From Sinosporangium siamense (GTDB taxonomy: Bacteria > Actinomycetota > Actinomycetes > Streptosporangiales > Streptosporangiaceae), in assembly GCF_016863435.1 (NCBI RefSeq), contig NZ_BOOW01000028.1, forward strand, positions 1 to 64,000: a stretch of 64,000 nt of DNA, read 5' to 3'. The first letter of the stretch is position 1, and every line of letters begins with the position of its first letter. The notes under the pieces are model-generated. The model was not told the DNA's origin. It saw only the letters and a list, made by a program, of their open reading frames with translations, and did no database searches. This document shows positions 1 to 64,000 of this stretch, piece after piece. The translations under genes were made by a program, and so were the position numbers.

Positions 1-141
1 ACCTCACACTCTAGCAGCGAGATCAGCACAGGTGTTCGAAACTGCGTTTCGCCTGGCGGCGAAACGCCTGCCCCTGCCCTGCTCCGCAGGGGTCCGATTC
101 CTCCCCCGCCTGAAGGCGGGGGTCTCCTCGGAGGTATCTGA
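1..141 (+). mobile_element. Probable right end of an IS200/IS605-type element (TnpB C-terminal tail and end hairpins)
   Basis: The window opens in an open frame that runs without interruption to TGA at 139-141 and is rich in Gly and Pro. The same stretch carries three perfect stem-loops: 44-67 (10-bp stem, GCGTTTCGCC), 71-92 (7-bp stem, CCCCTGC) and 103-122 (8-bp stem CCCCCGCC, loop tgaa). A C-rich/G-rich hairpin with a tgaa loop followed by a ctcctcggag block is what I associate with the 3' ends of actinobacterial IS200/IS605 elements, where the last codons of tnpB read through the end hairpin and guide-RNA scaffold. Only the tail is visible, so the transposase itself is inferred. The alternative is a cluster of terminators after an unrelated gene. 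Confidence 0.35.
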
Positions 142-164
142 TGAAACAGACCGCCCCCGGTCGG

Positions 165-1304
165 CTAACCCAGGTTGACCGGGAGGGCCGTCAGCCTGCT
201 GCCGAGGATGCCGCCGTAGTCCGTCTGGCGGAGAGCGGAGTACGGCACAGCCAGGCGGGCGTGTGGATAGTCGGCTTTGAGCACCTCGACGACCACGCGG
301 AGCTCCAGCTGGGCCAGGTGCGCCCCGGTGCAGTAGTGAGGGCCCGCGCCGAAGACGAGGTCGGGGCCGATTGAGCGGCCGGGGTCGGTGTTGATGCCCT
401 GGATGTCGATGAGGATCGGGGATCGGGCGGGCAACCGTACTCCCGCGAACTCGATGTCGGTGCTGGTGAAGCGCCACAGGGAGAAGGGCGCGGGGGAGTG
501 GCGGCGCAGGGTGTCGCGCACGAGCTCGTCGGCCGGGACACCGGGCTCGGGGCCGAGGACGCGGGCGAGGAGGAAGCCCAGGGCGGGGTCGGTCGTCAGC
601 TGTGCGGCGTAGATGAGGGTGAAGAGCAGGTAGTGCATCTGCTCCTCGGTGACCTCGGGCAGGCGGTCACGGAGTTCGGCGGCCAGGCCGTGCCGTCCCT
701 CGCCGAGTGCGGCGGCGGACAGGTCGGCGAAGGCCGCCATGGCCTGGCCGACCTGTTCGGGCTCGTTGGCGTACATCCCCCGGCAGGCTTCCATGGCCTC
801 GTCGACCCGGTCGAGCGGGACTCCGAGCAGGTCGCAGACCACGGTGAGGGGGAAGCGGGTGGTGAAGTCGGCCATCAGGTCGATCGTCTCGCCGGTGGCG
901 GTGCACCGGTGGAGCAGGTCGCGGGCGATGGCCCCGATGCGCTCGGTGTAGCCGCCCATCCGCCGGGAGGAGAAGAGCGGGCTGTGCGCCTGGCGCAGGC
1001 GAGTGTGGTCCGGGCCGTCGGAGGTGGTGAGGGAGAGCTGCGCGTCGGCGGTGGGCTCGAGGCCGACGATCCTCGGGTCCCAGGAGGTCGGGGCGTAAGC
1101 GGTGTCTTTGACGATCTGGGGGTGAACGAGGGCCTGCCGGGCGAGGGTGTCGTCGGTGACGATCCACACCGGACCGCCGCTCGGGGCCTCGGCGCGGACG
1201 AGGGGACCGGCGGCCCGCAGGCCGGCGCGAGCGGGGTGGGGCTCGTCGACTCCGCGCGTGTGAGCGGCGAACGGGTCGACGGTGACCTGGGGAGCTGGGG
1301 ACAT
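165..1304 (-). CDS. Cytochrome P450
   Basis: A 379-residue bacterial class P450, a cytoplasmic haem monooxygenase that needs a ferredoxin partner not encoded nearby. The haem-binding loop is clear near the C-terminus (FGAGPHYCTG, with the Cys ligand). Two other signatures are unusual: the I-helix reads AAQLTT where AGHETT is typical, so the acid before the conserved Thr is replaced by Leu, and the K-helix ExxR reads DTLR. I start at ATG 1304 because GGAGGG lies just upstream; an in-frame ATG at 1340 has no such site. It is divergent from a MarR regulator, with a palindrome between them, so that regulator probably controls it. Substrate unknown. Confidence 0.9.
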   Translation of the reverse strand: MSPAPQVTVDPFAAHTRGVDEPHPARAGLRAAGPLVRAEAPSGGPVWIVTDDTLARQALVHPQIVKDTAYAPTSWDPRIVGLEPTADAQLSLTTSDGPDHTRLRQAHSPLFSSRRMGGYTERIGAIARDLLHRCTATGETIDLMADFTTRFPLTVVCDLLGVPLDRVDEAMEACRGMYANEPEQVGQAMAAFADLSAAALGEGRHGLAAELRDRLPEVTEEQMHYLLFTLIYAAQLTTDPALGFLLARVLGPEPGVPADELVRDTLRRHSPAPFSLWRFTSTDIEFAGVRLPARSPILIDIQGINTDPGRSIGPDLVFGAGPHYCTGAHLAQLELRVVVEVLKADYPHARLAVPYSALRQTDYGGILGSRLTALPVNLG

Positions 1305-1329
1305 GGGCCCTCCATGGGGTAAAATAACT

Positions 1330-1354
1330 GTGTCACGCATTTTCTGCGCAACAC
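1330..1354. promoter_or_regulatory. Operator-like palindrome between P450 and marR
   Basis: Inverted repeat with half-sites GTGTnnCGCA and TGCGnnACAC separated by 5 bp (8 of 10 bases per arm match). It is the only clear dyad in the short divergent intergenic region, where MarR-family repressors usually bind. Confidence 0.5.
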
Positions 1355-1415
1355 AGCAAAGCTACCTCATAATTCACTGCGTGGCGCAGCTACTTTGGAT
1401 AAGGCGGGTGTCATC

Positions 1416-1892
1416 GTGACGAAGGCGGACCAAGGGCGGGAGGAGCTCCTCAGGGAGGTCGTCGGCGTCGCCGTGCCGAACTGGGCGATCCGCGTGGTGC
1501 AGCTCAACAACGTCGTCGCGACCCGGCTCGGCGTCACCGACACCGACGTGCAGTGCCTCCACGCGCTGGACCGGCACGGCCCCGCGACCCCGGGCGAGCT
1601 GGCCAAACTCGTCAACCTCACCACGGGGTCGGCCTCCCGCATGATCGACCGCCTGGTGGCCGCCGACTGCGTGCGGCGCGTCCCCGACCCGACGGACCGC
1701 CGCCGCGTCCTCATCGAGCCGACCCAGCACGGGATCGACCGCGTCGGCCAGGCCTATGCCGGACTGATCACACGCACCAGGGACGACCTCGACGACTTCA
1801 CCGATGACGAACTCCGCGTCGTGCTGCGCTTCGTGACCGCGGCCGAGGAGAGCACGGCAAACGAGGTCCACCGCCTCCAGACCGGCCCCTGA
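1416..1892 (+). CDS. MarR-family transcriptional regulator
   Basis: About 158 residues with the MarR winged helix in the middle: an ATPGELAKLVNLTTGSASR recognition segment and a wing containing DPTDRRR. MarR proteins are dimeric repressors often released by small aromatic or xenobiotic ligands. It sits head-to-head with the P450, sharing a roughly 110-bp intergenic region with a 25-bp palindrome, so auto-repression and control of the P450 are the simplest reading. I chose GTG 1416, which has an AAGGCGGG-like site 7 bp upstream; an in-frame TTG at 1395 would add seven residues. Confidence 0.85.
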   Translation: MTKADQGREELLREVVGVAVPNWAIRVVQLNNVVATRLGVTDTDVQCLHALDRHGPATPGELAKLVNLTTGSASRMIDRLVAADCVRRVPDPTDRRRVLIEPTQHGIDRVGQAYAGLITRTRDDLDDFTDDELRVVLRFVTAAEESTANEVHRLQTGP

Positions 1893-1907
1893 GACCCCGG
1901 CCCCCGG

Positions 1908-3230
1908 CTATCCGGCCGCCGCCGAGAATGCCTGCCGTACATCGTCGGGGGAGTAGCTGAGTGCGGCGCCTGCGGGGGCGGCTTCCGTGACGTGCGGGAG
2001 GTGGACGACGATGTCATACGCGTCCAGCGGGCTCTGCTCGGAGTAGAAGGCGCCGACTCCCGCACGCTGCCGGGTGGCGGCTCGCACGGCGTCGGCGTCG
2101 GCCGGGGACAGGCGCCGCAGATCAGTCGCGAAGGGGCCGTCGTGGCTGGTGTGCATGAGGGCGTCGATGCTGCCTGGCTCGGGTGCTTCCATGTCCGTGA
2201 AGAGGGTGCCGGTGTAGAAATCGGTGCCGGTGTTGAGGGTCCGGCCGGTCCCCGCGGTCGTGCCGATGACGAGATAGTCATCCCCGAGCCGGTCGGCGAG
2301 GTGCATCCCCATCGGGGTCATCGGCTCCATACCGGGGAGGGTGCCCGGCCGGCGCTGGATGTGTCCGTTGTGGGCGGCCAGGACGATTCTGTGCTCTCTC
2401 CGCAGAATCCATTCGACCGTGTCGGCGATCGCCACGTCGCGGTTGTTCATCGCCGTCCACTGGTCGCCTCGGGTCACCGTACGGACGACGGTGTCGAGCG
2501 TGGCCGTGAGCCGCGCCGCGTGGAGCGCACGCTCGTAGTCCTCGACGGTGGTGTGCCGGAGGCAGTCCAGCCGGCGGCCCGCCATGCGCGCGGTGAGTTC
2601 GGCGAGACCCGCCGTCAGCGCGTCCTTGGCCTCGGTGGGCAGCTGAGTGTAGGCGGCCACGGCCGCGGGCGCGGAGAGCGCCGACGGCACCGCGAACGCC
2701 GAGACGGTCTCCCGGATGCGCGGATCGACCTCGAACCCAGGGTCGGCCCGCGCGAGGTAGGCGAGTACGGCGTCCAGGCCGGGCAGTGGCGACACATTCG
2801 AACCGCCCAGGTCGATGCCGTAGAAGCCGAGGGAACGCGCGGCGGTTTGGTTGTGCCGGCGCATCCACTCCAGGTGGGCGGCCATCTGCTCCCACAACCC
2901 CATCAGCGACGTGATGCCGTGAGCCATCACCTGTCCGAGCGGGGCGTCGCCGCCTCGGACCCAGGCGTCGGCCTGCCATCCTTCGGCGAATCCGGTCTCC
3001 ATCGCATAAGCGCTGAACCCATGACGCTCGGCCAGATAACGCAGCAGGCGGTGGCGGAGTTGGTAGAACTCACGGTTGTAGTGCGCGCTCTCTCCAATGG
3101 CCACCACACGGGCGTTTCCGATCGCCTCGTCCAGCCATCCGAGGTCGTCCAGCGGCGCAGCCGGGTCAAGCGTGCGCAGCGGGATGACCGCCTCGTCGCT
3201 GAGCCGTGCGATCTCGGTCGGCATATTCAT
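1908..3230 (-). CDS. Erythromycin esterase family protein
   Basis: A 440-residue member of the erythromycin-esterase superfamily (EreA/EreB, succinoglycan-biosynthesis-like esterases). The catalytic pattern is visible: GESAH at about residues 46-50, a Glu in METGF near 78, and a second His in AAHNGHIQ near 290. In Ere enzymes these residues activate water for macrolactone hydrolysis, but most chromosomal homologues have no proven macrolide activity, so resistance is only a possibility. ATG 3230 has GGAGGAA about 9 bp upstream. It is divergent from an ArsR-type regulator at 3292, likely its controller. No signal peptide is evident, so the product should be cytoplasmic. Confidence 0.85.
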   Translation of the reverse strand: MNMPTEIARLSDEAVIPLRTLDPAAPLDDLGWLDEAIGNARVVAIGESAHYNREFYQLRHRLLRYLAERHGFSAYAMETGFAEGWQADAWVRGGDAPLGQVMAHGITSLMGLWEQMAAHLEWMRRHNQTAARSLGFYGIDLGGSNVSPLPGLDAVLAYLARADPGFEVDPRIRETVSAFAVPSALSAPAAVAAYTQLPTEAKDALTAGLAELTARMAGRRLDCLRHTTVEDYERALHAARLTATLDTVVRTVTRGDQWTAMNNRDVAIADTVEWILRREHRIVLAAHNGHIQRRPGTLPGMEPMTPMGMHLADRLGDDYLVIGTTAGTGRTLNTGTDFYTGTLFTDMEAPEPGSIDALMHTSHDGPFATDLRRLSPADADAVRAATRQRAGVGAFYSEQSPLDAYDIVVHLPHVTEAAPAGAALSYSPDDVRQAFSAAAG

Positions 3231-3291
3231 GACCGCGTTCCTCCATTTGTCTCAGTTTTGGGAACAGTATCAGATGTGAGAACATTGGTTC

Positions 3292-3873
3292 GTGGACAAG
3301 CTTGACCTCCTTCTGCACCCGGTCCGATTGCGCATTGTGTGGGCGATGTACGGCGGGCGCACCCGCACCACGTCCGACCTTTGCGAGAGCCTGCCTGACG
3401 TCCCCAAGGCGACCTTGTACCGCCATGTCGCCCTGCTGGCCGAGGGCGGACTGCTGGAGATCGCCGACGAGCAGCGGGTGCGCGGCGTCGTCGAGCGCCA
3501 CTACCGGCTAAGTCGTGACGGCATGGCCGTCGACGCCGACGCGGCCAAGTCGATGTCCCTGGAGGACCATCGTCACGGCTTCGCCGCCGCGATGGCCGCC
3601 CTGCTCGCCGAGTTCAACGCCTACCTGGACCGCGACGGCGCCGACCCCTTCGCCGACGGAGTCGGTTACCGGCAAGGCCTGATCTGGCTCAATCCCAACG
3701 AGCACGCCGAGATGATCGGGGAACTGCGCCAGATCCTCGCCCCCCGCGCCGCCAACGGCCCCGCCCCGGGCCGCCGCCCCCACCTGGTGAGCGCCATCTT
3801 CTTCCCAACCGAGGAACCATCCGGCCTTGACCTGGGAAACCGCCCGGCGGGGGAGTCGGCGGAAGGCGGTTAG
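3292..3873 (+). CDS. ArsR/HTH_20-type transcriptional regulator
   Basis: A 193-residue winged-helix protein. The N-terminal HTH begins almost at the start (LLHPVRLRIVWAM, then PKATLYRHVALLAEGGLL), the pattern of ArsR-like regulators related to helix-turn-helix 20 proteins, with a C-terminal ligand or dimer domain rather than metal-binding Cys. GTG 3292 is the natural start and the upstream ribosome site is weak (GTGAG). The gene is divergent from the erythromycin-esterase homologue, the most likely target. The last 30 residues are Pro/Gly-rich and probably disordered. Confidence 0.8.
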   Translation: MDKLDLLLHPVRLRIVWAMYGGRTRTTSDLCESLPDVPKATLYRHVALLAEGGLLEIADEQRVRGVVERHYRLSRDGMAVDADAAKSMSLEDHRHGFAAAMAALLAEFNAYLDRDGADPFADGVGYRQGLIWLNPNEHAEMIGELRQILAPRAANGPAPGRRPHLVSAIFFPTEEPSGLDLGNRPAGESAEGG

Positions 3874-4340
3874 CCGTTCCGGACCGGGTGGACCCGTCTC
3901 CAAGTACCCCGGCTCGTGAGCGGTGTTGCGGGAGGGTGTCCGTGATGCCGCAGACGACGAGCGCCCTGCGGCGGATTCGCGTCCCACTGCACGCCATGCC
4001 CATCGGCAGCGTGGTGATCTCGACGCAGCCGGGGAAGTCAGCGGCTCACGCCCGCGACAGAGTGCATCGTGGCACGAGCGGATGGCGTCAGAGGCCGAAC
4101 ATCGGGCGGTGATGCCGTCGGCGGCGAGTGCGGGGGTCAGCGGCGGCGCGGTTGACTGTCGCGACCGCTCTAGCGGGAAGCGGGCGACCCGCCGCCCGGG
4201 CGTGGGCCGCCTCCCAGATCGCCTGGCGCAGGGTGACGCTACGCGTTACGCGTCTGGAACACCGATGGTGGGCTATGCAAGCGCATAGTATGCTTCGCAA
4301 GTGAGCAACTACCTATGCGATTGAATAGGAGCCCTCGACA
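3874..4340. other. 467-bp intergenic region
   Basis: No convincing gene: both strands contain only G+C-driven open frames without a plausible start or recognisable domain. The right end carries the promoter region of the TetR gene at 4341, including the palindrome at 4273-4288. Confidence 0.5.
4273..4288. promoter_or_regulatory. Operator-like palindrome upstream of tetR/ABC operon
   Basis: Perfect inverted repeat CTATGC-aagc-GCATAG, about 50 bp upstream of the TetR start. A related TATGC-ttc-GCA string follows immediately, and CTATGCGATTGAATAG lies at 4313-4328, suggesting a cluster of binding sites for the adjacent TetR. Confidence 0.5.
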
Positions 4341-5006
4341 GTGACCACACCAGGACCCGACCCCGAGGACCTGACCACTCGGGCGCGGATCAGAGACGCG
4401 GCCTTGCGGCATTTCGGGGAGCACGGCTACGAAGGGGCCACGACCCGGGCGATCGCCGAGACCGCGGGGGTGTCCCCGGGGCTGCTGCGCCATCACTTCG
4501 GGTCCAAGCAGGCGCTGCGTGAGGCGTGCGACGCCCACCTGGTCAAGCTGATCACCAGGATCAACGAGCAGGTCGGCGCCGAATCGGAGGCCACCGGGGT
4601 GAACCACCTCGCGATGTCCATGGCCGCCATCGGGCCCTATCAGCGATATATGGCGCGTGCCCTGACCGAGGGGTGGGCCGAGCCGGTGTTCGACGCGATG
4701 GTCCAGATGGGTGAGCAGTGGCTCATAAGGCTCGACGAGCGCCGTTCCGATCCGCCCCTCGCGGACCGCAGGTCCAGGGCGGCGGTGGGCACGGCGATGG
4801 CGTTGGCGGTTGGGCTGCTGCCGAAGCACCTCTCCCGGGTGCTCGGTGTCGACGTGGCCGACGAGAAGGGCGCCCACCTGCTGGCTCTTGCCGTACTCGA
4901 TGTCTATTCCCACCCGTGGCTCAGCCTGGAGGAGGCCGCCGCGCATCGGGAGGCACTTGACAAGACCCGGACAGTGCGTTCAAGCAAGGAGAAGTCTGAT
5001 GAGTGA
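4341..5006 (+). CDS. TetR-family transcriptional regulator
   Basis: A 221-residue TetR regulator: N-terminal HTH at residues about 15-60 ([20 protein letters not shown], then [17 protein letters not shown]), followed by an all-helical ligand domain. GTG 4341 has AGGAG 9 bp upstream. Its last 8 bases overlap the ABC ATPase gene and the permease overlaps that in turn, so regulator and exporter form one transcript. A palindrome cluster precedes the gene. The expected role is drug-responsive self-regulation of the exporter. Confidence 0.9.
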
Positions 5007-5922
5007 CGCGATCTCGGTGAGCGGGTTAGTCAAGACGTACGGCACGACCCGCGCGCTGGACGGCCTCGAACTCGCCGTCGGCACCGGAGAGGTGCACGGA
5101 TTCCTGGGGCCCAACGGCGCGGGCAAGAGCACCACGATCCGCATCCTGCTCGGCATGCTCCGGGCGGACGCGGGCACCGCCCGGCTGCTCGGCGGCGATC
5201 CGTGGGCCGATGCGACCGCGCTGCACCGCAGGCTGGCCTATGTTCCCGGCGATGTGACGCTGTGGCCGCACCTGTCCGGCGGTGAGGTGATCGACCTGCT
5301 CGGACAGCTCCGCGGCGGGCTCAACAAGCAGCGCCGCGCCGAGTTGCTGGAGCTCTTCGACCTGGACCCCCGGAAGAAATGCCGCACCTATTCCAAGGGC
5401 AACCGGCAGAAGGTGGCACTCATCGCCGCGCTGGCCGCCGACGTCGAGCTGCTCATCCTCGACGAGCCCACCACCGGCCTGGACCCCCTGATGGAGGAGG
5501 TCTTCCAGGAGGCGGTGCGCGAGGAGCGCCGCCGCGGAAACCGCACCGTGCTGCTGTCCAGCCACATCCTGGCCGAGGTCGAGGAGCTGTGCGACCGGGT
5601 CACCATCATCAAGGACGGGCGCACGGTCGAGAGCGGCACCCTGGCGGACTTGCGCCATCTCACCCGCACCTCCATCCAGGCCGACCTGGCGGCGCCGCCG
5701 CGCGGTCTGGCCGATCTGCCCGGCGTGCACGGTCTGCGCACCGAGGGCAGCCGGGTGTGGTTCGACGTCGACGTCGCCGCCCTGGACACCGTGCTGCGGC
5801 ATCTCGCCGAAGCCGGAGTGCGCGGTCTCGTCAGCCGGCCCCCCACGCTGGAGGAGTTGTTCCTGCGCCACTACGACCGCGGCGCCACGGGCAACGGGCG
5901 GCACGCGGGAGCGGCACGATGA
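4999..5922 (+). CDS. ABC transporter ATP-binding protein (drug exporter)
   Basis: A 307-residue ATPase. Walker A is GPNGAGKST near residue 40 and Walker [13 protein letters not shown] near 155; the signature lies at [11 protein letters not shown] (SKGNRQK in place of LSGGQ, common in the DrrA/antibiotic-export group), and the H-loop is SSH. The C-terminal extension of about 90 residues is also typical of DrrA-like ATPases. It energises efflux by the permease encoded immediately downstream with an ATGA overlap. ATG 4999 overlaps the tetR end by 8 bp and has an AAGGAGAAG site. Confidence 0.93.
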
Positions 5923-7520
5923 GCCCCCTCACCGGCACCGGCCGCCTGATCCGCCTGGCGCTGCGCCGCGAAAGGGCGATCGCCCCGTGGTGGATCCTGT
6001 TGATCGTGGCCTTGGCCCTGACGATGGTCAACTACATCAACACGAATATGGCCACCTATGAGCTGAAGTTGGCGTACACCGTCGACATCATCCCCGGCAG
6101 CCCCTTCCTCCAAGGGCTCGGCGGCAGATCCGTCGAACCCCGGCTGGAGGTGCTCGCCACGTGGCGCAGCGGCGGGTTCCTCTACGTCGCGAGCGCGTTC
6201 GCAGCCGTCATGTCCGTCGTCCGGCACACCCGCAGAGAGGAGGACGCCGGACGCAGCGAGCTGGTCCGCTCCTCCGTGGTGGGCCGCCACGCTCAGCTGA
6301 CCGCCGCCCTCCTGACGGCGGCGGCGACCAGCCTGGTCGGCGGCTTGGTGACGGCTCTCGTGCTGATCGGGATCGGGTTCGAAGCGCCCGGATCCTTCGC
6401 GTACGGCGCAGCCATCACGATGGCGGGCTGGGTGTTCGGCGGCATCGCCGCCGTCGCCGCCCAGCTGGCGCGCAACGCCCGCACGGCCACCGCGATCGGT
6501 CTGACCGTGCTCGCCGTCTCCTACGTGCTGCGCTACGCCGGCGACGCGACCGGGCGGGAGTGGCTGAGATATCTGTCCCCGATCGGCTGGAGCCATCTGG
6601 TGCGGCCCTACCAGGACGAGCGGTGGTGGATGCTCGGGTTCTCGCTCCTGGCCGGCGCCGCCCTGGTCGCCGTCGCCTATCGCCTGCTTGGGCGCCGCGA
6701 CCTCGGTGCCGGCCTGCTGCCGGAACGCCTCGGGCCCGCCACCGCCCCGCACCTGCGCGGCCCGATCAGCCTGGCCTGGCGGCTGCACCGCGGCCTGCTG
6801 GTGAAATGGTCGGTCGCGATCGCGTCCTTCGCGGCGGCGGCCGCCGCGTTGAGCCCGCTGGTGCGGGACCTGCTCTCACGGCCGAGCGCGCTGGTCGACA
6901 ACATCAGAAACACCCTCGGGATGACCGCCGACGACACACTCGGCGGCTACTCCTGGTACATGATCTTGATTCTCGCCTACGCCATCGCCCTGTACCCGGT
7001 GCTCATGACGCTGCGGCTACGCTCGGAGGAGAGCTCTGGCCGCGCCGAAGCCGTCCAGGCGACCGCGGCGACCCGGCTCCGGTGGGTGACCGGGCACCTG
7101 ATCGTGACCGGGCTCGGCACGGCGGCGCTGCTGGTTGTGGCCGGGCTCGTGTTCGGCACACTGTTCTCGGTTCTCGTGGGCGACCTCGCCACCGACCTGC
7201 CCCGCTTCCTGGCCGGCACGCTGAGTGCCGTGCCGGCCGCATGGTGCGTAGGGGCGGTGTGCGTCCTCGGCTACGGCTTGCTGCCTCGGGCGAGTGTCGC
7301 GATCTCCTGGGTCGTGTGGATCGCGACCGCCGGGCTCGGGCAGGTCGCCGGGCCCCTCTACGGGAACTGGGGCGGCAGTGCGCTGGAGCCGTTCCATTAC
7401 GTTCCCAATCCCTTCACCCCGGGCTCTCTGGCGGCCGGACCGATCCTGGCCCTGCTCGCCACCACGGCCCTCCTGCTGGGCGGCGGCCTGCTCGCCCTTC
7501 GCCGCCGCGACTTCGGGTAG
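5919..7520 (+). CDS. ABC transporter permease (polyketide-antibiotic export type)
   Basis: A 533-residue membrane protein with about twelve predicted membrane segments in two halves, each starting with a short amphipathic cytoplasmic stretch. This duplicated layout, and the motif [14 protein letters not shown] in the first half, match the permeases described as polyketide-antibiotic exporters. It overlaps the ATPase gene by ATGA, so the two are translationally coupled and should form a complex. No biosynthetic genes lie next to it, so a role in exporting or resisting external compounds is more likely than self-resistance, but that is inference. Confidence 0.9.
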
Positions 7521-7605
7521 GGCTCTGCCCGTGGGCTTCGCGGCCGACGATATCCCCTGTGCGCGGGACGAAATCATGTCGTAGCCGCCGGGCACACTCG
7601 GTGTC

Positions 7606-8247
7606 ATGACGACCTCTGCCGCCATCGCCGCCTACTGGGACGCCGCAGCCTCCGCATTCGACGACGAGCCCGACCACGGGCTCCGATCGGCGCGCATCCG
7701 GGAGGCGTGGTCGCGCTCGCTGGCCTCCTGGATGCCGCCCGCTCCGGCGACGGTGCTGGATGTGGGCTGCGGCACCGGCTCGCTCTCCCAGCTGCTCGCC
7801 GGGGCCGGGCATCGTGTGACCGGGGTGGACCTTTCCCCGCTGATGGTCGAGCGGGCGAGTGCCAAACTCTCCGCCGCGGGTCTTTCCGGGCGTTTCCTTG
7901 TCGGGGACGCGTCCATGCCGCCCACTGGGGACGAGCGATTCGATGTGGTGCTTTGTCGGCATGTGGTGTGGACGTTGCCCGACCCGGTCGCCGCGCTGGC
8001 CCGGTGGGTCGGGTGTTTGTCCTCCGGCGGCACGCTTCTGCTGGTCGAAGGGCGGTGGGGCGTTGCTGTGCCGTACGTCCCCGGGGCGTAGACCCTGCCC
8101 TGGCAAGGGGGTGTCATCGCCGGCGAGCTGGCGGCGGCGGTGCGCCCGCTCGTGACCGAAGTGCGTGTCGAGGACCTCACGGGCATGCCGGACCTGTGGG
8201 GTGGGGTGGTGAACGACGAGCGTTACGCCCTCATCGCCCGTCGTTGA
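7606..8247 (+). pseudogene. SAM-dependent methyltransferase interrupted by an in-frame stop
   Basis: The first 161 codons encode a class I methyltransferase: motif I VLDVGCGTGSLSQLL, then VDLSPLMVERA, and a post-motif region FDVVLCRHVVWTLPDP. The frame stops at TAG 8089-8091. Beyond it the same frame stays open to TGA 8245 and encodes a sensible C-terminus (…LWGGVVNDERYALIARR), which matches how this methyltransferase family normally ends. The gene is therefore either dead or yields a truncated enzyme. A copy of the GCCGTAC repeat lies at 8065-8077, just before the stop, where family similarity breaks down, so repeat insertion may have caused the damage (inference). Confidence 0.75.
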
Positions 8248-8500
8248 ATGCGCAGGGGGTGTTTGCCTTGGCGCGGAAGAGTCTAACAAGAACTCTTATC
8301 GTGCTTACGGATCGATGAAATGGGCCTTGACTGCTCTTTCGGCGCAGTATCTACTGATCAAGGAAGCTTCCCCGATGGATCGCTCCCGGAATTTGCTTGG
8401 GAAATAGGGCCTGCCGGCGGCTCGCCTTCCTCAGGCGGCGGGGGTGTTGAAACCGAACCACAGCGTGTTCCCCTGACCTGACCACAGTAAGGAACCTCGC

Positions 8501-8806
8501 GTGAAAACGAAGAAATTGGCTGGATTCATCTCCGCCACCACACTCGCCGTGACGGCCGCCCTCCTGGGTTCGGCGGCACCGGCGCAGGCAATCCCCTTCG
8601 GCTGCTCCTCTACCCAGACGAGCATCGGCTCGGCCTACAGCTCGTGCACAGGTGGCACCGGATATCACCAGGTCGTGGTTACATACCGGCCCACGGGCGG
8701 GACGGGCTTCCTCAATGCCTACGGTCCCACCGCGAGCCCGTTCGGCACGTCCTCTGTCACCGTCAGCGGCACCATCATCTCGCACAGCGTGAGCAAGTGG
8801 GACTGA
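8501..8806 (+). CDS. Small secreted protein of unknown function
   Basis: A 101-residue precursor with a textbook Sec signal peptide: KTKK n-region, a hydrophobic core rich in Ala/Leu/Thr, and an APAQA cleavage site near residue 30. The mature part is about 70 residues, Ser/Thr/Gly-rich, with two cysteines (near positions 35 and 49) that could form a disulfide. GTG 8501 has AAGGA at a good distance. It stands alone, followed by a strong hairpin at 8887-8916. I do not recognise the mature domain. Confidence 0.75.
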   Translation: MKTKKLAGFISATTLAVTAALLGSAAPAQAIPFGCSSTQTSIGSAYSSCTGGTGYHQVVVTYRPTGGTGFLNAYGPTASPFGTSSVTVSGTIISHSVSKWD

Positions 8807-8886
8807 CGCTCCGCGACTGACCGCACCCCTGGCCGAGCACACGCACCGCGGTGAGCTTAGGCATCATTCTCATTCATTCAGGCTGG

Positions 8887-8916
8887 CCACCCCGTTTTCC
8901 CGGGAAGACGGGGTGG
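8887..8916 (+). terminator. Hairpin terminator after the small secreted protein
   Basis: Stem CCACCCCG / CGGGGTGG, with an inner self-complementary TTCCCGGGAA, about 80 bp after the stop codon. There is no T-run, as is common for actinobacterial terminators. Confidence 0.55.
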
Positions 8917-8927
8917 ACAGTCGATGT

Positions 8928-8940
8928 AATGTTGTACATT
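8928..8940. promoter_or_regulatory. AT-rich palindrome in intergenic DNA
   Basis: AATGT-tgt-ACATT, a perfect dyad in an otherwise featureless region. No gene start follows closely, so its role is unknown. Confidence 0.25.
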
Positions 8941-9263
8941 GACTGAATTGCAATGTCGGCGCCACCCGCAGGTGCGGTGGAATTTCGGCGAACGGATATG
9001 GCGGCGCCTATGGGGTGCGCGGCTTTCACATCACCGCCAGGGGCAAAATCGAGCGTCCTGTCCCTTCAAGAGGCAGGATCTGGATCCGCCTTGTACTGGT
9101 TTCATCTAACGCAAGCGGTCACCTGCGGGGGGCGTGGCTCCGCCGTACTCGGCCCCGGTCGCCGACACCTGAGCGAGGGCACGGCCAGGAGTGGTTTCGG
9201 TTGGCCGGACCCGCCTCTGGGCCATCCCGATATCGTTCGTTGTAAAACGAAAGAGGAGGGACC
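8941..9263. other. Intergenic region without a recognisable gene
   Basis: The plus-strand frame opening at 8953 has no ribosome site, odd composition and no recognisable domain. The right end holds the palindrome at 9236-9251 in front of the small ORF at 9264. Confidence 0.4.
9236..9251 (+). promoter_or_regulatory. Palindrome overlapping the leader of a small ORF
   Basis: TTCGTT-gtaa-AACGAA, a perfect 6-bp-arm inverted repeat directly followed by AGAGGAGGG and a GTG start. It could be an operator or a 5' hairpin that controls access to the ribosome-binding site. Confidence 0.4.
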
Positions 9264-9410
9264 GTGACCCCGACCGGCAAGACAGAACCCTGCCGAGCCG
9301 CGCACCGGATCCCCCTCCCGGGCCCTCACGTTCTCTTGTACACCGGCGGCGTGTTCGAGAACTTCGTCGAAGAACATTCCACCACCGCGGACGGATCAGA
9401 GCGGCGGTGA
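9264..9410 (+). CDS. Possible 48-residue small protein
   Basis: Short frame starting at GTG 9264 behind an exceptionally strong ribosome site (AGAGGAGGG, 4-5 bp spacing) and a perfect palindrome. The peptide has a single Cys, a hydrophobic stretch (PGPHVLLYTGGVFENF) and a charged end (SERR). I do not recognise a family. The combination of dyad and ribosome site is the only support; there is no homology evidence. It could be a regulatory peptide, a small antitoxin-like protein or a chance frame. Confidence 0.35.
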   Translation: MTPTGKTEPCRAAHRIPLPGPHVLLYTGGVFENFVEEHSTTADGSERR

Positions 9411-9454
9411 GCCCACGACCTCGTGTCCGCTCTGCCGCGCCCCCAGGTGCGACG

Positions 9455-9907
9455 TCATGATCGGGTGGGGGAGTCCACGGGTATGCGCACGGTCGCCACT
9501 GTCACGACGAGCAGCGCCAGGAGCAGGACGATCGCCATGAAGACCTGCCCGTGCAGGCCGAGGACGAAGACGGTCCGGTCGGCGAACTCCGGGTCGTAGG
9601 TGGCGGTGCCCGGGAACAGGAGCGCACCGATCATGCCGAGCCACGGGGTGGCCAGGATGGCGGCGGCGTGCAGCAGTGCCGTCCGGCTTGGCCGTGTCGC
9701 GAGGACCAGGCCGGTGAGGCCGAGGAGCACGGTCATCACCATGTACTGAGCGTCGTGGAATTTGGCGTGGGGCGGCCAGGCCGGGTTGAAGGCGTGTTGT
9801 GCAGCCAGGTCGGGGATGACCAGGTCGGCGAGTACGGCACCGGCCGTCGTGATCGCCGCGACAACGATGATCACGATTCGTGGGAGAGACATCGGATCGA
9901 CTTTCAT
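9455..9907 (-). CDS. Small integral membrane protein (DUF6640-like)
   Basis: A 150-residue protein with four predicted membrane helices and the segment NPAWPPHAKFHDAQ after the first helix, which I associate with the DUF6640-type family of uncharacterised membrane proteins. ATG 9907 has AAGGAG 9 bp upstream (ATG 9892 is an alternative). It lies 19 bp behind the siderophore-interacting protein on the same strand and is probably co-transcribed with it under the divergent TetR. Function unknown. Confidence 0.75.
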   Translation of the reverse strand: MKVDPMSLPRIVIIVVAAITTAGAVLADLVIPDLAAQHAFNPAWPPHAKFHDAQYMVMTVLLGLTGLVLATRPSRTALLHAAAILATPWLGMIGALLFPGTATYDPEFADRTVFVLGLHGQVFMAIVLLLALLVVTVATVRIPVDSPTRS

Positions 9908-9926
9908 GTGCGCGTCTCCTTGACGT

Positions 9927-10670
9927 TCAGTGCAGGCCGCGCTTGCCTGGGGCCCAGAACGGCTTGGTCTTGATCGACGTCCGTGGCCAGTTGCGCTCGC
10001 GCATGAGGTAGTCGCGGACCAGCCGGCAGGTTCCGGCCTCGCCGGCCACGTAGGCGGCGCCGGCGTTGCCGGGCAGGTCGAGTTCGGCCACGGCGGCGAG
10101 CAGGACCTGGGAGGCGACGGCGGGTGCGCCGTGGCGGTGGACGCGGCGCAGCGACGGTGCCCCGGGCATGGGCAGGTCGTGCTCGGGGGACTCGCCCTCC
10201 AGGACGCCGTACACCTGGGCCGACGCTCCCAGTGCTCTGATCATCGGCCCGAAGGCGGCGCCGGCGGTCTCCTCGCCGACGAACACGTGATAGGCCGCCT
10301 CGCGGGGGAAGAAGTCGCCTTGCGGCCACCAGAAGGTCACCCGGTCCCCGGGCCGGGCCGTACGCGCCCACTTCAGGCCGATGCCGTCGCCCGCATAGAG
10401 GTGGACGCGCAGTTCGATCGCCGTTCTGCCGGGGTCGAGGTCCCAGATCGTGTAGGTGCGCAGCGTCTCGGACGGGCGCAGGATGCCCTGCACCGACAGT
10501 GGGTCCATCAGTTGGATCCTGATGTGCTGTCCGGGGCTGTAGGGGAAGGCGATGGGCTGGTCGGTTTCCAGCCGGATCCGGCGCATGGCGGGGGTGACCT
10601 GATCGGCGACGGTGATCGTCGCCTCCATGGCGTACTTCCCGAACAGGCGGTCGCGCATCGTGCGGGCCAT
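9927..10670 (-). CDS. Siderophore-interacting protein (FAD/NAD(P)H ferric reductase)
   Basis: A 247-residue flavoprotein of the ViuB/YqjH group, which reduces ferric siderophores in the cytoplasm to release iron. The FAD-binding region shows RTYTIWDLDP and LHLYAGDGIG-type segments, followed by the SIP C-terminal domain with YVAGEAGTCRLVRDYL, the usual GE motif of the family. The last residues (KPFWAPGKRGLH) match the typical W-x-x-G tail. I start at ATG 10670 (GAGGA 8 bp upstream). The divergent TetR at 10858 and the CTTAGAG repeats between them suggest regulation by that TetR rather than by an iron box, none of which I see. Confidence 0.88.
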   Translation of the reverse strand: MARTMRDRLFGKYAMEATITVADQVTPAMRRIRLETDQPIAFPYSPGQHIRIQLMDPLSVQGILRPSETLRTYTIWDLDPGRTAIELRVHLYAGDGIGLKWARTARPGDRVTFWWPQGDFFPREAAYHVFVGEETAGAAFGPMIRALGASAQVYGVLEGESPEHDLPMPGAPSLRRVHRHGAPAVASQVLLAAVAELDLPGNAGAAYVAGEAGTCRLVRDYLMRERNWPRTSIKTKPFWAPGKRGLH

Positions 10671-10765
10671 GTCAGGAGTCCTCGTGTTGTCGGATGTGGG
10701 CGGATCGCGACCTCCGCCACCACGCGGCAGCGAGAGGGGTTGACGACGGGAGTTCCACAACTCTC

Positions 10766-10817
10766 CTTAGAGCCTATAGATTCCTTAGAGGCATTAAGGA
10801 AACATAGATGCTCTAAG
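10766..10817. promoter_or_regulatory. Three CTTAGAG operator repeats between sip and tetR
   Basis: CTTAGAG occurs at 10766-10772 and 10784-10790 and inverted (CTCTAAG) at 10811-10817, in the A+T-rich divergent promoter region. The 18-bp and 27-bp spacings put the copies on similar helix faces. They are the best candidate sites for the TetR encoded at 10858. Confidence 0.55.
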
Positions 10818-10857
10818 ATGTCAACGACGACAAAGGAAACCGCACGAAAGGGTGGGG

Positions 10858-11580
10858 ATGTCCGCACACACCAGCAGGCGGCAGAGGCTGCGCCAGGCCA
10901 CTCTGGAGGAGATCCACGCCGCCGCGCGCAAACTGCTGGTCGAACAGGGGTCGGCCGCGGTGACCGTCAACGCCGTCGCCCGGCAGGTCGGCATGAGCGG
11001 CCCGGCCCTCTACCACTACTACACGGGCCACGACGAGCTGGTCGGCGCGGTGACCGCCGGCTTCATCCGCGAACTGGCCGCCGCGATGGAGCGGGCCCGC
11101 GACGCCCAGGCCGGCGCACCGGTCGGCGACCGCATGTTGGCGGCCTGTCGCGCCATGCGCACCTGGGCCGTCGCCCACCCGGACGAGTTCGGGTGGATCT
11201 TCGCCAGCCCCGTCGCCGCGCCGAACCGGCGTCCTGGCTCGGTGCGCCACGAGGCCGCCCTGCGCTTCGAGCACGTCCTCCTGGATCTGACGGCGGAGTT
11301 GTGGCGGACACGCCCGTTCCCGGTGCCCGACCCGGCGAGCCTGCCCGCATCCCTCCGGGATCAGCTGACCGCCTACTCCGCCGCCATCGAGGGACAACTG
11401 CCGCCCGAGGCCGCGCACGTCTTCCTGTCGTGCTGGATCAGGTTGTACGGGCTCCTGTGCATGGAAATCCTGCACCAGCTGGACTTCGCCTACACCGACC
11501 TGGAACCCGTCTTCGAAGAGTGCCTCCGCGACCTGTCCACCACCCTCGGCCTCGATGTCACCGCGAAGGAGGCGCACTAG
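10858..11580 (+). CDS. TetR-family regulator (WHG-type C-terminal domain)
   Basis: A 240-residue TetR protein. The HTH spans about residues 15-60 (VTVNAVARQVGMSGPALYHY). The ligand domain has RTWAVAHPDEFGWIFASPV and ends with SCWIRLYGLLCMEILHQLD, which resembles the TetR C-terminal WHG/25 domains. ATG 10858 is preceded by GAAAGGGTGGGG. Divergent from the siderophore-interacting protein and DUF6640-like genes, with three CTTAGAG elements between. Likely an autoregulated local repressor. Confidence 0.88.
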   Translation: MSAHTSRRQRLRQATLEEIHAAARKLLVEQGSAAVTVNAVARQVGMSGPALYHYYTGHDELVGAVTAGFIRELAAAMERARDAQAGAPVGDRMLAACRAMRTWAVAHPDEFGWIFASPVAAPNRRPGSVRHEAALRFEHVLLDLTAELWRTRPFPVPDPASLPASLRDQLTAYSAAIEGQLPPEAAHVFLSCWIRLYGLLCMEILHQLDFAYTDLEPVFEECLRDLSTTLGLDVTAKEAH

Positions 11581-11669
11581 CAAAAGGGGATCCCGTCCCC
11601 GATCCGCCGGCGCTTGCGGCTACTTCAGCACCCGATAGAGAAGATGTGTGGCTTCACGCCGCGCCGCCG

Positions 11670-11692
11670 GGCTGTGCCGTACGGCATGAGCC
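11670..11692. repeat. GGCT…GCCGTAC repeat, left copy flanking a tetR
   Basis: A 23-bp unit containing the perfect palindrome GCCGTACGGC. An almost identical copy (one mismatch) lies at 12445-12467, so the two flank the TetR gene at 11711-12301 as direct repeats. Confidence 0.6.
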
Positions 11693-11710
11693 GGGTGAGC
11701 GATCGGGGGC

Positions 11711-12301
11711 TTATGGGCCGGGTGCCAGCATGGTGAACGCGCGGTCGACCAGTTCGCCTCGGTCGTCCGTGCCGTCGTGGCGTAGCCATTCGCGGGTGGC
11801 GGCGTCTATCGCGGCGGCGGCGCAGGCGGTGAGCAGGTCGGCGGTGAAGGTGTCGAGGCCGGTGCCGGGGCGTTCGCGGAGCGCGGTGCTGATCCGGTCG
11901 CGCATCCCGTCGCGCCGCTGGTGGAGGCGGGCGCGCAGTGCGGGGGTCGACTCGATCAGCCGCAGTGCCGCCATGTCCCACTGCGCGGCGTGGATCCTCG
12001 CCTCCCACTCGCGGAGGACGGCGTGGAGCACCGCCCACGGCTCCTCCCCGGCCGGGCGGGCCCGGACGGCGTCGGCGACGCGGTCGGCCAGGTCTTCGAC
12101 GTCGCCGAACAGCACGTCCTCCTTGGACGGGAAATAGCGGAAGAAGCTGCGCTTGGACAGCCCCGCCGCCGCCGCGATGTCCTCGACCGTCGTGTCCTCG
12201 TAGCCGCGTTCGACGAACAGTGCCAGCGCCAGCTCCGCCAGCTCGGTCCGCACCGCGCGCCTCGTCCGTTGCCGTAGTCCCTGCCGTTCCGCGCTCTCCA
12301 C
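11711..12301 (-). CDS. TetR-family transcriptional regulator
   Basis: A 196-residue TetR regulator: HTH at about residues 12-58 (ALFVERGYEDTTVEDIAAAA, then GLSKRSFFRYFPSKED), with the FFRYF recognition helix typical of the group. It ends with a TetR_C_17-like helical domain. GTG 12301 has no good ribosome site, so it may be leaderless. Two overlapping palindromes lie immediately upstream (12329-12353), consistent with autoregulation. No obvious target adjoins it, and it is flanked by direct GCCGTAC repeats, so it looks like a stand-alone insertion. Confidence 0.85.
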   Translation of the reverse strand: MESAERQGLRQRTRRAVRTELAELALALFVERGYEDTTVEDIAAAAGLSKRSFFRYFPSKEDVLFGDVEDLADRVADAVRARPAGEEPWAVLHAVLREWEARIHAAQWDMAALRLIESTPALRARLHQRRDGMRDRISTALRERPGTGLDTFTADLLTACAAAAIDAATREWLRHDGTDDRGELVDRAFTMLAPGP

Positions 12302-12328
12302 GCATCGAGGATAGGTTATGGCACCAAA

Positions 12329-12353
12329 TGACGTACATGTCACTCGATGACAT
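12329..12353. promoter_or_regulatory. Overlapping operator palindromes upstream of tetR
   Basis: ATGTCA-ctcga-TGACAT (12337-12353) is a perfect dyad and shares GTCA with a second dyad TGAC-N6-GTCA (12329-12342). They lie 28-52 bp upstream of the GTG start of the TetR on the minus strand. Confidence 0.6.
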
Positions 12354-12444
12354 ATGCTTTGCCGTACCGGCCACAGAAGGAGGCAACGGATGCGTGGCAA
12401 AACCGTTCCGGTGACGGGCAGCACCGGGGGACACCCTGAAAGTC

Positions 12445-12467
12445 GGCTGTGCCGTACGGCGTGAGCC
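12445..12467. repeat. GGCT…GCCGTAC repeat, right copy flanking a tetR
   Basis: Direct repeat of 11670-11692 with one base difference, again centred on GCCGTACGGC. It lies just upstream of the presumed promoter of the rsgA leader. A weaker relative (GCTTTGCCGTACCGG) sits at 12356-12370. Confidence 0.6.
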
Positions 12468-12538
12468 TGCTCTGCCGAGGTGCTATGGTTGCAGTCGTCA
12501 ACGTCGGACACGTGATTGAGAAAGGGAGGTGAGGTTGA

Positions 12539-12607
12539 ATGATCGCGGTGAAGACCGCTGCTCTGCGCAGCGCCCGGACTTTCCTCACGTCCCGGGCTCC
12601 GGTCTGA
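12539..12607 (+). CDS. Leader peptide upstream of rsgA, ending in an R-A-P motif
   Basis: A 22-codon frame with a strong ribosome site (AAAGGGAGGTGAGG) and ATG 12539, ending in …TFLTSRAPV and TGA. It is followed by 160 bp of competing hairpins and then the TTG start of rsgA, the arrangement of a translation-attenuation leader. The R-A-P-V end resembles the RAPP/RAPG arrest motifs described in actinobacterial and proteobacterial arrest peptides (ApdA, ApdP), which stall the ribosome at the peptidyl-transferase centre. That resemblance is short, so stalling is a hypothesis. A promoter-like TATGGT lies about 55 bp upstream. Confidence 0.55.
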   Translation: MIAVKTAALRSARTFLTSRAPV

Positions 12608-12626
12608 CCACTTCCGCCATCCTGTC

Positions 12627-12713
12627 GCGAGCCGTTCGCTCACGCCTGCCGTGAGCTGTTCGCCGATGTCGGCCGCCAGCCGCTTGTTCACGCTTGGCGA
12701 GCCGCCTGCTCGC
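12627..12713 (+). promoter_or_regulatory. Competing hairpins (putative attenuator) before rsgA
   Basis: Stem 1: GCTCACG (12638-12644) with CGTGAGC (12650-12656). Stem 2: GCGAGC (12697-12702) with GCTCGC (12708-12713). A further GCGAGC at 12627-12632 can pair either with the GCTC of stem 1 or with the GCTCGC of stem 2, so the structures are mutually exclusive. A ribosome stalled at the leader's end (12592-12607) would sit just upstream of these elements. Confidence 0.5.
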
Positions 12714-12767
12714 AGGACGGGTGACGCCTGAGTTCCGCCGGGGTCCCTTCCCGCAAGGTGTCTCACG

Positions 12768-13849
<1,082 letters not shown>

Positions 13850-13853
<4 letters not shown>

Positions 13854-14413
13854 ACGAAACCCGCCGCCACCACTCGACGACCACTGAAACGGACTCTCCC
13901 GCCATCATGGACTGGATCACCCGCTCCGAGACCGACGCCGACCACGCCCGGATCCGCGAGATCAACCTCGCCGCCTTCCCCACCTCGCACGAGGCGGACC
14001 TGGTCGAGGCTCTGCGCGCCGACCCCGCGGCCTGGCTGCCCGGTCTGTCGTGGCTGGCCCAGAGCGCTGACGGCACCCTCACCGGTTTCGCCCTGTTCAC
14101 CCGGTGCCACGTCGACGACGCCCCGGCCCTCGCGCTCGGCCCGTGCGCCGTCCTGCCCGAGGCACAGCGCCTCGGCGCCGGCGGGGCGGCCATCCGCGCC
14201 GGGCTTGAGGCGGCCCGGGAAATGGGGGAGAACCTGGTGCTGGTGCTCGGCCACGCCGAGTATTACCCGCGGTTCGGGTTCACGCCCGCCTCGGGCTTCG
14301 GCATCCGGCCGCCGTTTGAGGTCGAGGACCGCTACATGATGGCCCTCGCCCTCGACCCCACCCGTCCCGTTCCGAAGGGCGTCATCCGCTATCCGGCGGC
14401 CTTCGGAGTCTGA
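13850..14413 (+). CDS. GNAT-family N-acetyltransferase (YhbS-like)
   Basis: A 187-residue acetyltransferase. The acetyl-CoA site is visible as LALGPCAVLPEAQRLGAGGAAIRAGLEAA (Q/RxxGxG/A pattern) followed by VLGHAEYYPRFGFTPAS, which marks the YhbS/COG3153 group. GTG 13850 overlaps the rsgA stop, so it is translationally coupled to rsgA and falls under the same leader. Substrate unknown; pairing with a ribosome-assembly GTPase makes a translation-related or antibiotic-related substrate attractive but unproven. A long hairpin follows. Confidence 0.88.
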
Positions 14414-14452
14414 CCGTCGCGGGCGCCCGGCTCCGGGCGGTCCGTTAGTTTT

Positions 14453-14492
14453 CCCGCCGGGCGGCCCAGGCCGACCTGGGCTGCCCGGCGGG
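14453..14492. terminator. Long bidirectional hairpin terminator
   Basis: Near-perfect stem: CCCGCCGGGC pairs with GCCCGGCGGG, and inside it CCCAGG pairs with CCTGGG around a 4-nt loop. It lies between the convergent GNAT gene and the imine reductase remnant, so it can serve both. Confidence 0.8.
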
Positions 14493-14500
14493 ACATTCCT

Positions 14501-14918
14501 CTACGCGCGGCCGCGGAAGACCTCGATCAGACTTGTGTAGCTCGTGCCGGTGTGGCCGGCGTTGCGGGCGCGTTCGGTCAGGGACTGGATGCGGGCGGGC
14601 CAGTCGGTGTCGATGCCGGCGGCGGCGCTTTCGCGAACGAGGTATTTCATGGTGGCCAGGTGGGTCTCCAAGGCGGTGTCCTCGGCGGGGTAGGCGCCGC
14701 GGTCGGTCTGCTCGGCGTAGGCGGTCATGAAGCCGGTCACGCTGCCCACCCACTGGGTGGCGAACGGGGCGAAGGCGCGCCATGATGGCGCCGTCCAGGT
14801 AGTCGCCGGCCCACGCCGCCGTCTCGCCGGCCTCGTCGGACGTGCCGGAGGTCAGGTTGACGAGGGTAGGGCCGGCGAGGGCGGCCCGGTGCGGGCTGCG
14901 CTGGATATGGATCGGCAC
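14501..14918 (-). pseudogene. NAD(P)-dependent imine reductase remnant with internal deletion
   Basis: Two matching pieces of an imine reductase (6PGDH-like fold) are read in different frames. The upstream piece (about 14918-14800) has ALAGPTLVNLTSGTSDEAGE and DYLDGAIMA, the end of the Rossmann domain. The downstream piece (about 14775-14501) is the C-terminal helical domain, with AEQTDRGAYPAEDTALETHL and AGHTGTSYTSLIEVFRGRA. In intact enzymes about 60-70 residues separate these blocks; here they are missing and the frame changes. The N-terminal dinucleotide-binding part is also absent. The gene is dead. Confidence 0.7.
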
Positions 14919-15001
14919 GTGGCCCGACGTGTTCGCTGCGGGCCCGCCTTCCTTTATCGTGATTCAGCACCTATCCACTGAAAGGTGGGCCTGAGGAGAT
15001 C

Positions 15002-15091
15002 ATGGGCTACGCTTCCGGAGGCAAGCGCCTGGACGAGGCCGGAGACGACCTTAGCAATGTCTTCTCCTGCTCGGGTGGTCGCCGCCCATGA
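15002..15091 (+). CDS. Small ORF overlapping the AlkD-like gene start
   Basis: A 29-residue frame with a good ribosome site (GAGGAG, 4 bp before ATG 15002). Its TGA overlaps the next gene's ATG as ATGA (15088-15091), while that gene has no ribosome site of its own. Translation of the repair gene would then depend on re-initiation. The peptide (MGYASGGKRLDEAGDDLSN…) matches nothing I know. It could be a coupling leader or the relic of a larger upstream gene. Confidence 0.4.
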   Translation: MGYASGGKRLDEAGDDLSNVFSCSGGRRP

Positions 15092-15780
15092 CGGCTGAGG
15101 AGTTCATCCGCCGCCTGACCGCATTGGCGTCCGCGGTGGAGCGGGAAAAGATTCAGCGCTACTTCAAGGGCGGCGTGAGCGGCGCCATAGGTGTGCGCAT
15201 GCGGGAGGTGACCGACCTCGCCAAGGAGTTCGTCGGCCTGCCGCGCGCCGAGCTGAACACCCTGCTCGACTCCCCGATCCGCGAGGCCAAGGTCGGCGCT
15301 CTCAGCGTTATGAACACAGAGGCCCGTCTGAAGCGCACCAGCGAAGAGCGGCGCAAAGAGCTGTATGACCTGTACCTGTCGCGAATGGACGTCATCGACA
15401 ACTGGGACCTGGTCGACCTCGCCGCCCCCTGGGTCGTCGGCCGCTATCTCGAAGACAAACCCCGCGACGTCCTGGACGTTCTGGCCCGCTCGGCCAACCC
15501 CTGGGAGCGCCGTACAGCCGTCTATGCTTCCCTTTATTTCACTCGCATCGGTGACACCGACGATATCTACCGCCTAGCCGAGCTGCTCATCGCCGACCCG
15601 CATGATCTCGTCCAGAAGGCCGTCGGTGCAGTCCTGCGTGAAGCCGGCCGGAAGGACCGGCCCCGCCTGCTGGCATTCCTCGACCGACATGCTGCCGCTA
15701 TGCCGCGGACCATGCTCTCCTATGCCATTGAGCACCTGACCGCTGACGAGAAGGCCACCTACCGAGCGAAAAGGCGGTAG
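15088..15780 (+). CDS. DNA alkylation repair protein (AlkD-like HEAT-repeat)
   Basis: A 230-residue all-helical protein of the AlkC/AlkD DNA-alkylation-repair family: short HEAT-like repeats with the landmarks DVIDNWDLVD (about 105-114), SANPWERRTAVYASL (about 135-149) and the end segment MPRTMLSYAIEHL. AlkD excises positively charged alkylpurines without base flipping. The family's Trp/Asp/Arg positions appear to be kept (NWDLVD, WERR), so activity is plausible, though remote homologues often differ in substrate. ATG 15088 overlaps a small upstream ORF; no independent ribosome site is visible. Confidence 0.85.
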   Translation: MTAEEFIRRLTALASAVEREKIQRYFKGGVSGAIGVRMREVTDLAKEFVGLPRAELNTLLDSPIREAKVGALSVMNTEARLKRTSEERRKELYDLYLSRMDVIDNWDLVDLAAPWVVGRYLEDKPRDVLDVLARSANPWERRTAVYASLYFTRIGDTDDIYRLAELLIADPHDLVQKAVGAVLREAGRKDRPRLLAFLDRHAAAMPRTMLSYAIEHLTADEKATYRAKRR

Positions 15781-15961
15781 CACTGCCCTGATCGCCGGGG
15801 CTCCGGCCGCCTGTCGTCTGCCGGCTGCGCGCCACCGCCCCGCTTGGGCCGAGGAGCAGTGCACCGCTCTGCTTATTGGCCCTGGAGACGCGGGCCGACA
15901 CGACGACACCGATTTGTCGGAAACCCGATACAGCACTCCACCGGAACAGCCCGGTCAAGGG

Positions 15962-16171
15962 TCAGTCCTTCGGAGGCAGCGTTCTCGTGAGCGAGTCGAT
16001 GCGCCGGCCCCGCCCGGGTGCCAGATGCGCGAACACGTGGACCTCGATCTCCAGCGACTTCTCCCTCCGCATGAGAACCCGCATCGTGTAGCGCGCGGCA
16101 GCCCGGTCTCCGTCGATCACAACGTCGTGAAGCTCGATGTCCAGCTCACGGGCGTTCTTACGGGCGGGACG
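15962..16171 (-). pseudogene. SnoaL-like (NTF2-fold) protein, C-terminal fragment
   Basis: About 70 residues of a SnoaL/ketosteroid-isomerase-like fold, from RPARKNARELDIELHDVVID through AAARYTM and EIEVHVFAHLAPGRGRRIDSL to TGA 15962. The first half is missing. It abuts, head-to-head, the C-terminal half of a LuxR-type regulator, so both genes lost their 5' ends. A mutated or alternative function for the stub is unlikely because no start codon fits. Confidence 0.6.
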
Positions 16172-16208
16172 CGTGTGGTCGATCAGCAGCCCCTGGGCCC
16201 CGGCGCCC

Positions 16209-16433
16209 GCGGAGGCCGACCGGCTCACCCGGCGTGAGCGCGAGGTGACCGCGCTGGCCGCGCACGGGTTGTCCAACGACGAGATCGCCGCCCACCTGGT
16301 GATCAGCCCGGCCACGGCCAAGACCCACATCAGCCGGGCGATGTCCAAGGTGCACGCCCGCGACCGCGCCCAGCCGGTCGTGTTCGTCTACCAGTGCGGC
16401 CTGGTCGACCCGGACGGCAAACCGCGTCTATAA
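16209..16433 (+). pseudogene. NarL/LuxR response-regulator, C-terminal HTH fragment
   Basis: The segment ADRLTRREREVTALAAHGLS, then NDEIAAHLVISPATAKTHIS and RAMSKVHARDRAQPVVFVYQ, is a complete LuxR-type HTH with its usual C-terminal tail, ending at TAA 16431. The receiver domain that should precede it is absent; sequence upstream of 16209 belongs to the oppositely oriented SnoaL remnant. The HTH itself is undamaged, so the loss may be recent. Confidence 0.7.
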
Positions 16434-16451
16434 GCTTCAATGCGGAGCCCG

Positions 16452-16808
16452 TCAAGACGGCACTGAGCCTCCTGCTTGAGCGGCCGCCTCGACGGTCGGG
16501 TAGGCGTCCAGGATCCGGTCCAGCCCGGTCAGCCGGAAGGTTCGGCTCACGACGTGGGGCACGGCCACCAGCGCGAGCGTGGTGGTGGCGGCTATGGCGT
16601 GGTTGCGGGCGGCGATCAGGGCCGCGATGCCGCTGGAGTCGCAGAAGGTCAGCTGATCCAGGTCGAGGATGAAGGGCCGGTCCCGGACGAGCGTGATGGT
16701 CTTCAGCTTCTCCAGGACGAGCGGGGCGGTGTGGTGGTCCAGTTCGCCGGACAGCCGCAGCACCACGGCGTGCTCGACGGTGTGGAGGGTGAGGGCCAAG
16801 GGTGTCAT
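16452..16808 (-). CDS. STAS-domain anti-sigma factor antagonist (RsbV-like)
   Basis: A 118-residue single STAS domain. The phosphorylatable serine lies in FCDSSGIAALIAARN, as in RsbV/SpoIIAA. In partner switching the dephosphorylated form binds an anti-sigma kinase and frees the sigma factor. ATG 16808 overlaps the stop of the PP2C phosphatase gene by ATGA, so the enzyme that should dephosphorylate it is made from the same message. The cognate kinase and sigma factor are not in the window. Confidence 0.88.
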   Translation of the reverse strand: MTPLALTLHTVEHAVVLRLSGELDHHTAPLVLEKLKTITLVRDRPFILDLDQLTFCDSSGIAALIAARNHAIAATTTLALVAVPHVVSRTFRLTGLDRILDAYPTVEAAAQAGGSVPS

Positions 16809-18085
16809 GGTGCACCGCGCTCGGCCGGGCGCTCGGTGACCGGCACGTGAAGGGCCAGGAGGGCGGTGTCGTCGTCCAAGCCGGCGCCGAAGCCCCGCAG
16901 AAGGTCGGCCAGCGCGGCCACGGCCTGCTGCGCGGTGGTGGGGGCCAGGGCGCGGGCGAAGGCGTGCAACGCCTCGTCCCCGTAGCGGTCGTCGTCGACT
17001 TCCGCGTTCAAGGCGCCGGTGGTGCGTGCTTCGATAAGCCCGTCGGTGTAGAGAAGCAGGGTGTCTCCCGGCGCCAGGCGGATCGTGGTCGCGGTGAAAA
17101 CGGCGGGACTGAGCATGCCGATCAGCATGCCGTTGGGGGTGTGCTGGAAGTCGGCGGTGCCGTCGGCGCGCAGCAGCAGGCACGGCGGGTGGCCGCCGCC
17201 GGCCAAATCGATGGTGAAGCCGTCGCCGTCCCGGGTCAGAATGCCGAAGATCGCGGTGCAGTAACGCGGATCGTCACCGCGGTACTCGTGCTGCATGACG
17301 GTGTTGAGGGTCTCAAGGACGGTCACCGGGTCGGGGTCGTAGACCGCCGCCGCGCGCAGCGTGTAGCGGATCAGCGAGGTCACCGCCGCGGCGGCGGCGC
17401 CCTTGCCGCACACATCGCCCAGGAAGAAGCCCCACCGCTCGCGACTGAGCGGGAACAGGTCGTAGAAGTCGCCGCCGACCTCGTCGCGGGAGGCGATGTG
17501 GTAGTACGCGGCGGACTGCAGGCCGTCCACCTCAGGCAGGGAGGAGGGCAGCAGGCTGTGCTGCAAGGTGGCGACCAGCCGCTGCAGCCGATCACGCTCG
17601 CGGTCGGCTTCCTGCCGGGCGCGCAGTAGTTCTTGTTCGTAGGCGCGCCGGTCGGACGCGTCGAAGATCGTGGTGCGGATCAGCTGCGGTTGCCGGTCGG
17701 CGCCGTACTTGATCGTGGACGTGACCAGGACCGGCAGCCGCTCCCCGGCGGCGGTCCGCAGCTCCAGCGCCACCCCGCCGACCTCACCCTGCATCATCAG
17801 CAGCGGTGCGAAATGGGTCTCGTGATAGAGACGGCCGCCCACGGTGAGCAGATCGGAGAACGTCCGCAGGCCCACCAGTTCGTCACGCGTGTAGCCCAGC
17901 CAGCCCAGCAGCGTATTGTTGATCTTGGCGATCTGACCGTCCAGCAACGTGGACAGATAGCCGCACGGCGCGTTCTCGTAGAGGTCCTCGGCGCTGTCTT
18001 CCAGCAGCGCCGAAAACAGCGCCCGTTCGCCGCCGCCCTCACCCGGCGTCGGGGAGCCCGCTTCCTGGCCTCTCGCGCTCATCAT
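16805..18085 (-). CDS. PAS-PP2C serine phosphatase (RsbP/SpoIIE-like)
   Basis: A 426-residue protein: N-terminal PAS domain (about 30-150, with NAPCGYLSTLLDGQIAKINN), a coiled-coil linker (about 150-180, RARQEADRERDRLQRL), then a SpoIIE-type PP2C domain with metal-binding motifs DEVGGDFYDLF, LGDVCGKG, AGGGHPP, TDGLIEAR and LDDDTALLAL. This is the layout of B. subtilis RsbP, the energy-stress phosphatase for RsbV. It lies between the RsbQ-like hydrolase gene and the STAS gene, overlapping both by ATGA. The PAS domain probably senses the small molecule produced or released by the hydrolase. Confidence 0.92.
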   Translation of the reverse strand: MMSARGQEAGSPTPGEGGGERALFSALLEDSAEDLYENAPCGYLSTLLDGQIAKINNTLLGWLGYTRDELVGLRTFSDLLTVGGRLYHETHFAPLLMMQGEVGGVALELRTAAGERLPVLVTSTIKYGADRQPQLIRTTIFDASDRRAYEQELLRARQEADRERDRLQRLVATLQHSLLPSSLPEVDGLQSAAYYHIASRDEVGGDFYDLFPLSRERWGFFLGDVCGKGAAAAAVTSLIRYTLRAAAVYDPDPVTVLETLNTVMQHEYRGDDPRYCTAIFGILTRDGDGFTIDLAGGGHPPCLLLRADGTADFQHTPNGMLIGMLSPAVFTATTIRLAPGDTLLLYTDGLIEARTTGALNAEVDDDRYGDEALHAFARALAPTTAQQAVAALADLLRGFGAGLDDDTALLALHVPVTERPAERGAP

Positions 18086-18915
18086 CTCGGTTCGGCGGAG
18101 TGATCGCCGGGTTCGGCGGCGAAGGCGGCGATCGCCCGGACGGTGGCCTCCGGGGCGCTCAGCTGCGGGCAGTGGCCGGTGGCCGCCAGCGTGATCAGCC
18201 GGCTGCCCGCGATCTGAGCGTGCACGAACGCGCCCACCTCAGGCGGCGCGATCACATCCTGAGCGCAGTCGAGCACCAGCGTCGGAACCCCGACCTTGGC
18301 GAGTTCGGCACGGTGATCGGACAAGAACGTCGCCCGCGCGAACGACCGCGCGATGAGCGGATCGGTCCGGCAGAAACTGTTGGTCAGCTCCTCACCCAGC
18401 TCCGGACGGTCCGCGTTACCCATGATCACCGGAGCCATGGCAGCCGACCAGCCCAGATAGTTGCTGTCCAGCGACTCCAGCAACTCCTCGATGTCGGCCC
18501 GGCTGAACCCGCCGCGATATCCCTCATCGTCGATGTAGCAGGGCGAGGGCACCAGCAGCACCAGCTTGGCGAATCGTTCCGGCTCCTGGACGGCGGCCAG
18601 CACCCCCATCATCGCGGCCACCGAATGCCCGACGAACACCACCTGGCTCAGGTCCAGCTCGCGGCAGATCTCCAGCACATCGTCGGCGTAAGCCTGCAGG
18701 TCCGCATAACGATCAGGAGAGTAGGCCGCCAGATCCGAGCGGCCCGCTCCCACATGATCGAAGCACACCACCCGGAAGTCGCGGGCCAGCTTCGGAGCGA
18801 CCAGGCGCCACATGTTCTGATCACAGCCGAATCCGTGGGCCAGCATTACCGTCGGACCGTCGGGCCGACCACTGACCACCACGTTGTTCCTGACAACTAC
18901 CTCGACATCACCCAT
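18082..18915 (-). CDS. RsbQ-like alpha/beta hydrolase
   Basis: A 277-residue alpha/beta hydrolase closely patterned on RsbQ: oxyanion segment AHGFGCDQNMWR, nucleophile Ser98 in VFVGHSVAAMMG, acid in LDCAQDVIAPPE and the RsbQ-type histidine GHCPQLS. RsbQ is the obligate activator of RsbP and is thought to supply a hydrophobic ligand to its PAS domain; the fold is shared with strigolactone and karrikin receptors. It is the first gene of a three-gene overlapping operon, as expected for an input module. ATG 18915 has only a weak ribosome site; an upstream ATG is followed at once by a stop. Confidence 0.92.
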   Translation of the reverse strand: MGDVEVVVRNNVVVSGRPDGPTVMLAHGFGCDQNMWRLVAPKLARDFRVVCFDHVGAGRSDLAAYSPDRYADLQAYADDVLEICRELDLSQVVFVGHSVAAMMGVLAAVQEPERFAKLVLLVPSPCYIDDEGYRGGFSRADIEELLESLDSNYLGWSAAMAPVIMGNADRPELGEELTNSFCRTDPLIARSFARATFLSDHRAELAKVGVPTLVLDCAQDVIAPPEVGAFVHAQIAGSRLITLAATGHCPQLSAPEATVRAIAAFAAEPGDHSAEPR

Positions 18916-19022
18916 GGTCGTTCATGTTTACACTATCTACCGCAAACGACGACAGCCGCTCCCCGGCGGTGGTCACCCGGGTTGCCACCGCGACAGGCGG
19001 GCAGTGAACGAGGGTCCCGCCG

Positions 19023-19469
19023 TCACCGCCGGGCCTGACTGCCTTCCGGCTCAGCTCCGGCCGGGCGTCGTCCGCGCACGACCGCGAGCACGAGCAGCCC
19101 CGCGAGCACTCCCGAGACGGCGCTCGCCCAGTAGACCTCGTTCAGCCCCGACGTCGGAGAGCCCGCCGCCGACCCGGACTGAAACAGGATGCCGACTACG
19201 GCGATGCCGAGGGCGTAGCCGAGTTGCCTGGCGGTGTTGACGGCCCCCGCCGTCATGCCCGCCCGCCGCGGCGGCGCGTAAGCCATGGCGGCGGAGGTCA
19301 GTGCCGGAACGGCGGTCCCGACACCGAGCCCCGTCGGGATCAGGCCGGGTGCCAGTGAGAGCCCGGTGGAGCCCGCGTCGAGTGTGCCCTGCGTCAGCGC
19401 CCCCGCCCCGATCAGCAGCAGCCCGGCGCCGACGGTGAGGCGGGCGGGCACCCGGGCGAGCAGGCTTCG
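19023..19469 (-). pseudogene. MFS transporter (DHA2-like), C-terminal fragment
   Basis: About 150 residues forming roughly the last four to five membrane helices of a 14-helix MFS drug transporter: LTVGAGLLLIGAGAL, LIPTGLGVGTAVPALTSAAM, then RAGMTAGAVNTARQLGYALG, a hallmark of the DHA2 C-terminal half, and a final helix before the basic tail. The N-terminal two thirds are missing. It abuts the C-terminal half of an Lrp regulator in the opposite orientation. Confidence 0.7.
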
Positions 19470-19507
19470 TGGGCGGGCGCACCGGCTGGGCGGGCCTGGC
19501 CGTACTC

Positions 19508-20023
19508 TCACTCGCGCAGGTGGCGGAGCTGATCTCCGAGCAGGAACACGGCACGGGCCCGCGGAGCGGGCGTCTCACGTTGAGCCCGGCCGACGAGGCG
19601 CTGCTGGCGGAGCTCTCGCGCGACGGCCGCGCGGGCTACGCGGAGCTGGCGGCGGCCACGGGCTGGTCGGAGTCGACGGTGAAGCGCCGGGTGGAATATC
19701 TCTGCGCGACCGGTGTGCTCTACTTCGACCTGGATGTGGTGCCCGATCTGCTCGGCTATCAGGTCGAGGCGCAGTTGTGGATGTCGGTGCCGCCCGCCGA
19801 TCTCGACGCCACCGGCCGGGCGCTGGCCGGGCACCCCGAGGTCGCCTTCGCCGGGGCGACCACCGGCACGACCAACCTGATGGCCACGGTGGTGTGCCGC
19901 GACGACGCCGAGTTCTACCGCTATCTGACCGAGAGCCTGGGCGCCCTGCCGGCCGTCCGGCACATCGAGACGGCCCCGATCCTCCGCACGGTCAAGCGGG
20001 CCGGGGCCGTACTCGGCATTTAA
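19508..20023 (+). pseudogene. Lrp/AsnC-family regulator, C-terminal half
   Basis: The product contains one AsnC-type HTH (LSPADEALLAELSRDGRAGY, then GWSESTVKRRVEYL) and one RAM/ligand domain. Long actinobacterial Lrp proteins carry two such HTH-RAM units; this corresponds to the second unit with the short linker before it (LAQVAELISEQEHG). The first unit is gone and the preceding sequence belongs to the inverted MFS remnant. A frame from GTG 19469 could still be translated, so a shortened regulator is conceivable, but the truncated neighbour argues for decay. Confidence 0.65.
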
Positions 20024-20030
20024 GCGGTCG

Positions 20031-20894
20031 TCACAGATCGCGGCGCCGGAAGGCCAGTGCCGCGAGCCCCAGTACGAGGGCGATCCAGAAGCCGGTCCAG
20101 GTCAGGTAGGCGGCGGTGAGCGGGGCGCGGCTCAGGAACGGGAAGCCGCCCTGCATCGCGGGGCCGCCGAACTCCGCCAGCGCGGACGAGTCCTGGAAGG
20201 CGTGCATGGCGCCGCGCCAGAGACCGTCCGTCGGCAGCAGCACCTGGGACACGGTGCCGACCTGGGCCAGGCTCTCGTTGCCGAGCCCGTGGCCGACGCC
20301 GCCGACCACACCCGCGATCCAGGTGGCGCCGAAGAGACCGACCGCCACCACGCCCGACGCCATCGGCGAGACGGCGGTGGACAGCAGCAGGCCCAGGGTG
20401 AGCAGCACCGCCGTCTGCGCCGCGAGCAGCGCCAGCCCGATCACCGGCCGCGGCGGCCAGTAGTCCACGGTGCTCCACACGATGACGAACTGCGCCAGCC
20501 CGGCCACGGTCACGAAACCGCCGCCGAAGACCACGAGCCCCAGCCACTTGCCCAGCAGCACCGTCGATCGGCGAATCGGGCGCGCCATGACCGACAGGGC
20601 GATCCCCGACTCGATCTCGCCCGCCAGGGTGGGCCCGGCCAGAAAGGCCGTGCCGAGCGCGGCGATCAGGCTGAGGCCGAACATCACCAGATTGAGCACC
20701 TGGGAGGCCACCAGCCGGAGCTCCCCGGTGGTGAACGTGCCGCCCTCGAACTCGATCGAGATCAGGTTGGCGAACCCCCAGGCGCTGAGCGCGAGCAGCG
20801 CGAGGGTCAGTACGGCGAGCGCACGCAGCACCTTGCGGCGGGCGGCCTCCTGAAGGGTGAGGGCGGCGACGACGAGCACGATCCTGGCGGTCAC
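20031..20894 (-). CDS. ABC transporter permease (ABC-2 type)
   Basis: A 287-residue protein with six predicted membrane helices and the AGEIESGIALSVMARPIRR segment between helices 2 and 3, a hallmark of ABC-2 permeases of the NosY group. It ends with the common RRRDL tail. GTG 20894 overlaps the ATPase stop by GTGA. Last gene of the sigma/anti-sigma/ABC operon; the transporter may export the signal or stressor that the sigma system responds to. Confidence 0.9.
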   Translation of the reverse strand: MTARIVLVVAALTLQEAARRKVLRALAVLTLALLALSAWGFANLISIEFEGGTFTTGELRLVASQVLNLVMFGLSLIAALGTAFLAGPTLAGEIESGIALSVMARPIRRSTVLLGKWLGLVVFGGGFVTVAGLAQFVIVWSTVDYWPPRPVIGLALLAAQTAVLLTLGLLLSTAVSPMASGVVAVGLFGATWIAGVVGGVGHGLGNESLAQVGTVSQVLLPTDGLWRGAMHAFQDSSALAEFGGPAMQGGFPFLSRAPLTAAYLTWTGFWIALVLGLAALAFRRRDL

Positions 20895-21877
20895 CGGCGG
20901 TCACCGCCTTCGGCGCGAAGGATGTCCAGCAGCCGTTCCTCCAGGCTGATCCGCCCGGGCTCGACCGCGTGGACCCGCACGCCGAGGCCGACCAGGCCGG
21001 CCACGAGGTCCGGCACGGTGGTGGAGTCCGGGGCGGCGGGCAGCGCGACGGTGAACAGGTCACCGCTGCGGGTGAGCGGACCGGCGGCGGCCAGGCGCGC
21101 CTCGGCCTCGGCGTTCACCTCGCCGAGCCGCAACCGCAGCTCGCGTCCGCCGAGCAGCTCCGCCAGGGTGCCCGACGCGGCGACCCGGCCCTTGTCGAGG
21201 ATGACGACCCGGTCGCAGACCCGTTCGACCTCGCCGATGAGATGCGAGTTGAGCAGGACCGCGACCTCGCGCTCCCTGAGCGCCAGGAGCAGGTCCCGGA
21301 CGTCGGCCCGGCCGATCGGGTCCAGAGCGCTCGTCGGCTCGTCGAGGACCACGAACTCGGGGCGGGCCACCAGCGCGACGGCCAGGCCGAGGCGCTGCTG
21401 CATGCCCTTGGAGAAGCCGCCCACCCGGTCACCGGCGCGATCGGCCAGGCCGACCGCGGCCAGGCACTCGCGCCGCTCGCCGACCGGCACCTCGACGCCC
21501 GCGAGCCGCACATGCAGGGCCAGGACCTCGGCGGGGGTGAGCCACGGCTGGTACCGGAAGAGCTCCGGCAGATAGCCGACGCGGACCCGGGAGCGCGGGT
21601 CGCGCGCCGGCCGCCCGAGCAGCAGCACATCCCCGGCGTCGGGCCGGACCAGACCCAGCAGGATCTTGATGACGGTGGTCTTGCCGGCACCGTTAGGTCC
21701 GAGCAGGCCCACGATCTCGCCGCGGCCGACGGTGAAGGACACGCCGTCCACCGCGGTCCGCCTGCGATACTGCTTGCGCAGGCCGGAGCACCACACCGCC
21801 GGTGCGGGCGACGCGAGCGCTTGCACGTCGGCGTCGAGGAGGGGCGCGCCCGGCCGGGCGGCGGTGTCCCGGGTCAT
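20891..21877 (-). CDS. ABC transporter ATP-binding protein
   Basis: A 328-residue ATPase: Walker A GPNGAGKTT near residue 60, signature FSKGMQQRLGLA, Walker B VVLDEPTSALDP, H-loop NSH, and a 90-residue C-terminal extension as in NosF/CcmA-like ATPases. An additional 28-residue N-terminal stretch precedes the fold. It overlaps the anti-sigma gene by ATGA and the permease by GTGA. Pairs with the downstream ABC-2 permease. Confidence 0.92.
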   Translation of the reverse strand: MTRDTAARPGAPLLDADVQALASPAPAVWCSGLRKQYRRRTAVDGVSFTVGRGEIVGLLGPNGAGKTTVIKILLGLVRPDAGDVLLLGRPARDPRSRVRVGYLPELFRYQPWLTPAEVLALHVRLAGVEVPVGERRECLAAVGLADRAGDRVGGFSKGMQQRLGLAVALVARPEFVVLDEPTSALDPIGRADVRDLLLALREREVAVLLNSHLIGEVERVCDRVVILDKGRVAASGTLAELLGGRELRLRLGEVNAEAEARLAAAGPLTRSGDLFTVALPAAPDSTTVPDLVAGLVGLGVRVHAVEPGRISLEERLLDILRAEGGDRR

Positions 21878-22953
21878 CGCGTCCTCCTCAGCCCGCGTGC
21901 CGTCGCCAGCGCCTCACCGGTGCTCAGCGAGCCGGCCACCGCGGTGACGACTCCGCCGTCCATCCAGATCACGGCTGCCATCGTGCCGTCCCGTCTGGCG
22001 AGCACCGTGGCCGGCAGTCCGCCGACGTCGGAGGTGGAGGTCGACATCCTGTCGGTCGATGTGAACAGCGGCAGTGTCATCCCGCCGACGCCGGCGAGGC
22101 CGCTGAGCTGGGCGGCGACGTTCTCCGGCAGGATCCGGAGGGACAGCAGGTAGCCGCGGACCGTCTCGAAGGGCACGGTCGAGGCATATGCGGTGAGCGC
22201 ATTCGCCCGTGCCACGATCAGGGCAGGCATGGGGCGGCCCGCCGACCAGACCGCGGCGACCCCCGGGCCGGCGACCAACCGGAAGCGGCTGCCGTCGAGT
22301 CCCGGCGGCGCCGGCGGCAGCGTCACGCCCGCCGCCGCGGCGGTCTTGGCGGTCTTCTCGATCGAGAAGGTGAAGTCCCCGCTCACCCGGCCGACGACGT
22401 GATAGGCGGGATCTCCCGTCACACCGCGGGGCAGCGTGCCCACCTGCGGGACGGTGAGACCGGTGGCCTTCTCCGCGGCGGAGGCGCCGGCGACTTTGCG
22501 CATGTCGATTTTCTCGGTCACCTGGAGCTCCCCGAAGTCCGACAGGTCGGGCAGCTTGATCAAATCGGCCTTGGGGGCGGTGACCGGGATGATCTGCTCG
22601 GCCCGGAAGATCTGCAGCCAGTCCACCGCGGCGGCGGCACCGGCCCCGGCCAGCAGCACGACGGCGCCGAACACGGCCACGACCGGGCTGCGCAGTACCG
22701 CACGCCTGCGTCGCGGGGGCGTGATCCCCGGCCCTTCGGCATCGGCCGCACGAGACAGGCGCCGCCACCCCGCATCCACGTCCACGGCGCAGTCGGCACT
22801 CAAAGCCGCGGCGGCGAACGCGGCGTCCTCCCGGGCCGCCGCCACTCCGGACAGGCACGCCGGGCAGCCGGCGACGTGCTCACGGTCGGCGTCGGCGACA
22901 CCGGCCGGCTCGTCGAGGAGCCGGCGCAGTGTGCCGTCAGTCGGATGACGCAT
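21874..22953 (-). CDS. Membrane-anchored zinc-type anti-sigma factor
   Basis: A 359-residue protein. The N-terminal 45 residues hold a ZAS-like motif H-x3-C-x2-C (REHVAGCPACL), the sigma-binding module. One membrane helix follows (about 88-110, SPVVAVFGAVVLLAGAGAA) and then a 240-residue extracytoplasmic domain that could sense envelope signals. The start lies inside the sigma gene (17-bp overlap), typical of sigma/anti-sigma pairs. The very large outer domain is unusual among anti-sigma factors and does not match a sensor I know. Confidence 0.85.
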   Translation of the reverse strand: MRHPTDGTLRRLLDEPAGVADADREHVAGCPACLSGVAAAREDAAFAAAALSADCAVDVDAGWRRLSRAADAEGPGITPPRRRRAVLRSPVVAVFGAVVLLAGAGAAAAVDWLQIFRAEQIIPVTAPKADLIKLPDLSDFGELQVTEKIDMRKVAGASAAEKATGLTVPQVGTLPRGVTGDPAYHVVGRVSGDFTFSIEKTAKTAAAAGVTLPPAPPGLDGSRFRLVAGPGVAAVWSAGRPMPALIVARANALTAYASTVPFETVRGYLLSLRILPENVAAQLSGLAGVGGMTLPLFTSTDRMSTSTSDVGGLPATVLARRDGTMAAVIWMDGGVVTAVAGSLSTGEALATARGLRRTR

Positions 22954-23461
22954 GACGGTTCAACTCCTTGCGCAGGGCGGACTCGGCGCGGCGTACGGTG
23001 GTGCCCACGCTGCCGGGCGAAAGATCGAGAGCGGCGGCGACCTCGGCGTAGCTGAGGCCGCTGTGCCGGAGGACGAGGGCGACGGCCTGCCTGCGCGGCA
23101 GCCGCGCCAGTGCCGCCCGCACGAGGCGGCGCTCGTCGCGGGTCACGACCGCGTCGGCGACATCCGGGCTGACGGCCCGGCCGCCGTCGGCGGCCTCCTC
23201 GCGTGAGGCGCGGCGGCGGCCGGAGCGCAGGAGGTTCAGCGCGGTATGCGCAGCGGCGACGCACAACCACCCCACCGCCTCCCCGGCGGGCACCGACGAA
23301 CGCCCGAACGTCAGGAACACCTCCTGTGCCACGTCCTCGGCCTCGTCCCTGGCGCCGAGCACCCGCGCGGCCACCGCGACGACCCGCGGATAGGCCGTGC
23401 GGAAAACCTGCTCCAGGTCGCCTCGGACGGCCCCGCGCCCCGGCGGACTCGACACCACCAC
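22937..23461 (-). CDS. ECF RNA polymerase sigma factor
   Basis: A 174-residue ECF sigma factor. Region 2 includes LEQVFRTAYPRVVAVAARVL and DEAEDVAQEVFLTF; region 4 has LPRRQAVALVLRHSGLSYAEVAAALDL followed by the recognition helix GSVGTTVRRAESALRKEL. It should be held by the membrane anti-sigma factor encoded next, and released on envelope signals to express its own operon including the ABC transporter. I prefer GTG 23461 (GGAAGGG 5 bp upstream); the frame is open further upstream but the extra sequence is low-complexity. Confidence 0.88.
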   Translation of the reverse strand: MVVSSPPGRGAVRGDLEQVFRTAYPRVVAVAARVLGARDEAEDVAQEVFLTFGRSSVPAGEAVGWLCVAAAHTALNLLRSGRRRASREEAADGGRAVSPDVADAVVTRDERRLVRAALARLPRRQAVALVLRHSGLSYAEVAAALDLSPGSVGTTVRRAESALRKELNRHASSD

Positions 23462-23660
23462 GCCGCCCTTCCGCCCGGCCACCTCACCACGCCCGTCACT
23501 GGGTCCGTCACCGGACAGGGCGGCAGGCGGCGCGCCGCCCGGTGGGTTCACACCATGCACTACAACGTCCACATTTGTAGAGCACCGCCGACGCCTCGCA
23601 TGTGACACCCGGGGACGTCGGCGTGCGCGGTCACCTGGCCGGGCTGGCAGGATCACGAGC

Positions 23661-24413
23661 GTGAGCTATGACGACCTTGTGGGAGAAGCGCTGACCGTTC
23701 CCTTTGAGGGGTGGGACTTCGGCGTGTTCCGCGGTCGCATGATCGAGGAGTCCGGCGCGTTGCCGTGGAGCTATGAGGAGATGGTCAAGGAGCGCCTGCC
23801 GTACGCCGGCTCGCTCCTTGACCTCGGGACGGGTGGCGGCGAGTTGCTGGCGTCGTTTGCCCCGCTTCCGGAGGGGACGGTCGCCACCGAGGGGTGGGCG
23901 CCGAACGTGCCCGTGGCCAGGAAGCGTCTTGAGCCGATGGGTGTGCGTGTGGTGGAGGTGGGGGACGACGACCGGTTGCCGCTGCCGGACCGGTCGTTCG
24001 AGCTGGTCGTCAGCCGGCACGAGTCCTACGACCTGGATGAGTTGCGGCGTGTGCTCAAGCCCGGCGGGACGTTCGTCACCCAGCAGGTGGGCGGGGCGGA
24101 CCTGGCCGAGATCAACACCGCATTGGGGGCGGAGCCGCACGAGTACGCCGGCTGGGATCTCGCCAGTGCCGCCGCGCAGCTGACCGAGGCCGGATTCGAG
24201 GTGTCCTGGCGGGGGGAGGCAAAGGTCGCGACCGTGTTTCACGATGTCGGGGCGTTGGTGCTGTTCCTGCGCATCACGCCGTGGCACGTTCCCGGCTTCG
24301 ACGTCGAGCGGTACGGTGACCGGCTGCGGGCGTTGCATGAGGAGATGCGGGCAGGGCGGCCGTTGACGGCACACGCCCACCGGTTCGCCCTGATCGCCCG
24401 TCCCGTTTCATAG
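23661..24413 (+). CDS. Class I SAM-dependent methyltransferase
   Basis: A 250-residue methyltransferase with motif I LLDLGTGGGELLASF, acidic VGDDDRLPLPDRSFELVVSRHE (motifs II/III) and a LRRVLKPGGTFVTQQVGG post-motif. Family members are small-molecule methylases of unknown substrate. GTG 23661 has a weak AGGATC site. It is divergent from the ECF sigma gene and convergent with the next methyltransferase, three bases apart. Confidence 0.88.
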   Translation: MSYDDLVGEALTVPFEGWDFGVFRGRMIEESGALPWSYEEMVKERLPYAGSLLDLGTGGGELLASFAPLPEGTVATEGWAPNVPVARKRLEPMGVRVVEVGDDDRLPLPDRSFELVVSRHESYDLDELRRVLKPGGTFVTQQVGGADLAEINTALGAEPHEYAGWDLASAAAQLTEAGFEVSWRGEAKVATVFHDVGALVLFLRITPWHVPGFDVERYGDRLRALHEEMRAGRPLTAHAHRFALIARPVS

Positions 24414-24416
24414 GGC

Positions 24417-25196
24417 TCAGCAGGCGGTCGTTTTCGTGGTGGTGCACACCAGCGTGGTGTATTGCATGGTGAAGCTGCCGCCCACCGCGTCCAGGGCATC
24501 GCCGGCGCCAGCCAGCACCTCGTCCAGCGTGGCCTGGGGGAGCCGGGTGAGGAGGCCGGAGGTGGGAAGCTGGTCCAGCCACTCGTCCCTGGTATAGGAG
24601 TGTTCCCACTCATATCGCCATAGCTCCGGCTCGCCGAACACCCCCGTCTGCCGCATTCCGTCCGCGGCTTTGGCATGCAGCGGCTCATATCCATCGGCGT
24701 CGGGGGCGGGGGAGCCGGGCATGACCCGGCGGTAGACCGCGGCGAAGGCTTCCGCCAGGCCGGGCGGGGGACGGAAGGTGTTCCAGAACACCGCGAGCCG
24801 CCCGCCGGGCCGGAGCACCTCGGCCGCCTTGGCCGCTCCCGCGACCGGGTCGATCCAGTGCCAGGTCTGCGCGGAGACGACGGTGTCGAACGTGCGGCCG
24901 GCCGGGTCCCAGGTCTCGAACGCCGCCACCTCGACCTCGATGCCGCCGCGCCGCGCCAGGTCTGCCATCCGGGCGTCGACGTCGACGCCGAGCACCCGGC
25001 AGCCCGCCGCACGGAACTGCCGGGCCGCGATGCCGGTGCCGACGCCGACGTCGAGCACGTCGAGGCCGGGGGCCTCCGCGACGGCCCGCACCATCGCGTC
25101 CGGATAGCGGGGGCGGCTGCGGTCGTAGCGTTCGGGGTCGACGCCGAACGACTCCGCCATCTGCCGATGCCGATGGGGCTCGGGTATAGTGGGCAT
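24417..25196 (-). CDS. Class I SAM-dependent methyltransferase (TetR-controlled, probably leaderless)
   Basis: A 259-residue methyltransferase: RYDRSRPRYPDAMVRAV N-terminal signature, motif I VLDVGVGTGIAARQF, and SAQTWHWIDPVAGAAKAAEVL, the SAQxWHWxD pattern of this UbiE-like group. I start at ATG 25196, which lies inside an operator palindrome; a promoter (TTGACG, 18 bp, CATAGT) ends about 7 bp before it, so the mRNA is probably leaderless. The divergent TetR would block the promoter by binding the two palindromes. Confidence 0.85.
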   Translation of the reverse strand: MPTIPEPHRHRQMAESFGVDPERYDRSRPRYPDAMVRAVAEAPGLDVLDVGVGTGIAARQFRAAGCRVLGVDVDARMADLARRGGIEVEVAAFETWDPAGRTFDTVVSAQTWHWIDPVAGAAKAAEVLRPGGRLAVFWNTFRPPPGLAEAFAAVYRRVMPGSPAPDADGYEPLHAKAADGMRQTGVFGEPELWRYEWEHSYTRDEWLDQLPTSGLLTRLPQATLDEVLAGAGDALDAVGGSFTMQYTTLVCTTTKTTAC

Positions 25197-25227
25197 GCGC
25201 CCACTATGAGTGGGCGTGTGCCCACTC
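25186..25227. promoter_or_regulatory. Two tandem palindromic operators and promoter
   Basis: Site 1: ATAGTGGGC-atgc-GCCCACTAT (25186-25207, perfect). Site 2: GAGTGGGC-gtgt-GCCCACTC (25208-25227, perfect). They are back to back, share the core AGTGGGC-N4-GCCCACT, and their centres are 21 bp apart, two helical turns. The minus-strand promoter elements TTGACG (25227-25232) and CATAGT (25203-25208) lie within and beside them, so occupancy would block transcription. Confidence 0.75.
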
Positions 25228-25258
25228 GTCAAGCGGGCACGGGAAGGAGAGATGCACG

Positions 25259-25858
25259 GTGCCGACGGGAGTGGCCCTCCGCGACCCGCGTGAGCAGTTG
25301 TTCGAGGCCGCCGAGCGCATCCTGCTGCGGGACGGGCCGAGCGCGCTGACCAGTCGTGCGGTCACCGCCGAGGCGGGCTGCGCCAAGGGTGTCCTGCATC
25401 GGCACTTCGCCGACTTCGACGCCTTTCTCGCGGAGTTCGTGATGGAGCGCGTCGGCCGGATCGCCCCCCAGGCCGCCGCCCTGCGCGACGCCGCCGGGAC
25501 CGGCACCGTCGCGGGCAACGTCACCGATGCGCTGACCGCCCTGTTCGAGTCGGTCGCCGTGGCGGTCGTCGCCCTCATCACCTTCCGCGATGAGTTGCGC
25601 GCCCGGCTGCGCGACACCTGGCCGGCCGGTGTCCCGGTCCTGACCGAGGCGGTGACCATGATCGCCGGCTACCTCGCCGCGGAACGCGACCTCGGCCGCA
25701 TCGCGGCCGGCGCCGACGTGGACGTGCTCGCGCCCACGCTGATCGGGACCGCCCACCTGCTCTTCGCCGACCGCACGGGCCCCCCGCCCCAGACCGCCGC
25801 CGTCCACCGCATGGTCAGCTCGGTCCTCGCGGGCACCCTGCAAGCCGCGAAGCGGTGA
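25259..25858 (+). CDS. TetR-family transcriptional regulator
   Basis: A 199-residue TetR regulator: HTH at about residues 8-55 (LLRDGPSALTSRAVTAEAGC, then AKGVLHRHFADFDAFL). GTG 25259 has AAGGAGA 8 bp upstream; an out-of-frame ATG at 25252 ends after 13 codons. The double palindrome 30-70 bp upstream is the obvious binding site, giving control of itself and of the divergent methyltransferase. A tandem 66-bp repeat follows the gene. Confidence 0.88.
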   Translation: MPTGVALRDPREQLFEAAERILLRDGPSALTSRAVTAEAGCAKGVLHRHFADFDAFLAEFVMERVGRIAPQAAALRDAAGTGTVAGNVTDALTALFESVAVAVVALITFRDELRARLRDTWPAGVPVLTEAVTMIAGYLAAERDLGRIAAGADVDVLAPTLIGTAHLLFADRTGPPPQTAAVHRMVSSVLAGTLQAAKR

Positions 25859-25940
25859 GCGGTACGGCGGAGCCACGCGGTTCACCCGGCTTTCGCCAGC
25901 CCGTGACCTCGACACCTTCCGGCTTCCAGCTGGTGCTTCC

Positions 25941-26080
25941 GTACCGGGTCATCCGGACGGGTGCCTCCGCGGAGCGGCTGGAGTGCCGACGGGCCCGGCT
26001 TCCGCCGTACCGGGTCATCCGGACGGGTGTCTCCGCGGAGCGGCTGGAGTGCCGGCGGGCCCGGCTTCCGCCGTACCGGG
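25941..26080. repeat. 66-bp tandem repeat (two full copies plus partial third)
   Basis: Units start at 25941, 26007 and 26073 (GTACCGGG…), with only a few mismatches between the two complete copies. Each unit holds the palindrome CTCCGCGGAG and a GCCGTAC core at its border. The period is a multiple of three and the plus-strand frame stays open through it (repeating PYRVIRTG…SAERLECRRAR), but there is no start codon or context for a gene. It lies between a TetR gene and a flavoprotein remnant. Confidence 0.85.
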
Positions 26081-26085
26081 TGTGC

Positions 26086-26790
26086 TCAGGTCAGCGACTC
26101 CGCGGCGCGGACCGCCTGGGCGGCGATGCCGGCGATGCTGGAGGTGTTGAACGAGCCTCCTCCCGCGAGGTCTCCCACCACGGTCAGGCGGGGGTCGGCG
26201 GCCACCAGCCCTCCCGACGGGTGCGGCGTTGCCGGCCCGCCGGACACCAGGGACGCCACCAGCGGCCCCGCGGCGGACGGCACCGCCCGAGGGGGAGGGT
26301 TCACGGCGTTGATCACGGTGTCCGCGCGCAATTCGGTGTCACCGCAAAGCACCCGGAACCCGCCGTCTGACATCTCGATCCCGCGCACGCCCGAGGCCAC
26401 GGTGAGCTGCCCGCCGTCCAGCAGGCGCATCAGGATCGACGCGTTGACCGGCACCATCGGTGAGGCCAGGCTCGCGGCGAGGCGTGTGTGGCGGCGCAGC
26501 CGCTCCCGGTCGGCTTCGCCGAGCAGCCGCCAGGCATAGGGGCCGATCGTGTGTGCGGTCTCCTGCAGGACACGCCGTCCGATCGCGGGGTCGCCGACGG
26601 CGGACAGCTGCCGCCGCAACCGCCGCACGGGGTCCTCGGCGTGGGCGGCCGGCAGGTCGGCCGTGAAGGCGCCGAAGTCCTCCCCGGCCGCCGAGAGTTC
26701 GGCCCGCAGCAGACCGGTGAGGTGGTCGAGGGTGAGCGTGCCGTCCGCGCGGTGGAGCGTGGCGATGGTCGCCCAGGCATACGGGTTGAC
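26086..26790 (-). pseudogene. FAD/NAD(P)-binding oxidoreductase, C-terminal portion
   Basis: About 235 codons in one frame, from NPYAWATIATLHRADGTL through RRLRRQLSAV and the block LRRHTRLAASLASPMVPVNASI to a final FAD-binding segment LTVVGDLAGGGSFNTSSIAG. This is the rear part of a YdhS/FAD-NAD(P)-binding-9-type flavoprotein; the N-terminal GxGxxG dinucleotide fold is missing. The 5' end abuts a LuxR HTH fragment in the opposite orientation. An internal ATG at 26628 could start a stub, but the missing fold makes function unlikely. Confidence 0.6.
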
Positions 26791-26959
26791 GGCACGTGAG
26801 CTGGAGGTCGCCCACCTGGTGGCCCGGGGGCTGCCGACCGGTGAGATCGCCGCCGAGCTGTTCGTCTCCCCTCACACCGTGCGCGACCACCTCAAGGCCG
26901 CCTTCCGCAAGACCGACGTATCCGTCCGGGGCGAACTCGTCGCCCGCCTGTTCGCCTGA
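26780..26959 (+). pseudogene. LuxR-type HTH, C-terminal fragment
   Basis: YGLTARELEVAHLVARGLPT, then GEIAAELFVSPHTVRDHLKA and AFRKTDVSVRGELVARLFA form a complete LuxR HTH ending at TGA 26957. This particular C-terminus is typical of LuxR proteins with long N-terminal GAF or ATPase regions, none of which remain. Its 5' side overlaps the flavoprotein remnant by about 10 bp. Confidence 0.7.
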
Positions 26960-27162
26960 CCGTTGAGCCGGCTTTCCGTGGACGCCGAGCGGCTACCTGC
27001 CGCAGAACCTCGCCCTCGACACCGCGCTCCGCGCCGGCCAGGCGCTGGGCAGGCACGGGAAGTGGTGTCGCGCACCGGGACCACCCCGCTTCGTCCGCGA
27101 CTGTCGTGAAATTTTCCATGTGCGGATAGGAAATTGATTCGGCTAGCCTCGGCCGCGAGCCT
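26960..27162. other. Intergenic region with an A+T-rich dyad
   Basis: Contains TTTCC (27113-27117) and GGAAA (27129-27133) as an inverted repeat in the only A+T-rich stretch of the area, probably an old promoter. No gene start follows; a flavoprotein fragment begins at 27163. Confidence 0.3.
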
Positions 27163-27318
27163 GGCATCACCTACGGGCCGGGGTACGGCAAAGCCCTGGC
27201 CGAGCACATCGTGCACGGCACGAGTGACCTGACATCGTTGGACGACTGGCGCCCGGACCGCTTCGGCGACCGGTTCACCACCCAGCGCCAGGTGGCCGAG
27301 GCCCTGGACACCGCCTGA
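27163..27318 (+). pseudogene. FAD-dependent amino-acid oxidase-like C-terminal fragment
   Basis: 51 codons, GITYGPGYGKALAEHIVHGT … DWRPDRFGDRFTTQ, ending at TGA 27316. The GITYGPAxGKALAEHI pattern is the final FAD-contacting strand and helix of DAO/glycine-oxidase-type flavoproteins. Nothing of the rest of such a gene is upstream in any frame. Confidence 0.55.
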
Positions 27319-27442
27319 CCTTGACTGAGGTCTTGGGTGGCGAGCCCAACGGGGAGGGGATCGCTTCGGTTGCCGCGACGATGTGCCGCGGCGCGCGAGG
27401 CACGAGAATCCCGGGTGGCGCAGCGAAGAAAGGAAGGCTCGT

Positions 27443-29050
27443 ATGCCCAGCACGCTGATCATCCGAGGGGGAACGGTCTATGACGGGACCGGCACCCCTG
27501 GGCGTTTGGCCGATGTCGCGGTTGAGGGGGACCGGATCCTCGGAGTCGGTCACATCCCCGACTCGGAAGGGGCCGTGGTGCTTGACGCGACGGGGTGCGC
27601 TGTCGCCCCCGGGTTCATCAACGTGCTGAGCCATGCCTACTTCACGCTTCAGCAGGACCCGCGCGGACTGTCCGACCTCTACCAGGGCGTGACGACTGAG
27701 ATCTTCGGCGAGGGACTCTCCATGGGGCCGGTCGCCGGGCGCATGCTGGAGTCGGTCCCGGTCGGCAAGGTCGAGGCCGACGGCACGCAGCTCGGCTGGC
27801 CGAGGCTTGCGGACTTCCTCAACCACATGTCGTCTGCGGGGGTCGCTCCGAACATCGCCAGCTTCGTCGGGTCGCACAACCTGCGCATGCTCGGCGCCGG
27901 GAACGACCACCGGCCGCTCACGCGGGCCGAACTGGACGCGGCGGCGGCCCTCCTCGACGAGGAGCTCTCCGACGGGGCGCTGGGTGTGGGCTCGGCGCTC
28001 ATCTACCCGCCGGACAGCTACTCGTCCACCGAGGAACTCATCAGTCTCATGCGCGTGCTTGGCCGGCACGACGCCCTCTACATCTCGCACATCAGGAGCG
28101 AGGCCGATCGCCTGGTCGAGGGCATCGAGGAGATCCTGCGCATCGGCCGCGAGGCCGAGACACGCGTGGAGGTCTATCACCTCAAGGCCGCAGGCCGCGA
28201 CAACTGGCACAAGATGAAGCTCGCGATCGACCTCATCGACGCGGCCCGTGCGACCGGTCAGCCGGTGACCGCCGACCTCTACCCCTACGAGGCGGGCAGC
28301 ACCGCGCTGGCGTCGGTCATCCCGCCGCCGTTCCACGCGGGCGGCCAGGACCGGCTGCTGGAGCGGCTGCGCGACCGCGGGGCCCGGGAGGAGATGAAGG
28401 CCGCCATCCGCCGCCCCTCGGCCGAGTGGGAGAACCTCTACCTCGTCACGGGCGGGCCCGACCAGGTGCTGCTGCTGTCCAACGCCGCCGACGGCTCACC
28501 CACCGCGGGGAAGACCCTGGCCGAGGCCGCGGCCCGCGCCGGGGTGGACGACCCGGTCGAGCACCTGCTGGACCTGGTGCTGGGCAACCCGGAGATGATG
28601 GCGGCCTACTTCATGGGCCACCAGGACAACATCCGGCTGGCGCTGAGCCGCCCCTGGGTGTCGATCTGCTCGGACTCCGAGTCGGTGCCGGCCGAGCCGC
28701 CGTTCTCCGACCTGCCGGTGCATCCCCGGGCATATGGCAGCTTCGCCAAGATCCTTGGGCAGTATGTCCGTGACGAGGGCCTGCTCACCTTGGAGGAGGC
28801 TGTGCGCCGGATGACCTCGCTTCCGGCAGACACCCTCCGGCTGGCGGGGCGCGGACGCATCGCCTCCGGCGCCTACGCCGACCTCGTCGTCTTCGACCCG
28901 GCGACGATCCGCGACCACGCGACCTACGAGGATCCCCATCAGTACGCGACCGGTGTGCGCCACGTGGTGATCAACGGAACCGCCGCCCTGCGGGACGGCA
29001 CACCCACCGGCGCCCTGCCAGGCCGCGCGCTGCGTCGTGGTCAGGGCTGA
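27443..29050 (+). CDS. N-acyl-D-amino-acid deacylase / D-aminoacylase-like amidohydrolase
   Basis: A 535-residue amidohydrolase. The N-terminal beta-sandwich opens with TLIIRGGTVYDGTGTPGRLADVAVEGDRI. The segment after the first strand reads APGFINVLSHAYFTLQQDPR, so the usual HxH metal pair (PGFIDxHxH) is missing; this matches a known subgroup with FINMLSW-type sequences. Later metal-site elements are present: SHIRSEADRL, EVYHLKAAGRDNWHKM and SICSDSESVP. The C-terminal beta-sandwich is complete. ATG 27443 has AAAGGAAGG. Substrate may be N-acyl-D-amino acids or related amides. No regulator adjoins it. Confidence 0.88.
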   Translation: MPSTLIIRGGTVYDGTGTPGRLADVAVEGDRILGVGHIPDSEGAVVLDATGCAVAPGFINVLSHAYFTLQQDPRGLSDLYQGVTTEIFGEGLSMGPVAGRMLESVPVGKVEADGTQLGWPRLADFLNHMSSAGVAPNIASFVGSHNLRMLGAGNDHRPLTRAELDAAAALLDEELSDGALGVGSALIYPPDSYSSTEELISLMRVLGRHDALYISHIRSEADRLVEGIEEILRIGREAETRVEVYHLKAAGRDNWHKMKLAIDLIDAARATGQPVTADLYPYEAGSTALASVIPPPFHAGGQDRLLERLRDRGAREEMKAAIRRPSAEWENLYLVTGGPDQVLLLSNAADGSPTAGKTLAEAAARAGVDDPVEHLLDLVLGNPEMMAAYFMGHQDNIRLALSRPWVSICSDSESVPAEPPFSDLPVHPRAYGSFAKILGQYVRDEGLLTLEEAVRRMTSLPADTLRLAGRGRIASGAYADLVVFDPATIRDHATYEDPHQYATGVRHVVINGTAALRDGTPTGALPGRALRRGQG

Positions 29051-29108
29051 GAGCCGGGACCGGTTGTGAGGAAGGCTCGGGGGCTAATAATCGCCGGCTA
29101 GGCCCTTT

Positions 29109-29158
29109 CAGGCCCGCCTGGAGTCGAACCAGGAGAAGGAAGCCCTCGAATGGCCTCA
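29109..29158 (-). repeat. tRNA T-arm/acceptor-like sequence beside a 76-bp-spaced direct repeat
   Basis: On the minus strand CCTGG-TTCGACT-CCAGG (29117-29133) is a perfect T-arm with the GTTCGA core, followed by CGGGCCT and G as a 3' acceptor strand would be. The 5' partner is not found at tRNA distance, only AGGCC 46 nt away, so this is not a complete tRNA. GAGAAGGAAGCC plus a related ATGGCCTC block occurs at 29133 and again at 29209, 76 bp apart, one tRNA length. It may be a decayed tRNA or an old integration site. Confidence 0.25.
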
Positions 29159-29250
29159 CAACCGGAACGCGAGGAAAGCGGAGAGACTAAAACAGTCTGT
29201 GCAGAGATGAGAAGGAAGCCGTCTCCATGGCCTCGCGCGGCTTCACCGTA

Positions 29251-31398
29251 TCAGGCGGGGATCAGTTCGTGCAGCGTCCCCGGCGTGTAGATCCGTGACC
29301 CCGGGGGCAGGTCGGCCGGGGCCTCCAACCCGATGTAGGTGGTGTGCCCGGCCGACGGGCTCTTCGCGCGCAGCAGGCCGGCCAGGTAGCGGACGCCCAG
29401 GTAGTCGCGCTCCACGATCGAGCGCACCAGCAGGGAGGTGGTGACACGGTGGCCTTCCACCTGGTTGAAGCCGGGATGTCCCTTGAGGTAGAGGTGCAGC
29501 CACTTGACTCGCCACCCGCCGGCACGTTCTCCTTCATCGTCACCCTCGCCGTCACTGTCACTGTCGCGGAGGAAGACAAGCGGCAGGGCCACCCTGCCCG
29601 ACCCGCGCAGGTCGGACTTCATCCGCACGGTGCGCGGCTCGAACGGCCTGCCCTTCTGCTCGGTCTCCCTGCTCATGTACCCGAAGAACGCCTCGGCCGC
29701 CTCGTCGAACCGCTCCCCGGCATAGATGTCGACCTGGGGAATGATGATCGTCCGGGTCGCGTCGGCCAGGCGGATGTCGATGAACTCCGACGCGCCGCGG
29801 GCCGCCTGCGTGAGGTCGCCTGAGTAGGTGGCGAAGCCGTTGCCGTGGTTCGTCCACGAGACATGCTCGGCGTCGCCGTACGAGTCGTTGAGCATGAGCG
29901 CCGACAGGTCGTAGTCCGTGCGCCGCTCGGCCTGGCGCCAGTGCACGAAGAACCTGAGCAGTTCGCCCTCCACTGCGGAGATGGATCCGCGGGGCAGCAC
30001 ACCGAGCCCGGGTGCGACGGCCTTGCCGGAGAGCGGCAGGGCGACGCCGAGCACATCGGGGTCGACGATCAGCTCGCCGGGGTCGGGAAGGCGCCGGGTG
30101 ATCTCCTCGTCCAGCATGGTGAGCGCCTGCTCAAGGACCTCCTTCTCCAGAGGCGACCGGGTGTCGGCAGCCGCCCACGCCCTGCCCTGCCGGTTGGCGA
30201 AGACGCGGCCGGCGGCGGGGGAGAGGCGGTTCTGGAGATGTTCGCGGAGGGACAGCAGCACACGGCAGGAGGCACCCCCGGCGGCTCGTTCCGCGGCGTC
30301 GAGTACGGCGGAAGCCGAGTGGCCGATGCGCAGCAGATGGTCGAGGCGGCGCAGGAGGGCACCGGGCGCCTTTTCCAGCAGCGCGACGGCGTCGCCCGCC
30401 CGGCCCTCGCCCAGCGCGGCCTCCACGCGGCTGTCGAGACCGGCGGCCCGGCGTGTGCCCCTGGCCACCTCGAAGACGTGGGCCGCACGCGGGAACCGCG
30501 GATATTCGTGCGGGTGCAGCCGCTCGCCGAGCCTCTTCCACTGCTCCCGGTGGCGTGGCACGTCCCCGAGCCTGGCCGCCCCGGCGACGCCGTCCAGCGC
30601 CGCCAGCAGGGCGCGGCGCTCGGCGCGGCGGAACGAGCGGAACCTGGTGCTCTCGGCCAGCGTGACGTCCCCGCCGGAGGCGCCGCAGGCGAGCCGCAGC
30701 ACGTCGGTCACCGTGTCGACGAGCAGCGGACGACCGGCGGCCAGCCGCGCCTCGTTGACGACCGCGCGGTTCTCACGCACGGGGATGCGCTCCGGCTCGC
30801 CGGCGCAATACAGCGCCAGCCCGCGCAGCACCACCAGGTCCTCGGCGGCGAGCGGCGTCTCCGAGCCCGCCAGCGAGAAGTAGAGCTCACGGGCCTCCGA
30901 CTCCAGGCTTCCACCGAGGCCGAGTACGGTGACCCGATCGCCGGCCAGCGGGATCAGCTCGGCGTGGGCGGCCAGCAAATCGGTGTAGGAGTGCTGGTAG
31001 CTGCCGTAACCCGGCAGGGTCAGCAGGTCGAGCGTCGGCGTCGGCACCTGGTCCGCGGAGGTGTCGCCGACCATGGTCTTCCGCATCAGTCCCGCCCAGA
31101 ACTCCACGGTGTCTGGCACGTTGGCGGGGAAGTCGATGAAGTAGGCGTTGTGCTGGACGTGGTCGCCCACCAGGGTGCGGACGGCGGCCAGCACCCGCAC
31201 CCCCAGATCCACCACGTCCTCGCCCGGCAGCTTCGCCAGGCGGTCGAGCAACTCCGCCGAGCAGGTGAAGCCGACGCTCAGCAGCGCGGCGTCGAGCTGG
31301 CGTGCTGCGACCTCCCCCCACCCCGGCGTCGAGCCCTCAAGGGCCTCGACGGGAACGCGAAGCCGTCGGGAAATGACGAGGCTTTCCAGATTCTTCAC
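29251..31398 (-). CDS. Large TerD-associated protein (SCO0854/MXAN_6230-like)
   Basis: A 715-residue cytoplasmic protein. The N-terminal part has LDAALLSVGFTCSAELLDRL and VLAAVRTLVGDHVQHNAYFI DFP with FPANVPDTVEFW; the C-terminal third (about 490-600) has RRTDYDLSALMLNDSYGDAE, SWTNHGNGFATYSGDLTQA and a TRTIIIPQVDIYAGERF strand, which resembles a TerD-type domain. I relate it to the uncharacterised SCO0854/MXAN_6230 family linked to tellurite/stress gene clusters, without the RING-like N-terminus I would expect. An acidic insert (DSDSDGEGDDEGE) lies near 625. GTG 31398 follows AAGGTG and a TATAAG element. Confidence 0.65.
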   Translation of the reverse strand: MKNLESLVISRRLRVPVEALEGSTPGWGEVAARQLDAALLSVGFTCSAELLDRLAKLPGEDVVDLGVRVLAAVRTLVGDHVQHNAYFIDFPANVPDTVEFWAGLMRKTMVGDTSADQVPTPTLDLLTLPGYGSYQHSYTDLLAAHAELIPLAGDRVTVLGLGGSLESEARELYFSLAGSETPLAAEDLVVLRGLALYCAGEPERIPVRENRAVVNEARLAAGRPLLVDTVTDVLRLACGASGGDVTLAESTRFRSFRRAERRALLAALDGVAGAARLGDVPRHREQWKRLGERLHPHEYPRFPRAAHVFEVARGTRRAAGLDSRVEAALGEGRAGDAVALLEKAPGALLRRLDHLLRIGHSASAVLDAAERAAGGASCRVLLSLREHLQNRLSPAAGRVFANRQGRAWAAADTRSPLEKEVLEQALTMLDEEITRRLPDPGELIVDPDVLGVALPLSGKAVAPGLGVLPRGSISAVEGELLRFFVHWRQAERRTDYDLSALMLNDSYGDAEHVSWTNHGNGFATYSGDLTQAARGASEFIDIRLADATRTIIIPQVDIYAGERFDEAAEAFFGYMSRETEQKGRPFEPRTVRMKSDLRGSGRVALPLVFLRDSDSDGEGDDEGERAGGWRVKWLHLYLKGHPGFNQVEGHRVTTSLLVRSIVERDYLGVRYLAGLLRAKSPSAGHTTYIGLEAPADLPPGSRIYTPGTLHELIPA

Positions 31399-31477
31399 GA
31401 GCGCACCTTATAAGCGAATCATGCCGGGATTCTGCGGGTTTTCCGAACGTTTCGATCATGGAGTGCCCGGGGCCGGT

Positions 31478-32485
31478 TCAGAGGGGGGAGCCGACGGCGC
31501 TCAGGTAACGGGCGCCGAGTGTTCGCAGGTGGGTGACGAGGCCCGGGGGAGAGGTGACGCGGAAGTCGAGGCCGAGCATGCCGATGTAGACGGCTATGGT
31601 CTCCAGGCTGTCGCCGCCGGTCACAAGCACGCAGGTCTCGTCGTCGAGGGGTTCGACGACCCCTACGGCGGCGTGGATGCGGGCGAGGACCTCGCCGGCG
31701 GGGGCGAGGACGGTGATGCGGGCGTGGACCTTCCAGCCGGTCGCGGCGACGTTTCGCAGGACGAAGGCCGTGTAGTCCTCGTCGGGCAGGGGACAGGGGG
31801 TGAAGACGCGACCGGTCGGGCCGAGCGGGGTCGTCCAGTCGACGCGGTAGGCGGCCCATGTCGCGTCTTCCGGGTCGCGTCCGACGAGATACCAGCGGCG
31901 GCGCCAGTTCACCAGGCGGTAGGGCTCGACCAGCTTGCGGCCCGAGGGTGCCGAGGGTGTCCCGTCGAACGCGTCCTCCGCCTCGGTGGGGACGAGGTAG
32001 TCGAACCGCAGCCAATGGCGGTCGCGGATCGCCGAGGCGATCGCGGTGAGGCTCGTGGTGTCGACCTCGGGATCGTCGACGTTCGTGTCGAGGTTCTCCG
32101 GCGCCTTCGAGGTGGAATCGTACAAAGCGGCGATCTGGCGGCGCAGCCGGTGCGGCAGCATCTGGTCCAGCTTGGTCAGGGCACGCGCGCTGCTCTCGGC
32201 GATGCCGCTGACGCCCGTCCCCGCCCGCAGGCCGATCGCGACGGCGACGGCCTCCTCGTCGTCCAGCAGCAGCGGCGGCAGCTTCGCGCCGGGGCCGAGC
32301 CGGTAGGCGCCGGTGGGGCCACGTCCAGCTTCGACCGGATAGCCGAGTTCGCGCAGCCGGTCGATGTCGTTGCGGATCGTGCGGGTGCTCACTCCGAGGC
32401 GTTCGGCGAGTTCCCGGCCCGGCCAGTCGGGCCGGGACTGGAGCAACGACAGGAGAGCGAGCAGCCGGGAGGACGTTTCCAACAT
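31478..32485 (-). CDS. WYL-domain transcriptional regulator (YafY-like)
   Basis: A 335-residue DeoR-type HTH plus WYL protein: HTH at residues 6-55 (RELAERLGVSTRTIRNDIDR), a helical linker, the WYL module near 175-215 (VEPYRLVNWRRRWYLVGRD) and a WCX tail. WYL domains bind small ligands or nucleic acid. It is divergent from the epoxide hydrolase gene, and CTTGA…TCAAG half-sites lie between the two starts, so it probably controls that gene. Confidence 0.9.
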   Translation of the reverse strand: MLETSSRLLALLSLLQSRPDWPGRELAERLGVSTRTIRNDIDRLRELGYPVEAGRGPTGAYRLGPGAKLPPLLLDDEEAVAVAIGLRAGTGVSGIAESSARALTKLDQMLPHRLRRQIAALYDSTSKAPENLDTNVDDPEVDTTSLTAIASAIRDRHWLRFDYLVPTEAEDAFDGTPSAPSGRKLVEPYRLVNWRRRWYLVGRDPEDATWAAYRVDWTTPLGPTGRVFTPCPLPDEDYTAFVLRNVAATGWKVHARITVLAPAGEVLARIHAAVGVVEPLDDETCVLVTGGDSLETIAVYIGMLGLDFRVTSPPGLVTHLRTLGARYLSAVGSPL

Positions 32486-32487
32486 TG

Positions 32488-32517
32488 CTTGAGTATGGCG
32501 TGAATAGCGGAATCAAG
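32488..32517. promoter_or_regulatory. CTTGA/TCAAG dyad between wyl and epoxide hydrolase genes
   Basis: CTTGA at 32488-32492 and TCAAG at 32513-32517, inverted and centred in the short divergent intergenic region. Only 5-bp arms, hence modest confidence. Confidence 0.35.
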
Positions 32518-32547
32518 TCTTCCTATATGCCTCCTACCTTGGGTTTC

Positions 32548-33696
32548 ATGACGAAGACGCAGAACCCCGCTGAGATCCGCCCCTTCCACATCGAGATCTC
32601 CGAGGCCGAGATCGACGACCTCCGGCACCGCCTCGCCCGCACCCGGCTGCCCCGCCCGTCGGCGGCGGACGACTGGGCGCTCGGCACCCCGAACGGGTAT
32701 CTGCGCGAGACCGTCGAGTACTGGCGTGAGTCCTTCGACTGGCGCGCGCAGGAGGAGCGCATGAACTCGGTCCCGAACCACCTCACCGAGATCGACGGCC
32801 AGACGATCCACTTCGTCCACGTGCCGTCCGCGGAGAAGGACGCGACGCCGCTGCTGCTCCTGCACACCTACCCGGGCTCGTTCGCCGACTACCTCGACAT
32901 GATCGCCCCGCTCACCGACCCGGTCGCCCACGGGGGCCGCGCCGAGGACGCCTTCTCCGTCGTCGTCCCCTCGATCCCCGGCTTCGGCTTCAGCACCCCG
33001 CTGGAAGGGGCAGGCTGGACGCAGGAGAAGGTCGCCCGCACGCTCGACGTCTTGATGCGGCGCCTCGGCTACGACTCCTACGGCGTACACGGCAGCGACA
33101 TGGGCGCGATGATCGCGCGGGAGTTCGGGTTGTGGAACCCGCCGGGGTTCCTCGGGCTGCACGTGCTGCAGTTGTTCTCGTTCCCGTCGGGCGACCCGGC
33201 GGAGTTCGAGGGGTTCGGGCCGAAGGAATATGCGGCGCTGGAGCACATGCAGTGGTTCCAGTCCGTCGGCGGCTACAACACGATGAACGCCTCCCGACCG
33301 CAGACCGTCGCCGCCGCGATCGCCGACTCTCCTGTAGGCCAGCTGGCCTACAGCGAGTTGTTCAACTCCTTCGGCAACGGCACCAGCCTGGTCACCCGCG
33401 ACCAGATCCTCACTCAGGTCTCGCTCTATTGGTTCACCAACACTCAGGCGACGGCGAGCCGGTATTACTACGAGCAGGCCCGCGCCGAGGTCAAGCACGA
33501 GGTGAACTCCGCCCCGACCGGCGTCGCGGTCTTCGCTTCGGACTTCCAGACCGTCCGGGCCTTCGCCGAGCGCGACAACAGCGACATCGTGCACTGGAAC
33601 GAGTTTCCCGAGGCCGGTCACTTCGCTGCGATGGAGGCGCCCGAGACCGTCGCGGGGGACATCCGCGCCTTCTTCGCCGGCCTGCGCTCCGCCTAG
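32548..33696 (+). CDS. Epoxide hydrolase (EHN-type alpha/beta hydrolase)
   Basis: A 382-residue protein of the juvenile-hormone/microsomal epoxide hydrolase group. The N-terminal EHN domain opens with RPFHIEISEAEIDDLRHRLA; the alpha/beta core has LLHTYPGSFADYLD (oxyanion HTYPG), nucleophile Asp in YGVHGSDMGAMI, and the catalytic His in EAGHFAAMEAPE. Such enzymes open epoxides to diols in detoxification or metabolism. ATG 32548 lacks a good ribosome site; an ATG at 32527 is an alternative. Its 3' end overlaps a phosphotransferase remnant on the opposite strand. Confidence 0.9.
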   Translation: MTKTQNPAEIRPFHIEISEAEIDDLRHRLARTRLPRPSAADDWALGTPNGYLRETVEYWRESFDWRAQEERMNSVPNHLTEIDGQTIHFVHVPSAEKDATPLLLLHTYPGSFADYLDMIAPLTDPVAHGGRAEDAFSVVVPSIPGFGFSTPLEGAGWTQEKVARTLDVLMRRLGYDSYGVHGSDMGAMIAREFGLWNPPGFLGLHVLQLFSFPSGDPAEFEGFGPKEYAALEHMQWFQSVGGYNTMNASRPQTVAAAIADSPVGQLAYSELFNSFGNGTSLVTRDQILTQVSLYWFTNTQATASRYYYEQARAEVKHEVNSAPTGVAVFASDFQTVRAFAERDNSDIVHWNEFPEAGHFAAMEAPETVAGDIRAFFAGLRSA

Positions 33697-33851
33697 GAAG
33701 TCTTAACCTTCGGGGTCGGGACCGGCGCCAGGGCCATCGCCTCGACCTCGACGTCGATACGTGCCTGATCGGCGTCCACCTTCAGGAACACGTCGCGGGC
33801 GCGCAGGGTCGCGCGCTCGGAATGGGCGACGACCATTTTGACCTCATTCAT
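33693..33851 (-). pseudogene. Aminoglycoside phosphotransferase-like gene, N-terminal fragment
   Basis: 53 codons from ATG 33851: MNEVKMVVAHSERATLRARD, then VFLKVDADQARIDVEVEAMA and LAPVPTPKV before an abrupt TAG. This is the start of an APH/choline-kinase-like protein (the FLKVD Lys of the nucleotide site is present) cut off before the catalytic HxD loop. The stop codon lies within the last codons of the epoxide hydrolase gene, so the remnant was truncated where that gene now begins to be shared. Confidence 0.6.
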
Positions 33852-34074
33852 GGGCGAGTAATGCCGTCTTCTGCTGCGTGATTACGCAGATTCAGCCTAC
33901 GCCTTCGGACCGGACTGGTATCGCGACCCGCTACCACCGCCACTGGCGGGCTGACTGTCATCGCGAGGTGTCAATCCTTCCTCCAGCGTGGTGACTCCTC
34001 ACGGCGGGCGGTTGTCTGGAAAGTGCCCGCCGCAGATCGCCGCGGTGGTGGCTGCGATGGAAAGGGTCGTGCGA

Positions 34075-34839
34075 ATGACAGATCAGGTACAGGTCGATCC
34101 CGTCTGGGCGGGTGGGCTCAGTCAGCGGGCTGGGGTCTCAGGCAGTTCGGGTGACTGGATACTCCGGGATTGCTCGCTAGCGCTTCCGCGGGCCGCGCTC
34201 ACCGCGATCGTGGGACCGAGCGGTGCCGGGAAGACCTCGCTGATGTACTGCCTGAGTGGTCTGGATCGTCCGGATGAGGGCCGCGTGCTGCTCGACGGGA
34301 CGGACATCTACGGGCTGGGCCGAGAGCGGCGAGCGAAGTATCTGCGCAACACCGTCGGGTTCGTCTTCCAGCAGTACAACCTGATTTCGTACCTCAACGT
34401 CGAGGAGAACGTGCTGCTGCCAGAACAGCTCGCAGGTCGCCGGGTGCCCCGTGAGCAGGTGACGGCGATGCTGACCCAGTTCGGGCTGCAGGACAAGCGC
34501 AAGACCGTGGCGGGTGCGTTGTCCGGCGGTGAGCAGCAGCGGGTCGCTCTCTGCCGGGCGATGCTGTTGCGTCCGTCCATCGTCTTCGCGGATGAGCCGA
34601 CTGGAGCGCTCGACAGCGCGAACTCGCAGTTGGTGCTGCGGATCCTGCGCGATCTGACCGTCCAGGGAACGACCGTGGTGATGGTCACGCACGATATCGA
34701 CGCGGCAGCGTTGGCGGATCGGGTGGTGTTCATGCGTGATGGGTCGATCACGGGTGTTGCCGGACGTCTCGACGGCGATGCGATCCTTGCCCGGATGCGT
34801 CAGCTTCCGGTTGCCGGCGCTGCGTCGAGAGGGAACTGA
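34075..34839 (+). CDS. ABC transporter ATP-binding protein (MacB/BceA type)
   Basis: A 254-residue ATPase of the lipoprotein/antimicrobial-peptide family: Walker A GPSGAGKTS, Q-loop FVFQQYNLISYLNVEENVLLP, signature LSGGEQQRVALCRAM, Walker B IVFADEPTGALD and H-loop VTHD. It should form a complex with the FtsX-like permease encoded next. I start at ATG 34075 (GGAAAGGG 8 bp upstream) and not at upstream in-frame codons. Together with the following permease, kinase and regulator it forms a Bce/Cpr-like antimicrobial-peptide sensing and detoxification module. Confidence 0.9.
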   Translation: MTDQVQVDPVWAGGLSQRAGVSGSSGDWILRDCSLALPRAALTAIVGPSGAGKTSLMYCLSGLDRPDEGRVLLDGTDIYGLGRERRAKYLRNTVGFVFQQYNLISYLNVEENVLLPEQLAGRRVPREQVTAMLTQFGLQDKRKTVAGALSGGEQQRVALCRAMLLRPSIVFADEPTGALDSANSQLVLRILRDLTVQGTTVVMVTHDIDAAALADRVVFMRDGSITGVAGRLDGDAILARMRQLPVAGAASRGN

Positions 34840-34841
34840 TC

Positions 34842-36263
34842 GTGCTGAAACACGTTCTTCGGATCTTCCGCAGCGACTTCTGGAGCTGGGTGCCGGCCAT
34901 GGTCGTGATCGGGCTGGTGACCATGTTGATCGGCGCGTGCATGAATCAGTTCGTCTGGACGAACAGCGACGGGTTCGTCACCGCGGCGACGGATGCCGGG
35001 CTCGATCCGGCGGCGTTCGGAATTGTGTCGGTCACGATCTACGTCCTGGTAGCAGTCTTGTCGTTCTTCGCGCTGACGGTGGTCGGCTCGGCGACGGTCG
35101 AACGCACCCGCAACACCTTCGCGCAATGGCGGTTGGCCGGTGCGAGCCCACGCCAGATCCGCGTGAGCCTCTGGTCACTGGTCGGCCTGGCGAGCGTGGC
35201 CGGGGCGCTGCCCGGATCGCTGCTGTCCATCGGCCTCAGCGTCGCCGCTATTCCACTGTTCAACCAGATGGCAGCAGTGAGCTTTCCGGGCGGGACCGGC
35301 GGTTTCGAGCCGCCGGCGTTCCACCCATCGGCCCTTGCCTGGGCGGCCTCGTTCTCGCTCGGAGTCGTCACCTGCATGCTCGGAGCATTGCTGCCGTCGA
35401 GGCGTGCTGCCGGCGTCGAGCCTGTCGAAGCGGTGCGCGGCCTGGTGACGCGCAGACGCCGTGGAGTGTGGGCGCGCTGGGTGCTCGGCGGTCTGCTGCT
35501 CGCGGTCGCGTTCACGCTGGCGTTTGCGGGCGCGCTCGCCCCTGCTCACCCCGAGGTCGGTGTCGAAGCCACCGGAATGGTGAACGCAGCGATCCAGGCC
35601 GGCCTGTTCGCCGCCGGTGGCGTTTATGTGCTCGGAGCCGAACTCGCCCCCGCCGTGCTCGCGCTCGCCCGAACACTCCTGCGCCCGTTCCGAAGCGCCG
35701 CCGTCGGAGTGCTGGCCACCCGCTCTGCTCGGGCGAACGTCGACACGAACGCGAACATGATCGCACCCCTCGCAGCCGCGATCGGACTCGCCGGCGTGAT
35801 CTTCAGCGTCGTCCAGTCTTACCAGGTGACAATGCGCGAAGCAGGGTTCCCGCAGTCATCTTCCAACTATTCCGACACCGTCGTCATGACCGCGTTGTTT
35901 GGCTTCGTCTGCTTGCTGACGAGCGTCGCCGTCATCACCCTCTCGGGCCGGGATGCCGTCCGGGAACAGGCGCTCCTGCGCACCGCAGGCATGACACCGC
36001 GACAAGTCTTCGCGCTGACGGGCTGGCAAAGCTTCCTGCTTGCGCTCTGCGCGGCCGTGTTCGCGCTCGTTCCCCTCGGCATCGCGGGCATCCTGCTCAT
36101 GTCACGCTCGAACCTGCTCGTAGGGCATCCGGTCCTCAATGTCCCCTGGATCGGGCTGACCCTCGCCGTGCTCGCCTGCTGGGGCACCGTGTTCATCGTC
36201 CAGTGGGTGCAGATCGCCTCCTGGGTGCGCCGAGAAAACGCCCTCAGTCTCAGGAGGGCCTAG
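34842..36263 (+). CDS. FtsX-like ABC transporter permease
   Basis: A 473-residue permease with about ten membrane helices in two FtsX units. The first has VERTRNTFAQWRLAGASPRQ after helix 2, the second REQALLRTAGMTPRQVFAL; these R/LxxxGxxPRQ loops after the first helix of each unit are the FtsX/MacB coupling helices. GTG 34842 is two bases after the ATPase stop. Family members expel or inactivate cell-envelope antibiotics and can activate a partner histidine kinase, which here is encoded immediately downstream. Confidence 0.9.
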   Translation: MLKHVLRIFRSDFWSWVPAMVVIGLVTMLIGACMNQFVWTNSDGFVTAATDAGLDPAAFGIVSVTIYVLVAVLSFFALTVVGSATVERTRNTFAQWRLAGASPRQIRVSLWSLVGLASVAGALPGSLLSIGLSVAAIPLFNQMAAVSFPGGTGGFEPPAFHPSALAWAASFSLGVVTCMLGALLPSRRAAGVEPVEAVRGLVTRRRRGVWARWVLGGLLLAVAFTLAFAGALAPAHPEVGVEATGMVNAAIQAGLFAAGGVYVLGAELAPAVLALARTLLRPFRSAAVGVLATRSARANVDTNANMIAPLAAAIGLAGVIFSVVQSYQVTMREAGFPQSSSNYSDTVVMTALFGFVCLLTSVAVITLSGRDAVREQALLRTAGMTPRQVFALTGWQSFLLALCAAVFALVPLGIAGILLMSRSNLLVGHPVLNVPWIGLTLAVLACWGTVFIVQWVQIASWVRRENALSLRRA

Positions 36264-36264
36264 C

Positions 36265-37725
36265 ATGTCCAGCTACGAAATCGGACCCCGGCCGAATGAC
36301 ACTAATCGCAGGAAGGAATGGTTGCATGGGAGGGGGGAAATGAGCGAACAGACCAGACGCACACCGCGCAGCAGCGTGCAGACCCTCTGGCCGTCGCTCG
36401 GTGACTGGGTGCAGCAATCCACCCTCGCTCCGGCACGCCCGACCATCGGCGCGATCGTCTCCGTCCTGCTCTGCACCAGCTATCAAACGCTCCTAGCCAC
36501 CCGTCTCCTGTTCGCCGGAACCACGCTCGACGGAAACGCCTACACCTACACCCGCGTCTGGTACGGGGCCCTGATCGTCGCGTCCATCACCATCGGCGCG
36601 GCAGTGCTGCTGATCTGGCGATCCCGGCAGCCTCTGGCGGTGCTCCTGATCGAGTGCGTGCTCTATGCCACGGCCTCGGCTGTCGGGATGAGCAACTACC
36701 TGCTGTTCCCGCTCCTGTTCGCTCTGTTCAGTTGCGTCGCCCGTCCAACTGCGTGGCAGGTAGCCGCCGGGCTCGGATCGGTGTGGGCGGTCATGACGTT
36801 CAGCGCATTCGCCTCCCCGACGTCTGCAGGCTTCGCCCTGGAATACCTGGGCCAGCTCCTCACCGCGCTCGCGACCACTGCGATGGCCGTCGCGGCCCGG
36901 AGCGTGCACAGTTGGCAGCGCTCCCGGAAACACGTCCTGGAAGGAGAACGCCGCTCTCAACGGCTCGCGCGGCAACGGGATCGAGCTGTGTCCCGCACCC
37001 GGATCGCCGCCGAGCTGCACGACAGCGTTGGTCACGGCCTGACGACGATCATTGCCCTGGCCGAGGGGCTAGCCGGCACGACAGGCGACCCGGATGTCGA
37101 CGAAGCTTTGGCCGGGATCAACACGGTGGCCAGGGAGAGCTTGGAAGACACCCGGCACGCGGTCCGGGCACTCGCGGACACCGAGGACGAGGGTGAAGAA
37201 AATGCCGGCAGTGAACTCGCAACTGACCGGAGTCCATCCGGCGATGCCCCCCGCGGTTCCGTGACGTCGCTGCACAAGTGGGCCGAGATCCTTCCCATGC
37301 TCGGGCGTGTTCGTGCTCTCGGTGTGACCGTCGTCTTCACTGAGACCGGCCGACGTTCACCGAACATGTGCCACGCTGATCTGTGCTTCGCCGTCACGCG
37401 AGAGGCCGTCACCAACGCGATCCGCCACAGCGACGGACTACGGCAGCTCGCCGTGTCCTGGGACCACGAGGCCGACCGCGCGACAACCGTGACAGTGCGC
37501 AGCATCGCCGACCCACCGGCCAAGACGACCGGCTGTTCGGCTCCGTCTCCACCAGGCACCGGGCTGCGCCGATTGCAGCTCGCGGTCGAGGAAACCGGCG
37601 GCACCATGTCCTACGGGCAGGCGACAGACGATGAGTGGGTCGTGAGAGCGGTCGTGCGAGCCGCAAGCGACACCGCTCTCGCGGCACCGCCGAACCGCTC
37701 CGACCTTCGGGAGGAGAACCCGTGA
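36265..37725 (+). CDS. NarL-type sensor histidine kinase
   Basis: A 486-residue kinase: about five membrane helices (60-205) with very short outer loops, then HisKA_3 with phospho-acceptor His252 in RIAAELHDSVGHGLTTIIAL, and an ATPase domain with N-box AVTREAVTNAIRHS and G-box GTGLRRL. The G1 acidic motif (DxGxG) is not evident, a feature shared by some intramembrane-sensing kinases. No extracellular sensor domain is seen, so input probably comes through the ABC permease, as in Bce systems. ATG 36265 has AGGAGGG; an internal ATG at 36340 directly follows GGAGGGGGG and may be the true start. Confidence 0.9.
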   Translation: MSSYEIGPRPNDTNRRKEWLHGRGEMSEQTRRTPRSSVQTLWPSLGDWVQQSTLAPARPTIGAIVSVLLCTSYQTLLATRLLFAGTTLDGNAYTYTRVWYGALIVASITIGAAVLLIWRSRQPLAVLLIECVLYATASAVGMSNYLLFPLLFALFSCVARPTAWQVAAGLGSVWAVMTFSAFASPTSAGFALEYLGQLLTALATTAMAVAARSVHSWQRSRKHVLEGERRSQRLARQRDRAVSRTRIAAELHDSVGHGLTTIIALAEGLAGTTGDPDVDEALAGINTVARESLEDTRHAVRALADTEDEGEENAGSELATDRSPSGDAPRGSVTSLHKWAEILPMLGRVRALGVTVVFTETGRRSPNMCHADLCFAVTREAVTNAIRHSDGLRQLAVSWDHEADRATTVTVRSIADPPAKTTGCSAPSPPGTGLRRLQLAVEETGGTMSYGQATDDEWVVRAVVRAASDTALAAPPNRSDLREENP

Positions 37726-38420
37726 CCAGTCCCATCGAGACAGGCACTTCCCGGATCAGCGTCATGCTGGTCGACGACCAGCGCCTGGCGCGCACAGGGT
37801 TCGCCCTCATGCTGCGAAAATCACCCGACATCGACGTCATCGCGGAAGCAGGAGACGGGCAGGAAGCACTCGACATTCTCGCGCAGCGAGCAGACGAACG
37901 TCACAACCTCCCCGACGTCGTGCTCATGGACGTGCGGATGCCCCGGATGGACGGCATCGAGGCAACCCGCCGGATCGCCGCCACGCACCCGTCGGTCAAG
38001 GTTCTCGTGCTCACCACCTACGACGAAGACGACTATGCGTTCGGCGCTCTCGCCGCGGGAGCCTCGGGCTTCCTCCTCAAAGACGTGCGTGCGCCGCAAC
38101 TCATCGCTGCCGCCCACTCCGTGGCGCAGGGCGACGCGATCCTCACGCCCAGAGTCACCAGGCAGGTCATCGAACGCGGTGTGCCACGCGCACTCCCCGC
38201 GGCTCAACGCGAACGCATACAGAAGCTCTTTCGCACTCTGAGTCCGCGTGAAACCGACATTGCGCGGCTGATCGCAGACGGCTTCTCCAACGCAGAGATC
38301 GCCGACCGCCTCGTCATCCAGCAAGCATCAGTCCGCCGCAATGTCAGCAGAATCCTCGCCAAGCTCCACCTCCGAGACCGCGTGCAAATCGCCGTCGCGT
38401 GGTACAAGAGCGGCATGTAA
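37722..38420 (+). CDS. NarL/LuxR-family response regulator
   Basis: A 232-residue regulator: receiver domain with phospho-acceptor Asp70 in VVLMDVRMPRMDG, switch Thr in VLVLTTYDEDDY and Lys in FLLKD, then LuxR HTH LSPRETDIARLIADGFSNAE, IADRLVIQQASVRRNVSRIL. GTG 37722 overlaps the kinase stop by GTGA and has GGGAGGAGA. Likely activates the four-gene operon itself; no separate operator is obvious in the 300 bp upstream of 34075. Confidence 0.92.
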   Translation: MTSPIETGTSRISVMLVDDQRLARTGFALMLRKSPDIDVIAEAGDGQEALDILAQRADERHNLPDVVLMDVRMPRMDGIEATRRIAATHPSVKVLVLTTYDEDDYAFGALAAGASGFLLKDVRAPQLIAAAHSVAQGDAILTPRVTRQVIERGVPRALPAAQRERIQKLFRTLSPRETDIARLIADGFSNAEIADRLVIQQASVRRNVSRILAKLHLRDRVQIAVAWYKSGM

Positions 38421-38651
38421 CAGGAAATCGTGGACGCTCCATCCGAGCGCCCTTCTACAAGAAGCCGAGCACCCCCGTGGAGGAGCGAAAGTAACTGCGT
38501 CCAGATCCGTTGTCTCCTCGCGGTTCTAGCGTACCGAGGGGGTCCACACAGGCGATTCAGTCGCTCCTATCAGTCTTCGGTATCCAGCGCAGTGCGAGCA
38601 CGTGACCGTGGTGGCGAGCAGCAGCGCGAGCCCTGCGGCCATCGCGACCAC
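38421..38651. other. Intergenic region of rearranged sequence
   Basis: No intact gene. A minus-strand stretch encodes a hydrophobic run ([16 protein letters not shown]) that may be a relic of a membrane protein or signal peptide. The right edge is the presumed breakpoint of the multicopper oxidase inversion. Confidence 0.3.
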
Positions 38652-38804
38652 GACGCGGGCCTCAAGGACACCGTCTCCCTGCTTCCTGGCGAGTCGGCGG
38701 AGATCATCACCCGGTTCGACGGCTATCGGGGCCGCTATCTCTTCCACTGCCATAACGCCGAACACGAGGACATGGGCATGATGGCCAACCTCGAAATCGT
38801 CTGA
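38652..38804 (+). pseudogene. Multicopper oxidase, C-terminal fragment
   Basis: 51 codons, [20 protein letters not shown] … [20 protein letters not shown], ending at TGA 38802. HCHxxxHEDMGMM is the type 1/type 3 copper site of cupredoxin domain 3. The sequence that should precede it (through VLSRG) lies 180 bp further on but on the opposite strand, so the two pieces look like one gene split by inversion. Confidence 0.75.
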
Positions 38805-38980
38805 GGACGTCTATCTCACGGGCATCTACCTGCGATCCGACCTCGGCCTCTCCCGTGCTGAACGCCGCGCTGCTCGCTCTGCCCGGTGCCGCGGTGCTAC
38901 GGGGCGCCGCCGCCGCCGAAGTGGCACGTCACCAGTGCCGCCGTCGTCCCGATCCGCTCGATGATCGCGGGTGTGATGAC

Positions 38981-39289
38981 GCCGCGCGAGAGCACCCGGA
39001 AGCCGGCCAGATGCAGGTGGACGGGGTGATGGACCTCGGCGATCAGCCGCCACACCTCGACGTCGCCGAGACCGGTGGTGACGTCGGAACGGGCCGGGTC
39101 GAACGGCAGGCCGCCGATCAGCAAGCCGTGACCACCGTGCATGCGACCGGTGCGGAAGGCGAAGTCGCGCACCCTGACAGCCTCCGACCGGCGCCAGGAC
39201 GGCACATCGTCCGAGAGAGTGCGGGGGATGCGGCTGTCGTCGGTGGCCTTGCGCGCCACCCGGAAGGCCATCACGTCGCGGGTGCGCCC
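38981..39289 (-). pseudogene. Multicopper oxidase, internal fragment
   Basis: About 103 codons: RDVMAFRVARKATDDSRIPR … GGLPFDPARSDV, then EVWRLIAEVHHPVHLHLAGF and RVLSRG. HPVHLHLAGF is the type 2/type 3 copper motif of the third cupredoxin domain. The natural continuation (DAGLKDT…HCH) is at 38652-38804 on the other strand; the N-terminal two domains are missing, replaced at about 39290 by a LysR fragment in the opposite orientation. After VLSRG the frame runs into unrelated sequence to a stop at 38897. Confidence 0.7.
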
Positions 39290-39293
39290 CGAG

Positions 39294-39533
39294 CCCAGCG
39301 CCATCAACGCCCTGATCAGCGCGGGCCTCGGCGTCGGCCTCAGCCCCGACATCGCCCGGCACGCCGCCGGCCAGATCCCCACCGCCTGGATCGCCGTCGA
39401 GCACCCCGACTGCCGCCGCATCCTAACCCTGCTCTGGGGCGCCGGCAACCACCTCTCAACCGCCGCTCGCCTGATGCGCACCACGATCATCGACTGGAAC
39501 TGGAACAACGGCTTCGCACAAGCGAAACGATGA
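39294..39533 (+). pseudogene. LysR-family regulator, C-terminal fragment
   Basis: About 79 codons, PSAINALISAGLGVGLSPDI … RILTLLWGAGNHLSTAARLM, ending at TGA 39531. ALISAGLGVGLSPD is the conserved hinge strand and helix of the LysR substrate-binding domain. HTH and most of the effector domain are absent. It abuts the multicopper oxidase remnant tail-outward. Confidence 0.6.
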
Positions 39534-39843
39534 CGTCCCTGGCCCGCTATGCCCGCGTCTCTCCTGAGGCGCCGGCCCGCCGACAGGAAGGCCGCGACCC
39601 TGCCGGTCGCAGGCGGTGAGCGTCGGGCGGGGCACCTCCGCGGGCCCGCCTACACGAGGCCGGCTCCGCCGATGGGCGGGCAGGTGGTCAGTGCCAGGTC
39701 TTGATGCTCTGGGCGAGTGGTTCGGTCGGGTGGCCGAGGAGCCATCGCACCCTGAACACCGAGCCGGCACCCGATCCCACCATGTCCTGACACACCCTCA
39801 CCCGACAAGTCGACGACGCCACTCAGAGTCTTCGCGTCCGAGG
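39534..39843. other. Intergenic region, no recognisable gene
   Basis: A 32-codon minus-strand frame ending at about 39690 (…RVRWLLGHPTEPLAQSIKTWH) has protein-like composition and may be another 3' relic, but I cannot assign it. Confidence 0.3.
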
Positions 39844-40545
39844 TCAGCCCCGGGCTCGCCGCCCGTTCGCCGCCTCGGCGACGACGGTCGCGATTCGGCC
39901 GGCCCGCGTTGCCGGCCGCGCCGCGCTGACGATCCACCACAGCATCTGCTTGCGGGCGCCCGGGGGGAAGCGGTCCCAGTTGGCTCGTGCCTGAAGGTGT
40001 TGGTCGAGCGAGGTGGCGAGGTCGGCGGGTTCTTGAAGGTCTTCGACTTGGTCGGAGATGATCCACCATCCGTTCGCCTTCGCCGCGTCGATCGCAGCTC
40101 GCCCGGCATCCGTCATGAGGCCGCGCCGTTCCATTTCGGCGGCACGTTGGCGGTTGAGCCGGGACCAAGGGCTCTTGGCTTTTCTGGGGGTGATCAGCTG
40201 GAGGCCGCGGTCGTCGTCGAGGAGGGTGTCGGTCGAATCGATCCACCCGAAGCAGATCGCTTCTTCGACTACTTCGGGGTAGGGGCATCGTGGTCGGCCG
40301 GTGTCGGTGCGCCACGAGCACAGCCACACGCCGCGGGTCGACGTGTGGTTTTGCTCGAGCCACGATCGCCATTGCGGCCGAGTCTCGACGTGGTAGATCG
40401 GGTAGTCGAACTTCCACGTGGCGGGGTGCTCGGACACCGGCGGTCGGGGTTGCGCAGAGGTCACGTTTGTCGTGTGTCGAGCGGAACAGCCACTTCCCGA
40501 ATGGGAGTCTGTCATATCGCGGTTCATATCACGGCCAGGTGGCAT
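39844..40545 (-). CDS. YdeI/OmpD-associated family protein
   Basis: A 233-residue protein. The YdeI core runs from about residue 47: WRSWLEQNHTSTRGVWL, then PYPEVVEEAICFGWIDS, a family hallmark, RKAKSPWSRLNRQRAAEMER, and a C-terminal OmdA-like helix. Family members are linked to resistance against polymyxin-like peptides and bacteriocins, but the mechanism is unknown. The start is uncertain: ATG 40545, 40527 and 40515 all lack a good ribosome site, and the first 40 residues are low in conservation signals. Confidence 0.85.
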   Translation of the reverse strand: MPPGRDMNRDMTDSHSGSGCSARHTTNVTSAQPRPPVSEHPATWKFDYPIYHVETRPQWRSWLEQNHTSTRGVWLCSWRTDTGRPRCPYPEVVEEAICFGWIDSTDTLLDDDRGLQLITPRKAKSPWSRLNRQRAAEMERRGLMTDAGRAAIDAAKANGWWIISDQVEDLQEPADLATSLDQHLQARANWDRFPPGARKQMLWWIVSAARPATRAGRIATVVAEAANGRRARG

Positions 40546-40824
40546 CCTGCTGTTCCAGCCACTTCGAAATCGCTTGGTTTGTTTCTTCCGGCTTCTGTTA
40601 TGGCCAGTTCGCTGTCGCTCATGATGGGCTCACCGAGTGGTGTTTCCGCTGACCGGAATAAGAGTGGGCGTGGGGAAGTCATATCGCTTTTCCAGTCTAT
40701 CTTTTCTGAGTGATCGAGCGACAAGGGTTCCCGAAGACAGCGTCGGCGCACCCCTGATAGGCCGAGGGGTGTTCGCCTGCGGTCGACCTCGTCGGTGAGG
40801 TCATGCCACCATCTTGCCGACCGA
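40546..40824. other. Intergenic region, relatively A+T-rich
   Basis: No gene recognised. The composition is noticeably less G+C-rich than the surroundings at 40570-40720, suggesting foreign or promoter DNA. Confidence 0.35.
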
Positions 40825-40854
40825 AACTGGTCATTTCATGACCGGTTTTATTTT
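40825..40854. terminator. Hairpin with T-rich tail
   Basis: AACTGGTCAT-ttc-ATGACCGGTT (one mismatch) followed by TTATTTT on the plus strand. It lies just beyond the 3' end of the minus-strand phosphotransferase gene and can terminate in either direction. Confidence 0.65.
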
Positions 40855-40865
40855 GCGCACTTACT

Positions 40866-41747
40866 TCAGAAACCCCTTGGGCAGTTCGCCCGGGGTCGCC
40901 TGGTGACCGTGTCGAGTGTCGGCCAAGGAGGACCCTCGCGCAGCGAGCGCAGGAGTTCCTCTGCGAATCGCCTCCCGTTCGGAAGCTGGTCGCCACGTTT
41001 CCAGCGCCAGGCTGCGACCATCGCGAGAACGAGCTGCCGGCACTCGTCCAGCAGTTCCTGGTCGACGTTCGGATAGTGCTCGCAGACCGCCTCGGCGACA
41101 TGGGCGAGATCGAACTCGACGGGTCCACGGCAGCACGTCTCAAGGTCGATGAACAACGGGCCGTTCCTCGTGCCGAGCACATTGCCGGGATGCGGCTCGC
41201 CGTGGAGCAGCTGCTCCACGGCGCCGCGGTCCTCGATCGCCCGTCGCAGGCTTCCCAGCCTGCCGCTGAGGAACGCGCGGTCCGCGTCGGCGAGCTCCGG
41301 CGAGAGGTTCGGGTTGGCGACGACGGCTTCCGCCTCCGCGATGCGATCGGTGAACCGCGGGCTGGGCACGTCAACCTCGCGCATGCCGGCGTGCAGCCGC
41401 TCCAGCGCCTTGGCGTAGTCGACCGGTGAGGTGTGAGGTGTCACGGGTTCGTAGTAGGTCCACAGCGTCACCGCGAAGCCATCGCGCGTGCGCACAAGTG
41501 GGTCCACCCGGGGTTCCAAGAGGCCCGTCGGGCATCCGACCTGGGCGAGCCGTTCAGCGAGCTCGACCTCGAACTGTGCAGCTCCATGCCCCACAGGGGA
41601 GACCCGGGCCAGGACGTCGCACGGCGTCAGCCGCAGCGCCAGCCTGTTCGAGTTGTGGAGAACGATCGCGTCGTCGGCCGGCAGGCCGAGCGATGCGGTG
41701 ACCGAGGTCGCAGCCGCGATCGCGCGAGTGATGTCGGTCGTCTCCAC
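40866..41747 (-). CDS. Aminoglycoside phosphotransferase family protein
   Basis: A 293-residue APH/choline-kinase fold protein. The catalytic loop is LLHGEPHPGNVLGT, where the usual HxDxxxxN has Glu instead of Asp, followed by the metal site FIDLETCCRGPVEFDLAHV. N-terminal nucleotide-site strands are present (LALRLTPCDVLARVSP). Family members phosphorylate antibiotics, amino sugars or other alcohols; the substrate cannot be told from sequence. I prefer GTG 41747, preceded by AGGATTCGAGG, over an upstream ATG at 41822. Confidence 0.85.
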   Translation of the reverse strand: METTDITRAIAAATSVTASLGLPADDAIVLHNSNRLALRLTPCDVLARVSPVGHGAAQFEVELAERLAQVGCPTGLLEPRVDPLVRTRDGFAVTLWTYYEPVTPHTSPVDYAKALERLHAGMREVDVPSPRFTDRIAEAEAVVANPNLSPELADADRAFLSGRLGSLRRAIEDRGAVEQLLHGEPHPGNVLGTRNGPLFIDLETCCRGPVEFDLAHVAEAVCEHYPNVDQELLDECRQLVLAMVAAWRWKRGDQLPNGRRFAEELLRSLREGPPWPTLDTVTRRPRANCPRGF

Positions 41748-41864
41748 CCTCGAATCCTGGCATAGACGCACGAGGGCCGTGCCGGCCGGCGTGGCCAGGT
41801 GCGAACTATTGCGGCTCGGCACAGCAAGGGGACACGTGACCGCCGCACCGTCGATCTCCGGTTG

Positions 41865-43225
41865 CTACCGTACGGCGGGGCAGTGGGTGCCGCGCGGCGG
41901 AACCGCGAGCTCGGTGAGGTAACGGTCAACGGTGTTCTCCATGCAGGGTCCACTGGTGACGCTGCCGTGGCCCCAGCCGTTGTACGTCAGCAGCACGCCC
42001 TTCCGCCCGAACTGGCGGGCGACGGACGCGGCCCATCGGTGCGGCGTCGCCGGGTCGTGCAGCGCGTTCGACAGCAGCACGGGCGGGGCCTGGCGCGCCG
42101 TCGGCTTGAGGTGGTGCTGGGGGTTGGCGGTCGGCGCGCCGATGCAGGCGACCACCATCCGGAGTGGGCAGCAGGTATGGCATGTCAGGGGCGGCGGCGT
42201 TCATCCGCCGCACCAGGGATGTGTACTCCCGATGGTCCCGTAGGGGGAGGCGCCAGTCCGAGCAGAAGATCGGAGCGGCGGGCGGCAACGGGGACAACCT
42301 CGGCGCCGGGCCGTTCACCGGTGCACTCTTGTCCATCGTATCGATCTCCTTGGCCAGCCCCGTGAAGTCACCCTCATAGAACCGCCGGAAGGCGATCGCG
42401 TTGACCAGGTCGATCGACGACACGGTGGGGCCAAGCCTGCGCACCAGGTCCGGCGGGGTGGCCAGTCTGCCGCTCTCGGCGCGGGCCAGCAGTCCCTTCC
42501 AGACGGCTCGTACGTCGCGGCCATGCAGCGCACACCCGGCGTTGCTGCCGCACCACTCCACGAACTCGTCGAAGAGGTCCTGAGCGGCGGCCGCCCCGGT
42601 CTCCAGGAAGGTCCCCGTGCGGGCGACGCTGTGGTCCATCACGCTTTCCAGAACCATGGCCCGGACGTGACGCGGATATGTCTCGGCGTACTGGGAGCCG
42701 AGCATCGTGCCGTACGAGCTGCTGTGGAAGGTGAGCTTTTCCTCCCCGAGAGCCACACGAAGGGCCTCCAGGTCCTGGATCGACTGTGCCGAGTCGAGGT
42801 GGTCGAAGATTCCGTTCGGGTCTGCTGACGGCACTCGTCGCGCAGCTCCCGGTTGTACTTCACGGTGGCCTCGAAGTCGGCCTGGCTGGTCAGCTTCGGC
42901 GACGGACGGGCCGCGAGTTTCTCCGGTGGGCAGGTCACGGGGTTGCTGCCGCCGACGCCGCGGGGATCGAAGCTGACGATGTCGAACCTGCGGCGGACCT
43001 CGGCGCTGAAGCGCGTGATGCCGGTGCCCACCCGTTCGACGCCCGAGTCGCCGGGTCCGCCCGGGCCGAAGACCAAGGTGCCGACGCGCGTTTCCGGGAC
43101 GGTCGCTGTGCGGCGGGCAACCTTGAGATCGAAGGCGGGCCCGTCGGGACGGGACCAGTCGACGGGCAGCCGGAGGGTCCCGCACTCCGCCCCCTTCCAC
43201 GCCGCCCACTCTGATCGAGGACGCG
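41865..43225 (-). pseudogene. Secreted tripeptidyl-aminopeptidase-like alpha/beta hydrolase, frameshifted
   Basis: Reads as one protein only with two frame changes. N-terminal part (to about 42830): WKGAECGTLRLPVDWSRPDG, VFGPGGPGDSG and FDPRGVGGSNPV. Middle (42830 to about 42165): the nucleophile motif HSSSYGTMLGSQYAE and CGSNAGCALHG. C-terminal part (42158-41865): catalytic Asp in LSNALHDPATPH and His in YNGWGHGS. This is the SlpD/TAP-like clan of actinobacterial secreted peptidases. The signal peptide and start codon are also missing, so the gene is dead. Confidence 0.8.
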
Positions 43226-43277
43226 CCGGGGAAGGCTCATTGGTTAAAGCGTGGAAGACAGGCAGGGCGGGGTACGG

Positions 43278-44879
43278 TCACCCGGTGGCGAGCAGGTCCC
43301 GGCAGGCCTCGCCGAGGACCTCGGAGGCGTGGTGACCCGCCGACTCGGGGGAGCGCCAGGTGATGAACCCGTCCGGGCGGATCAGAACCGCTCCGGTGCC
43401 GGTGATGCCGAACGCCGACATGCAACGTTTCTCGCGATCGACCAGGAACGACGACCCGCCCGCCGTGTCGTCCTCGGCGAGCCGGTATGCCGTGAGCGGC
43501 AATCCGTTGCGCTCGGCAACGCGGGTGGCGGCCTCGGTCCAGTCCGCGCCGTCGGGGCCGGCGATGAGCACCGGCCCGCCGGCCCACAGGTCCACCGTGG
43601 ACACCCGCTCGCCGTCCCGTTCCAGCCACACATGCGCGGCCCGGCTGCCGGGGGTGCCGCTCGGGTGAAGCGGGTCCTCGACGGGCTCGCCCGGGCCGTA
43701 GCGGTAACCGAACTTCACCGTCACCTCGGGCAGCGGTTCGATCCTCCCCACCTCGGGAGGCAGCTCGGCGCCGAACCAGTCCCGGCCCGCGGCCAACGCC
43801 TGATCCACGGTCAGCCGGGCGACCGGCCGCCGCTCGGCGTCGTAGGTGTCCAGCAGCGCCGGGCCCGCCCAGCCGCGCAGGACATAGGCGAGTTTCCAGG
43901 CGAGGTTGGCGGCGTCCTGGATGCCGGTGTTGGCGCCATAGGCCCCGGACGGCGGCATGACGTGAGCGGCGTCCCCCGCGAGGAAGACCCGCCCCACGGC
44001 GAACCTGTCCGCCACGGCCGCCCTGACCTGCCACGGCATGACGTCCAGCGGCTCGACCGCCAGATCGGGCACACCCGCCGCCGCCCTGGCCAGCTCCACG
44101 CATCGGTCCGGGCCGAACTGCCCGGCGCTCTCCCCGCGGTCGGGGTGGTAGGACACGTGCAGCGCCATCTTGTCGCCGACCACACGCACCATTCCCGAAA
44201 AATCAGGGTTGTTGACCTGACAGATCGCGAAGCTCTTGCCGCTGAGCGCATCCCCGAGGTCGGCGCGGACCATGATGCCCACAACATGCTCCAGCACACC
44301 GGCACCGCTCATGGCGAGCCCCAAACGGGTGCGAATGGCACTGCCCGCGCCGTCGGCGGCGATCAGATAGTCGGCACCGACCGCCGTGCGGGTGCCGGTG
44401 GCCCGGTCCAGCAGGGTCGTCCGTACGCCGTCGGGCTCCTGCTCGAACGACTCAAGCTCGGTCCCGAAACGCAGGTCCGCGCCGAGCGCCTCCGTGTGCT
44501 CGCGGAGCACCGGCTCAAGCACGTCCTGCGACAGGACCGCGTCGTCGCAGGGGCTGACATCGGAGAACCCGTCCTCCGTGCCACGCGTGCCCGGCGGGGA
44601 CAACCAGCGGAAATTCTCACTGGTCAGGCTTTCCGCCCACAGCAGCCCGGTGCCGGTGAGCCGCCAAGGGCCGGCCGCGCGCACGGACTCCTCCACCCCG
44701 GCGGCCCGGAACAGCTCCATGGAACGGGCGTTGTAGCCGGGGGTGCGCGGATGGATCGACGTGCCGGTATGGCGTTCGACCAGTGTCACGTCCACGCCGT
44801 GGCGGCGCAGGAACAAGGCGGCGGACAGTCCGACCAGGCTTCCGCCGACGATCAGTACTTGCGTGCGCTCTTCGGTCAT
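43278..44879 (-). CDS. FAD-dependent aromatic monooxygenase (PHBH/RdmE-like)
   Basis: A 533-residue class A flavoprotein hydroxylase: N-terminal FAD fold VLIVGGSLVGLSAALFLRRHG, the DG motif YLIAADGAGSAIR, the second FAD motif RVFLAGDAAHVMPPSGAYGA NTGIQDAANLAWKL, and a thioredoxin-like C-terminal domain. Relatives hydroxylate polyketide aromatics or inactivate antibiotics such as rifampicin and tetracycline. It overlaps neighbouring transcription with a TetR gene 5 bp downstream of it in sequence but upstream in transcription, so both genes form a tetR-monooxygenase operon under the promoter at 45527-45555. Confidence 0.9.
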   Translation of the reverse strand: MTEERTQVLIVGGSLVGLSAALFLRRHGVDVTLVERHTGTSIHPRTPGYNARSMELFRAAGVEESVRAAGPWRLTGTGLLWAESLTSENFRWLSPPGTRGTEDGFSDVSPCDDAVLSQDVLEPVLREHTEALGADLRFGTELESFEQEPDGVRTTLLDRATGTRTAVGADYLIAADGAGSAIRTRLGLAMSGAGVLEHVVGIMVRADLGDALSGKSFAICQVNNPDFSGMVRVVGDKMALHVSYHPDRGESAGQFGPDRCVELARAAAGVPDLAVEPLDVMPWQVRAAVADRFAVGRVFLAGDAAHVMPPSGAYGANTGIQDAANLAWKLAYVLRGWAGPALLDTYDAERRPVARLTVDQALAAGRDWFGAELPPEVGRIEPLPEVTVKFGYRYGPGEPVEDPLHPSGTPGSRAAHVWLERDGERVSTVDLWAGGPVLIAGPDGADWTEAATRVAERNGLPLTAYRLAEDDTAGGSSFLVDREKRCMSAFGITGTGAVLIRPDGFITWRSPESAGHHASEVLGEACRDLLATG

Positions 44880-44883
44880 GTCG

Positions 44884-45492
44884 TCAATCCTTTGGCTCGA
44901 AGGCGGCCAGCAGCCGGTGGAGCTCCTCGCTGAGACGGTCCTCGGCGCCGGCGGGCAGAGGCGGCCGGGTCACCATGCCGAGCACGAGATAGATGATCAT
45001 CGTGGCCACGGCACCGGTGTCGAGATCGCTCCGCACACGCCCGTCGCGTTGAGCGGCCCGCAGCCAGTCGCCGATGGCGCCGTGCCAGCCCTCGTGCCAG
45101 ACGGCGAGCATGGCCCGGAGCGTCGCGTCCTCGCGAGCGGCCCAGGTCATCTCGTTGAGCAGCCGGTAGTGCCCCGGCTCCGCGTCGGCGTGGCGGGCCA
45201 GCCCGGTGATCATCGTCTCCAGCGCGGCCAGCCCGTCGTCCCAGTCGGCGTCGAGCCGCAGCGGTGCCAGCATCTGCTCCTGAATCGTGTGCTCCAGCAC
45301 GGCCCTGACCAGGTCGTCCTTGGTGGGGAAGTAGTAGTGCAGGGTGGCGACGGTGATGCCGGCCTCACCTGCGATGTCGCGGGTGCGCGCTCCCTCCAGA
45401 CCGGAGCGGACCATCGCGCGATAGCCCGCTGCGATCAACCGCTCACGTTGCCTTGCCGATCGCGGCCCAGGTCTGGCGCGTTTGGCCGTCAT
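44884..45492 (-). CDS. TetR-family transcriptional regulator
   Basis: A 202-residue TetR regulator: HTH near residues 15-60 (LIAAGYRAMVRSGLEGARTR, then GITVATLHYYFPTKDDLV). ATG 45492 has GGAGGCGG 7 bp upstream. The monooxygenase gene follows 4 bp after the stop, so the two are co-transcribed. A perfect 22-bp palindrome covers the -10 box of the promoter in front of this gene, strong evidence for autorepression and for induction of the monooxygenase by its ligand. Confidence 0.92.
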   Translation of the reverse strand: MTAKRARPGPRSARQRERLIAAGYRAMVRSGLEGARTRDIAGEAGITVATLHYYFPTKDDLVRAVLEHTIQEQMLAPLRLDADWDDGLAALETMITGLARHADAEPGHYRLLNEMTWAAREDATLRAMLAVWHEGWHGAIGDWLRAAQRDGRVRSDLDTGAVATMIIYLVLGMVTRPPLPAGAEDRLSEELHRLLAAFEPKD

Positions 45493-45507
45493 GCGTCCGC
45501 CTCCACG

Positions 45508-45570
45508 TTTTCTATCACTTGATAGAAAAGTAGGGCGAGTAGGCCCACATGTCAATCAGTTGCTAGAAAA
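45508..45570 (-). promoter_or_regulatory. Promoter with palindromic TetR operator
   Basis: Minus-strand promoter TTGACA (45550-45555), 17-bp spacer, TACTTT (45527-45532). A perfect palindrome, arms TTTTCTATCA/TGATAGAAAA with 2-bp spacer (45508-45529), overlaps the -10 box. A second, degenerate copy (ATCAGTTGCTAGAAAA, 45555-45570) overlaps the -35 end. Very clear repressor layout. Confidence 0.8.
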
Positions 45571-45658
45571 CAACCTCTGACCTCGCGGAACGCCGCTCGC
45601 AGGGAGGTACGGCACAAGCCGGATCAAGCAGGCAACCGGGCGTCCTGACCGCGCCCGG

Positions 45659-46264
45659 TCACGCGAACCGGGAGTCGGTTCCGAGTCCTCGCAGCAGGGT
45701 GTCGACGATCAAGGTGGTCAGGGCGTCGACGTCACTCTCGGGGGAATGGCCCTGCGTCACCTCGTGAATGAGGGCGTAGTAGCAGCGCCGGGCCCACTCG
45801 ATGTCGACGTCGGGCCGCAGCAGCCCGGTGGCCTGCGCGCGGCGGAAAAGCCGGTCGCACTTCTCCAGCACGTCGGCGTGCACCCGGGCGATCTCCGGAT
45901 CCGCCGAGCCGGCGGCCCTGGTCATGGCGAAGCCCCAGCCGATCTTGACGCGGAGGACGTCGGCGGTCACCCGGTAGAGGACGACCGCGGGCGGCGCGGC
46001 GTCGGAGATCGCACCGTCGACGGCGGCGGCGAACTGCCCGGTGGCCCACCGGGTCAGGGCGTCGAGGAGTGCCTCACGCGTGGTGAAGCGCCGGTGGACG
46101 GTGGTGCGGGCGACACCGGCCGCCTCGGCGATCTGCTCCATGGTGGCCGTGGGATCGGCGGAGAGCACACGCTCGGCGGCTTCCAGGATCGTGCGCACCG
46201 TCCGCTCGGCGTCGGCGCGGAGCGGCTTGCCGCCTATGAGCAAGCGTTCATGCTGCGTCGTCAC
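45659..46264 (-). CDS. TetR-family transcriptional regulator
   Basis: A 201-residue TetR regulator: HTH near 22-65 (AAERVLSADPTATMEQIAEA, then GVARTTVHRRFTTREAL). GTG 46264 is preceded by no clear ribosome site; a TTG six bases upstream is an alternative. Divergent from the SDR gene at 46368, with an excellent 24-bp palindrome between them (46301-46324), so it most likely represses itself and the SDR. Confidence 0.9.
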   Translation of the reverse strand: MTTQHERLLIGGKPLRADAERTVRTILEAAERVLSADPTATMEQIAEAAGVARTTVHRRFTTREALLDALTRWATGQFAAAVDGAISDAAPPAVVLYRVTADVLRVKIGWGFAMTRAAGSADPEIARVHADVLEKCDRLFRRAQATGLLRPDVDIEWARRCYYALIHEVTQGHSPESDVDALTTLIVDTLLRGLGTDSRFA

Positions 46265-46300
46265 AGCCAAACACTACATCAAAGTGGCCATATCGGCCCG

Positions 46301-46324
46301 ACTTGCGTCATCGTTGTCGCAAGT
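46301..46324. promoter_or_regulatory. 24-bp palindromic operator between tetR and SDR
   Basis: Arms ACTTGCGTCATC and GTTGTCGCAAGT match at 10 of 12 positions. The same half-site (ACTTGCG) recurs in front of the TetR gene on the other side of the SDR (47187-47224). Confidence 0.7.
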
Positions 46325-46367
46325 TATAGCTTTGCTGCATCACGAACGACGCAACGAGGAGATGGAT

Positions 46368-47150
46368 ATGGACTTGCGGCTGAACGGGCGGACCGCCGTG
46401 GTGACCGGAGCCGGCCGGGGGATCGGGCTCGCCACCGTCACCGCGCTGAGAGGCGAGGGCATGCGTGTCGTCGCGGCGGCGCGGACGATCACGCCGGAGC
46501 TCAAGGAACTGGGCGCGATCGGGATCCCGGTGGACCTGGGGGTGGCCGGCGGGCCGGAGCGGCTGATCGAGACGGCGCTGGCCGAGCTGGGCGAGCTGGA
46601 CCTGCTCGTCAACAACGTGGGTGGGGGTGACGGCGGCGCGGTGGGCGGATTCCTGTCCTTCGACGACGACCAGTGGGCCGGGATGTATGGCCTGAACCTC
46701 TTCGCGGCGGTCCGCACGACCCGCGCCGCGCTGCCCAGCCTGGTGCGGCGGGGCGGCGCCATCGTCAACGTCTCGTCCAACACCGCTAGGCTCCCGCATG
46801 CCGGGCCCGCGCCGTACACCACGGCGAAGGCGGCGCTCACGGCACTCGGGAAGGCCCTCGCGGAGGAGTTCGGCCCTCAGGGGGTGCGCGTCAACACGGT
46901 GTCGCCCGGGCCGGTGCGCACCGCCATGTGGGAGTCGCCCGACGGTTACGGCGCCGAGCTCGCCGCCTCGCTCGGGCTGGAGCGTGAGCAGCTCGTGGCC
47001 GGGCTGCCCGGGGCGATGGGCATGACGACGGGACGGCTGGTGGAGCCGGAGGAGGTCGCCGCGTTGATCGCCTACCTGGCCTCACCGCTCGCGGGGAGCA
47101 CCGCGGGCGCCGATCACGTCATCGACGGCGGGGCCATCAAGACGGCGTGA
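46368..47150 (+). CDS. Short-chain dehydrogenase/reductase
   Basis: A 260-residue SDR: NAD(P) site TGAGRGIGLATV, NNVG motif LLVNNVGGGD, catalytic Ser in VNVSSNTARLPHAGP and Y-x3-K in PYTTAKAAL, and the PGPVRT segment. Family substrates are too varied to predict. ATG 46368 has AGGAG 6 bp upstream; ATG 46362 is too close to it. Flanked by two TetR genes, both with ACTTGCG operators. Confidence 0.92.
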   Translation: MDLRLNGRTAVVTGAGRGIGLATVTALRGEGMRVVAAARTITPELKELGAIGIPVDLGVAGGPERLIETALAELGELDLLVNNVGGGDGGAVGGFLSFDDDQWAGMYGLNLFAAVRTTRAALPSLVRRGGAIVNVSSNTARLPHAGPAPYTTAKAALTALGKALAEEFGPQGVRVNTVSPGPVRTAMWESPDGYGAELAASLGLEREQLVAGLPGAMGMTTGRLVEPEEVAALIAYLASPLAGSTAGADHVIDGGAIKTA

Positions 47151-47159
47151 CGGATCGTG

Positions 47160-47172
47160 GGCTCTGCCGTAC
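47160..47172. repeat. GGCT…GCCGTAC repeat copy
   Basis: GGCTCTGCCGTAC right after the SDR gene, one of the dispersed family members. Confidence 0.55.
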
Positions 47173-47186
47173 AGGCGCGGGGGCGA

Positions 47187-47224
47187 AACTTGCGGGTCGC
47201 GCATCTTTTCGTGACACGCAAGTT
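47187..47224. promoter_or_regulatory. AACTTGCG/CGCAAGTT operator pair upstream of tetR
   Basis: Perfect inverted half-sites AACTTGCG (47187-47194) and CGCAAGTT (47217-47224), 22 bp apart, in the promoter of the TetR at 47241. Identical to the half-site at 46301-46324. Confidence 0.6.
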
Positions 47225-47240
47225 TTGCTACCATCATCCT

Positions 47241-47846
47241 ATGGGGTTGCGTGAGCGGAAGAAGGCCGAGACACGTGCGGCGCTGAGCTGGGCGGCGCTC
47301 CGGCTGACCGTCGAGCGCGGGTTCGGCGAGGTCAAGGTGGAGGACATCGCCGAGGCCGCCGGTGTCTCACCGCGCACGTTCAACAACTACTTCTCCAGCA
47401 AGGGCGAGGCGATATTCGCCCGCCACCTCGACAGGTGCCTGCGTGTCGCGGAGGCGCTGCGCGAGCACCCGGAGGAACCGCTGTGGGATGCGATCGCCCG
47501 CGCGGTCCCCCTGCAGTTCGAGCCGAACGCCCCGGGGCAGACCCACCCTGTCCTGGACGCGGCGCGCTGGGGCGCGGGCGTGCGCATGATGGTCGCCGAA
47601 CCGGCGCTCCAGGGGGAACTGCTGCGGGCCGGGGCCGCCGCCGAGGCCGGGATCGCCGCCGCCGTGGCCGAGCGCACCGGCACCGACCTGGAGCGGGACC
47701 TTTATCCCCACCTCGTCGCGTCCGCGATCACCTCCGCGGTGAACGCCGCCATGGCACACAGCCTCCGGGCCGACCCGCCGGAGCCGCTGGCGCCCCTGCT
47801 CGCCGACGCCCTCGCCCAGCTCAAGGCGGGGCTGCCCACTCCATAG
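47241..47846 (+). CDS. TetR-family transcriptional regulator
   Basis: A 201-residue TetR regulator: RERKKAETRAALSWAALRLT lead-in, HTH with FGEVKVEDIAEAAGVSPRTF and NNYFSSKGEA. This NNYFxSK type is common next to SDR and MFS genes in actinomycetes. ATG 47241 has no ribosome site and lies 7 bp after a TACCAT box, so the mRNA is probably leaderless. Preceded by inverted AACTTGCG half-sites that match the operator on the far side of the SDR. Confidence 0.9.
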   Translation: MGLRERKKAETRAALSWAALRLTVERGFGEVKVEDIAEAAGVSPRTFNNYFSSKGEAIFARHLDRCLRVAEALREHPEEPLWDAIARAVPLQFEPNAPGQTHPVLDAARWGAGVRMMVAEPALQGELLRAGAAAEAGIAAAVAERTGTDLERDLYPHLVASAITSAVNAAMAHSLRADPPEPLAPLLADALAQLKAGLPTP

Positions 47847-47884
47847 AACCCGTGGGCGGGCCGCCTGCCCCGAGAAGGGAACGC

Positions 47885-47957
47885 ATCGCGATCGACGTCG
47901 TCGTCGCGGGCGTCGGCCCCAACGGCCTGATGCCGGCCTGCGAACTCGCCCTGGGGT
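47885..47957 (+). pseudogene. FAD monooxygenase, N-terminal fragment
   Basis: The frame IAIDVVVAGVGPNGLMPACE LALG is the GxGPxGLxxAxEL dinucleotide fold that begins PHBH-type monooxygenases. It follows a ribosome site (AAGGGA) but reads ATC where the start codon should be, and similarity stops after 24 residues, where a reversed integrase fragment begins. Confidence 0.6.
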
Positions 47958-47977
47958 GTCGGCAAGACTCGTCCAGT

Positions 47978-48155
47978 CAGGATGTGGGCGGATATGGCGA
48001 GGGCGCCCGCGTCGTCGAGGATGTCGGCGTCGGTGGCGACTTCGTCCATGAGTTGGTCGACCGCCCGGGCCGGACAGGCGCCCCCCGCGGCGGTTGAGAA
48101 ACAGCGCCGGGATGTCGGCGCCGGGCCAGGAGGCGTGGCCGGTGCGCCACTCGGT
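47978..48155 (-). pseudogene. Tyrosine recombinase (integrase) fragment
   Basis: Two frames give TEWRTGHASWPGADIPALFLN … RRGGRLSG and then RAVDQLMDEVATDADILDDA … AISAHIL, the part of XerC/phage-type integrases just before the catalytic HxLRHT motif. One frameshift (near 48072) and loss of the C-terminal catalytic Arg-His-Tyr region make it inactive. It is the only trace of a mobile element in this half of the window. Confidence 0.6.
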
Positions 48156-48523
48156 AGCGGATTGAACTTGCCGCAGGTGAGGTGCTGTTGGATCGGCTCG
48201 GCTGTCCGGCCAGGGACAGCGATGCGCAAACGCAGCCGGAGGCCCGATCTTGTATCACCGTTCGCAGTGGACTTCTTCGCGTATCCGCTCAGAACCGCGC
48301 TTCTGCTCCGCCCCGGCTGCGGCGTCGCCTGGCAGCGCACCACGGCAGACGGCCTCCACGCTGCGCTCGGCGCCTGGTTCGGGAGCGGTCTGAGCGCCAC
48401 CGCGGTCTTCTCCGTACGCCGCGGGCCCCGTGGCCGGGGCCGCCCCGCTGATCGCGCCACATCTGCTCGACCCGCCCCTGACCTGCGGCGGCGCGGCGAG
48501 GTGCGATGAAAGACTGCGTTGTC
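48156..48523. other. Intergenic region with no assigned gene
   Basis: A plus-strand frame includes a protein-like run (FFAYPLRTALLLRPGCGVAW QRTTADGLHAALGAWFGSGL) but has no start or known domain. It may be another relic. Confidence 0.3.
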
Positions 48524-49510
48524 ATGCGCGCAGCCTTCATCAAGACCCTCGGCCCGCCGGAGAACATCCGCTACGGCGAGTTGCCCACCCCCGAGCCGGG
48601 CCCGACCGACGTCCTGGTCGACGTCACCGCCGTCGCGGTCAACTCGGTGGACACCTTCGTGCGTTCCGGACTTTTCCGTACGCCGATCGTGTTTCCGTTC
48701 GTGGTCGGCCGCGACCTGGCCGGCACGGTCGCCGCGACGGGGCCGGGCGCGGTGGGGTTCGCGGTCGGCGACCCCGTGTGGTGCAACAGCCTTGGACACG
48801 GCGGACGCCAAGGTGCCGCCGCCGAGCGTGCCGTGGTCTCGGCCGACCGCCTCTACCACCTTCCCCAAGGGGTGGACCCGGTCCGCGCGGTCGCCGTGGC
48901 GCATCCGGCGGCCACGGCCTACCTCGCGCTGTTCACCCACGGCGGGCTTCGGGCGGGGGAGACGGTGCTGGTGGCCGGCGCCGCGGGAAACGTCGGCGGC
49001 GCGCTCGTCACGATGGCCCGGGAGGCGGGCGCCCGCGTGATCGCCGTAGCCGCCGGGCACGACTTCGACCACTGCCGCGCGCTGGGGGCGGACGTGGTCG
49101 TCGACTACCGGGATCCCTCCCTCAACGAGCACATCAAGGACAGCGTCCCCCACGGCGTCGACCTGCACATCGACACTTCGGGGCGGAACGACCTCACCGC
49201 CGCCGTCGACCTGTGCGCGCCGCGCGGCCGGATCGTCGTGCTGTCCGGCGCCCGCTCACGGCCGGTGTTCCCGGTGGGGGCGTTCTACATGAAGGACTGC
49301 ACGATCAGCGGCTTCGTGATCTCCCACGCGACGGTCGCCGAACTCGCCGAGGCCGCCGCGACCGTCAACCGGCACCTGGCGGCCGACCGGCTGCACCCCC
49401 GCCACGTCGAGACCCATCCGCTGAGCGCCACCGCCGACCTCCACAGCCGGATGGAACACGGCGAACTCCACGGCAGGCGGGCGGTCCTGCGCCCGGACCT
49501 CGACACGTGA
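48524..49510 (+). CDS. Zinc-binding-dehydrogenase-type quinone reductase
   Basis: A 328-residue MDR-family NADPH:quinone oxidoreductase: GroES-like N-domain with VVGRDLAGTVAATGPGAVGF, and a Rossmann fold with VLVAGAAGNVGGALVTMARE AGARV and ADVVVDYRDPS. No structural or catalytic zinc cysteines, as expected for the zeta-crystallin group. ATG 48524 gives the usual MRA start; ATG 48506 with GCGAGG upstream is an alternative. Stands alone. Confidence 0.88.
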   Translation: MRAAFIKTLGPPENIRYGELPTPEPGPTDVLVDVTAVAVNSVDTFVRSGLFRTPIVFPFVVGRDLAGTVAATGPGAVGFAVGDPVWCNSLGHGGRQGAAAERAVVSADRLYHLPQGVDPVRAVAVAHPAATAYLALFTHGGLRAGETVLVAGAAGNVGGALVTMAREAGARVIAVAAGHDFDHCRALGADVVVDYRDPSLNEHIKDSVPHGVDLHIDTSGRNDLTAAVDLCAPRGRIVVLSGARSRPVFPVGAFYMKDCTISGFVISHATVAELAEAAATVNRHLAADRLHPRHVETHPLSATADLHSRMEHGELHGRRAVLRPDLDT

Positions 49511-49548
49511 CACGATGGTTGGTGTACGTCCCCGGCTCGGCAGCGGCA

Positions 49549-50010
49549 TCATGCCGAGATCCGGGACTTCTTCCGGCGCTCTGTCGGTTCGGCGTTCAGG
49601 CGGTCGCGTTCCCCGCGCAGCAGGTCCCGCCAATCGGCCGGCCAGTTGATCAGGGCGAAGACGAACATGATCACCAGGTTGACGGGGGCGGCGACGCGTT
49701 CGTAGAGCTCGCTGCCGACCACGATGTGCGTCGTGGTCGCGGCGGTGAGGAGCAGGATCAGGGCCGTCGCGCCGATGAACTTGAATCGCCGGCGGGGAAC
49801 GACCAGCAACACGGCGCACACCCCCTCAATGGTCCCGACCACGAACCTGAACCAGGACGGATAGCCCCACTCGACGAACTTCACCGAATACGCCGGCCCG
49901 AAGAACGTGGGGCCAGGCCAGTACTTCGTGACGAAGCCCATGAAGAACGTGAACGCCACGAACCAGTAGAAGGCCGTGAGCAGTCGTCGTGGCCACACGC
50001 GGGTGGACAT
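49549..50010 (-). CDS. DoxX-like membrane protein
   Basis: A 153-residue protein with four membrane helices and the DoxX-like segment FVEWGYPSWFRFVVGTIEGV after helix 1. ATG 50010 follows GGAGGAAACCATC. It is divergent from an ECF41-type sigma factor gene; DoxX-like and carboxymuconolactone-type genes are frequent neighbours and targets of that sigma group. Function within redox or quinone metabolism is only presumed. Confidence 0.85.
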   Translation of the reverse strand: MSTRVWPRRLLTAFYWFVAFTFFMGFVTKYWPGPTFFGPAYSVKFVEWGYPSWFRFVVGTIEGVCAVLLVVPRRRFKFIGATALILLLTAATTTHIVVGSELYERVAAPVNLVIMFVFALINWPADWRDLLRGERDRLNAEPTERRKKSRISA

Positions 50011-50160
50011 GATGGTTTCCTCCGAAGTAACTCGACTGCGAAAACGGATGCCGCAAGTTCAGGCCGGCTGGATGGGGAGCTGCTCCTCATGTGTGCCGGT
50101 CACATCGGCGAAGGCCGACGGGTCATAGACATGACACGACCCGACGAAGGAATGTGACCG

Positions 50161-51030
50161 ATGGGTGACCACGAGTTTCCGGCCGACCGATTCGAGGGGC
50201 ATCGCCGTCACCTGCGAGCGGTGGCCTACCAACTGCTCGGGTCACAGAGTGAGGCCGACGACGCCGTCCAGGAGGCGTGGCTGCGGTTCAGCCGCTCAGA
50301 CACCGGCGAGGTGGAGAACCTGAGGGGGTGGCTGACCACGGTCGTCGCCCGGATATCGCTGAACATGCTGCGCTCGCGCACCACTCTGCGCGAGGACCCC
50401 TTGGAGGCCGTGGCTCAGGACTCAGCCGGCGACGGCGGGAGCGATCCGGAGCAGGCCGCGCTGGTGTCCGACTCGGTCGGCCTGGCGATGCTGGTGGTGC
50501 TGGACATGCTCACTCCCGCCGAGCGGCTGGCCTTCGTCCTTCATGACGTCTTCGCCGTGCCGTTCGAGGAGATCGCACCGATCGTGGATCGCTCCCCGGC
50601 CGCGGCCAGGAAGCTCGCCAGCAGGGCCCGGCGGCGGGTCCAGGGGGCGGACCCTCCGTCCGATGCCGACCTGCTGCGGCAGAAGGAGATCGTCAGCGCC
50701 TTCCTCGCGGCCTCGCGGGGCGGCGACTTCAGCGCCTTGCTCACGCTGCTCGACCCGGGCGTGGTGCTGCACGCCGATCGTGCGGCCGTGCTCACGGGGG
50801 CGTCCGGGCGGCTCCGCGGCGCTTCGGCGGTGGCCGAAACCTTCTGCGGCCGTGCCCAAGGCGCGCGACTGGCGCTGGTCGACGGGGCAGCCGGAGCCGT
50901 TTGGTCAGCGGGCGGGCAGCCGCGCATGGCGTTCGACTTCACGATCACGGCGGGGCGGATCACCGAGATCAACCTGATCGCAGACCTCGACCACCTGCGC
51001 GAACTCCACCTGCAGGTCATCGAGAACTGA
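50161..51030 (+). CDS. ECF41-type sigma factor with SnoaL-like C-terminal domain
   Basis: A 289-residue sigma factor: region 2 (HLRAVAYQLLGSQSEADDAV QEAWLRF), region 4 (LTPAERLAFVLHDVFAVPFE EIAPIVDRSPAAARKLASRA), then a 120-residue SnoaL/NTF2-like extension. This is the ECF41/SigJ layout, in which the C-terminal domain regulates the sigma factor in cis and no separate anti-sigma is needed. Divergent from the DoxX-like gene, a likely target. ATG 50161. Confidence 0.92.
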   Translation: MGDHEFPADRFEGHRRHLRAVAYQLLGSQSEADDAVQEAWLRFSRSDTGEVENLRGWLTTVVARISLNMLRSRTTLREDPLEAVAQDSAGDGGSDPEQAALVSDSVGLAMLVVLDMLTPAERLAFVLHDVFAVPFEEIAPIVDRSPAAARKLASRARRRVQGADPPSDADLLRQKEIVSAFLAASRGGDFSALLTLLDPGVVLHADRAAVLTGASGRLRGASAVAETFCGRAQGARLALVDGAAGAVWSAGGQPRMAFDFTITAGRITEINLIADLDHLRELHLQVIEN

Positions 51031-51048
51031 CAAGAGCGCCGCGCGACG

Positions 51049-51396
51049 TCAGCCCTGCAGGGGGGCGCCGCCGAACCCGATCTCGTTTCCTTCGGGGTCA
51101 CGGTAGACGGCCTTGCGCACACCGTTGGCGTAGGTCTCCCGCTCCGCGGGGGCGAGCCCCCGTTCGGCGATCTGGGCCACGAGTGTGTCGAAGTCGTCGA
51201 CGAAGACCGTGTGCAAGGCGTTGCCGGCCTTCTCGGGCAGGTGCTCGATGAACAAGGAGCGATGTTCCGCGAGCTCCCACACCGCTTCGGTGTCGCTCGC
51301 GACGAAAGTGGGCGGGGATCCGAGCAGCTGTTCATACCATTTCAGCGCCGCGGGGTAATCGGCGACCGGGATTCCCGCATATAGGTCAAGAGCCAT
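51049..51396 (-). CDS. VOC/glyoxalase superfamily protein
   Basis: A 115-residue single VOC module pair: IPVADYPAALKWYEQLLGSP at the start and VYRDPEGNEIGFG at the end. No more specific function is evident. ATG 51396 follows AGGATCGTGG. The long hairpin at 51433-51516 lies just upstream and separates it from a degraded VOC gene on the same strand, which suggests that one copy is the survivor of a pair. Confidence 0.88.
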   Translation of the reverse strand: MALDLYAGIPVADYPAALKWYEQLLGSPPTFVASDTEAVWELAEHRSLFIEHLPEKAGNALHTVFVDDFDTLVAQIAERGLAPAERETYANGVRKAVYRDPEGNEIGFGGAPLQG

Positions 51397-51426
51397 GCCA
51401 CGATCCTAGGAGTTCACATGACATGC

Positions 51427-51522
51427 GGCTTCCGCCGTACTCACCAGCCGGCGGTTTCCTGCCCGCCCACGTGAGTGCAAGGCGGGCAGGAAACCGCCGG
51501 CGAGCCTCGTACGGCGAAGCCC
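51427..51522. repeat. Very long inverted repeat bounded by GCCGTAC cores
   Basis: Inner stem: 21-bp perfect arms at 51447-51467 and 51481-51501 around a 13-nt loop. Outer stem: CGCCGTAC (51433-51440) with GTACGGCG (51509-51516). The outer arms are two opposing members of the dispersed GGCTTnnGCCGTAC family, so the element looks like two copies plus an inserted hairpin. It would terminate transcription and resembles a small palindromic mobile element. Confidence 0.75.
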
Positions 51523-51527
51523 GCCTC

Positions 51528-51723
51528 TCAGACGGCGAAAATCTGAGCGTCGTCCGCAAACGCCTTGAACTCCAACGCGTTACCCGCCGGAATCCACCCA
51601 GCTCTTCGCACTCCGGCCTTGCTCCAGTCCGAGCACCTCACCGTAGAAGTGGCGGGCGGCGTCCAGGTCGTCAACGGGCATGGCCAGGTGAAATCGCGAG
51701 ATCCGGGGGTCAATCGTGGTCAT
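51528..51723 (-). pseudogene. VOC-family protein with internal deletion
   Basis: Start (ATG 51723, ribosome site AGGAAGG) and first beta-strand motif are intact: [33 protein letters not shown]. The frame then breaks, and the usual C-terminus follows in another frame: [20 protein letters not shown], ending at 51528. About 60 residues between the two halves are missing. Confidence 0.75.
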
Positions 51724-54118
51724 GATCGCCTTCCTGAAAGCCCCCATTAAGCGGTGGAGGTGAGTCGACTTTAGGCGAGCCACCCCGAGGCGCATCCGTC
51801 CTGGTCAGGTTGTAGGTGCGGGTGACCGCGGTGAGGTCGCCGTCTTCCCTGGTGGCGGCGACCAGGTTGGGCGGTCTGGGGACGAAGCCGGAAACCGCGG
51901 TTAGCCCGTCGGTCTCGGCGATTGCGGTGAGGTGAATCCGATCCGTTTCCGGGATACGCACGGTGATCTGGGCGCCTTGGGCGGGGATGCCGCGAAAGCG
52001 GATCTCCGAGGGCCAGGTGCCCCTTCGGGTGCCGGTGACGGGCACGCTCGCCGACCCGAACCGGCCGGTAGATGCGGTGGCCTGGGTGATCGGTTTGTCG
52101 AACCGTAGTGTCACCGAGCGTGTGCCCTTCTCGACGGTTAGGTGCAGCTTCAGTGTGTTCCCGCTGTGGGCCAGGACGGTGGCTCGCGGGCCGTCGGCGG
52201 CGATCGCCGGTGCGGGGCCGGTCCGGAGCGTGCCCCGGGCGTATCCGGCGGGCAACGCGGAGGTGTCGTGGCCCGACACGTATCGCCTGGTCCACTGCGG
52301 CGGGGCCGTGTCGGCGCTGACCCAGTGGGCGGTGCGGGTGTCGGCGTCCATGACGTATGCCAGATGCGTGCGCCGGGGGCGATCGGCGTCGAAGTCGTCC
52401 ACCACGAACCCGGTGGCGACCAGCCCCGCCGTGAGGAGAAGGGCCGTCAACGGCACCGCGAGGACGACTGCACGCTTCGGCCGGGTGACGGGATCGGGCA
52501 GGAACAGTTCCGCGACCGGCACCACGATCAGCCCGAACAGTGCCAGCACCAGCGCGCTCACCCCGCCCAGCGCCAGCCCCATGCCGTCGAAGACGTCGCG
52601 GGCCAGCGACGGCAGCAGCATCGCGGCCGTGATCGGGCCCAGCATGGCCACGGCCGTCCGCGCCCAGGCCGGGACGGGGAGCAGGAGTGCGCCCAGCCAG
52701 CCGAGCGCTCCCGCCAGTGCCGGCAGCGTGAACAGGAAGGACGCCCCGGGAGCGACCTGGGCGCACAGCAGACCCAGCCCGGCGAGCCAGCTCAGCGCCC
52801 CGACCGCCAGGGCCGCCGGGCCGAGCCTGCGCCGCAGGAGCAGATACCAGCCGAGGACGGCCAGCGCGCACAGGAGCGCGATCGCGGCCTGGTAGGCGCG
52901 CGGGCGGTGCAGCAGACCGCCCATCAGGTCGTAGGCGGGCCTCCAGGCGACCAGCAGTTCCCACAGTCCCTGCGCCGCGGCGGCCGACACCAGCAACGGC
53001 ACCACGGTGGAGAGCGTCGCCGCGATCAGCCGGGGCAGGCTCAGCAGCCGCCTGACGCGCGCCATCAGCGCCAGGCCCGCCACCGCGAGGACGCCCAGCA
53101 CCGCCAGCGGCCAGACCAGCTGACCCGGATATGTGATCGTGGTGCCGAGTGCGCGGAAGTAGGTGGCGTCCTGATCGGAGGTCATCGTCCGCAGGTCCGC
53201 GTCGCCGAGGGCACGCGCCAGGGCCAGCATGTTGGAGCCATGGTGTTGCAGGCTGCCCGGGGTGAGGTTGGCGATCGAGTCGCCCGCGGTGTGATACAGC
53301 GAGGAACGCTGGATGTAGGCGAAGTTCATGCCGGCGAAGCCGGCCTTGGTCAGCGGGGTGAAGTCGGTGTTGTTGGGCAGTTGCCGATACAGCTCCGCCA
53401 TGGCCGAGTGACCGCGCGGCGCGGGAACGGCGTTGACGAAGGTCTCGACCAGGCGGGCGTTGTTCACGGAGGTCTCGAACATCAGCGAGGGACCACTGAC
53501 CCCGCGGGCCTCCCAGTTCAGCAGCACGCCGCCGGCTTTACCCAGCGGGTGCTCGCGGACGAACGCCTCGGCGCCGAGCACGCCGTCCTCTTCACCGTCC
53601 GACATGAGCAGCACGATGTCGTTGCGCAGGCCGGGACCGGTGCGCAGCGCCCGAACGGTCTCGATCATCGCGGCCACCGCGGCGCCGTCGTCGGAGGCGC
53701 CCGGCCCCATGGCCGCGGAGTCGTAGTGCGCCGCGATGAGCACGGTGCCGGTCGAGCCCGTTCCCCGCAACCGGCCCACAATGTTGTCGACCTGGCCGAA
53801 CGTCGCCAGCCCGGCCGAGGACCAGGCGCCGACCGCGCGCTGGACCTCGACCTCCAGTCCTGCCGCGCGCAACTGCCCGGCGAGGTAGGTCTCGGCGCGG
53901 TTGTTCGCCGGGCTGCCGATGGGCCGCGGTTCAGCGGCGAAACGCTTCAGGTGAACCATCGCGCGCTCGGCGCTGAACTGCTCACCCGAGGCGGTGGCCG
54001 GCAGAGATTGCATGGTGCTGTCGGCCATGACTGACAGCATGATCACCACGACCAAGGTGAGCATGGCGGTCAGCCCGGCCGGCAGGCGTCGGCGGACGTC
54101 GAACAACTTCCCAATCAT
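51710..54118 (-). CDS. Membrane-anchored M28-family zinc peptidase
   Basis: An 802-residue protein similar in layout to vacuolar Pff1-type peptidases: a signal anchor (about 15-35), an external M28 domain with zinc ligands in [33 protein letters not shown] and [11 protein letters not shown], then about nine membrane helices (345-590) and a 200-residue C-terminal beta-rich domain. It probably cleaves peptides outside the membrane. ATG 54118 has a poor ribosome site. The 3' end overlaps the VOC remnant's start. Confidence 0.9.
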
Positions 54119-54297
54119 GACGAGGAACGTAGGCCGAGCCCGTCACCTCTCGGAATGAGGCGCTTACCCGTCTGCACCTGAGGTTTTCCGCAGGCCCCAA
54201 AACCGCGGACCCGGCTCTGCGCAACAGGCCATGAATGCGCTCGGCCTCGCGGTCGCGGAGCGCGATGGCGACGCCAAGGCCGTATAGGGTCGCACGA

Positions 54298-54678
54298 GTG
54301 AGATTCCTCCGAAGTGGATCTGGGGCTCTGGTCGCCCTATCTGCGGTCTTGCTCGCTTCAGGGTGCGGCATTCAGGAGGCCGGCCGAATTCTCGACAGAA
54401 CAGAGGCGTGTGCCGAGGCAACCGAGATCGTCGAAGGCGTCTTATCGCGAATGCCCCAGCTGACGGGCGAGCCGGCCAAGAAACAGTTGGACGAGGCGGC
54501 GGCCCGGCTTCAAGAAATCGGCCTCAAGTCCGGTGACAGCACGCTCAACGAGATCCTGAGTGGCTTGGCCTCCACCTACAAAAGCCCCGAGGCCACCGAC
54601 AAGGCAGCCGCTGAGAAGTTACGAGCCAGCACCATTTCCTCCTTCCAGGTGCTCAGCCGCGCCTGCGGCAACACATAA
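54298..54678 (+). CDS. Small lipoprotein of unknown function
   Basis: A 126-residue lipoprotein precursor: short basic start, hydrophobic core SGALVALSAVLLASGC with a clear lipobox (ASGC, Cys near residue 23), then a helical mature part with CAEATEIVEGVL and a second Cys near the end (SRACGNT). GTG 54298 directly follows a TATAGG box, so translation is probably leaderless. I do not recognise the family. Confidence 0.8.
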   Translation: MRFLRSGSGALVALSAVLLASGCGIQEAGRILDRTEACAEATEIVEGVLSRMPQLTGEPAKKQLDEAAARLQEIGLKSGDSTLNEILSGLASTYKSPEATDKAAAEKLRASTISSFQVLSRACGNT

Positions 54679-54744
54679 CGCGAAGGCGGGCGCCCGGCAA
54701 CGGAACAGCCGCTGGCAGAGCGTGCACTGCAGGCACCGGCAAAC

Positions 54745-54763
54745 GCACAACATCTGGTTGTGC
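54745..54763. promoter_or_regulatory. Operator-like palindrome upstream of MFS gene
   Basis: GCACAAC-atctg-GTTGTGC, perfect 7-bp arms. A second dyad AACCA-gttg-TGGTT lies at 54824-54837, 22 bp before the start. No regulator gene adjoins, so the binding protein would act in trans. Confidence 0.5.
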
Positions 54764-54858
54764 GTCGCCTGCGTGTCGGTTGTTTGATTCAGCCATCCAC
54801 TGGCCGCTTGGATGCCGATGGTCAACCAGTTGTGGTTCGGATCGGCGCGAGGTGGGGC

Positions 54859-56079
54859 ATGTCGGGCAGGCGGGCGCTCGGGCGGCGGTTCGGGTGGTTG
54901 TGGGCGGCTTATGCGGTCAGTTCGTACGGCACGAGCCTCGGATTCGGGGCGTTACCCCTTATCGCCGTCATCGTGCTGCACTCGGGTCCCGCTCAGGTGT
55001 CGGCGCTGGCCGCCGCGGGCCTGGCAGTGGGCGCCGCGGTCGCGATTCCGCTCGGACCGTGGGTGGAGTTCCGCCGCAAGCGCCCGGTGATGATCGCGAT
55101 GGACCTGACCCGGTTCGCGGCGTTGATGAGCATCCCCATCGCGTTCGCATTCGGCTGGCTGAGTTTCGCCCAACTCCTCGTCGTCTCCATCGTCCTCGCC
55201 GCCGCCAAGATCGCCTTCAACGCGGCCAGTGGCGCATATCTGAAGACGCTCCTGCCACCCGAGGACCTGCTCGTGGCAAACAGCCGGTTCGAGTCCACGA
55301 TGTGGTCGGCGACCGTGGTCGGACCGCCACTCGGCGGCGCCGCGATCGGGATCTTCGGCCCCGTGACCACGGTGATGGCCAACGCGGCCGGGTACCTGCT
55401 GTCGGCGCTCGGCCTCCGCGCGATCGGCGGAAGCGAGCCACGCCCCGCAGGCACCGGCGCACCGCGATTGCGCGCCGGCGACCTGCTCGAAGGGTGGCGA
55501 TGCATCCTGACCCACCCGCCACTGCGCCGGCTGTTCTTCAACACGATTCTGGTCAACGGCCTGCTCCTGGCGACCGAGCCGCTGCTCGCCGTACTCCTGC
55601 TGGGGCATCTCAAGTTCGCTCCCTGGGAATACGGCCTCGCGTTCGCGCTCCCTTGCATCGGCGGCCTTGCCGGAGCGCGGTTGTCGCGCAGGCTCGTGGC
55701 GCGGTTCGGGCAGCGCAAGGTGATGCTCACCGCCGGGGCACTGCGTGCGTGCTGGCCCCTCGGACTGGCGTTCGTCCAGCCCGGCGTTCCCGGGATCGTG
55801 CTCGTCATCGCCCTGCAGTTCGGCCTGGTGACCTGTATAGGTGTGTACAACCCGGTACTGGCCACCTACCGGCTCAACCACACCGCTCCCGACCGGGTCG
55901 CCCGCACCTTGTCCGCGTGGTCGATCAGCGGCAGCGCCACCGTCGCGGCCCTCACCGCCGTCTGGGGCCTGCTGGCCGCCGCCACCGGCCCCCGCGCCGC
56001 GATCGCGATCGCCGGGATCCTTCTCCTGGCCACGCCGTTCCTCCTTCCGCGCCAAGAAGCGGTTGGGGTGTCTGGCTAA
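54859..56079 (+). CDS. MFS transporter
   Basis: A 406-residue MFS protein with twelve membrane helices. The loop after helix 2 reads GPWVEFRRKRPVMIAMDLTR, and a DPxxxRxxxA-like block NTAxxxxLKTLLPPEDLLVANSR fits the DHA3/enterobactin-exporter-like group. ATG 54859 has GAGGTGGGG. Likely drug or siderophore efflux. A strong hairpin follows 200 bp downstream. Confidence 0.88.
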   Translation: MSGRRALGRRFGWLWAAYAVSSYGTSLGFGALPLIAVIVLHSGPAQVSALAAAGLAVGAAVAIPLGPWVEFRRKRPVMIAMDLTRFAALMSIPIAFAFGWLSFAQLLVVSIVLAAAKIAFNAASGAYLKTLLPPEDLLVANSRFESTMWSATVVGPPLGGAAIGIFGPVTTVMANAAGYLLSALGLRAIGGSEPRPAGTGAPRLRAGDLLEGWRCILTHPPLRRLFFNTILVNGLLLATEPLLAVLLLGHLKFAPWEYGLAFALPCIGGLAGARLSRRLVARFGQRKVMLTAGALRACWPLGLAFVQPGVPGIVLVIALQFGLVTCIGVYNPVLATYRLNHTAPDRVARTLSAWSISGSATVAALTAVWGLLAAATGPRAAIAIAGILLLATPFLLPRQEAVGVSG

Positions 56080-56204
56080 GGGGCGTATCTGTTGACCGGT
56101 CAGTGCTGGGGCGGGCCGAATCCTGCGACCAACCGGAGAAGGCGTTGAGCCGCCGGGCGCGGATCCCGGCGGTGGCGGCCGAGCTTTTAGGGCGTGGCCG
56201 TCGA

Positions 56205-56224
56205 GGCTCATGCCGTACGGAGCC
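56205..56224. repeat. GGCT…GCCGTAC repeat copy, palindromic form
   Basis: GGCTCATGCCGTACGGAGCC, itself an imperfect palindrome. Another copy (inverted, GTACGGCGGGAGCC) lies at 56337-56350 just before the stop of the secreted protein gene. Confidence 0.55.
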
Positions 56225-56272
56225 GACCGAGGGGGAGCGGTGCCACAGCGTGTGACCCGCCGTCCGACAACG

Positions 56273-56303
56273 CAATGCCCGCCGCGTCGAGCGGCGGGCA
56301 TTG
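56273..56303. terminator. Bidirectional hairpin terminator
   Basis: Perfect 13-bp stem CAATGCCCGCCGC with a 5-nt loop (gtcga), between the convergent MFS and secreted-protein genes. Confidence 0.8.
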
Positions 56304-56352
56304 GGCGTTATTGTGCCGCTTTAAAAGGACGGTGAAGTACGGCGGGAGCCTG

Positions 56353-56817
56353 TCAGGGAACGTCCACCACGCGGTAGGTGACGGTGTAGGACCCGCCGCT
56401 GCCGGAAATGCGCTTGGTCTGCGTGGTCCCCACCTCGTCACCACGCACAGCGAACGAGCCGAGCGCGTCGTCACCGCTGGTCGAGTCGTAGTCCCAGAGG
56501 GAGAAGCCCCTTTCCTCGTAGACCGGGATCCGGAACGCGTCGATGCCGTTGGCGTCGGTCATCGAGCGGGTGTAGCCGGCCCCCATCGTCTGGTAGCGCA
56601 CGCTGCGCGGCCAGACTTTGCCGCCGTCCATGTTCAGGTAGGCCTCGTCGTGGCCGCCTTCGCTGTTCTTGTTGCAGTAGATGCTGAGCAATTCGATGGC
56701 CACATAGTCGATACCCGGGTCGAACTGCGGGCTGGGGTCGGCACTGGCCGGTGCCGCGACCACAACGGCGGCGGCGAGAGCTGCGGCAGCGGTCGTGACC
56801 AGGTGCTTTATCCGCAT
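56353..56817 (-). CDS. Secreted protein with a C2-like beta-sandwich
   Basis: A 154-residue precursor with a Sec signal (APASA cleavage near residue 26) and a mature beta-rich domain with a single Cys (IYCNKNSEGG). The pattern AYLNMDGGKVWPRSVRYQTM is reminiscent of small secreted actinobacterial C2-like proteins, but I cannot name it. ATG 56817 follows AAAGGAAG. Confidence 0.8.
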   Translation of the reverse strand: MRIKHLVTTAAAALAAAVVVAAPASADPSPQFDPGIDYVAIELLSIYCNKNSEGGHDEAYLNMDGGKVWPRSVRYQTMGAGYTRSMTDANGIDAFRIPVYEERGFSLWDYDSTSGDDALGSFAVRGDEVGTTQTKRISGSGGSYTVTYRVVDVP

Positions 56818-57018
56818 TGTTGACTTCCTTTCGTTGTTTTTCGGGCTCGGAAGTCAACTTAGGAACGCCTACTTGTGCCTCAGTTGGAAGCCACTTGGAT
56901 CACTCGCCGACAGGCCCTTTTTTGCATCGATCACAGCCTGAAATGCCGAGTTGTCGATGGGCATCGACACTTCACCGGTTTTGGGGTGACGCGTTTCTTA
57001 ACGACGCCCCTTTATGTC

Positions 57019-57417
57019 TTACGCCATCAGGACCGCTGCCCCGAGTGCGTATCCGACGGCCGCCTCGTTGAACGCCCGGATCGCCGCCGTCTCCGCCTCC
57101 TTCACCCAAGCCAGACCGAGGACCGAGGGAGGCAACCCCGTGACGGGGACGAAGCTGACGTCCGGACGCCCATGGTGAGCCGCCGTGGGGGTGCAGAACA
57201 ACATGCCGCCCCGGTTGAGCGCCACCTGGGTCAGGCCCTCCTGGCTGGTGGCCACCGTACCGGCCAGGGGGATGGAACGGCCGGAAGGGGTTGCGGACGG
57301 TGCCACATGCTCGCGCCATGTGCGCGGAGCCGGGCCGTCCAGGCCGATCAGGCCCACGCCGGCCAGGCCCTCCGTGCCGATGCTCGCACGGGCGGCCAGC
57401 GGATGGCGTGAGGGCCA
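57019..57417 (-). pseudogene. LysR-family regulator, C-terminal fragment
   Basis: About 133 codons: HPLAARASIGTEGLAGVGLI, then IPLAGTVATSQEGLTQVALN, RGGMLFCTPTAAHHGRPDVS, ending at TGA 57019 after a final helix. This is the rear half of the LysR substrate-binding domain; the HTH is missing. It abuts an MFS remnant in the opposite orientation, the fifth such junction in the window. Confidence 0.7.
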
Positions 57418-57507
57418 CGACCCTGCCGTCGCTACCGGGCGAACCCCGGACCCGGGCGTCCGAGCCGTTGCCCCCGCAAGGCCCCGGCCCGCGCGTCGCA
57501 GGGGCGG

Positions 57508-58062
57508 CTCGCGTGGCTCTCCAGCCCGCTCAAGGTCGTCCTCGTCCTGACCGTCCTGATCGTGTCCGGCCACTTCGCGGCCTACACCTACGTCCAGCCG
57601 TTCCTGGAGCAGGTCTCGCACGCCGGTCCCGCCCTCGTCGGCACCGCACTCCTCATGTACGGCGCCGCGGGCGTGGCCGGCAACTTCGCGGCAGGCGCAT
57701 GGGCGGTCAGGAATCCCAGGCCGGTCCTGGTCACACTGGCCGTGCTCATGGCACTCTCCCACGGCGGCGCTGCCCCTGATCGGCCCGCCTCTGATCGTGC
57801 TCGTGGTGTGGGGCCTGGGCTACGGCGGCGTGGGGGTGACCCTGCAGCTCTGGATCATGCGGTCGGGCGGTGGCGAATGGGCACGGCGCTCTTCGTCGGC
57901 ACCTTCAACGTCTCCATCGCGCTCGGCTCGTTCGCCGGTGGCCGGGTCGTGGACGGCGTATCGATCTCCGCGGTGATGTGGGTGGGAGCGGCGCTTGCCG
58001 TGGTCAGTGCGGCCGTGGCCGGCATCTCGGGCAGGAGCGCTGCGGGACCGGAGCGTCCGTAG
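57508..58062 (+). pseudogene. MFS transporter, C-terminal half with two compensating frameshifts
   Basis: LAWLSSPLKVVLVLTVLIVS, GHFAAYTYVQPFLEQVSHAG and GTALLMYGAAGVAGNFAAGA are helices 7-8 of a sugar-efflux-type (AraJ-like) MFS protein. Near 57762 the frame slips (the middle piece LPLIGPPLIVLVVWGLGYGG is read one frame over) and near 57868 it slips back to GTALFVGTFNVSIALGSFAG. The first six helices are missing. Divergent LysR and AraJ-type MFS genes are a common pair, so both probably belonged together. Confidence 0.7.
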
Positions 58063-58195
58063 CGGGCCGGCATTAGCCGCATCCAAAGCCACGGGCCCGC
58101 AGCCGGACAGTTCACAAGAGAAACGAGGTCCCGGAGCGGGCAGATCGCGGCGAACGATGAAAATCGATTACACGATCAGCGATATCAGCGCCGCG

Positions 58196-59167
58196 CTAGT
58201 TCGAGTGATCGACAGTGATCACGACATTTCCTGTCTTCTGGCCTGTATCGACGTATCGGTGAGCTTCGACGATGTCGTCCAAGGGGTAGTGCCGGTCGAT
58301 GACCGGTTTGAACTCTCCCGACTCGATTAGTTCCTTGAAATAGAGCGCCGTCGCCTGATCCTGCTTCGGTATGGGAAACATCACCTTCTTGCCGCCGAGC
58401 AGCGGAGTGGTGAGCGCCAGGATCGGGTTTTGCCACATGGCGCCCACGTCCGAGGCGATATATATTCCGCGCGGTTTCAGCAGCCGCTTGCACCTGCCGT
58501 ACGAACTCTTGCCGACCGCATCGACGACGACGTCGTATTCGTGCCCGTCCTTCGTGAAGTCCTCGGCCGTGTAGTCGATGACCCTGTCTGCGCCCAGGCC
58601 CCTGACCAGTTCCACGTTATTGGTATCGCAGACAGCGGTCACGCCGGCGCCCAGGCTCTTCAAAAGTTGGACCGCCGCCGAGCCGATGGCCCCGCTCGCG
58701 CCGTAGACGAGGACGTCCTGACCGTTCTGGATCTTCGCGGCCCGGATCATCGAGAGGGCGTAGTGCGAACCCTCGGTGCTGGGAGCGGCCTCCTCATAGG
58801 TCAGGCCCTCCGGCATGATCGCGAGCATGCTTCCCTCGGGAATCGACATGTATTCAGCATGCGCCCCGAATCGGTCGCCGTTGTAGCCGAACACCCTGTC
58901 GCCGGCCTTGAAGGAGGTGACGCCCCCGCCCACCGCCTCGACCTCTCCCGCGAACTCGTTCCCGAGGATAGTCAACCGCGGTCTGACCAGCCCTACGAAT
59001 AACCTCCAGATGAAGGGCGTGCCCACCCGCAACGCACAGTCCGTGCGATTAACCGTCGTCGCATGGATCTTGACGAGTAGTTCATTGTCCTTGACCGCCG
59101 GCTTCTCCACCTCTGAAACGCGAATCACTTCCGGGGGACCATATTTGGCGCGAACTGCGGCCTTCAT
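58196..59167 (-). CDS. NAD(P)-dependent alcohol dehydrogenase-like oxidoreductase
   Basis: A 323-residue MDR-family reductase: GroES domain with LLVKIHATTVNRTDCALRVG and NEFAGEVEAVGGGVTSFKAG, Rossmann motif DVLVYGASGAIGSAAVQLLK, and a C-terminal HRYVDTGQKTGNVVITVDHS. Zinc ligands are absent, as in quinone-reductase-like members. ATG 59167 follows a TAGAAT box by six bases, so translation is probably leaderless. Confidence 0.88.
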   Translation of the reverse strand: MKAAVRAKYGPPEVIRVSEVEKPAVKDNELLVKIHATTVNRTDCALRVGTPFIWRLFVGLVRPRLTILGNEFAGEVEAVGGGVTSFKAGDRVFGYNGDRFGAHAEYMSIPEGSMLAIMPEGLTYEEAAPSTEGSHYALSMIRAAKIQNGQDVLVYGASGAIGSAAVQLLKSLGAGVTAVCDTNNVELVRGLGADRVIDYTAEDFTKDGHEYDVVVDAVGKSSYGRCKRLLKPRGIYIASDVGAMWQNPILALTTPLLGGKKVMFPIPKQDQATALYFKELIESGEFKPVIDRHYPLDDIVEAHRYVDTGQKTGNVVITVDHSN

Positions 59168-59541
59168 GGCTGCATTCTAGCCGTCATACGGAGATCCGCT
59201 TCGATTCCCGCACACACAGTCCGGCGGCCGACCGGAAACCGAACAACGAAGAACAGCCTCCTCGGCGAGGCAACTCACGACACGAGCATTCAGTGCGAAG
59301 TGAGCAGTCACGTGACGGTCCACGGAAAGTACGGTCACGCCGGCACCCGACCTGGTGCCCATGATGAGGCCGCGGGTGTCGGCGTAGCCGGTCACGCTCA
59401 ACTGGTCATGCGTTGGTTCGGGAGAAGTGAGGAACACGCGATCGAAAGGGGGCGTGTGGTTGTTCAGGAATACCCCGCCCGTGCCGTCGGGCGTAGCGCA
59501 CCGCGGGTAGCCGGGCGCATCGATCTCACGCGATGTTCAGC
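59168..59541. other. Intergenic region with an unassigned coding-like stretch
   Basis: The minus strand between about 59520 and 59177 holds one open frame with protein-like content (GTGGVFLNNHTPPFDRVFLT SPEPTHDQLSVTGYADTRGL) but no start codon and no family I recognise. It may be a further gene relic. Confidence 0.35.
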
Positions 59542-60629
59542 TCACCACTGCGGTGCCGGGGGCGTGGGCAGGGTCCCGAAGTCGGTGACGAACTTCCACA
59601 GCGCTCCGGACAGGCCGCCGGCGGCACCGTTGATGACGTAGTACAGCGCGTTGCCGTTGGTCACGGCCAGCGGGGGCGATCCCGTCCACGCGTAGGCGTT
59701 CTCCTCGTAGTACTCCGAGGAGTCGCCGTTGCGCAGTATCCGGGTGCTGCCGATGCCGTTGTCGACATCCACGAAGGTGACCGCGCCATAGCCGGTCCCG
59801 GAGAGTGCGACGGACGGCGCGTACCTCGACCAGCCGACGTTGCGCGGGGTCGTCCAGCCGGCGAAGCCGTACCGCTGCCGCGCCAGGTAGACGGTGTTGT
59901 CGGTGCCGGTGAATGCGAGAACGACCTGGTTCCAGGGGGCGGGATCGTTGCCGTCGTTCACCTGGGCGGCGATGAGGGTGCCTTGTGGCTCTGCGCGCCG
60001 GAGGCCACCGCGGGGGTGGTGAAGCCCGAGCCGGAGCCGTCGTAGAACATCGTCCAGATGTCGTTGTTGGTCTGGCTGTTCCAGGCCAGCATGTAGGAGT
60101 TGTTCGGCAGCGCGGCGGCGGCCACGGACAGTTCGTCGGAGGTTCGCGCGTCGTTGGGGATCTTCGTCGCGAAGGGCAGCGTCCCGGGTAACTGGTAGCT
60201 CGTGTTCAACTGGATGCGGTGCTGGTAGAGGTGGCCGTCCGTACCGGTGTGGAAGATCCGGAAGTTCCCGCGGAATCCGTCGTCGGTCCAGATCACCACA
60301 GGGGCCGCGTGCGTCTGGGCGTAGCCGGGAGACCCGGACGTGGCGGGCAGGGGATAGGCGGGCCCGTTGTTCAGCGAGATCCAGATGCTGTTGTTGTCCG
60401 CGCCCCGCCACGCGTGCAGAAGATCGCCGTGGTTGTCGCGCGCCTCTCCCGGGGTGGACCTGCTGGAGATCGGCCCGCCCGCATAGGTCACTGCGTGCCA
60501 TTGCGTTTCCTCACCGGGAAAACCGTAGTGATAGTCGGCCGCCGCCGGCACCGCCACTCCTGCGACGGTTGCGAGAGCGGCCGCCACCACCACGGCCGTC
60601 TGCCTGAGCCTGCTGATTTGCTGGAACAC
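59542..60629 (-). pseudogene. Secreted beta-propeller-like protein with a frameshift
   Basis: GTG 60629 (GGAGGAGAA) starts a Sec signal peptide (PAAA cleavage) followed by repeated lectin/propeller-like strands (AWRGADNNSIWISLNNGPAY, FRGNFRIFHTGTDGHLYQHR, LAWNSQTNNDIWTMFYDG). The frame ends at 59958, but one base over the protein continues without a gap (GTLIAAQVNDGNDPAPWNQV to LPTPPAPQW, stop 59542). A single frameshift lies near 59990; it is not in a homopolymer. It could be a sequencing error or a recent mutation. If repaired, the product would be about 360 residues. Confidence 0.75.
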
Positions 60630-60715
60630 TTCTCCTCCGCGTCGTCTCTCGGCGAGGACCCCGTGCGGGCCTCGTCCGCCAGGCCGGTCTCGCGGTTCCG
60701 AGACCGATTTTCGGT

Positions 60716-60892
60716 TCAGCATGATCCGGCGCGGCGCCCTTTGCACCAGGGGGAAACCCTGGCCTGGGCCGGCGGCGCAGCCTGGGGACGCTCGAACGGC
60801 GTGTCGCGTCGCTCTGCCAGGCTCCGGGGCACATGCTCGCTACCCGGTCTCAAGCCGATCACTACGACGTCGCATTCGCCGGGCTCGCTCAT
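60716..60892 (-). pseudogene. Pyridine-nucleotide-disulfide oxidoreductase, N-terminal fragment
   Basis: MSEPGECDVVVIGLRPGSEH VPRSLAE resembles the start of FAD-dependent mercuric-reductase/lipoamide-dehydrogenase-like enzymes (DVVVIGLGPGGEHVA), but the GxGxxG glycines are damaged and similarity ends after 27 residues. Confidence 0.5.
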
Positions 60893-61237
60893 GTCCGCGC
60901 ACCTCCCGGTCGCGCGGCCTTGCCTTCCGGCCGCGCCGTACATCCCGTGTCCTCGCACCTGTGACTTGCGCGTGCCAGACGCCCGGCCCTCGGGGTGCCG
61001 CTCTGCCGGTGGTTTCCGCACCAGAGGCCGGGGGCGGGGCCAGGGGGTCTCCCTGGTGCAACGACACCGCCGCCGGACGAGGCTGACAGCACAAGAGAAG
61101 GGGCGTCATGGCCGGGCTCGCAGGAGGGAGCGGGAACTCAGCCGAGGTCGCGGCACTTCGGCGAGGTCAAAAGGCGCCGCCGACATTGCTCGCCGGCAGA
61201 CCCGGCCCCTCCCCCGAACCTCCGAAAGAGAACGAGC
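60893..61237. other. Intergenic region before the hydrolase cluster
   Basis: No intact gene. A plus-strand frame starting at 61108 behind GAGAAGGGG has shadow-like composition and overlaps the real hydrolase gene, so I do not count it. The promoter of the cluster should lie here but is not obvious. Confidence 0.35.
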
Positions 61238-62089
61238 ATGAACAACTCACCGATCAAGCCCAAGACCATCACCGTGGACGGGCTCACCGTACGCTACGCC
61301 GAGAGCGAGCAGCGCGACACTCACGCGCTCCTGCTCAGCCCCTGGCCCGAGAGCGTGTACGCCTTCGAGCCCACCTGGGCCGAACTCGCCGCCGGCGTCC
61401 ACGTGGTCGCCGTCGACCTGCCCGGTTTCGGAAGGTCGCAAAGCCGTCCGGACCTGCTCGCCCCACGAGCAGCCGGCGCGTTCGTCCTTCAGATCCTGGA
61501 CGCGCTCGGGCTCGGCAAGGTGCACATCGTCGGCCCGGACATCGGCACCAGCGCCTCCCTGTTCGCGGCGGCGCAACGGCCGGACCGGTTCCACAGCGTC
61601 GTCATCGGCAGCGGCGGCGCGTCGGCGCGGCTCGAACTCGGTGAGCCGCTCGCGAGCTGGGTGTCGGAGCCCGACATCAGCTGGTACGAGCAGAACGCAC
61701 CCACCGTCATGCAGACGACCTTGGACAACATCTTCCCGGCGACACCCCTCGGCGACCATGTGCGAGAGGACTACCTCGCCTCGTACGCCGGTCGCCGGTT
61801 CGCCGAGTCGATGCGATACGTCCGCACCTACCCGACCGAGCTCAAGGCGTTGGAGCAGCTGCTCCCGGCCATCCGGACACCCGTCCGGATCATCGCCCCC
61901 GAGCGGGACCAGGTCGTCCCTCCCGCGCACGGCGAGTTCCTCGCCGCCCGGCTGCCCAACAGCACACTCGACGTCGTCGACGCGGGGCACTTCATCTGGG
62001 AAGAGGCACCGAAGACCTATGCGTCCCTGGTTCTCGACTGGTGGGAACGCCACCAGCCCGACAACCACGCCATCGAACCCGAAAGGTGA
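61238..62089 (+). CDS. Alpha/beta hydrolase with aspartate nucleophile
   Basis: A 283-residue alpha/beta hydrolase. The nucleophile elbow reads IVGPDIGTSASL, Asp in place of Ser, as in haloalkane dehalogenases and epoxide hydrolases; the catalytic His is in VVDAGHFIWEE. ATG 61238 has AAAGAG upstream. First gene of a tight three-gene cluster with a VOC protein and a second, serine-type hydrolase (gaps of 8 and 12 bp), probably one detoxification or catabolic operon. Confidence 0.88.
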   Translation: MNNSPIKPKTITVDGLTVRYAESEQRDTHALLLSPWPESVYAFEPTWAELAAGVHVVAVDLPGFGRSQSRPDLLAPRAAGAFVLQILDALGLGKVHIVGPDIGTSASLFAAAQRPDRFHSVVIGSGGASARLELGEPLASWVSEPDISWYEQNAPTVMQTTLDNIFPATPLGDHVREDYLASYAGRRFAESMRYVRTYPTELKALEQLLPAIRTPVRIIAPERDQVVPPAHGEFLAARLPNSTLDVVDAGHFIWEEAPKTYASLVLDWWERHQPDNHAIEPER

Positions 62090-62097
62090 GAACAGTG

Positions 62098-62772
62098 ATG
62101 GGCACCATGCCCGCAACCGGCACCGAGACGACCGCCGCCACGAAGGAGGCGGACCTGAAGCTTGAAGCCGTTGTGATCCCCGTGTCCGACGTCGACCGCT
62201 CGAAGAAGTTTTACCAAGACCTCGGCTGGCGCCTCGACGCCGACTTCTCCTTTGAGAACGGCTTTCGCGTCGTCCAGGTGACGCCTCCGGGATCGCCCGC
62301 GTCCATCCAGTTCGGAACCCGGATCACCCATCAGCGGCCCGGAGCCGCCGAAGGCGTCTACCTGGTCGTCTCCGACATCGTCGCAGCCCGCGACCGGCTC
62401 GCGGCCCTCGGCGCCGAGGTCGGCGACGTCTTCCACCCGGAAGCCCCTGGCGCCCAGTTCGGTCAGGTCCCCGACGGTCGGGCCGGCGGGCTCGCCACCG
62501 ATCGTGCCAGCTATGGGTCTTTTGCGACCTTCCACGACCCGGACGGCAACGCCTACCTGATCCAGGAGGTCACGACCCGGCTTCCCGGGCGCGTCGACAC
62601 CGGCGCCACGAACTACGCGTCGCTGAACGACCTGGTCGGCGCGCTCAAAAGGGCGGCGGCCGCGCACGGCGAGCACGAGGCCCGCAACGGCGGCGCGTAC
62701 GACGAGAACTGGCCGCAATGGTACGCGGCCTACATGATCGCCGAGCACCACGGCGACGAACTCCCCCAGTAA
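62098..62772 (+). CDS. VOC/glyoxalase superfamily protein
   Basis: A 224-residue protein: VOC module from residue 20 (LEAVVIPVSDVDRSKKFYQD LGW) through ATFHDPDGNAYLIQEVT, then a 60-residue helical tail with YDENWPQWYAAYMIAEHHGDEL that I associate with a glyoxalase subgroup common in actinomycetes. ATG 62098 follows AAAGGTGAG; a GTG three bases earlier is possible. Confidence 0.88.
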   Translation: MGTMPATGTETTAATKEADLKLEAVVIPVSDVDRSKKFYQDLGWRLDADFSFENGFRVVQVTPPGSPASIQFGTRITHQRPGAAEGVYLVVSDIVAARDRLAALGAEVGDVFHPEAPGAQFGQVPDGRAGGLATDRASYGSFATFHDPDGNAYLIQEVTTRLPGRVDTGATNYASLNDLVGALKRAAAAHGEHEARNGGAYDENWPQWYAAYMIAEHHGDELPQ

Positions 62773-62784
62773 GGACGGCGAATC

Positions 62785-63678
62785 ATGACCACCCTCAGCC
62801 ACGGCCACGAGCTCACGCAGCTCACCGCACCCGTCCTCGACGTCACCGCCGACAACGGGGTGACCTACGCCTACCGCCGCTTCGGCGCCGCCGACACGGG
62901 CGAGCCGCCCCTGCTGTTCCTCCAGCACTTCCGCGGCAACCTCGACAACTGGGACCCGATCCTGGTCGACGCTCTCGCCGCGGGGCGCGAGGTGATCCTG
63001 CTCGACAACGCTGGAGTCGGGCTGTCCTCGGGCCAGGTACCCGTCACGGTCACGCAGATGGCCCGGGACGCCATCTCCTTCCTCGACGCGTCGGATCTCG
63101 GGCAGGTCGACCTGCTCGGCTTCTCGCTCGGCGGCATGGTCGCCCAGGAGGTCGCACTCCTCAGGCCGCGCGCGGTCCGGCGGATCGTCCTGGCGGGAAC
63201 CGGACCTAGAGGCGGCCGGCAGATGCACGGCTGGACACTCGACATCGAGCGCGCCGCGAACCGGGCGGACGGCGGCCTGGAGGAACTCCTTCACATCTTC
63301 TTCGGCATCACCGAGACCAGCCGGGCGCTCGGCATGGAATACGTCCAGCGCATCTTCAGCCGGACCGAGAACCCCGACAAGCCCAACGGCCCTGAAGTCG
63401 CTCGCGCCCAGTACGACGCGATCGTCGAGTGGGGCATCCCCGACCTCGGCCGGCTCGCCCGCCTCGCCGGGATCACCCAGCCCACGCTGGTGGCCGCCGG
63501 TGACAACGACCCGATGATCCCGACGGTCAACTCCCAGCTTCTCGCCGACCACCTGCCGAACGCGCGCCTGCGGATCTTCTCCGACGCCGGCCATGGGTTC
63601 CTGTTCCAGTACCCGCGCCAGTTCGCGGCGCTCGTCCAGGAGTTCTTGTCCGGCCCGGCGCACCAGGGGAGTGTCTGA
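62785..63678 (+). CDS. Alpha/beta hydrolase (serine type)
   Basis: A 297-residue alpha/beta hydrolase: FLQHFRGNLDNWDP oxyanion segment, nucleophile Ser in LLGFSLGGMVAQEV, acid in AAGDNDPMIPT and His in SDAGHGFLFQY. ATG 62785 has AAGGACGG. Third gene of the hydrolase-VOC-hydrolase cluster. Substrate unknown. Confidence 0.9.
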   Translation: MTTLSHGHELTQLTAPVLDVTADNGVTYAYRRFGAADTGEPPLLFLQHFRGNLDNWDPILVDALAAGREVILLDNAGVGLSSGQVPVTVTQMARDAISFLDASDLGQVDLLGFSLGGMVAQEVALLRPRAVRRIVLAGTGPRGGRQMHGWTLDIERAANRADGGLEELLHIFFGITETSRALGMEYVQRIFSRTENPDKPNGPEVARAQYDAIVEWGIPDLGRLARLAGITQPTLVAAGDNDPMIPTVNSQLLADHLPNARLRIFSDAGHGFLFQYPRQFAALVQEFLSGPAHQGSV

Positions 63679-63905
63679 CATCTCCCCCTGATGGAGCCAG
63701 AGCATCGGTGAAGCGATGGCGACACCCGCGAGACAGCGGCCGGCGAGCTCGCCGGACCGGGCCAGGGTCGCCCGCCACCGCTTGAGGGCTTATCAGCCTG
63801 AGACCTCGGCATAAGCGCAGGTGAATGGCAAATCCATTGGATCCTGTGCCATTACTACCGGCCCGTCTCGGTCGACGGGTCCTCTGTAACGCGGAAGTAG
63901 GTCGT
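63679..63905. other. Intergenic region with a palindrome
   Basis: AATGG-caaat-CCATT (63824-63838) is a perfect dyad about 70 bp before the last gene's start and may be its operator. Nothing else is recognised. Confidence 0.35.
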
Positions 63906-64000
63906 GTGAAACGTTTCCAACGATTGGCCGCAGCCTTAGCAGGCAGCCTGCTCGTCGTATTCGCCGCCGGAATTCAGCTGCCCGCCCTCTCATCGGCCTC
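63906..64000 (+). CDS. Start of a secreted protein (partial)
   Basis: GTG 63906 behind GGAAGTAGG begins a signal peptide (KRFQR basic start, then an Ala/Leu-rich core LAAALAGSLLVVFAAG and a likely ALSSA cleavage site). The mature protein lies beyond the window. Confidence 0.65.
   Translation, partial: MKRFQRLAAALAGSLLVVFAAGIQLPALSSA

Follow-up and report, generated by a model that had tools for sequence, protein, structure and literature searches.

Why is an rsgA paralog with a weak TTG start preceded by a short open reading frame that carries a strong ribosome-binding site of its own? The locus lies on a 64-kb stretch of Sinosporangium siamense DNA, referred to here as the window, and the leader, rsgA and GNAT features described below are on its plus strand. 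The leader ORF (12539–12607) starts with ATG, comprises 22 codons and reads MIAVKTAALRSARTFLTSRAPV-TGA; it is the sole ORF of 15–35 codons behind any of four 8-nt Shine-Dalgarno words on both strands of the 64 kb. Its ribosome-binding site GGGAGGTGAGG (element a, 12524–12534) is complementary to CCTCACGTCCC in codons 15–19 (element c, 12583–12593), a hairpin GCTGC-N5-GCAGC lies within codons 7–11 (element b, 12557–12571), and the 3' end of the leader, GGGCTCCGGTC (element d, 12594–12604), can pair across a linker (12608–12737) with CCGGGGTCCC (element f, 12738–12747). The last two bases of f also belong to the CCTT at 12746–12749, which as judged by eye can form a stem with AAGG of the rsgA ribosome-binding site (element g, 12755–12758). 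The rsgA paralog extends from its TTG at 12768 to 13853, and a GNAT acetyltransferase gene (Acetyltransf_1) with a GTG start extends from 13850 to 14413, overlapping the end of rsgA (stop codon 13851–13853) by 4 nt. An earlier sequence-only reading had pointed out the 22-codon ORF with its strong ribosome site and SRAPV-stop ending, the weak TTG start and the overlapping GNAT gene, and all of these are present. A putative -10 box of the leader transcript, TATGGT, was placed by eye at 12484–12489, and many relatives have, by eye, TGCTAGGCT-like boxes in a similar position. Further upstream, a 23-bp direct repeat (22 of 23 positions identical, GGCTGTGCCGTACGGC[A/G]TGAGCC) at 11670–11692 and 12445–12467 flanks a TetR-like gene.

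The rsgA paralog was identified by its RsgA_GTPase domain (PF03193, E 1.4e-47; TIGR00157, 158.4 bits at a cut-off of 100) and by its position in a tree, in which three rsgA paralog groups stand together apart from canonical rsgA (branch length 3.06, support 100/100). The window genome holds two further rsgA copies with 50% and 38% identity. We consider it probable that the segment in front of the paralog serves as the 5' leader in a translational attenuator of this stress-type rsgA and the GNAT gene behind it; within that reading, which way the switch works, what induces it and what the products do are our proposals.

We determined how widely the leader is shared among rsgA loci with at least 56.5% identity, which we define as the window clade. 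Loci came from named genomes (32 loci), from 297 genomes of the window's family (214 matching, 30 loci returned) and from 60 further matches; 99 clade loci were fetched, some of them from one organism fetched twice, leaving 85 distinct loci. A homologous leader of 21–26 codons precedes rsgA in all 99. Detection was by profile in 98, of which 53 had been used to build the profile and match by construction and three match weakly (L078, L096 and L106, E 0.04–0.1), and by eye in L080. The same profile found no leader in 25 fetched rsgA-like loci outside the clade (none above 4.5 bits) or, at E 0.01, in 30 canonical rsgA loci, two of which had shortened flanks. Carriers include Streptosporangium carneum, Rhizohabitans arisaemae, many Actinomadura, Micromonospora okii, Nocardiopsis flavescens, Dactylosporangium siamense and Nonomuraea gerenzanensis.

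Leader lengths were compared in 104 loci, a set that drops the false positive L185 and includes 19 loci from elsewhere, among them an rsgA fragment (L174) and an rsgA locus (L186). Most leaders have 22 codons (82 loci), followed by 23 (12), 25 (6), 21 (2), 24 (1) and 26 (1), and every one of the 104 ends in TGA. Between the start codon and the d motif, length varies only in steps of three nucleotides, whereas the distance from the leader stop to the rsgA ribosome site falls into all three frames (29, 37 and 36 of 102 loci). This contrast is indirect evidence that fits translation of the leader, which had been picked as an ORF in the first place.

To judge from their sequences, the relatives share a predicted RNA plan of four helices, a:c, b, d:f and f:g. 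In a:c the ribosome site of the leader, GGGAGGUGAGG, is complementary to codons 15–19, CCUCACGUCCC; in register 76.8% of cells are paired, compared to at most 62.0% in slid registers. The duplex energy in 103 loci (one locus with too short an upstream region was left out) is -25.0 kcal/mol for a locus's own strands and -23.8 kcal/mol for permuted ones, with 0 of 1000 permutations as low, a test that like all our helix permutations takes no account of relatedness among loci. Only 74 of 103 loci pair better with their own partner than the row mean; both strands have changed in L022, L078 and L190. In hairpin b, 507 of 520 pair cells in 104 loci are canonical, and the next best register reaches 75.4%. 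Its stem occurs as GCTGC/GCAGC (59), ACCGC/GCGGT (9), GCCGC/GCGGC (7), GTTGC/GCAAC (1) and GTCGC/GCGAC (1), and in L051 a Ser codon has changed to Asn together with its pairing partner.

For d:f the duplex energy in 102 loci is -23.4 kcal/mol, compared to -21.4 kcal/mol for permuted strands (0 of 2000 as low) and -15.0 kcal/mol for composition-shuffled ones. A pair table of 98 loci, without L175, L181, L183 and L184 and without L015 and L026, which the finder of g missed, shows Watson-Crick pairs that vary on both sides at 11 positions in the duplexes predicted, with clear two-sided changes in L022, L068, L091, L098, L103 and L109. The mean pair count is barely above that of swapped strands (12.34 and 12.00), and runs of at least eight pairs occur in 59 of the 98 loci compared to 41.6% of swapped combinations. 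The fourth helix, f:g, in which f pairs with the rsgA ribosome site, is present in most loci, typically as CCCUU/AAGGG, and has only 4 bp in the window. An automated finder gave no stem for nine of 104 loci (L018, L021, L024, L093, L094, L181, L183, L184 and L187) and one for each of the other 95, a number that is not a count of f:g, since in at least a dozen loci, the window included, the stem chosen was not at the ribosome site. Because d:f and f:g share 2–3 nt (2 in the window), the two helices should compete, and their exclusion may be partial. MAFFT alignments of the Actinomadura-type and mixed groups gave no useful consensus information in RNAalifold.

The sequence-only reading had located the switch elsewhere, in mutually exclusive stem-loops built from GCGAGC (12627 and 12697) and GCTC (12638 and 12708). 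These elements are exact and the stems do form, but they are not conserved: they sit in an expansion of the linker that is absent from the Rhizohabitans locus L005 and others, and for this reason we rejected them as the switch. The window linker (12608–12737), with its expanded hairpins and GAGC/GCTC repeats, is about 70 nt longer than in L005, the closest relative with a name (160 versus 90 nt), and the linker varies among relatives. Comparison with relatives thus bore out the leader ORF and compensatory changes, the latter in b and d:f, but neither these stems nor the RAP ending of the peptide. What stands is a conserved leader with alternative pairings placed to control initiation at rsgA; the means that had been named for it are not supported.

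Sister rsgA paralogs, those of Streptomyces included, carry other leader peptides on what their sequences suggest is a similar plan. The other stress-type copy of the window genome (L002 on contig C13, hence C13 type) and 14 of 15 relatives examined, the exception being L125, have a different leader, e.g. MRVFLVSLPSINPRVSL. In the C13-type clade (L002, L036, L111, L112, L114–L124) the peptide is unrelated to that of the window, with MRVxLxxxPSxxLRxxx in most, and the helix plan appears similar; by eye, these loci also have an AT-rich element in front of TTGCGN that recalls WhiB7-type promoters. With these other peptides, d:f in 15 C13-type loci, with the site in L036 picked by hand, reaches -21.1 compared to -18.3 for permuted strands, and none of 2000 permutations is as low. 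By eye, most of these loci show a stem at the ribosome site. In six (L111, L112, L114 and L117–L119) d:f is short and does not overlap the ribosome-site stem. A third type, MAVxAxGAARIQxxIxSTSVAxG, is found in one large genus of another family (f18 g85), which we infer to be Streptomyces, and is called f18 type here. Its pattern is present in 30 of 41 fetched loci and, by eye, also in L193, L217 and probably L228; absence from L203 is uninformative, as the match there begins inside the gene. A profile of this leader matched once each in 48 of 61 genomes, by coordinates directly upstream of an rsgA match in 47 of the 48 and in one genome (G657) that has no rsgA match at the threshold. Streptomyces sp. 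BHT-5-2 has an f18-type leader. For this type d:f is far better than shuffled (-24.2 versus -17.7), while its covariation lacks significance, with 374 of 2000 permutations scoring as low in 31 loci (L230 was excluded for want of a site). The Kribbella rsgA paralogs L027 and L030 have a similar small ORF, MSH[YL][PE]AYHRAVVSRSVRPLS, about 76 nt upstream of the rsgA match.

From this anatomy we propose how the switch may work. When the leader is translated through to its UGA, ribosomes would cover codons 15–22 and with them c and d; f could then fold onto the rsgA ribosome site, and with f:g closed and a weak TTG start rsgA would be translated poorly. If a ribosome stalls early, around the conserved Ala-Ala/Arg at codons 7–10, or if initiation on the leader fails, c and d would be free. 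Free d would pair with f and loosen f:g, and free c would shut the ribosome site of the leader itself, which would keep the switch ON. Output would rise when translation is impaired, e.g. by ribosome-targeting antibiotics. A feedback loop between translation stress and 30S assembly, as the sequence-only reading had suggested, would be conceivable.

A folding model was used to estimate the cost of opening the rsgA site. The median over all loci is 3.7 kcal/mol for naked RNA, 4.5–4.8 kcal/mol with a ribosome at codons 1–9, which is less open than the 3.9–4.0 kcal/mol at codons 11–14, and 5.8–6.0 kcal/mol with a ribosome from codon 16 to the stop. Ribosome position thus shifts site opening by a median of about 2 kcal/mol. 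In the Nonomuraea-like group a ribosome at codons 7–14 gives 5.3–5.5 kcal/mol and one at the stop 5.6 kcal/mol, with 3.7 kcal/mol for naked RNA. The window itself shows no useful difference, its predicted probability of an open site being 0.006 naked, 0.002–0.004 with a ribosome anywhere and 0.003 at the stop. The model supports, with a modest effect, an OFF state when the leader is fully translated and an ON state when it is stalled midway or untranslated. Since the effect is modest, almost vanishes in the Nonomuraea-like group when ribosomes stall and is missing in the window, the direction proposed here derives mainly from the anatomy, and our confidence in it is weakened by the values at early codons and by the C13-type loci without overlap.

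The peptide consensus from 28 typed examples is MAVVxxAAxRSxRxxLxSRAxG. It had been suggested that the nascent chain itself, ending in R-A-P, stalls the ribosome at the leader end and thereby controls rsgA, a mechanism to which we now give hardly any credence. SRAPV does close 31 of the 85 distinct clade leaders and FRAPG one more (L095), but the remaining 53 lack RAP, ending e.g. in SRASG, SRAAG, SRVPV, SRALV, SPGLG, SLVLG, SAGLS, FRASS or LRSRG. RAP is found in none of the listed f18- and C13-type leaders, and where it occurs in the 104 loci it is followed by Val in 33 of 34 cases. Arrest of the RAPP type depends on a fourth residue, directly after RAP, that is Pro or Gly and on a specific stretch of N-terminal sequence, according to the accessible portions of PMC12992588 and PMC7897499, so that the reading fails on its motif as well as on conservation. 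The C-terminal codons of the leader are better explained by RNA pairing, of c with the leader ribosome site and of d with f.

A stall elsewhere in the leader is the core of a classical erm-type attenuator, in which the naked RNA would be OFF with an upstream leader segment holding d, and a drug-specific, peptide-dependent stall at one codon, the conserved Ala-Ala-Arg, would free d for f. By eye, GCCCGG in codons 12–14 of the Nonomuraea-like group is complementary to CCGGGC at d, and with a ribosome at codon 8 the model predicts a short GGAC/GTCC stem in this stretch. Window-clade leaders frequently contain Ala-Ala and Arg/Cys, and f18-type leaders A-A-R-x-Q, even though some of the codons have changed synonymously in the latter. 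We nevertheless regard this mechanism as unlikely, for the GCCCGG segment is missing from many Actinomadura-type leaders, the naked RNA is the most open state in the model and the peptide varies widely. Coupling of leader translation to transcription attenuation, intrinsic or Rho-dependent, would have a precedent in the wblC/whiB7 uORFs, which operate in this way according to the available part of PMC11550727. No terminator-like site was found in 12350–12900 (0.3 expected by chance) and no U-run is seen by eye after the stems, which speaks against the intrinsic form, and the conserved distal strand pairs with a ribosome site; this alternative appears decidedly improbable, and given the lack of a terminator-like site in 12350–12900 the switch most likely acts on initiation. 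Still less probable, to the point of being remote, is a structured RNA (a riboswitch or protein-binding leader) in which the ORF would be incidental. RNA pairing fixes much of the leader sequence, as this would predict, but in-frame length changes only, a strong ribosome site and an invariant TGA argue for a translated leader, and no Rfam family matched at gathering score in the window.

The leader is not confined to rsgA. Of the 84 clade loci in which at least 550 nt were available downstream of rsgA, 67 have a GNAT homolog there, with spacings that range from matches overlapping by 3 nt to a distance of 869 nt. When 150 and 394 genomes were searched with the leader profile, strong matches appeared away from known rsgA loci, of which 20 were fetched: beyond the false, fragment and rsgA cases already named (L185, L174 and L186), the leader precedes a GNAT gene in L172 and L187 (by Pfam) and in L183 and L184 (by eye), and a SAM methyltransferase gene in L176 (by Pfam) and, by resemblance, in L173, L177–L179, L181, L189 and L191, with an apparently broken one in L188. 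A methyltransferase-GNAT fusion follows it in L190 (by Pfam) and L180 (by sequence), L182 begins alike, and L175 has no recognizable target downstream. In the L176 locus the methyltransferase (2485–3249, minus strand, MDLPRIFTIRES...) stands under the same leader type as in the window. At the methyltransferase loci a remnant of rsgA often lies in between, and such a decayed fragment in several loci suggests that one output has given way to another. Streptomyces sp. NBC_00842 has a 199-kb plasmid on which (L293, 2262–4824) the leader is followed by rsgA and then by a bifunctional methyltransferase/N-acetyltransferase gene, flanked by a Tn3 transposase on one side and by a hypothetical gene and then a recombinase on the other. 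The GNAT gene of S. clavuligerus has no such leader. As a tentative extension, for which we would claim less than even confidence, the leader may belong to a mobile, partly plasmid-borne cassette that senses generally impaired translation through completion of the leader and deploys a spare 30S-assembly GTPase, GNAT proteins and SAM methyltransferases, also as fusions. If so, its outputs would form an unrecognized group of ribosome-stress effectors and be novel factors that, once induced, confer tolerance or resistance to antibiotics acting on the ribosome.

The literature searched, from which subscription papers were mostly missing, contained no description of a leader ORF for rsgA and no account of why actinobacteria keep a second, divergent rsgA. 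A conserved switch that senses translation before this copy, and before acetyltransferase and methyltransferase genes as well, would suggest that the copies serve under translation stress. Among known systems, the erm attenuators of the ErmCL/ErmBL type share with the rsgA leader a short leader ORF, alternative helices and a target ribosome site that can be sequestered; in erm that site is sequestered until a ribosome stalls in the leader. The rsgA leader differs in its targets (an rsgA paralog, GNAT and methyltransferase genes), in having its own ribosome site pair with its own codons and in a naked RNA that looks more open than closed, and we know of no erm-like peptide in it. HflXr is reportedly induced by attenuation. 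It resembles the present case as a ribosome-associated GTPase paralog, tied to antibiotic resistance in the accessible text of PMC6310831; HflX, however, splits ribosomes, whereas RsgA acts in 30S assembly. The arrest peptides ApcA, ApdA and ApdP, of which ApcA and ApdA also occur in actinobacteria (available sections of PMC7897499 and PMC12992588), are likewise encoded upstream near their target genes and share a superficial R-A-P. In the rsgA leader Val follows RAP and the motif is not conserved, its 22 codons are too short for a membrane segment, and the target is not Sec or YidC.

Similar in logic is wblC/whiB7, where complete translation of the uORF represses and disturbed translation induces, as far as the accessible part of PMC11550727 states. 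Here too an actinobacterial uORF is proposed to keep its target OFF when translated; wblC/whiB7, however, acts through a Rho-independent terminator, while the rsgA leader has a sequesterable ribosome site. The rsgA paralog SCO6149 of S. coelicolor, itself a paralog of SCO5211, is listed among WblC-activated genes in the portion of PMC7157823 available. SCO6149 may be of the f18 type, and if it carries the leader this would add to an antibiotic-induced gene a second layer of control, one for which the literature searched gave no description. The WblC box GAAAWY (strict hexamer, 3 nt upstream of -35) was found in only 5 of 83 clade upstream regions and not in the window; by eye, C13-type loci come nearer to it than the clade. 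The rsgA leader is best read as uORF-controlled translational attenuation with an rsgA paralog, GNAT and methyltransferase genes as its targets.
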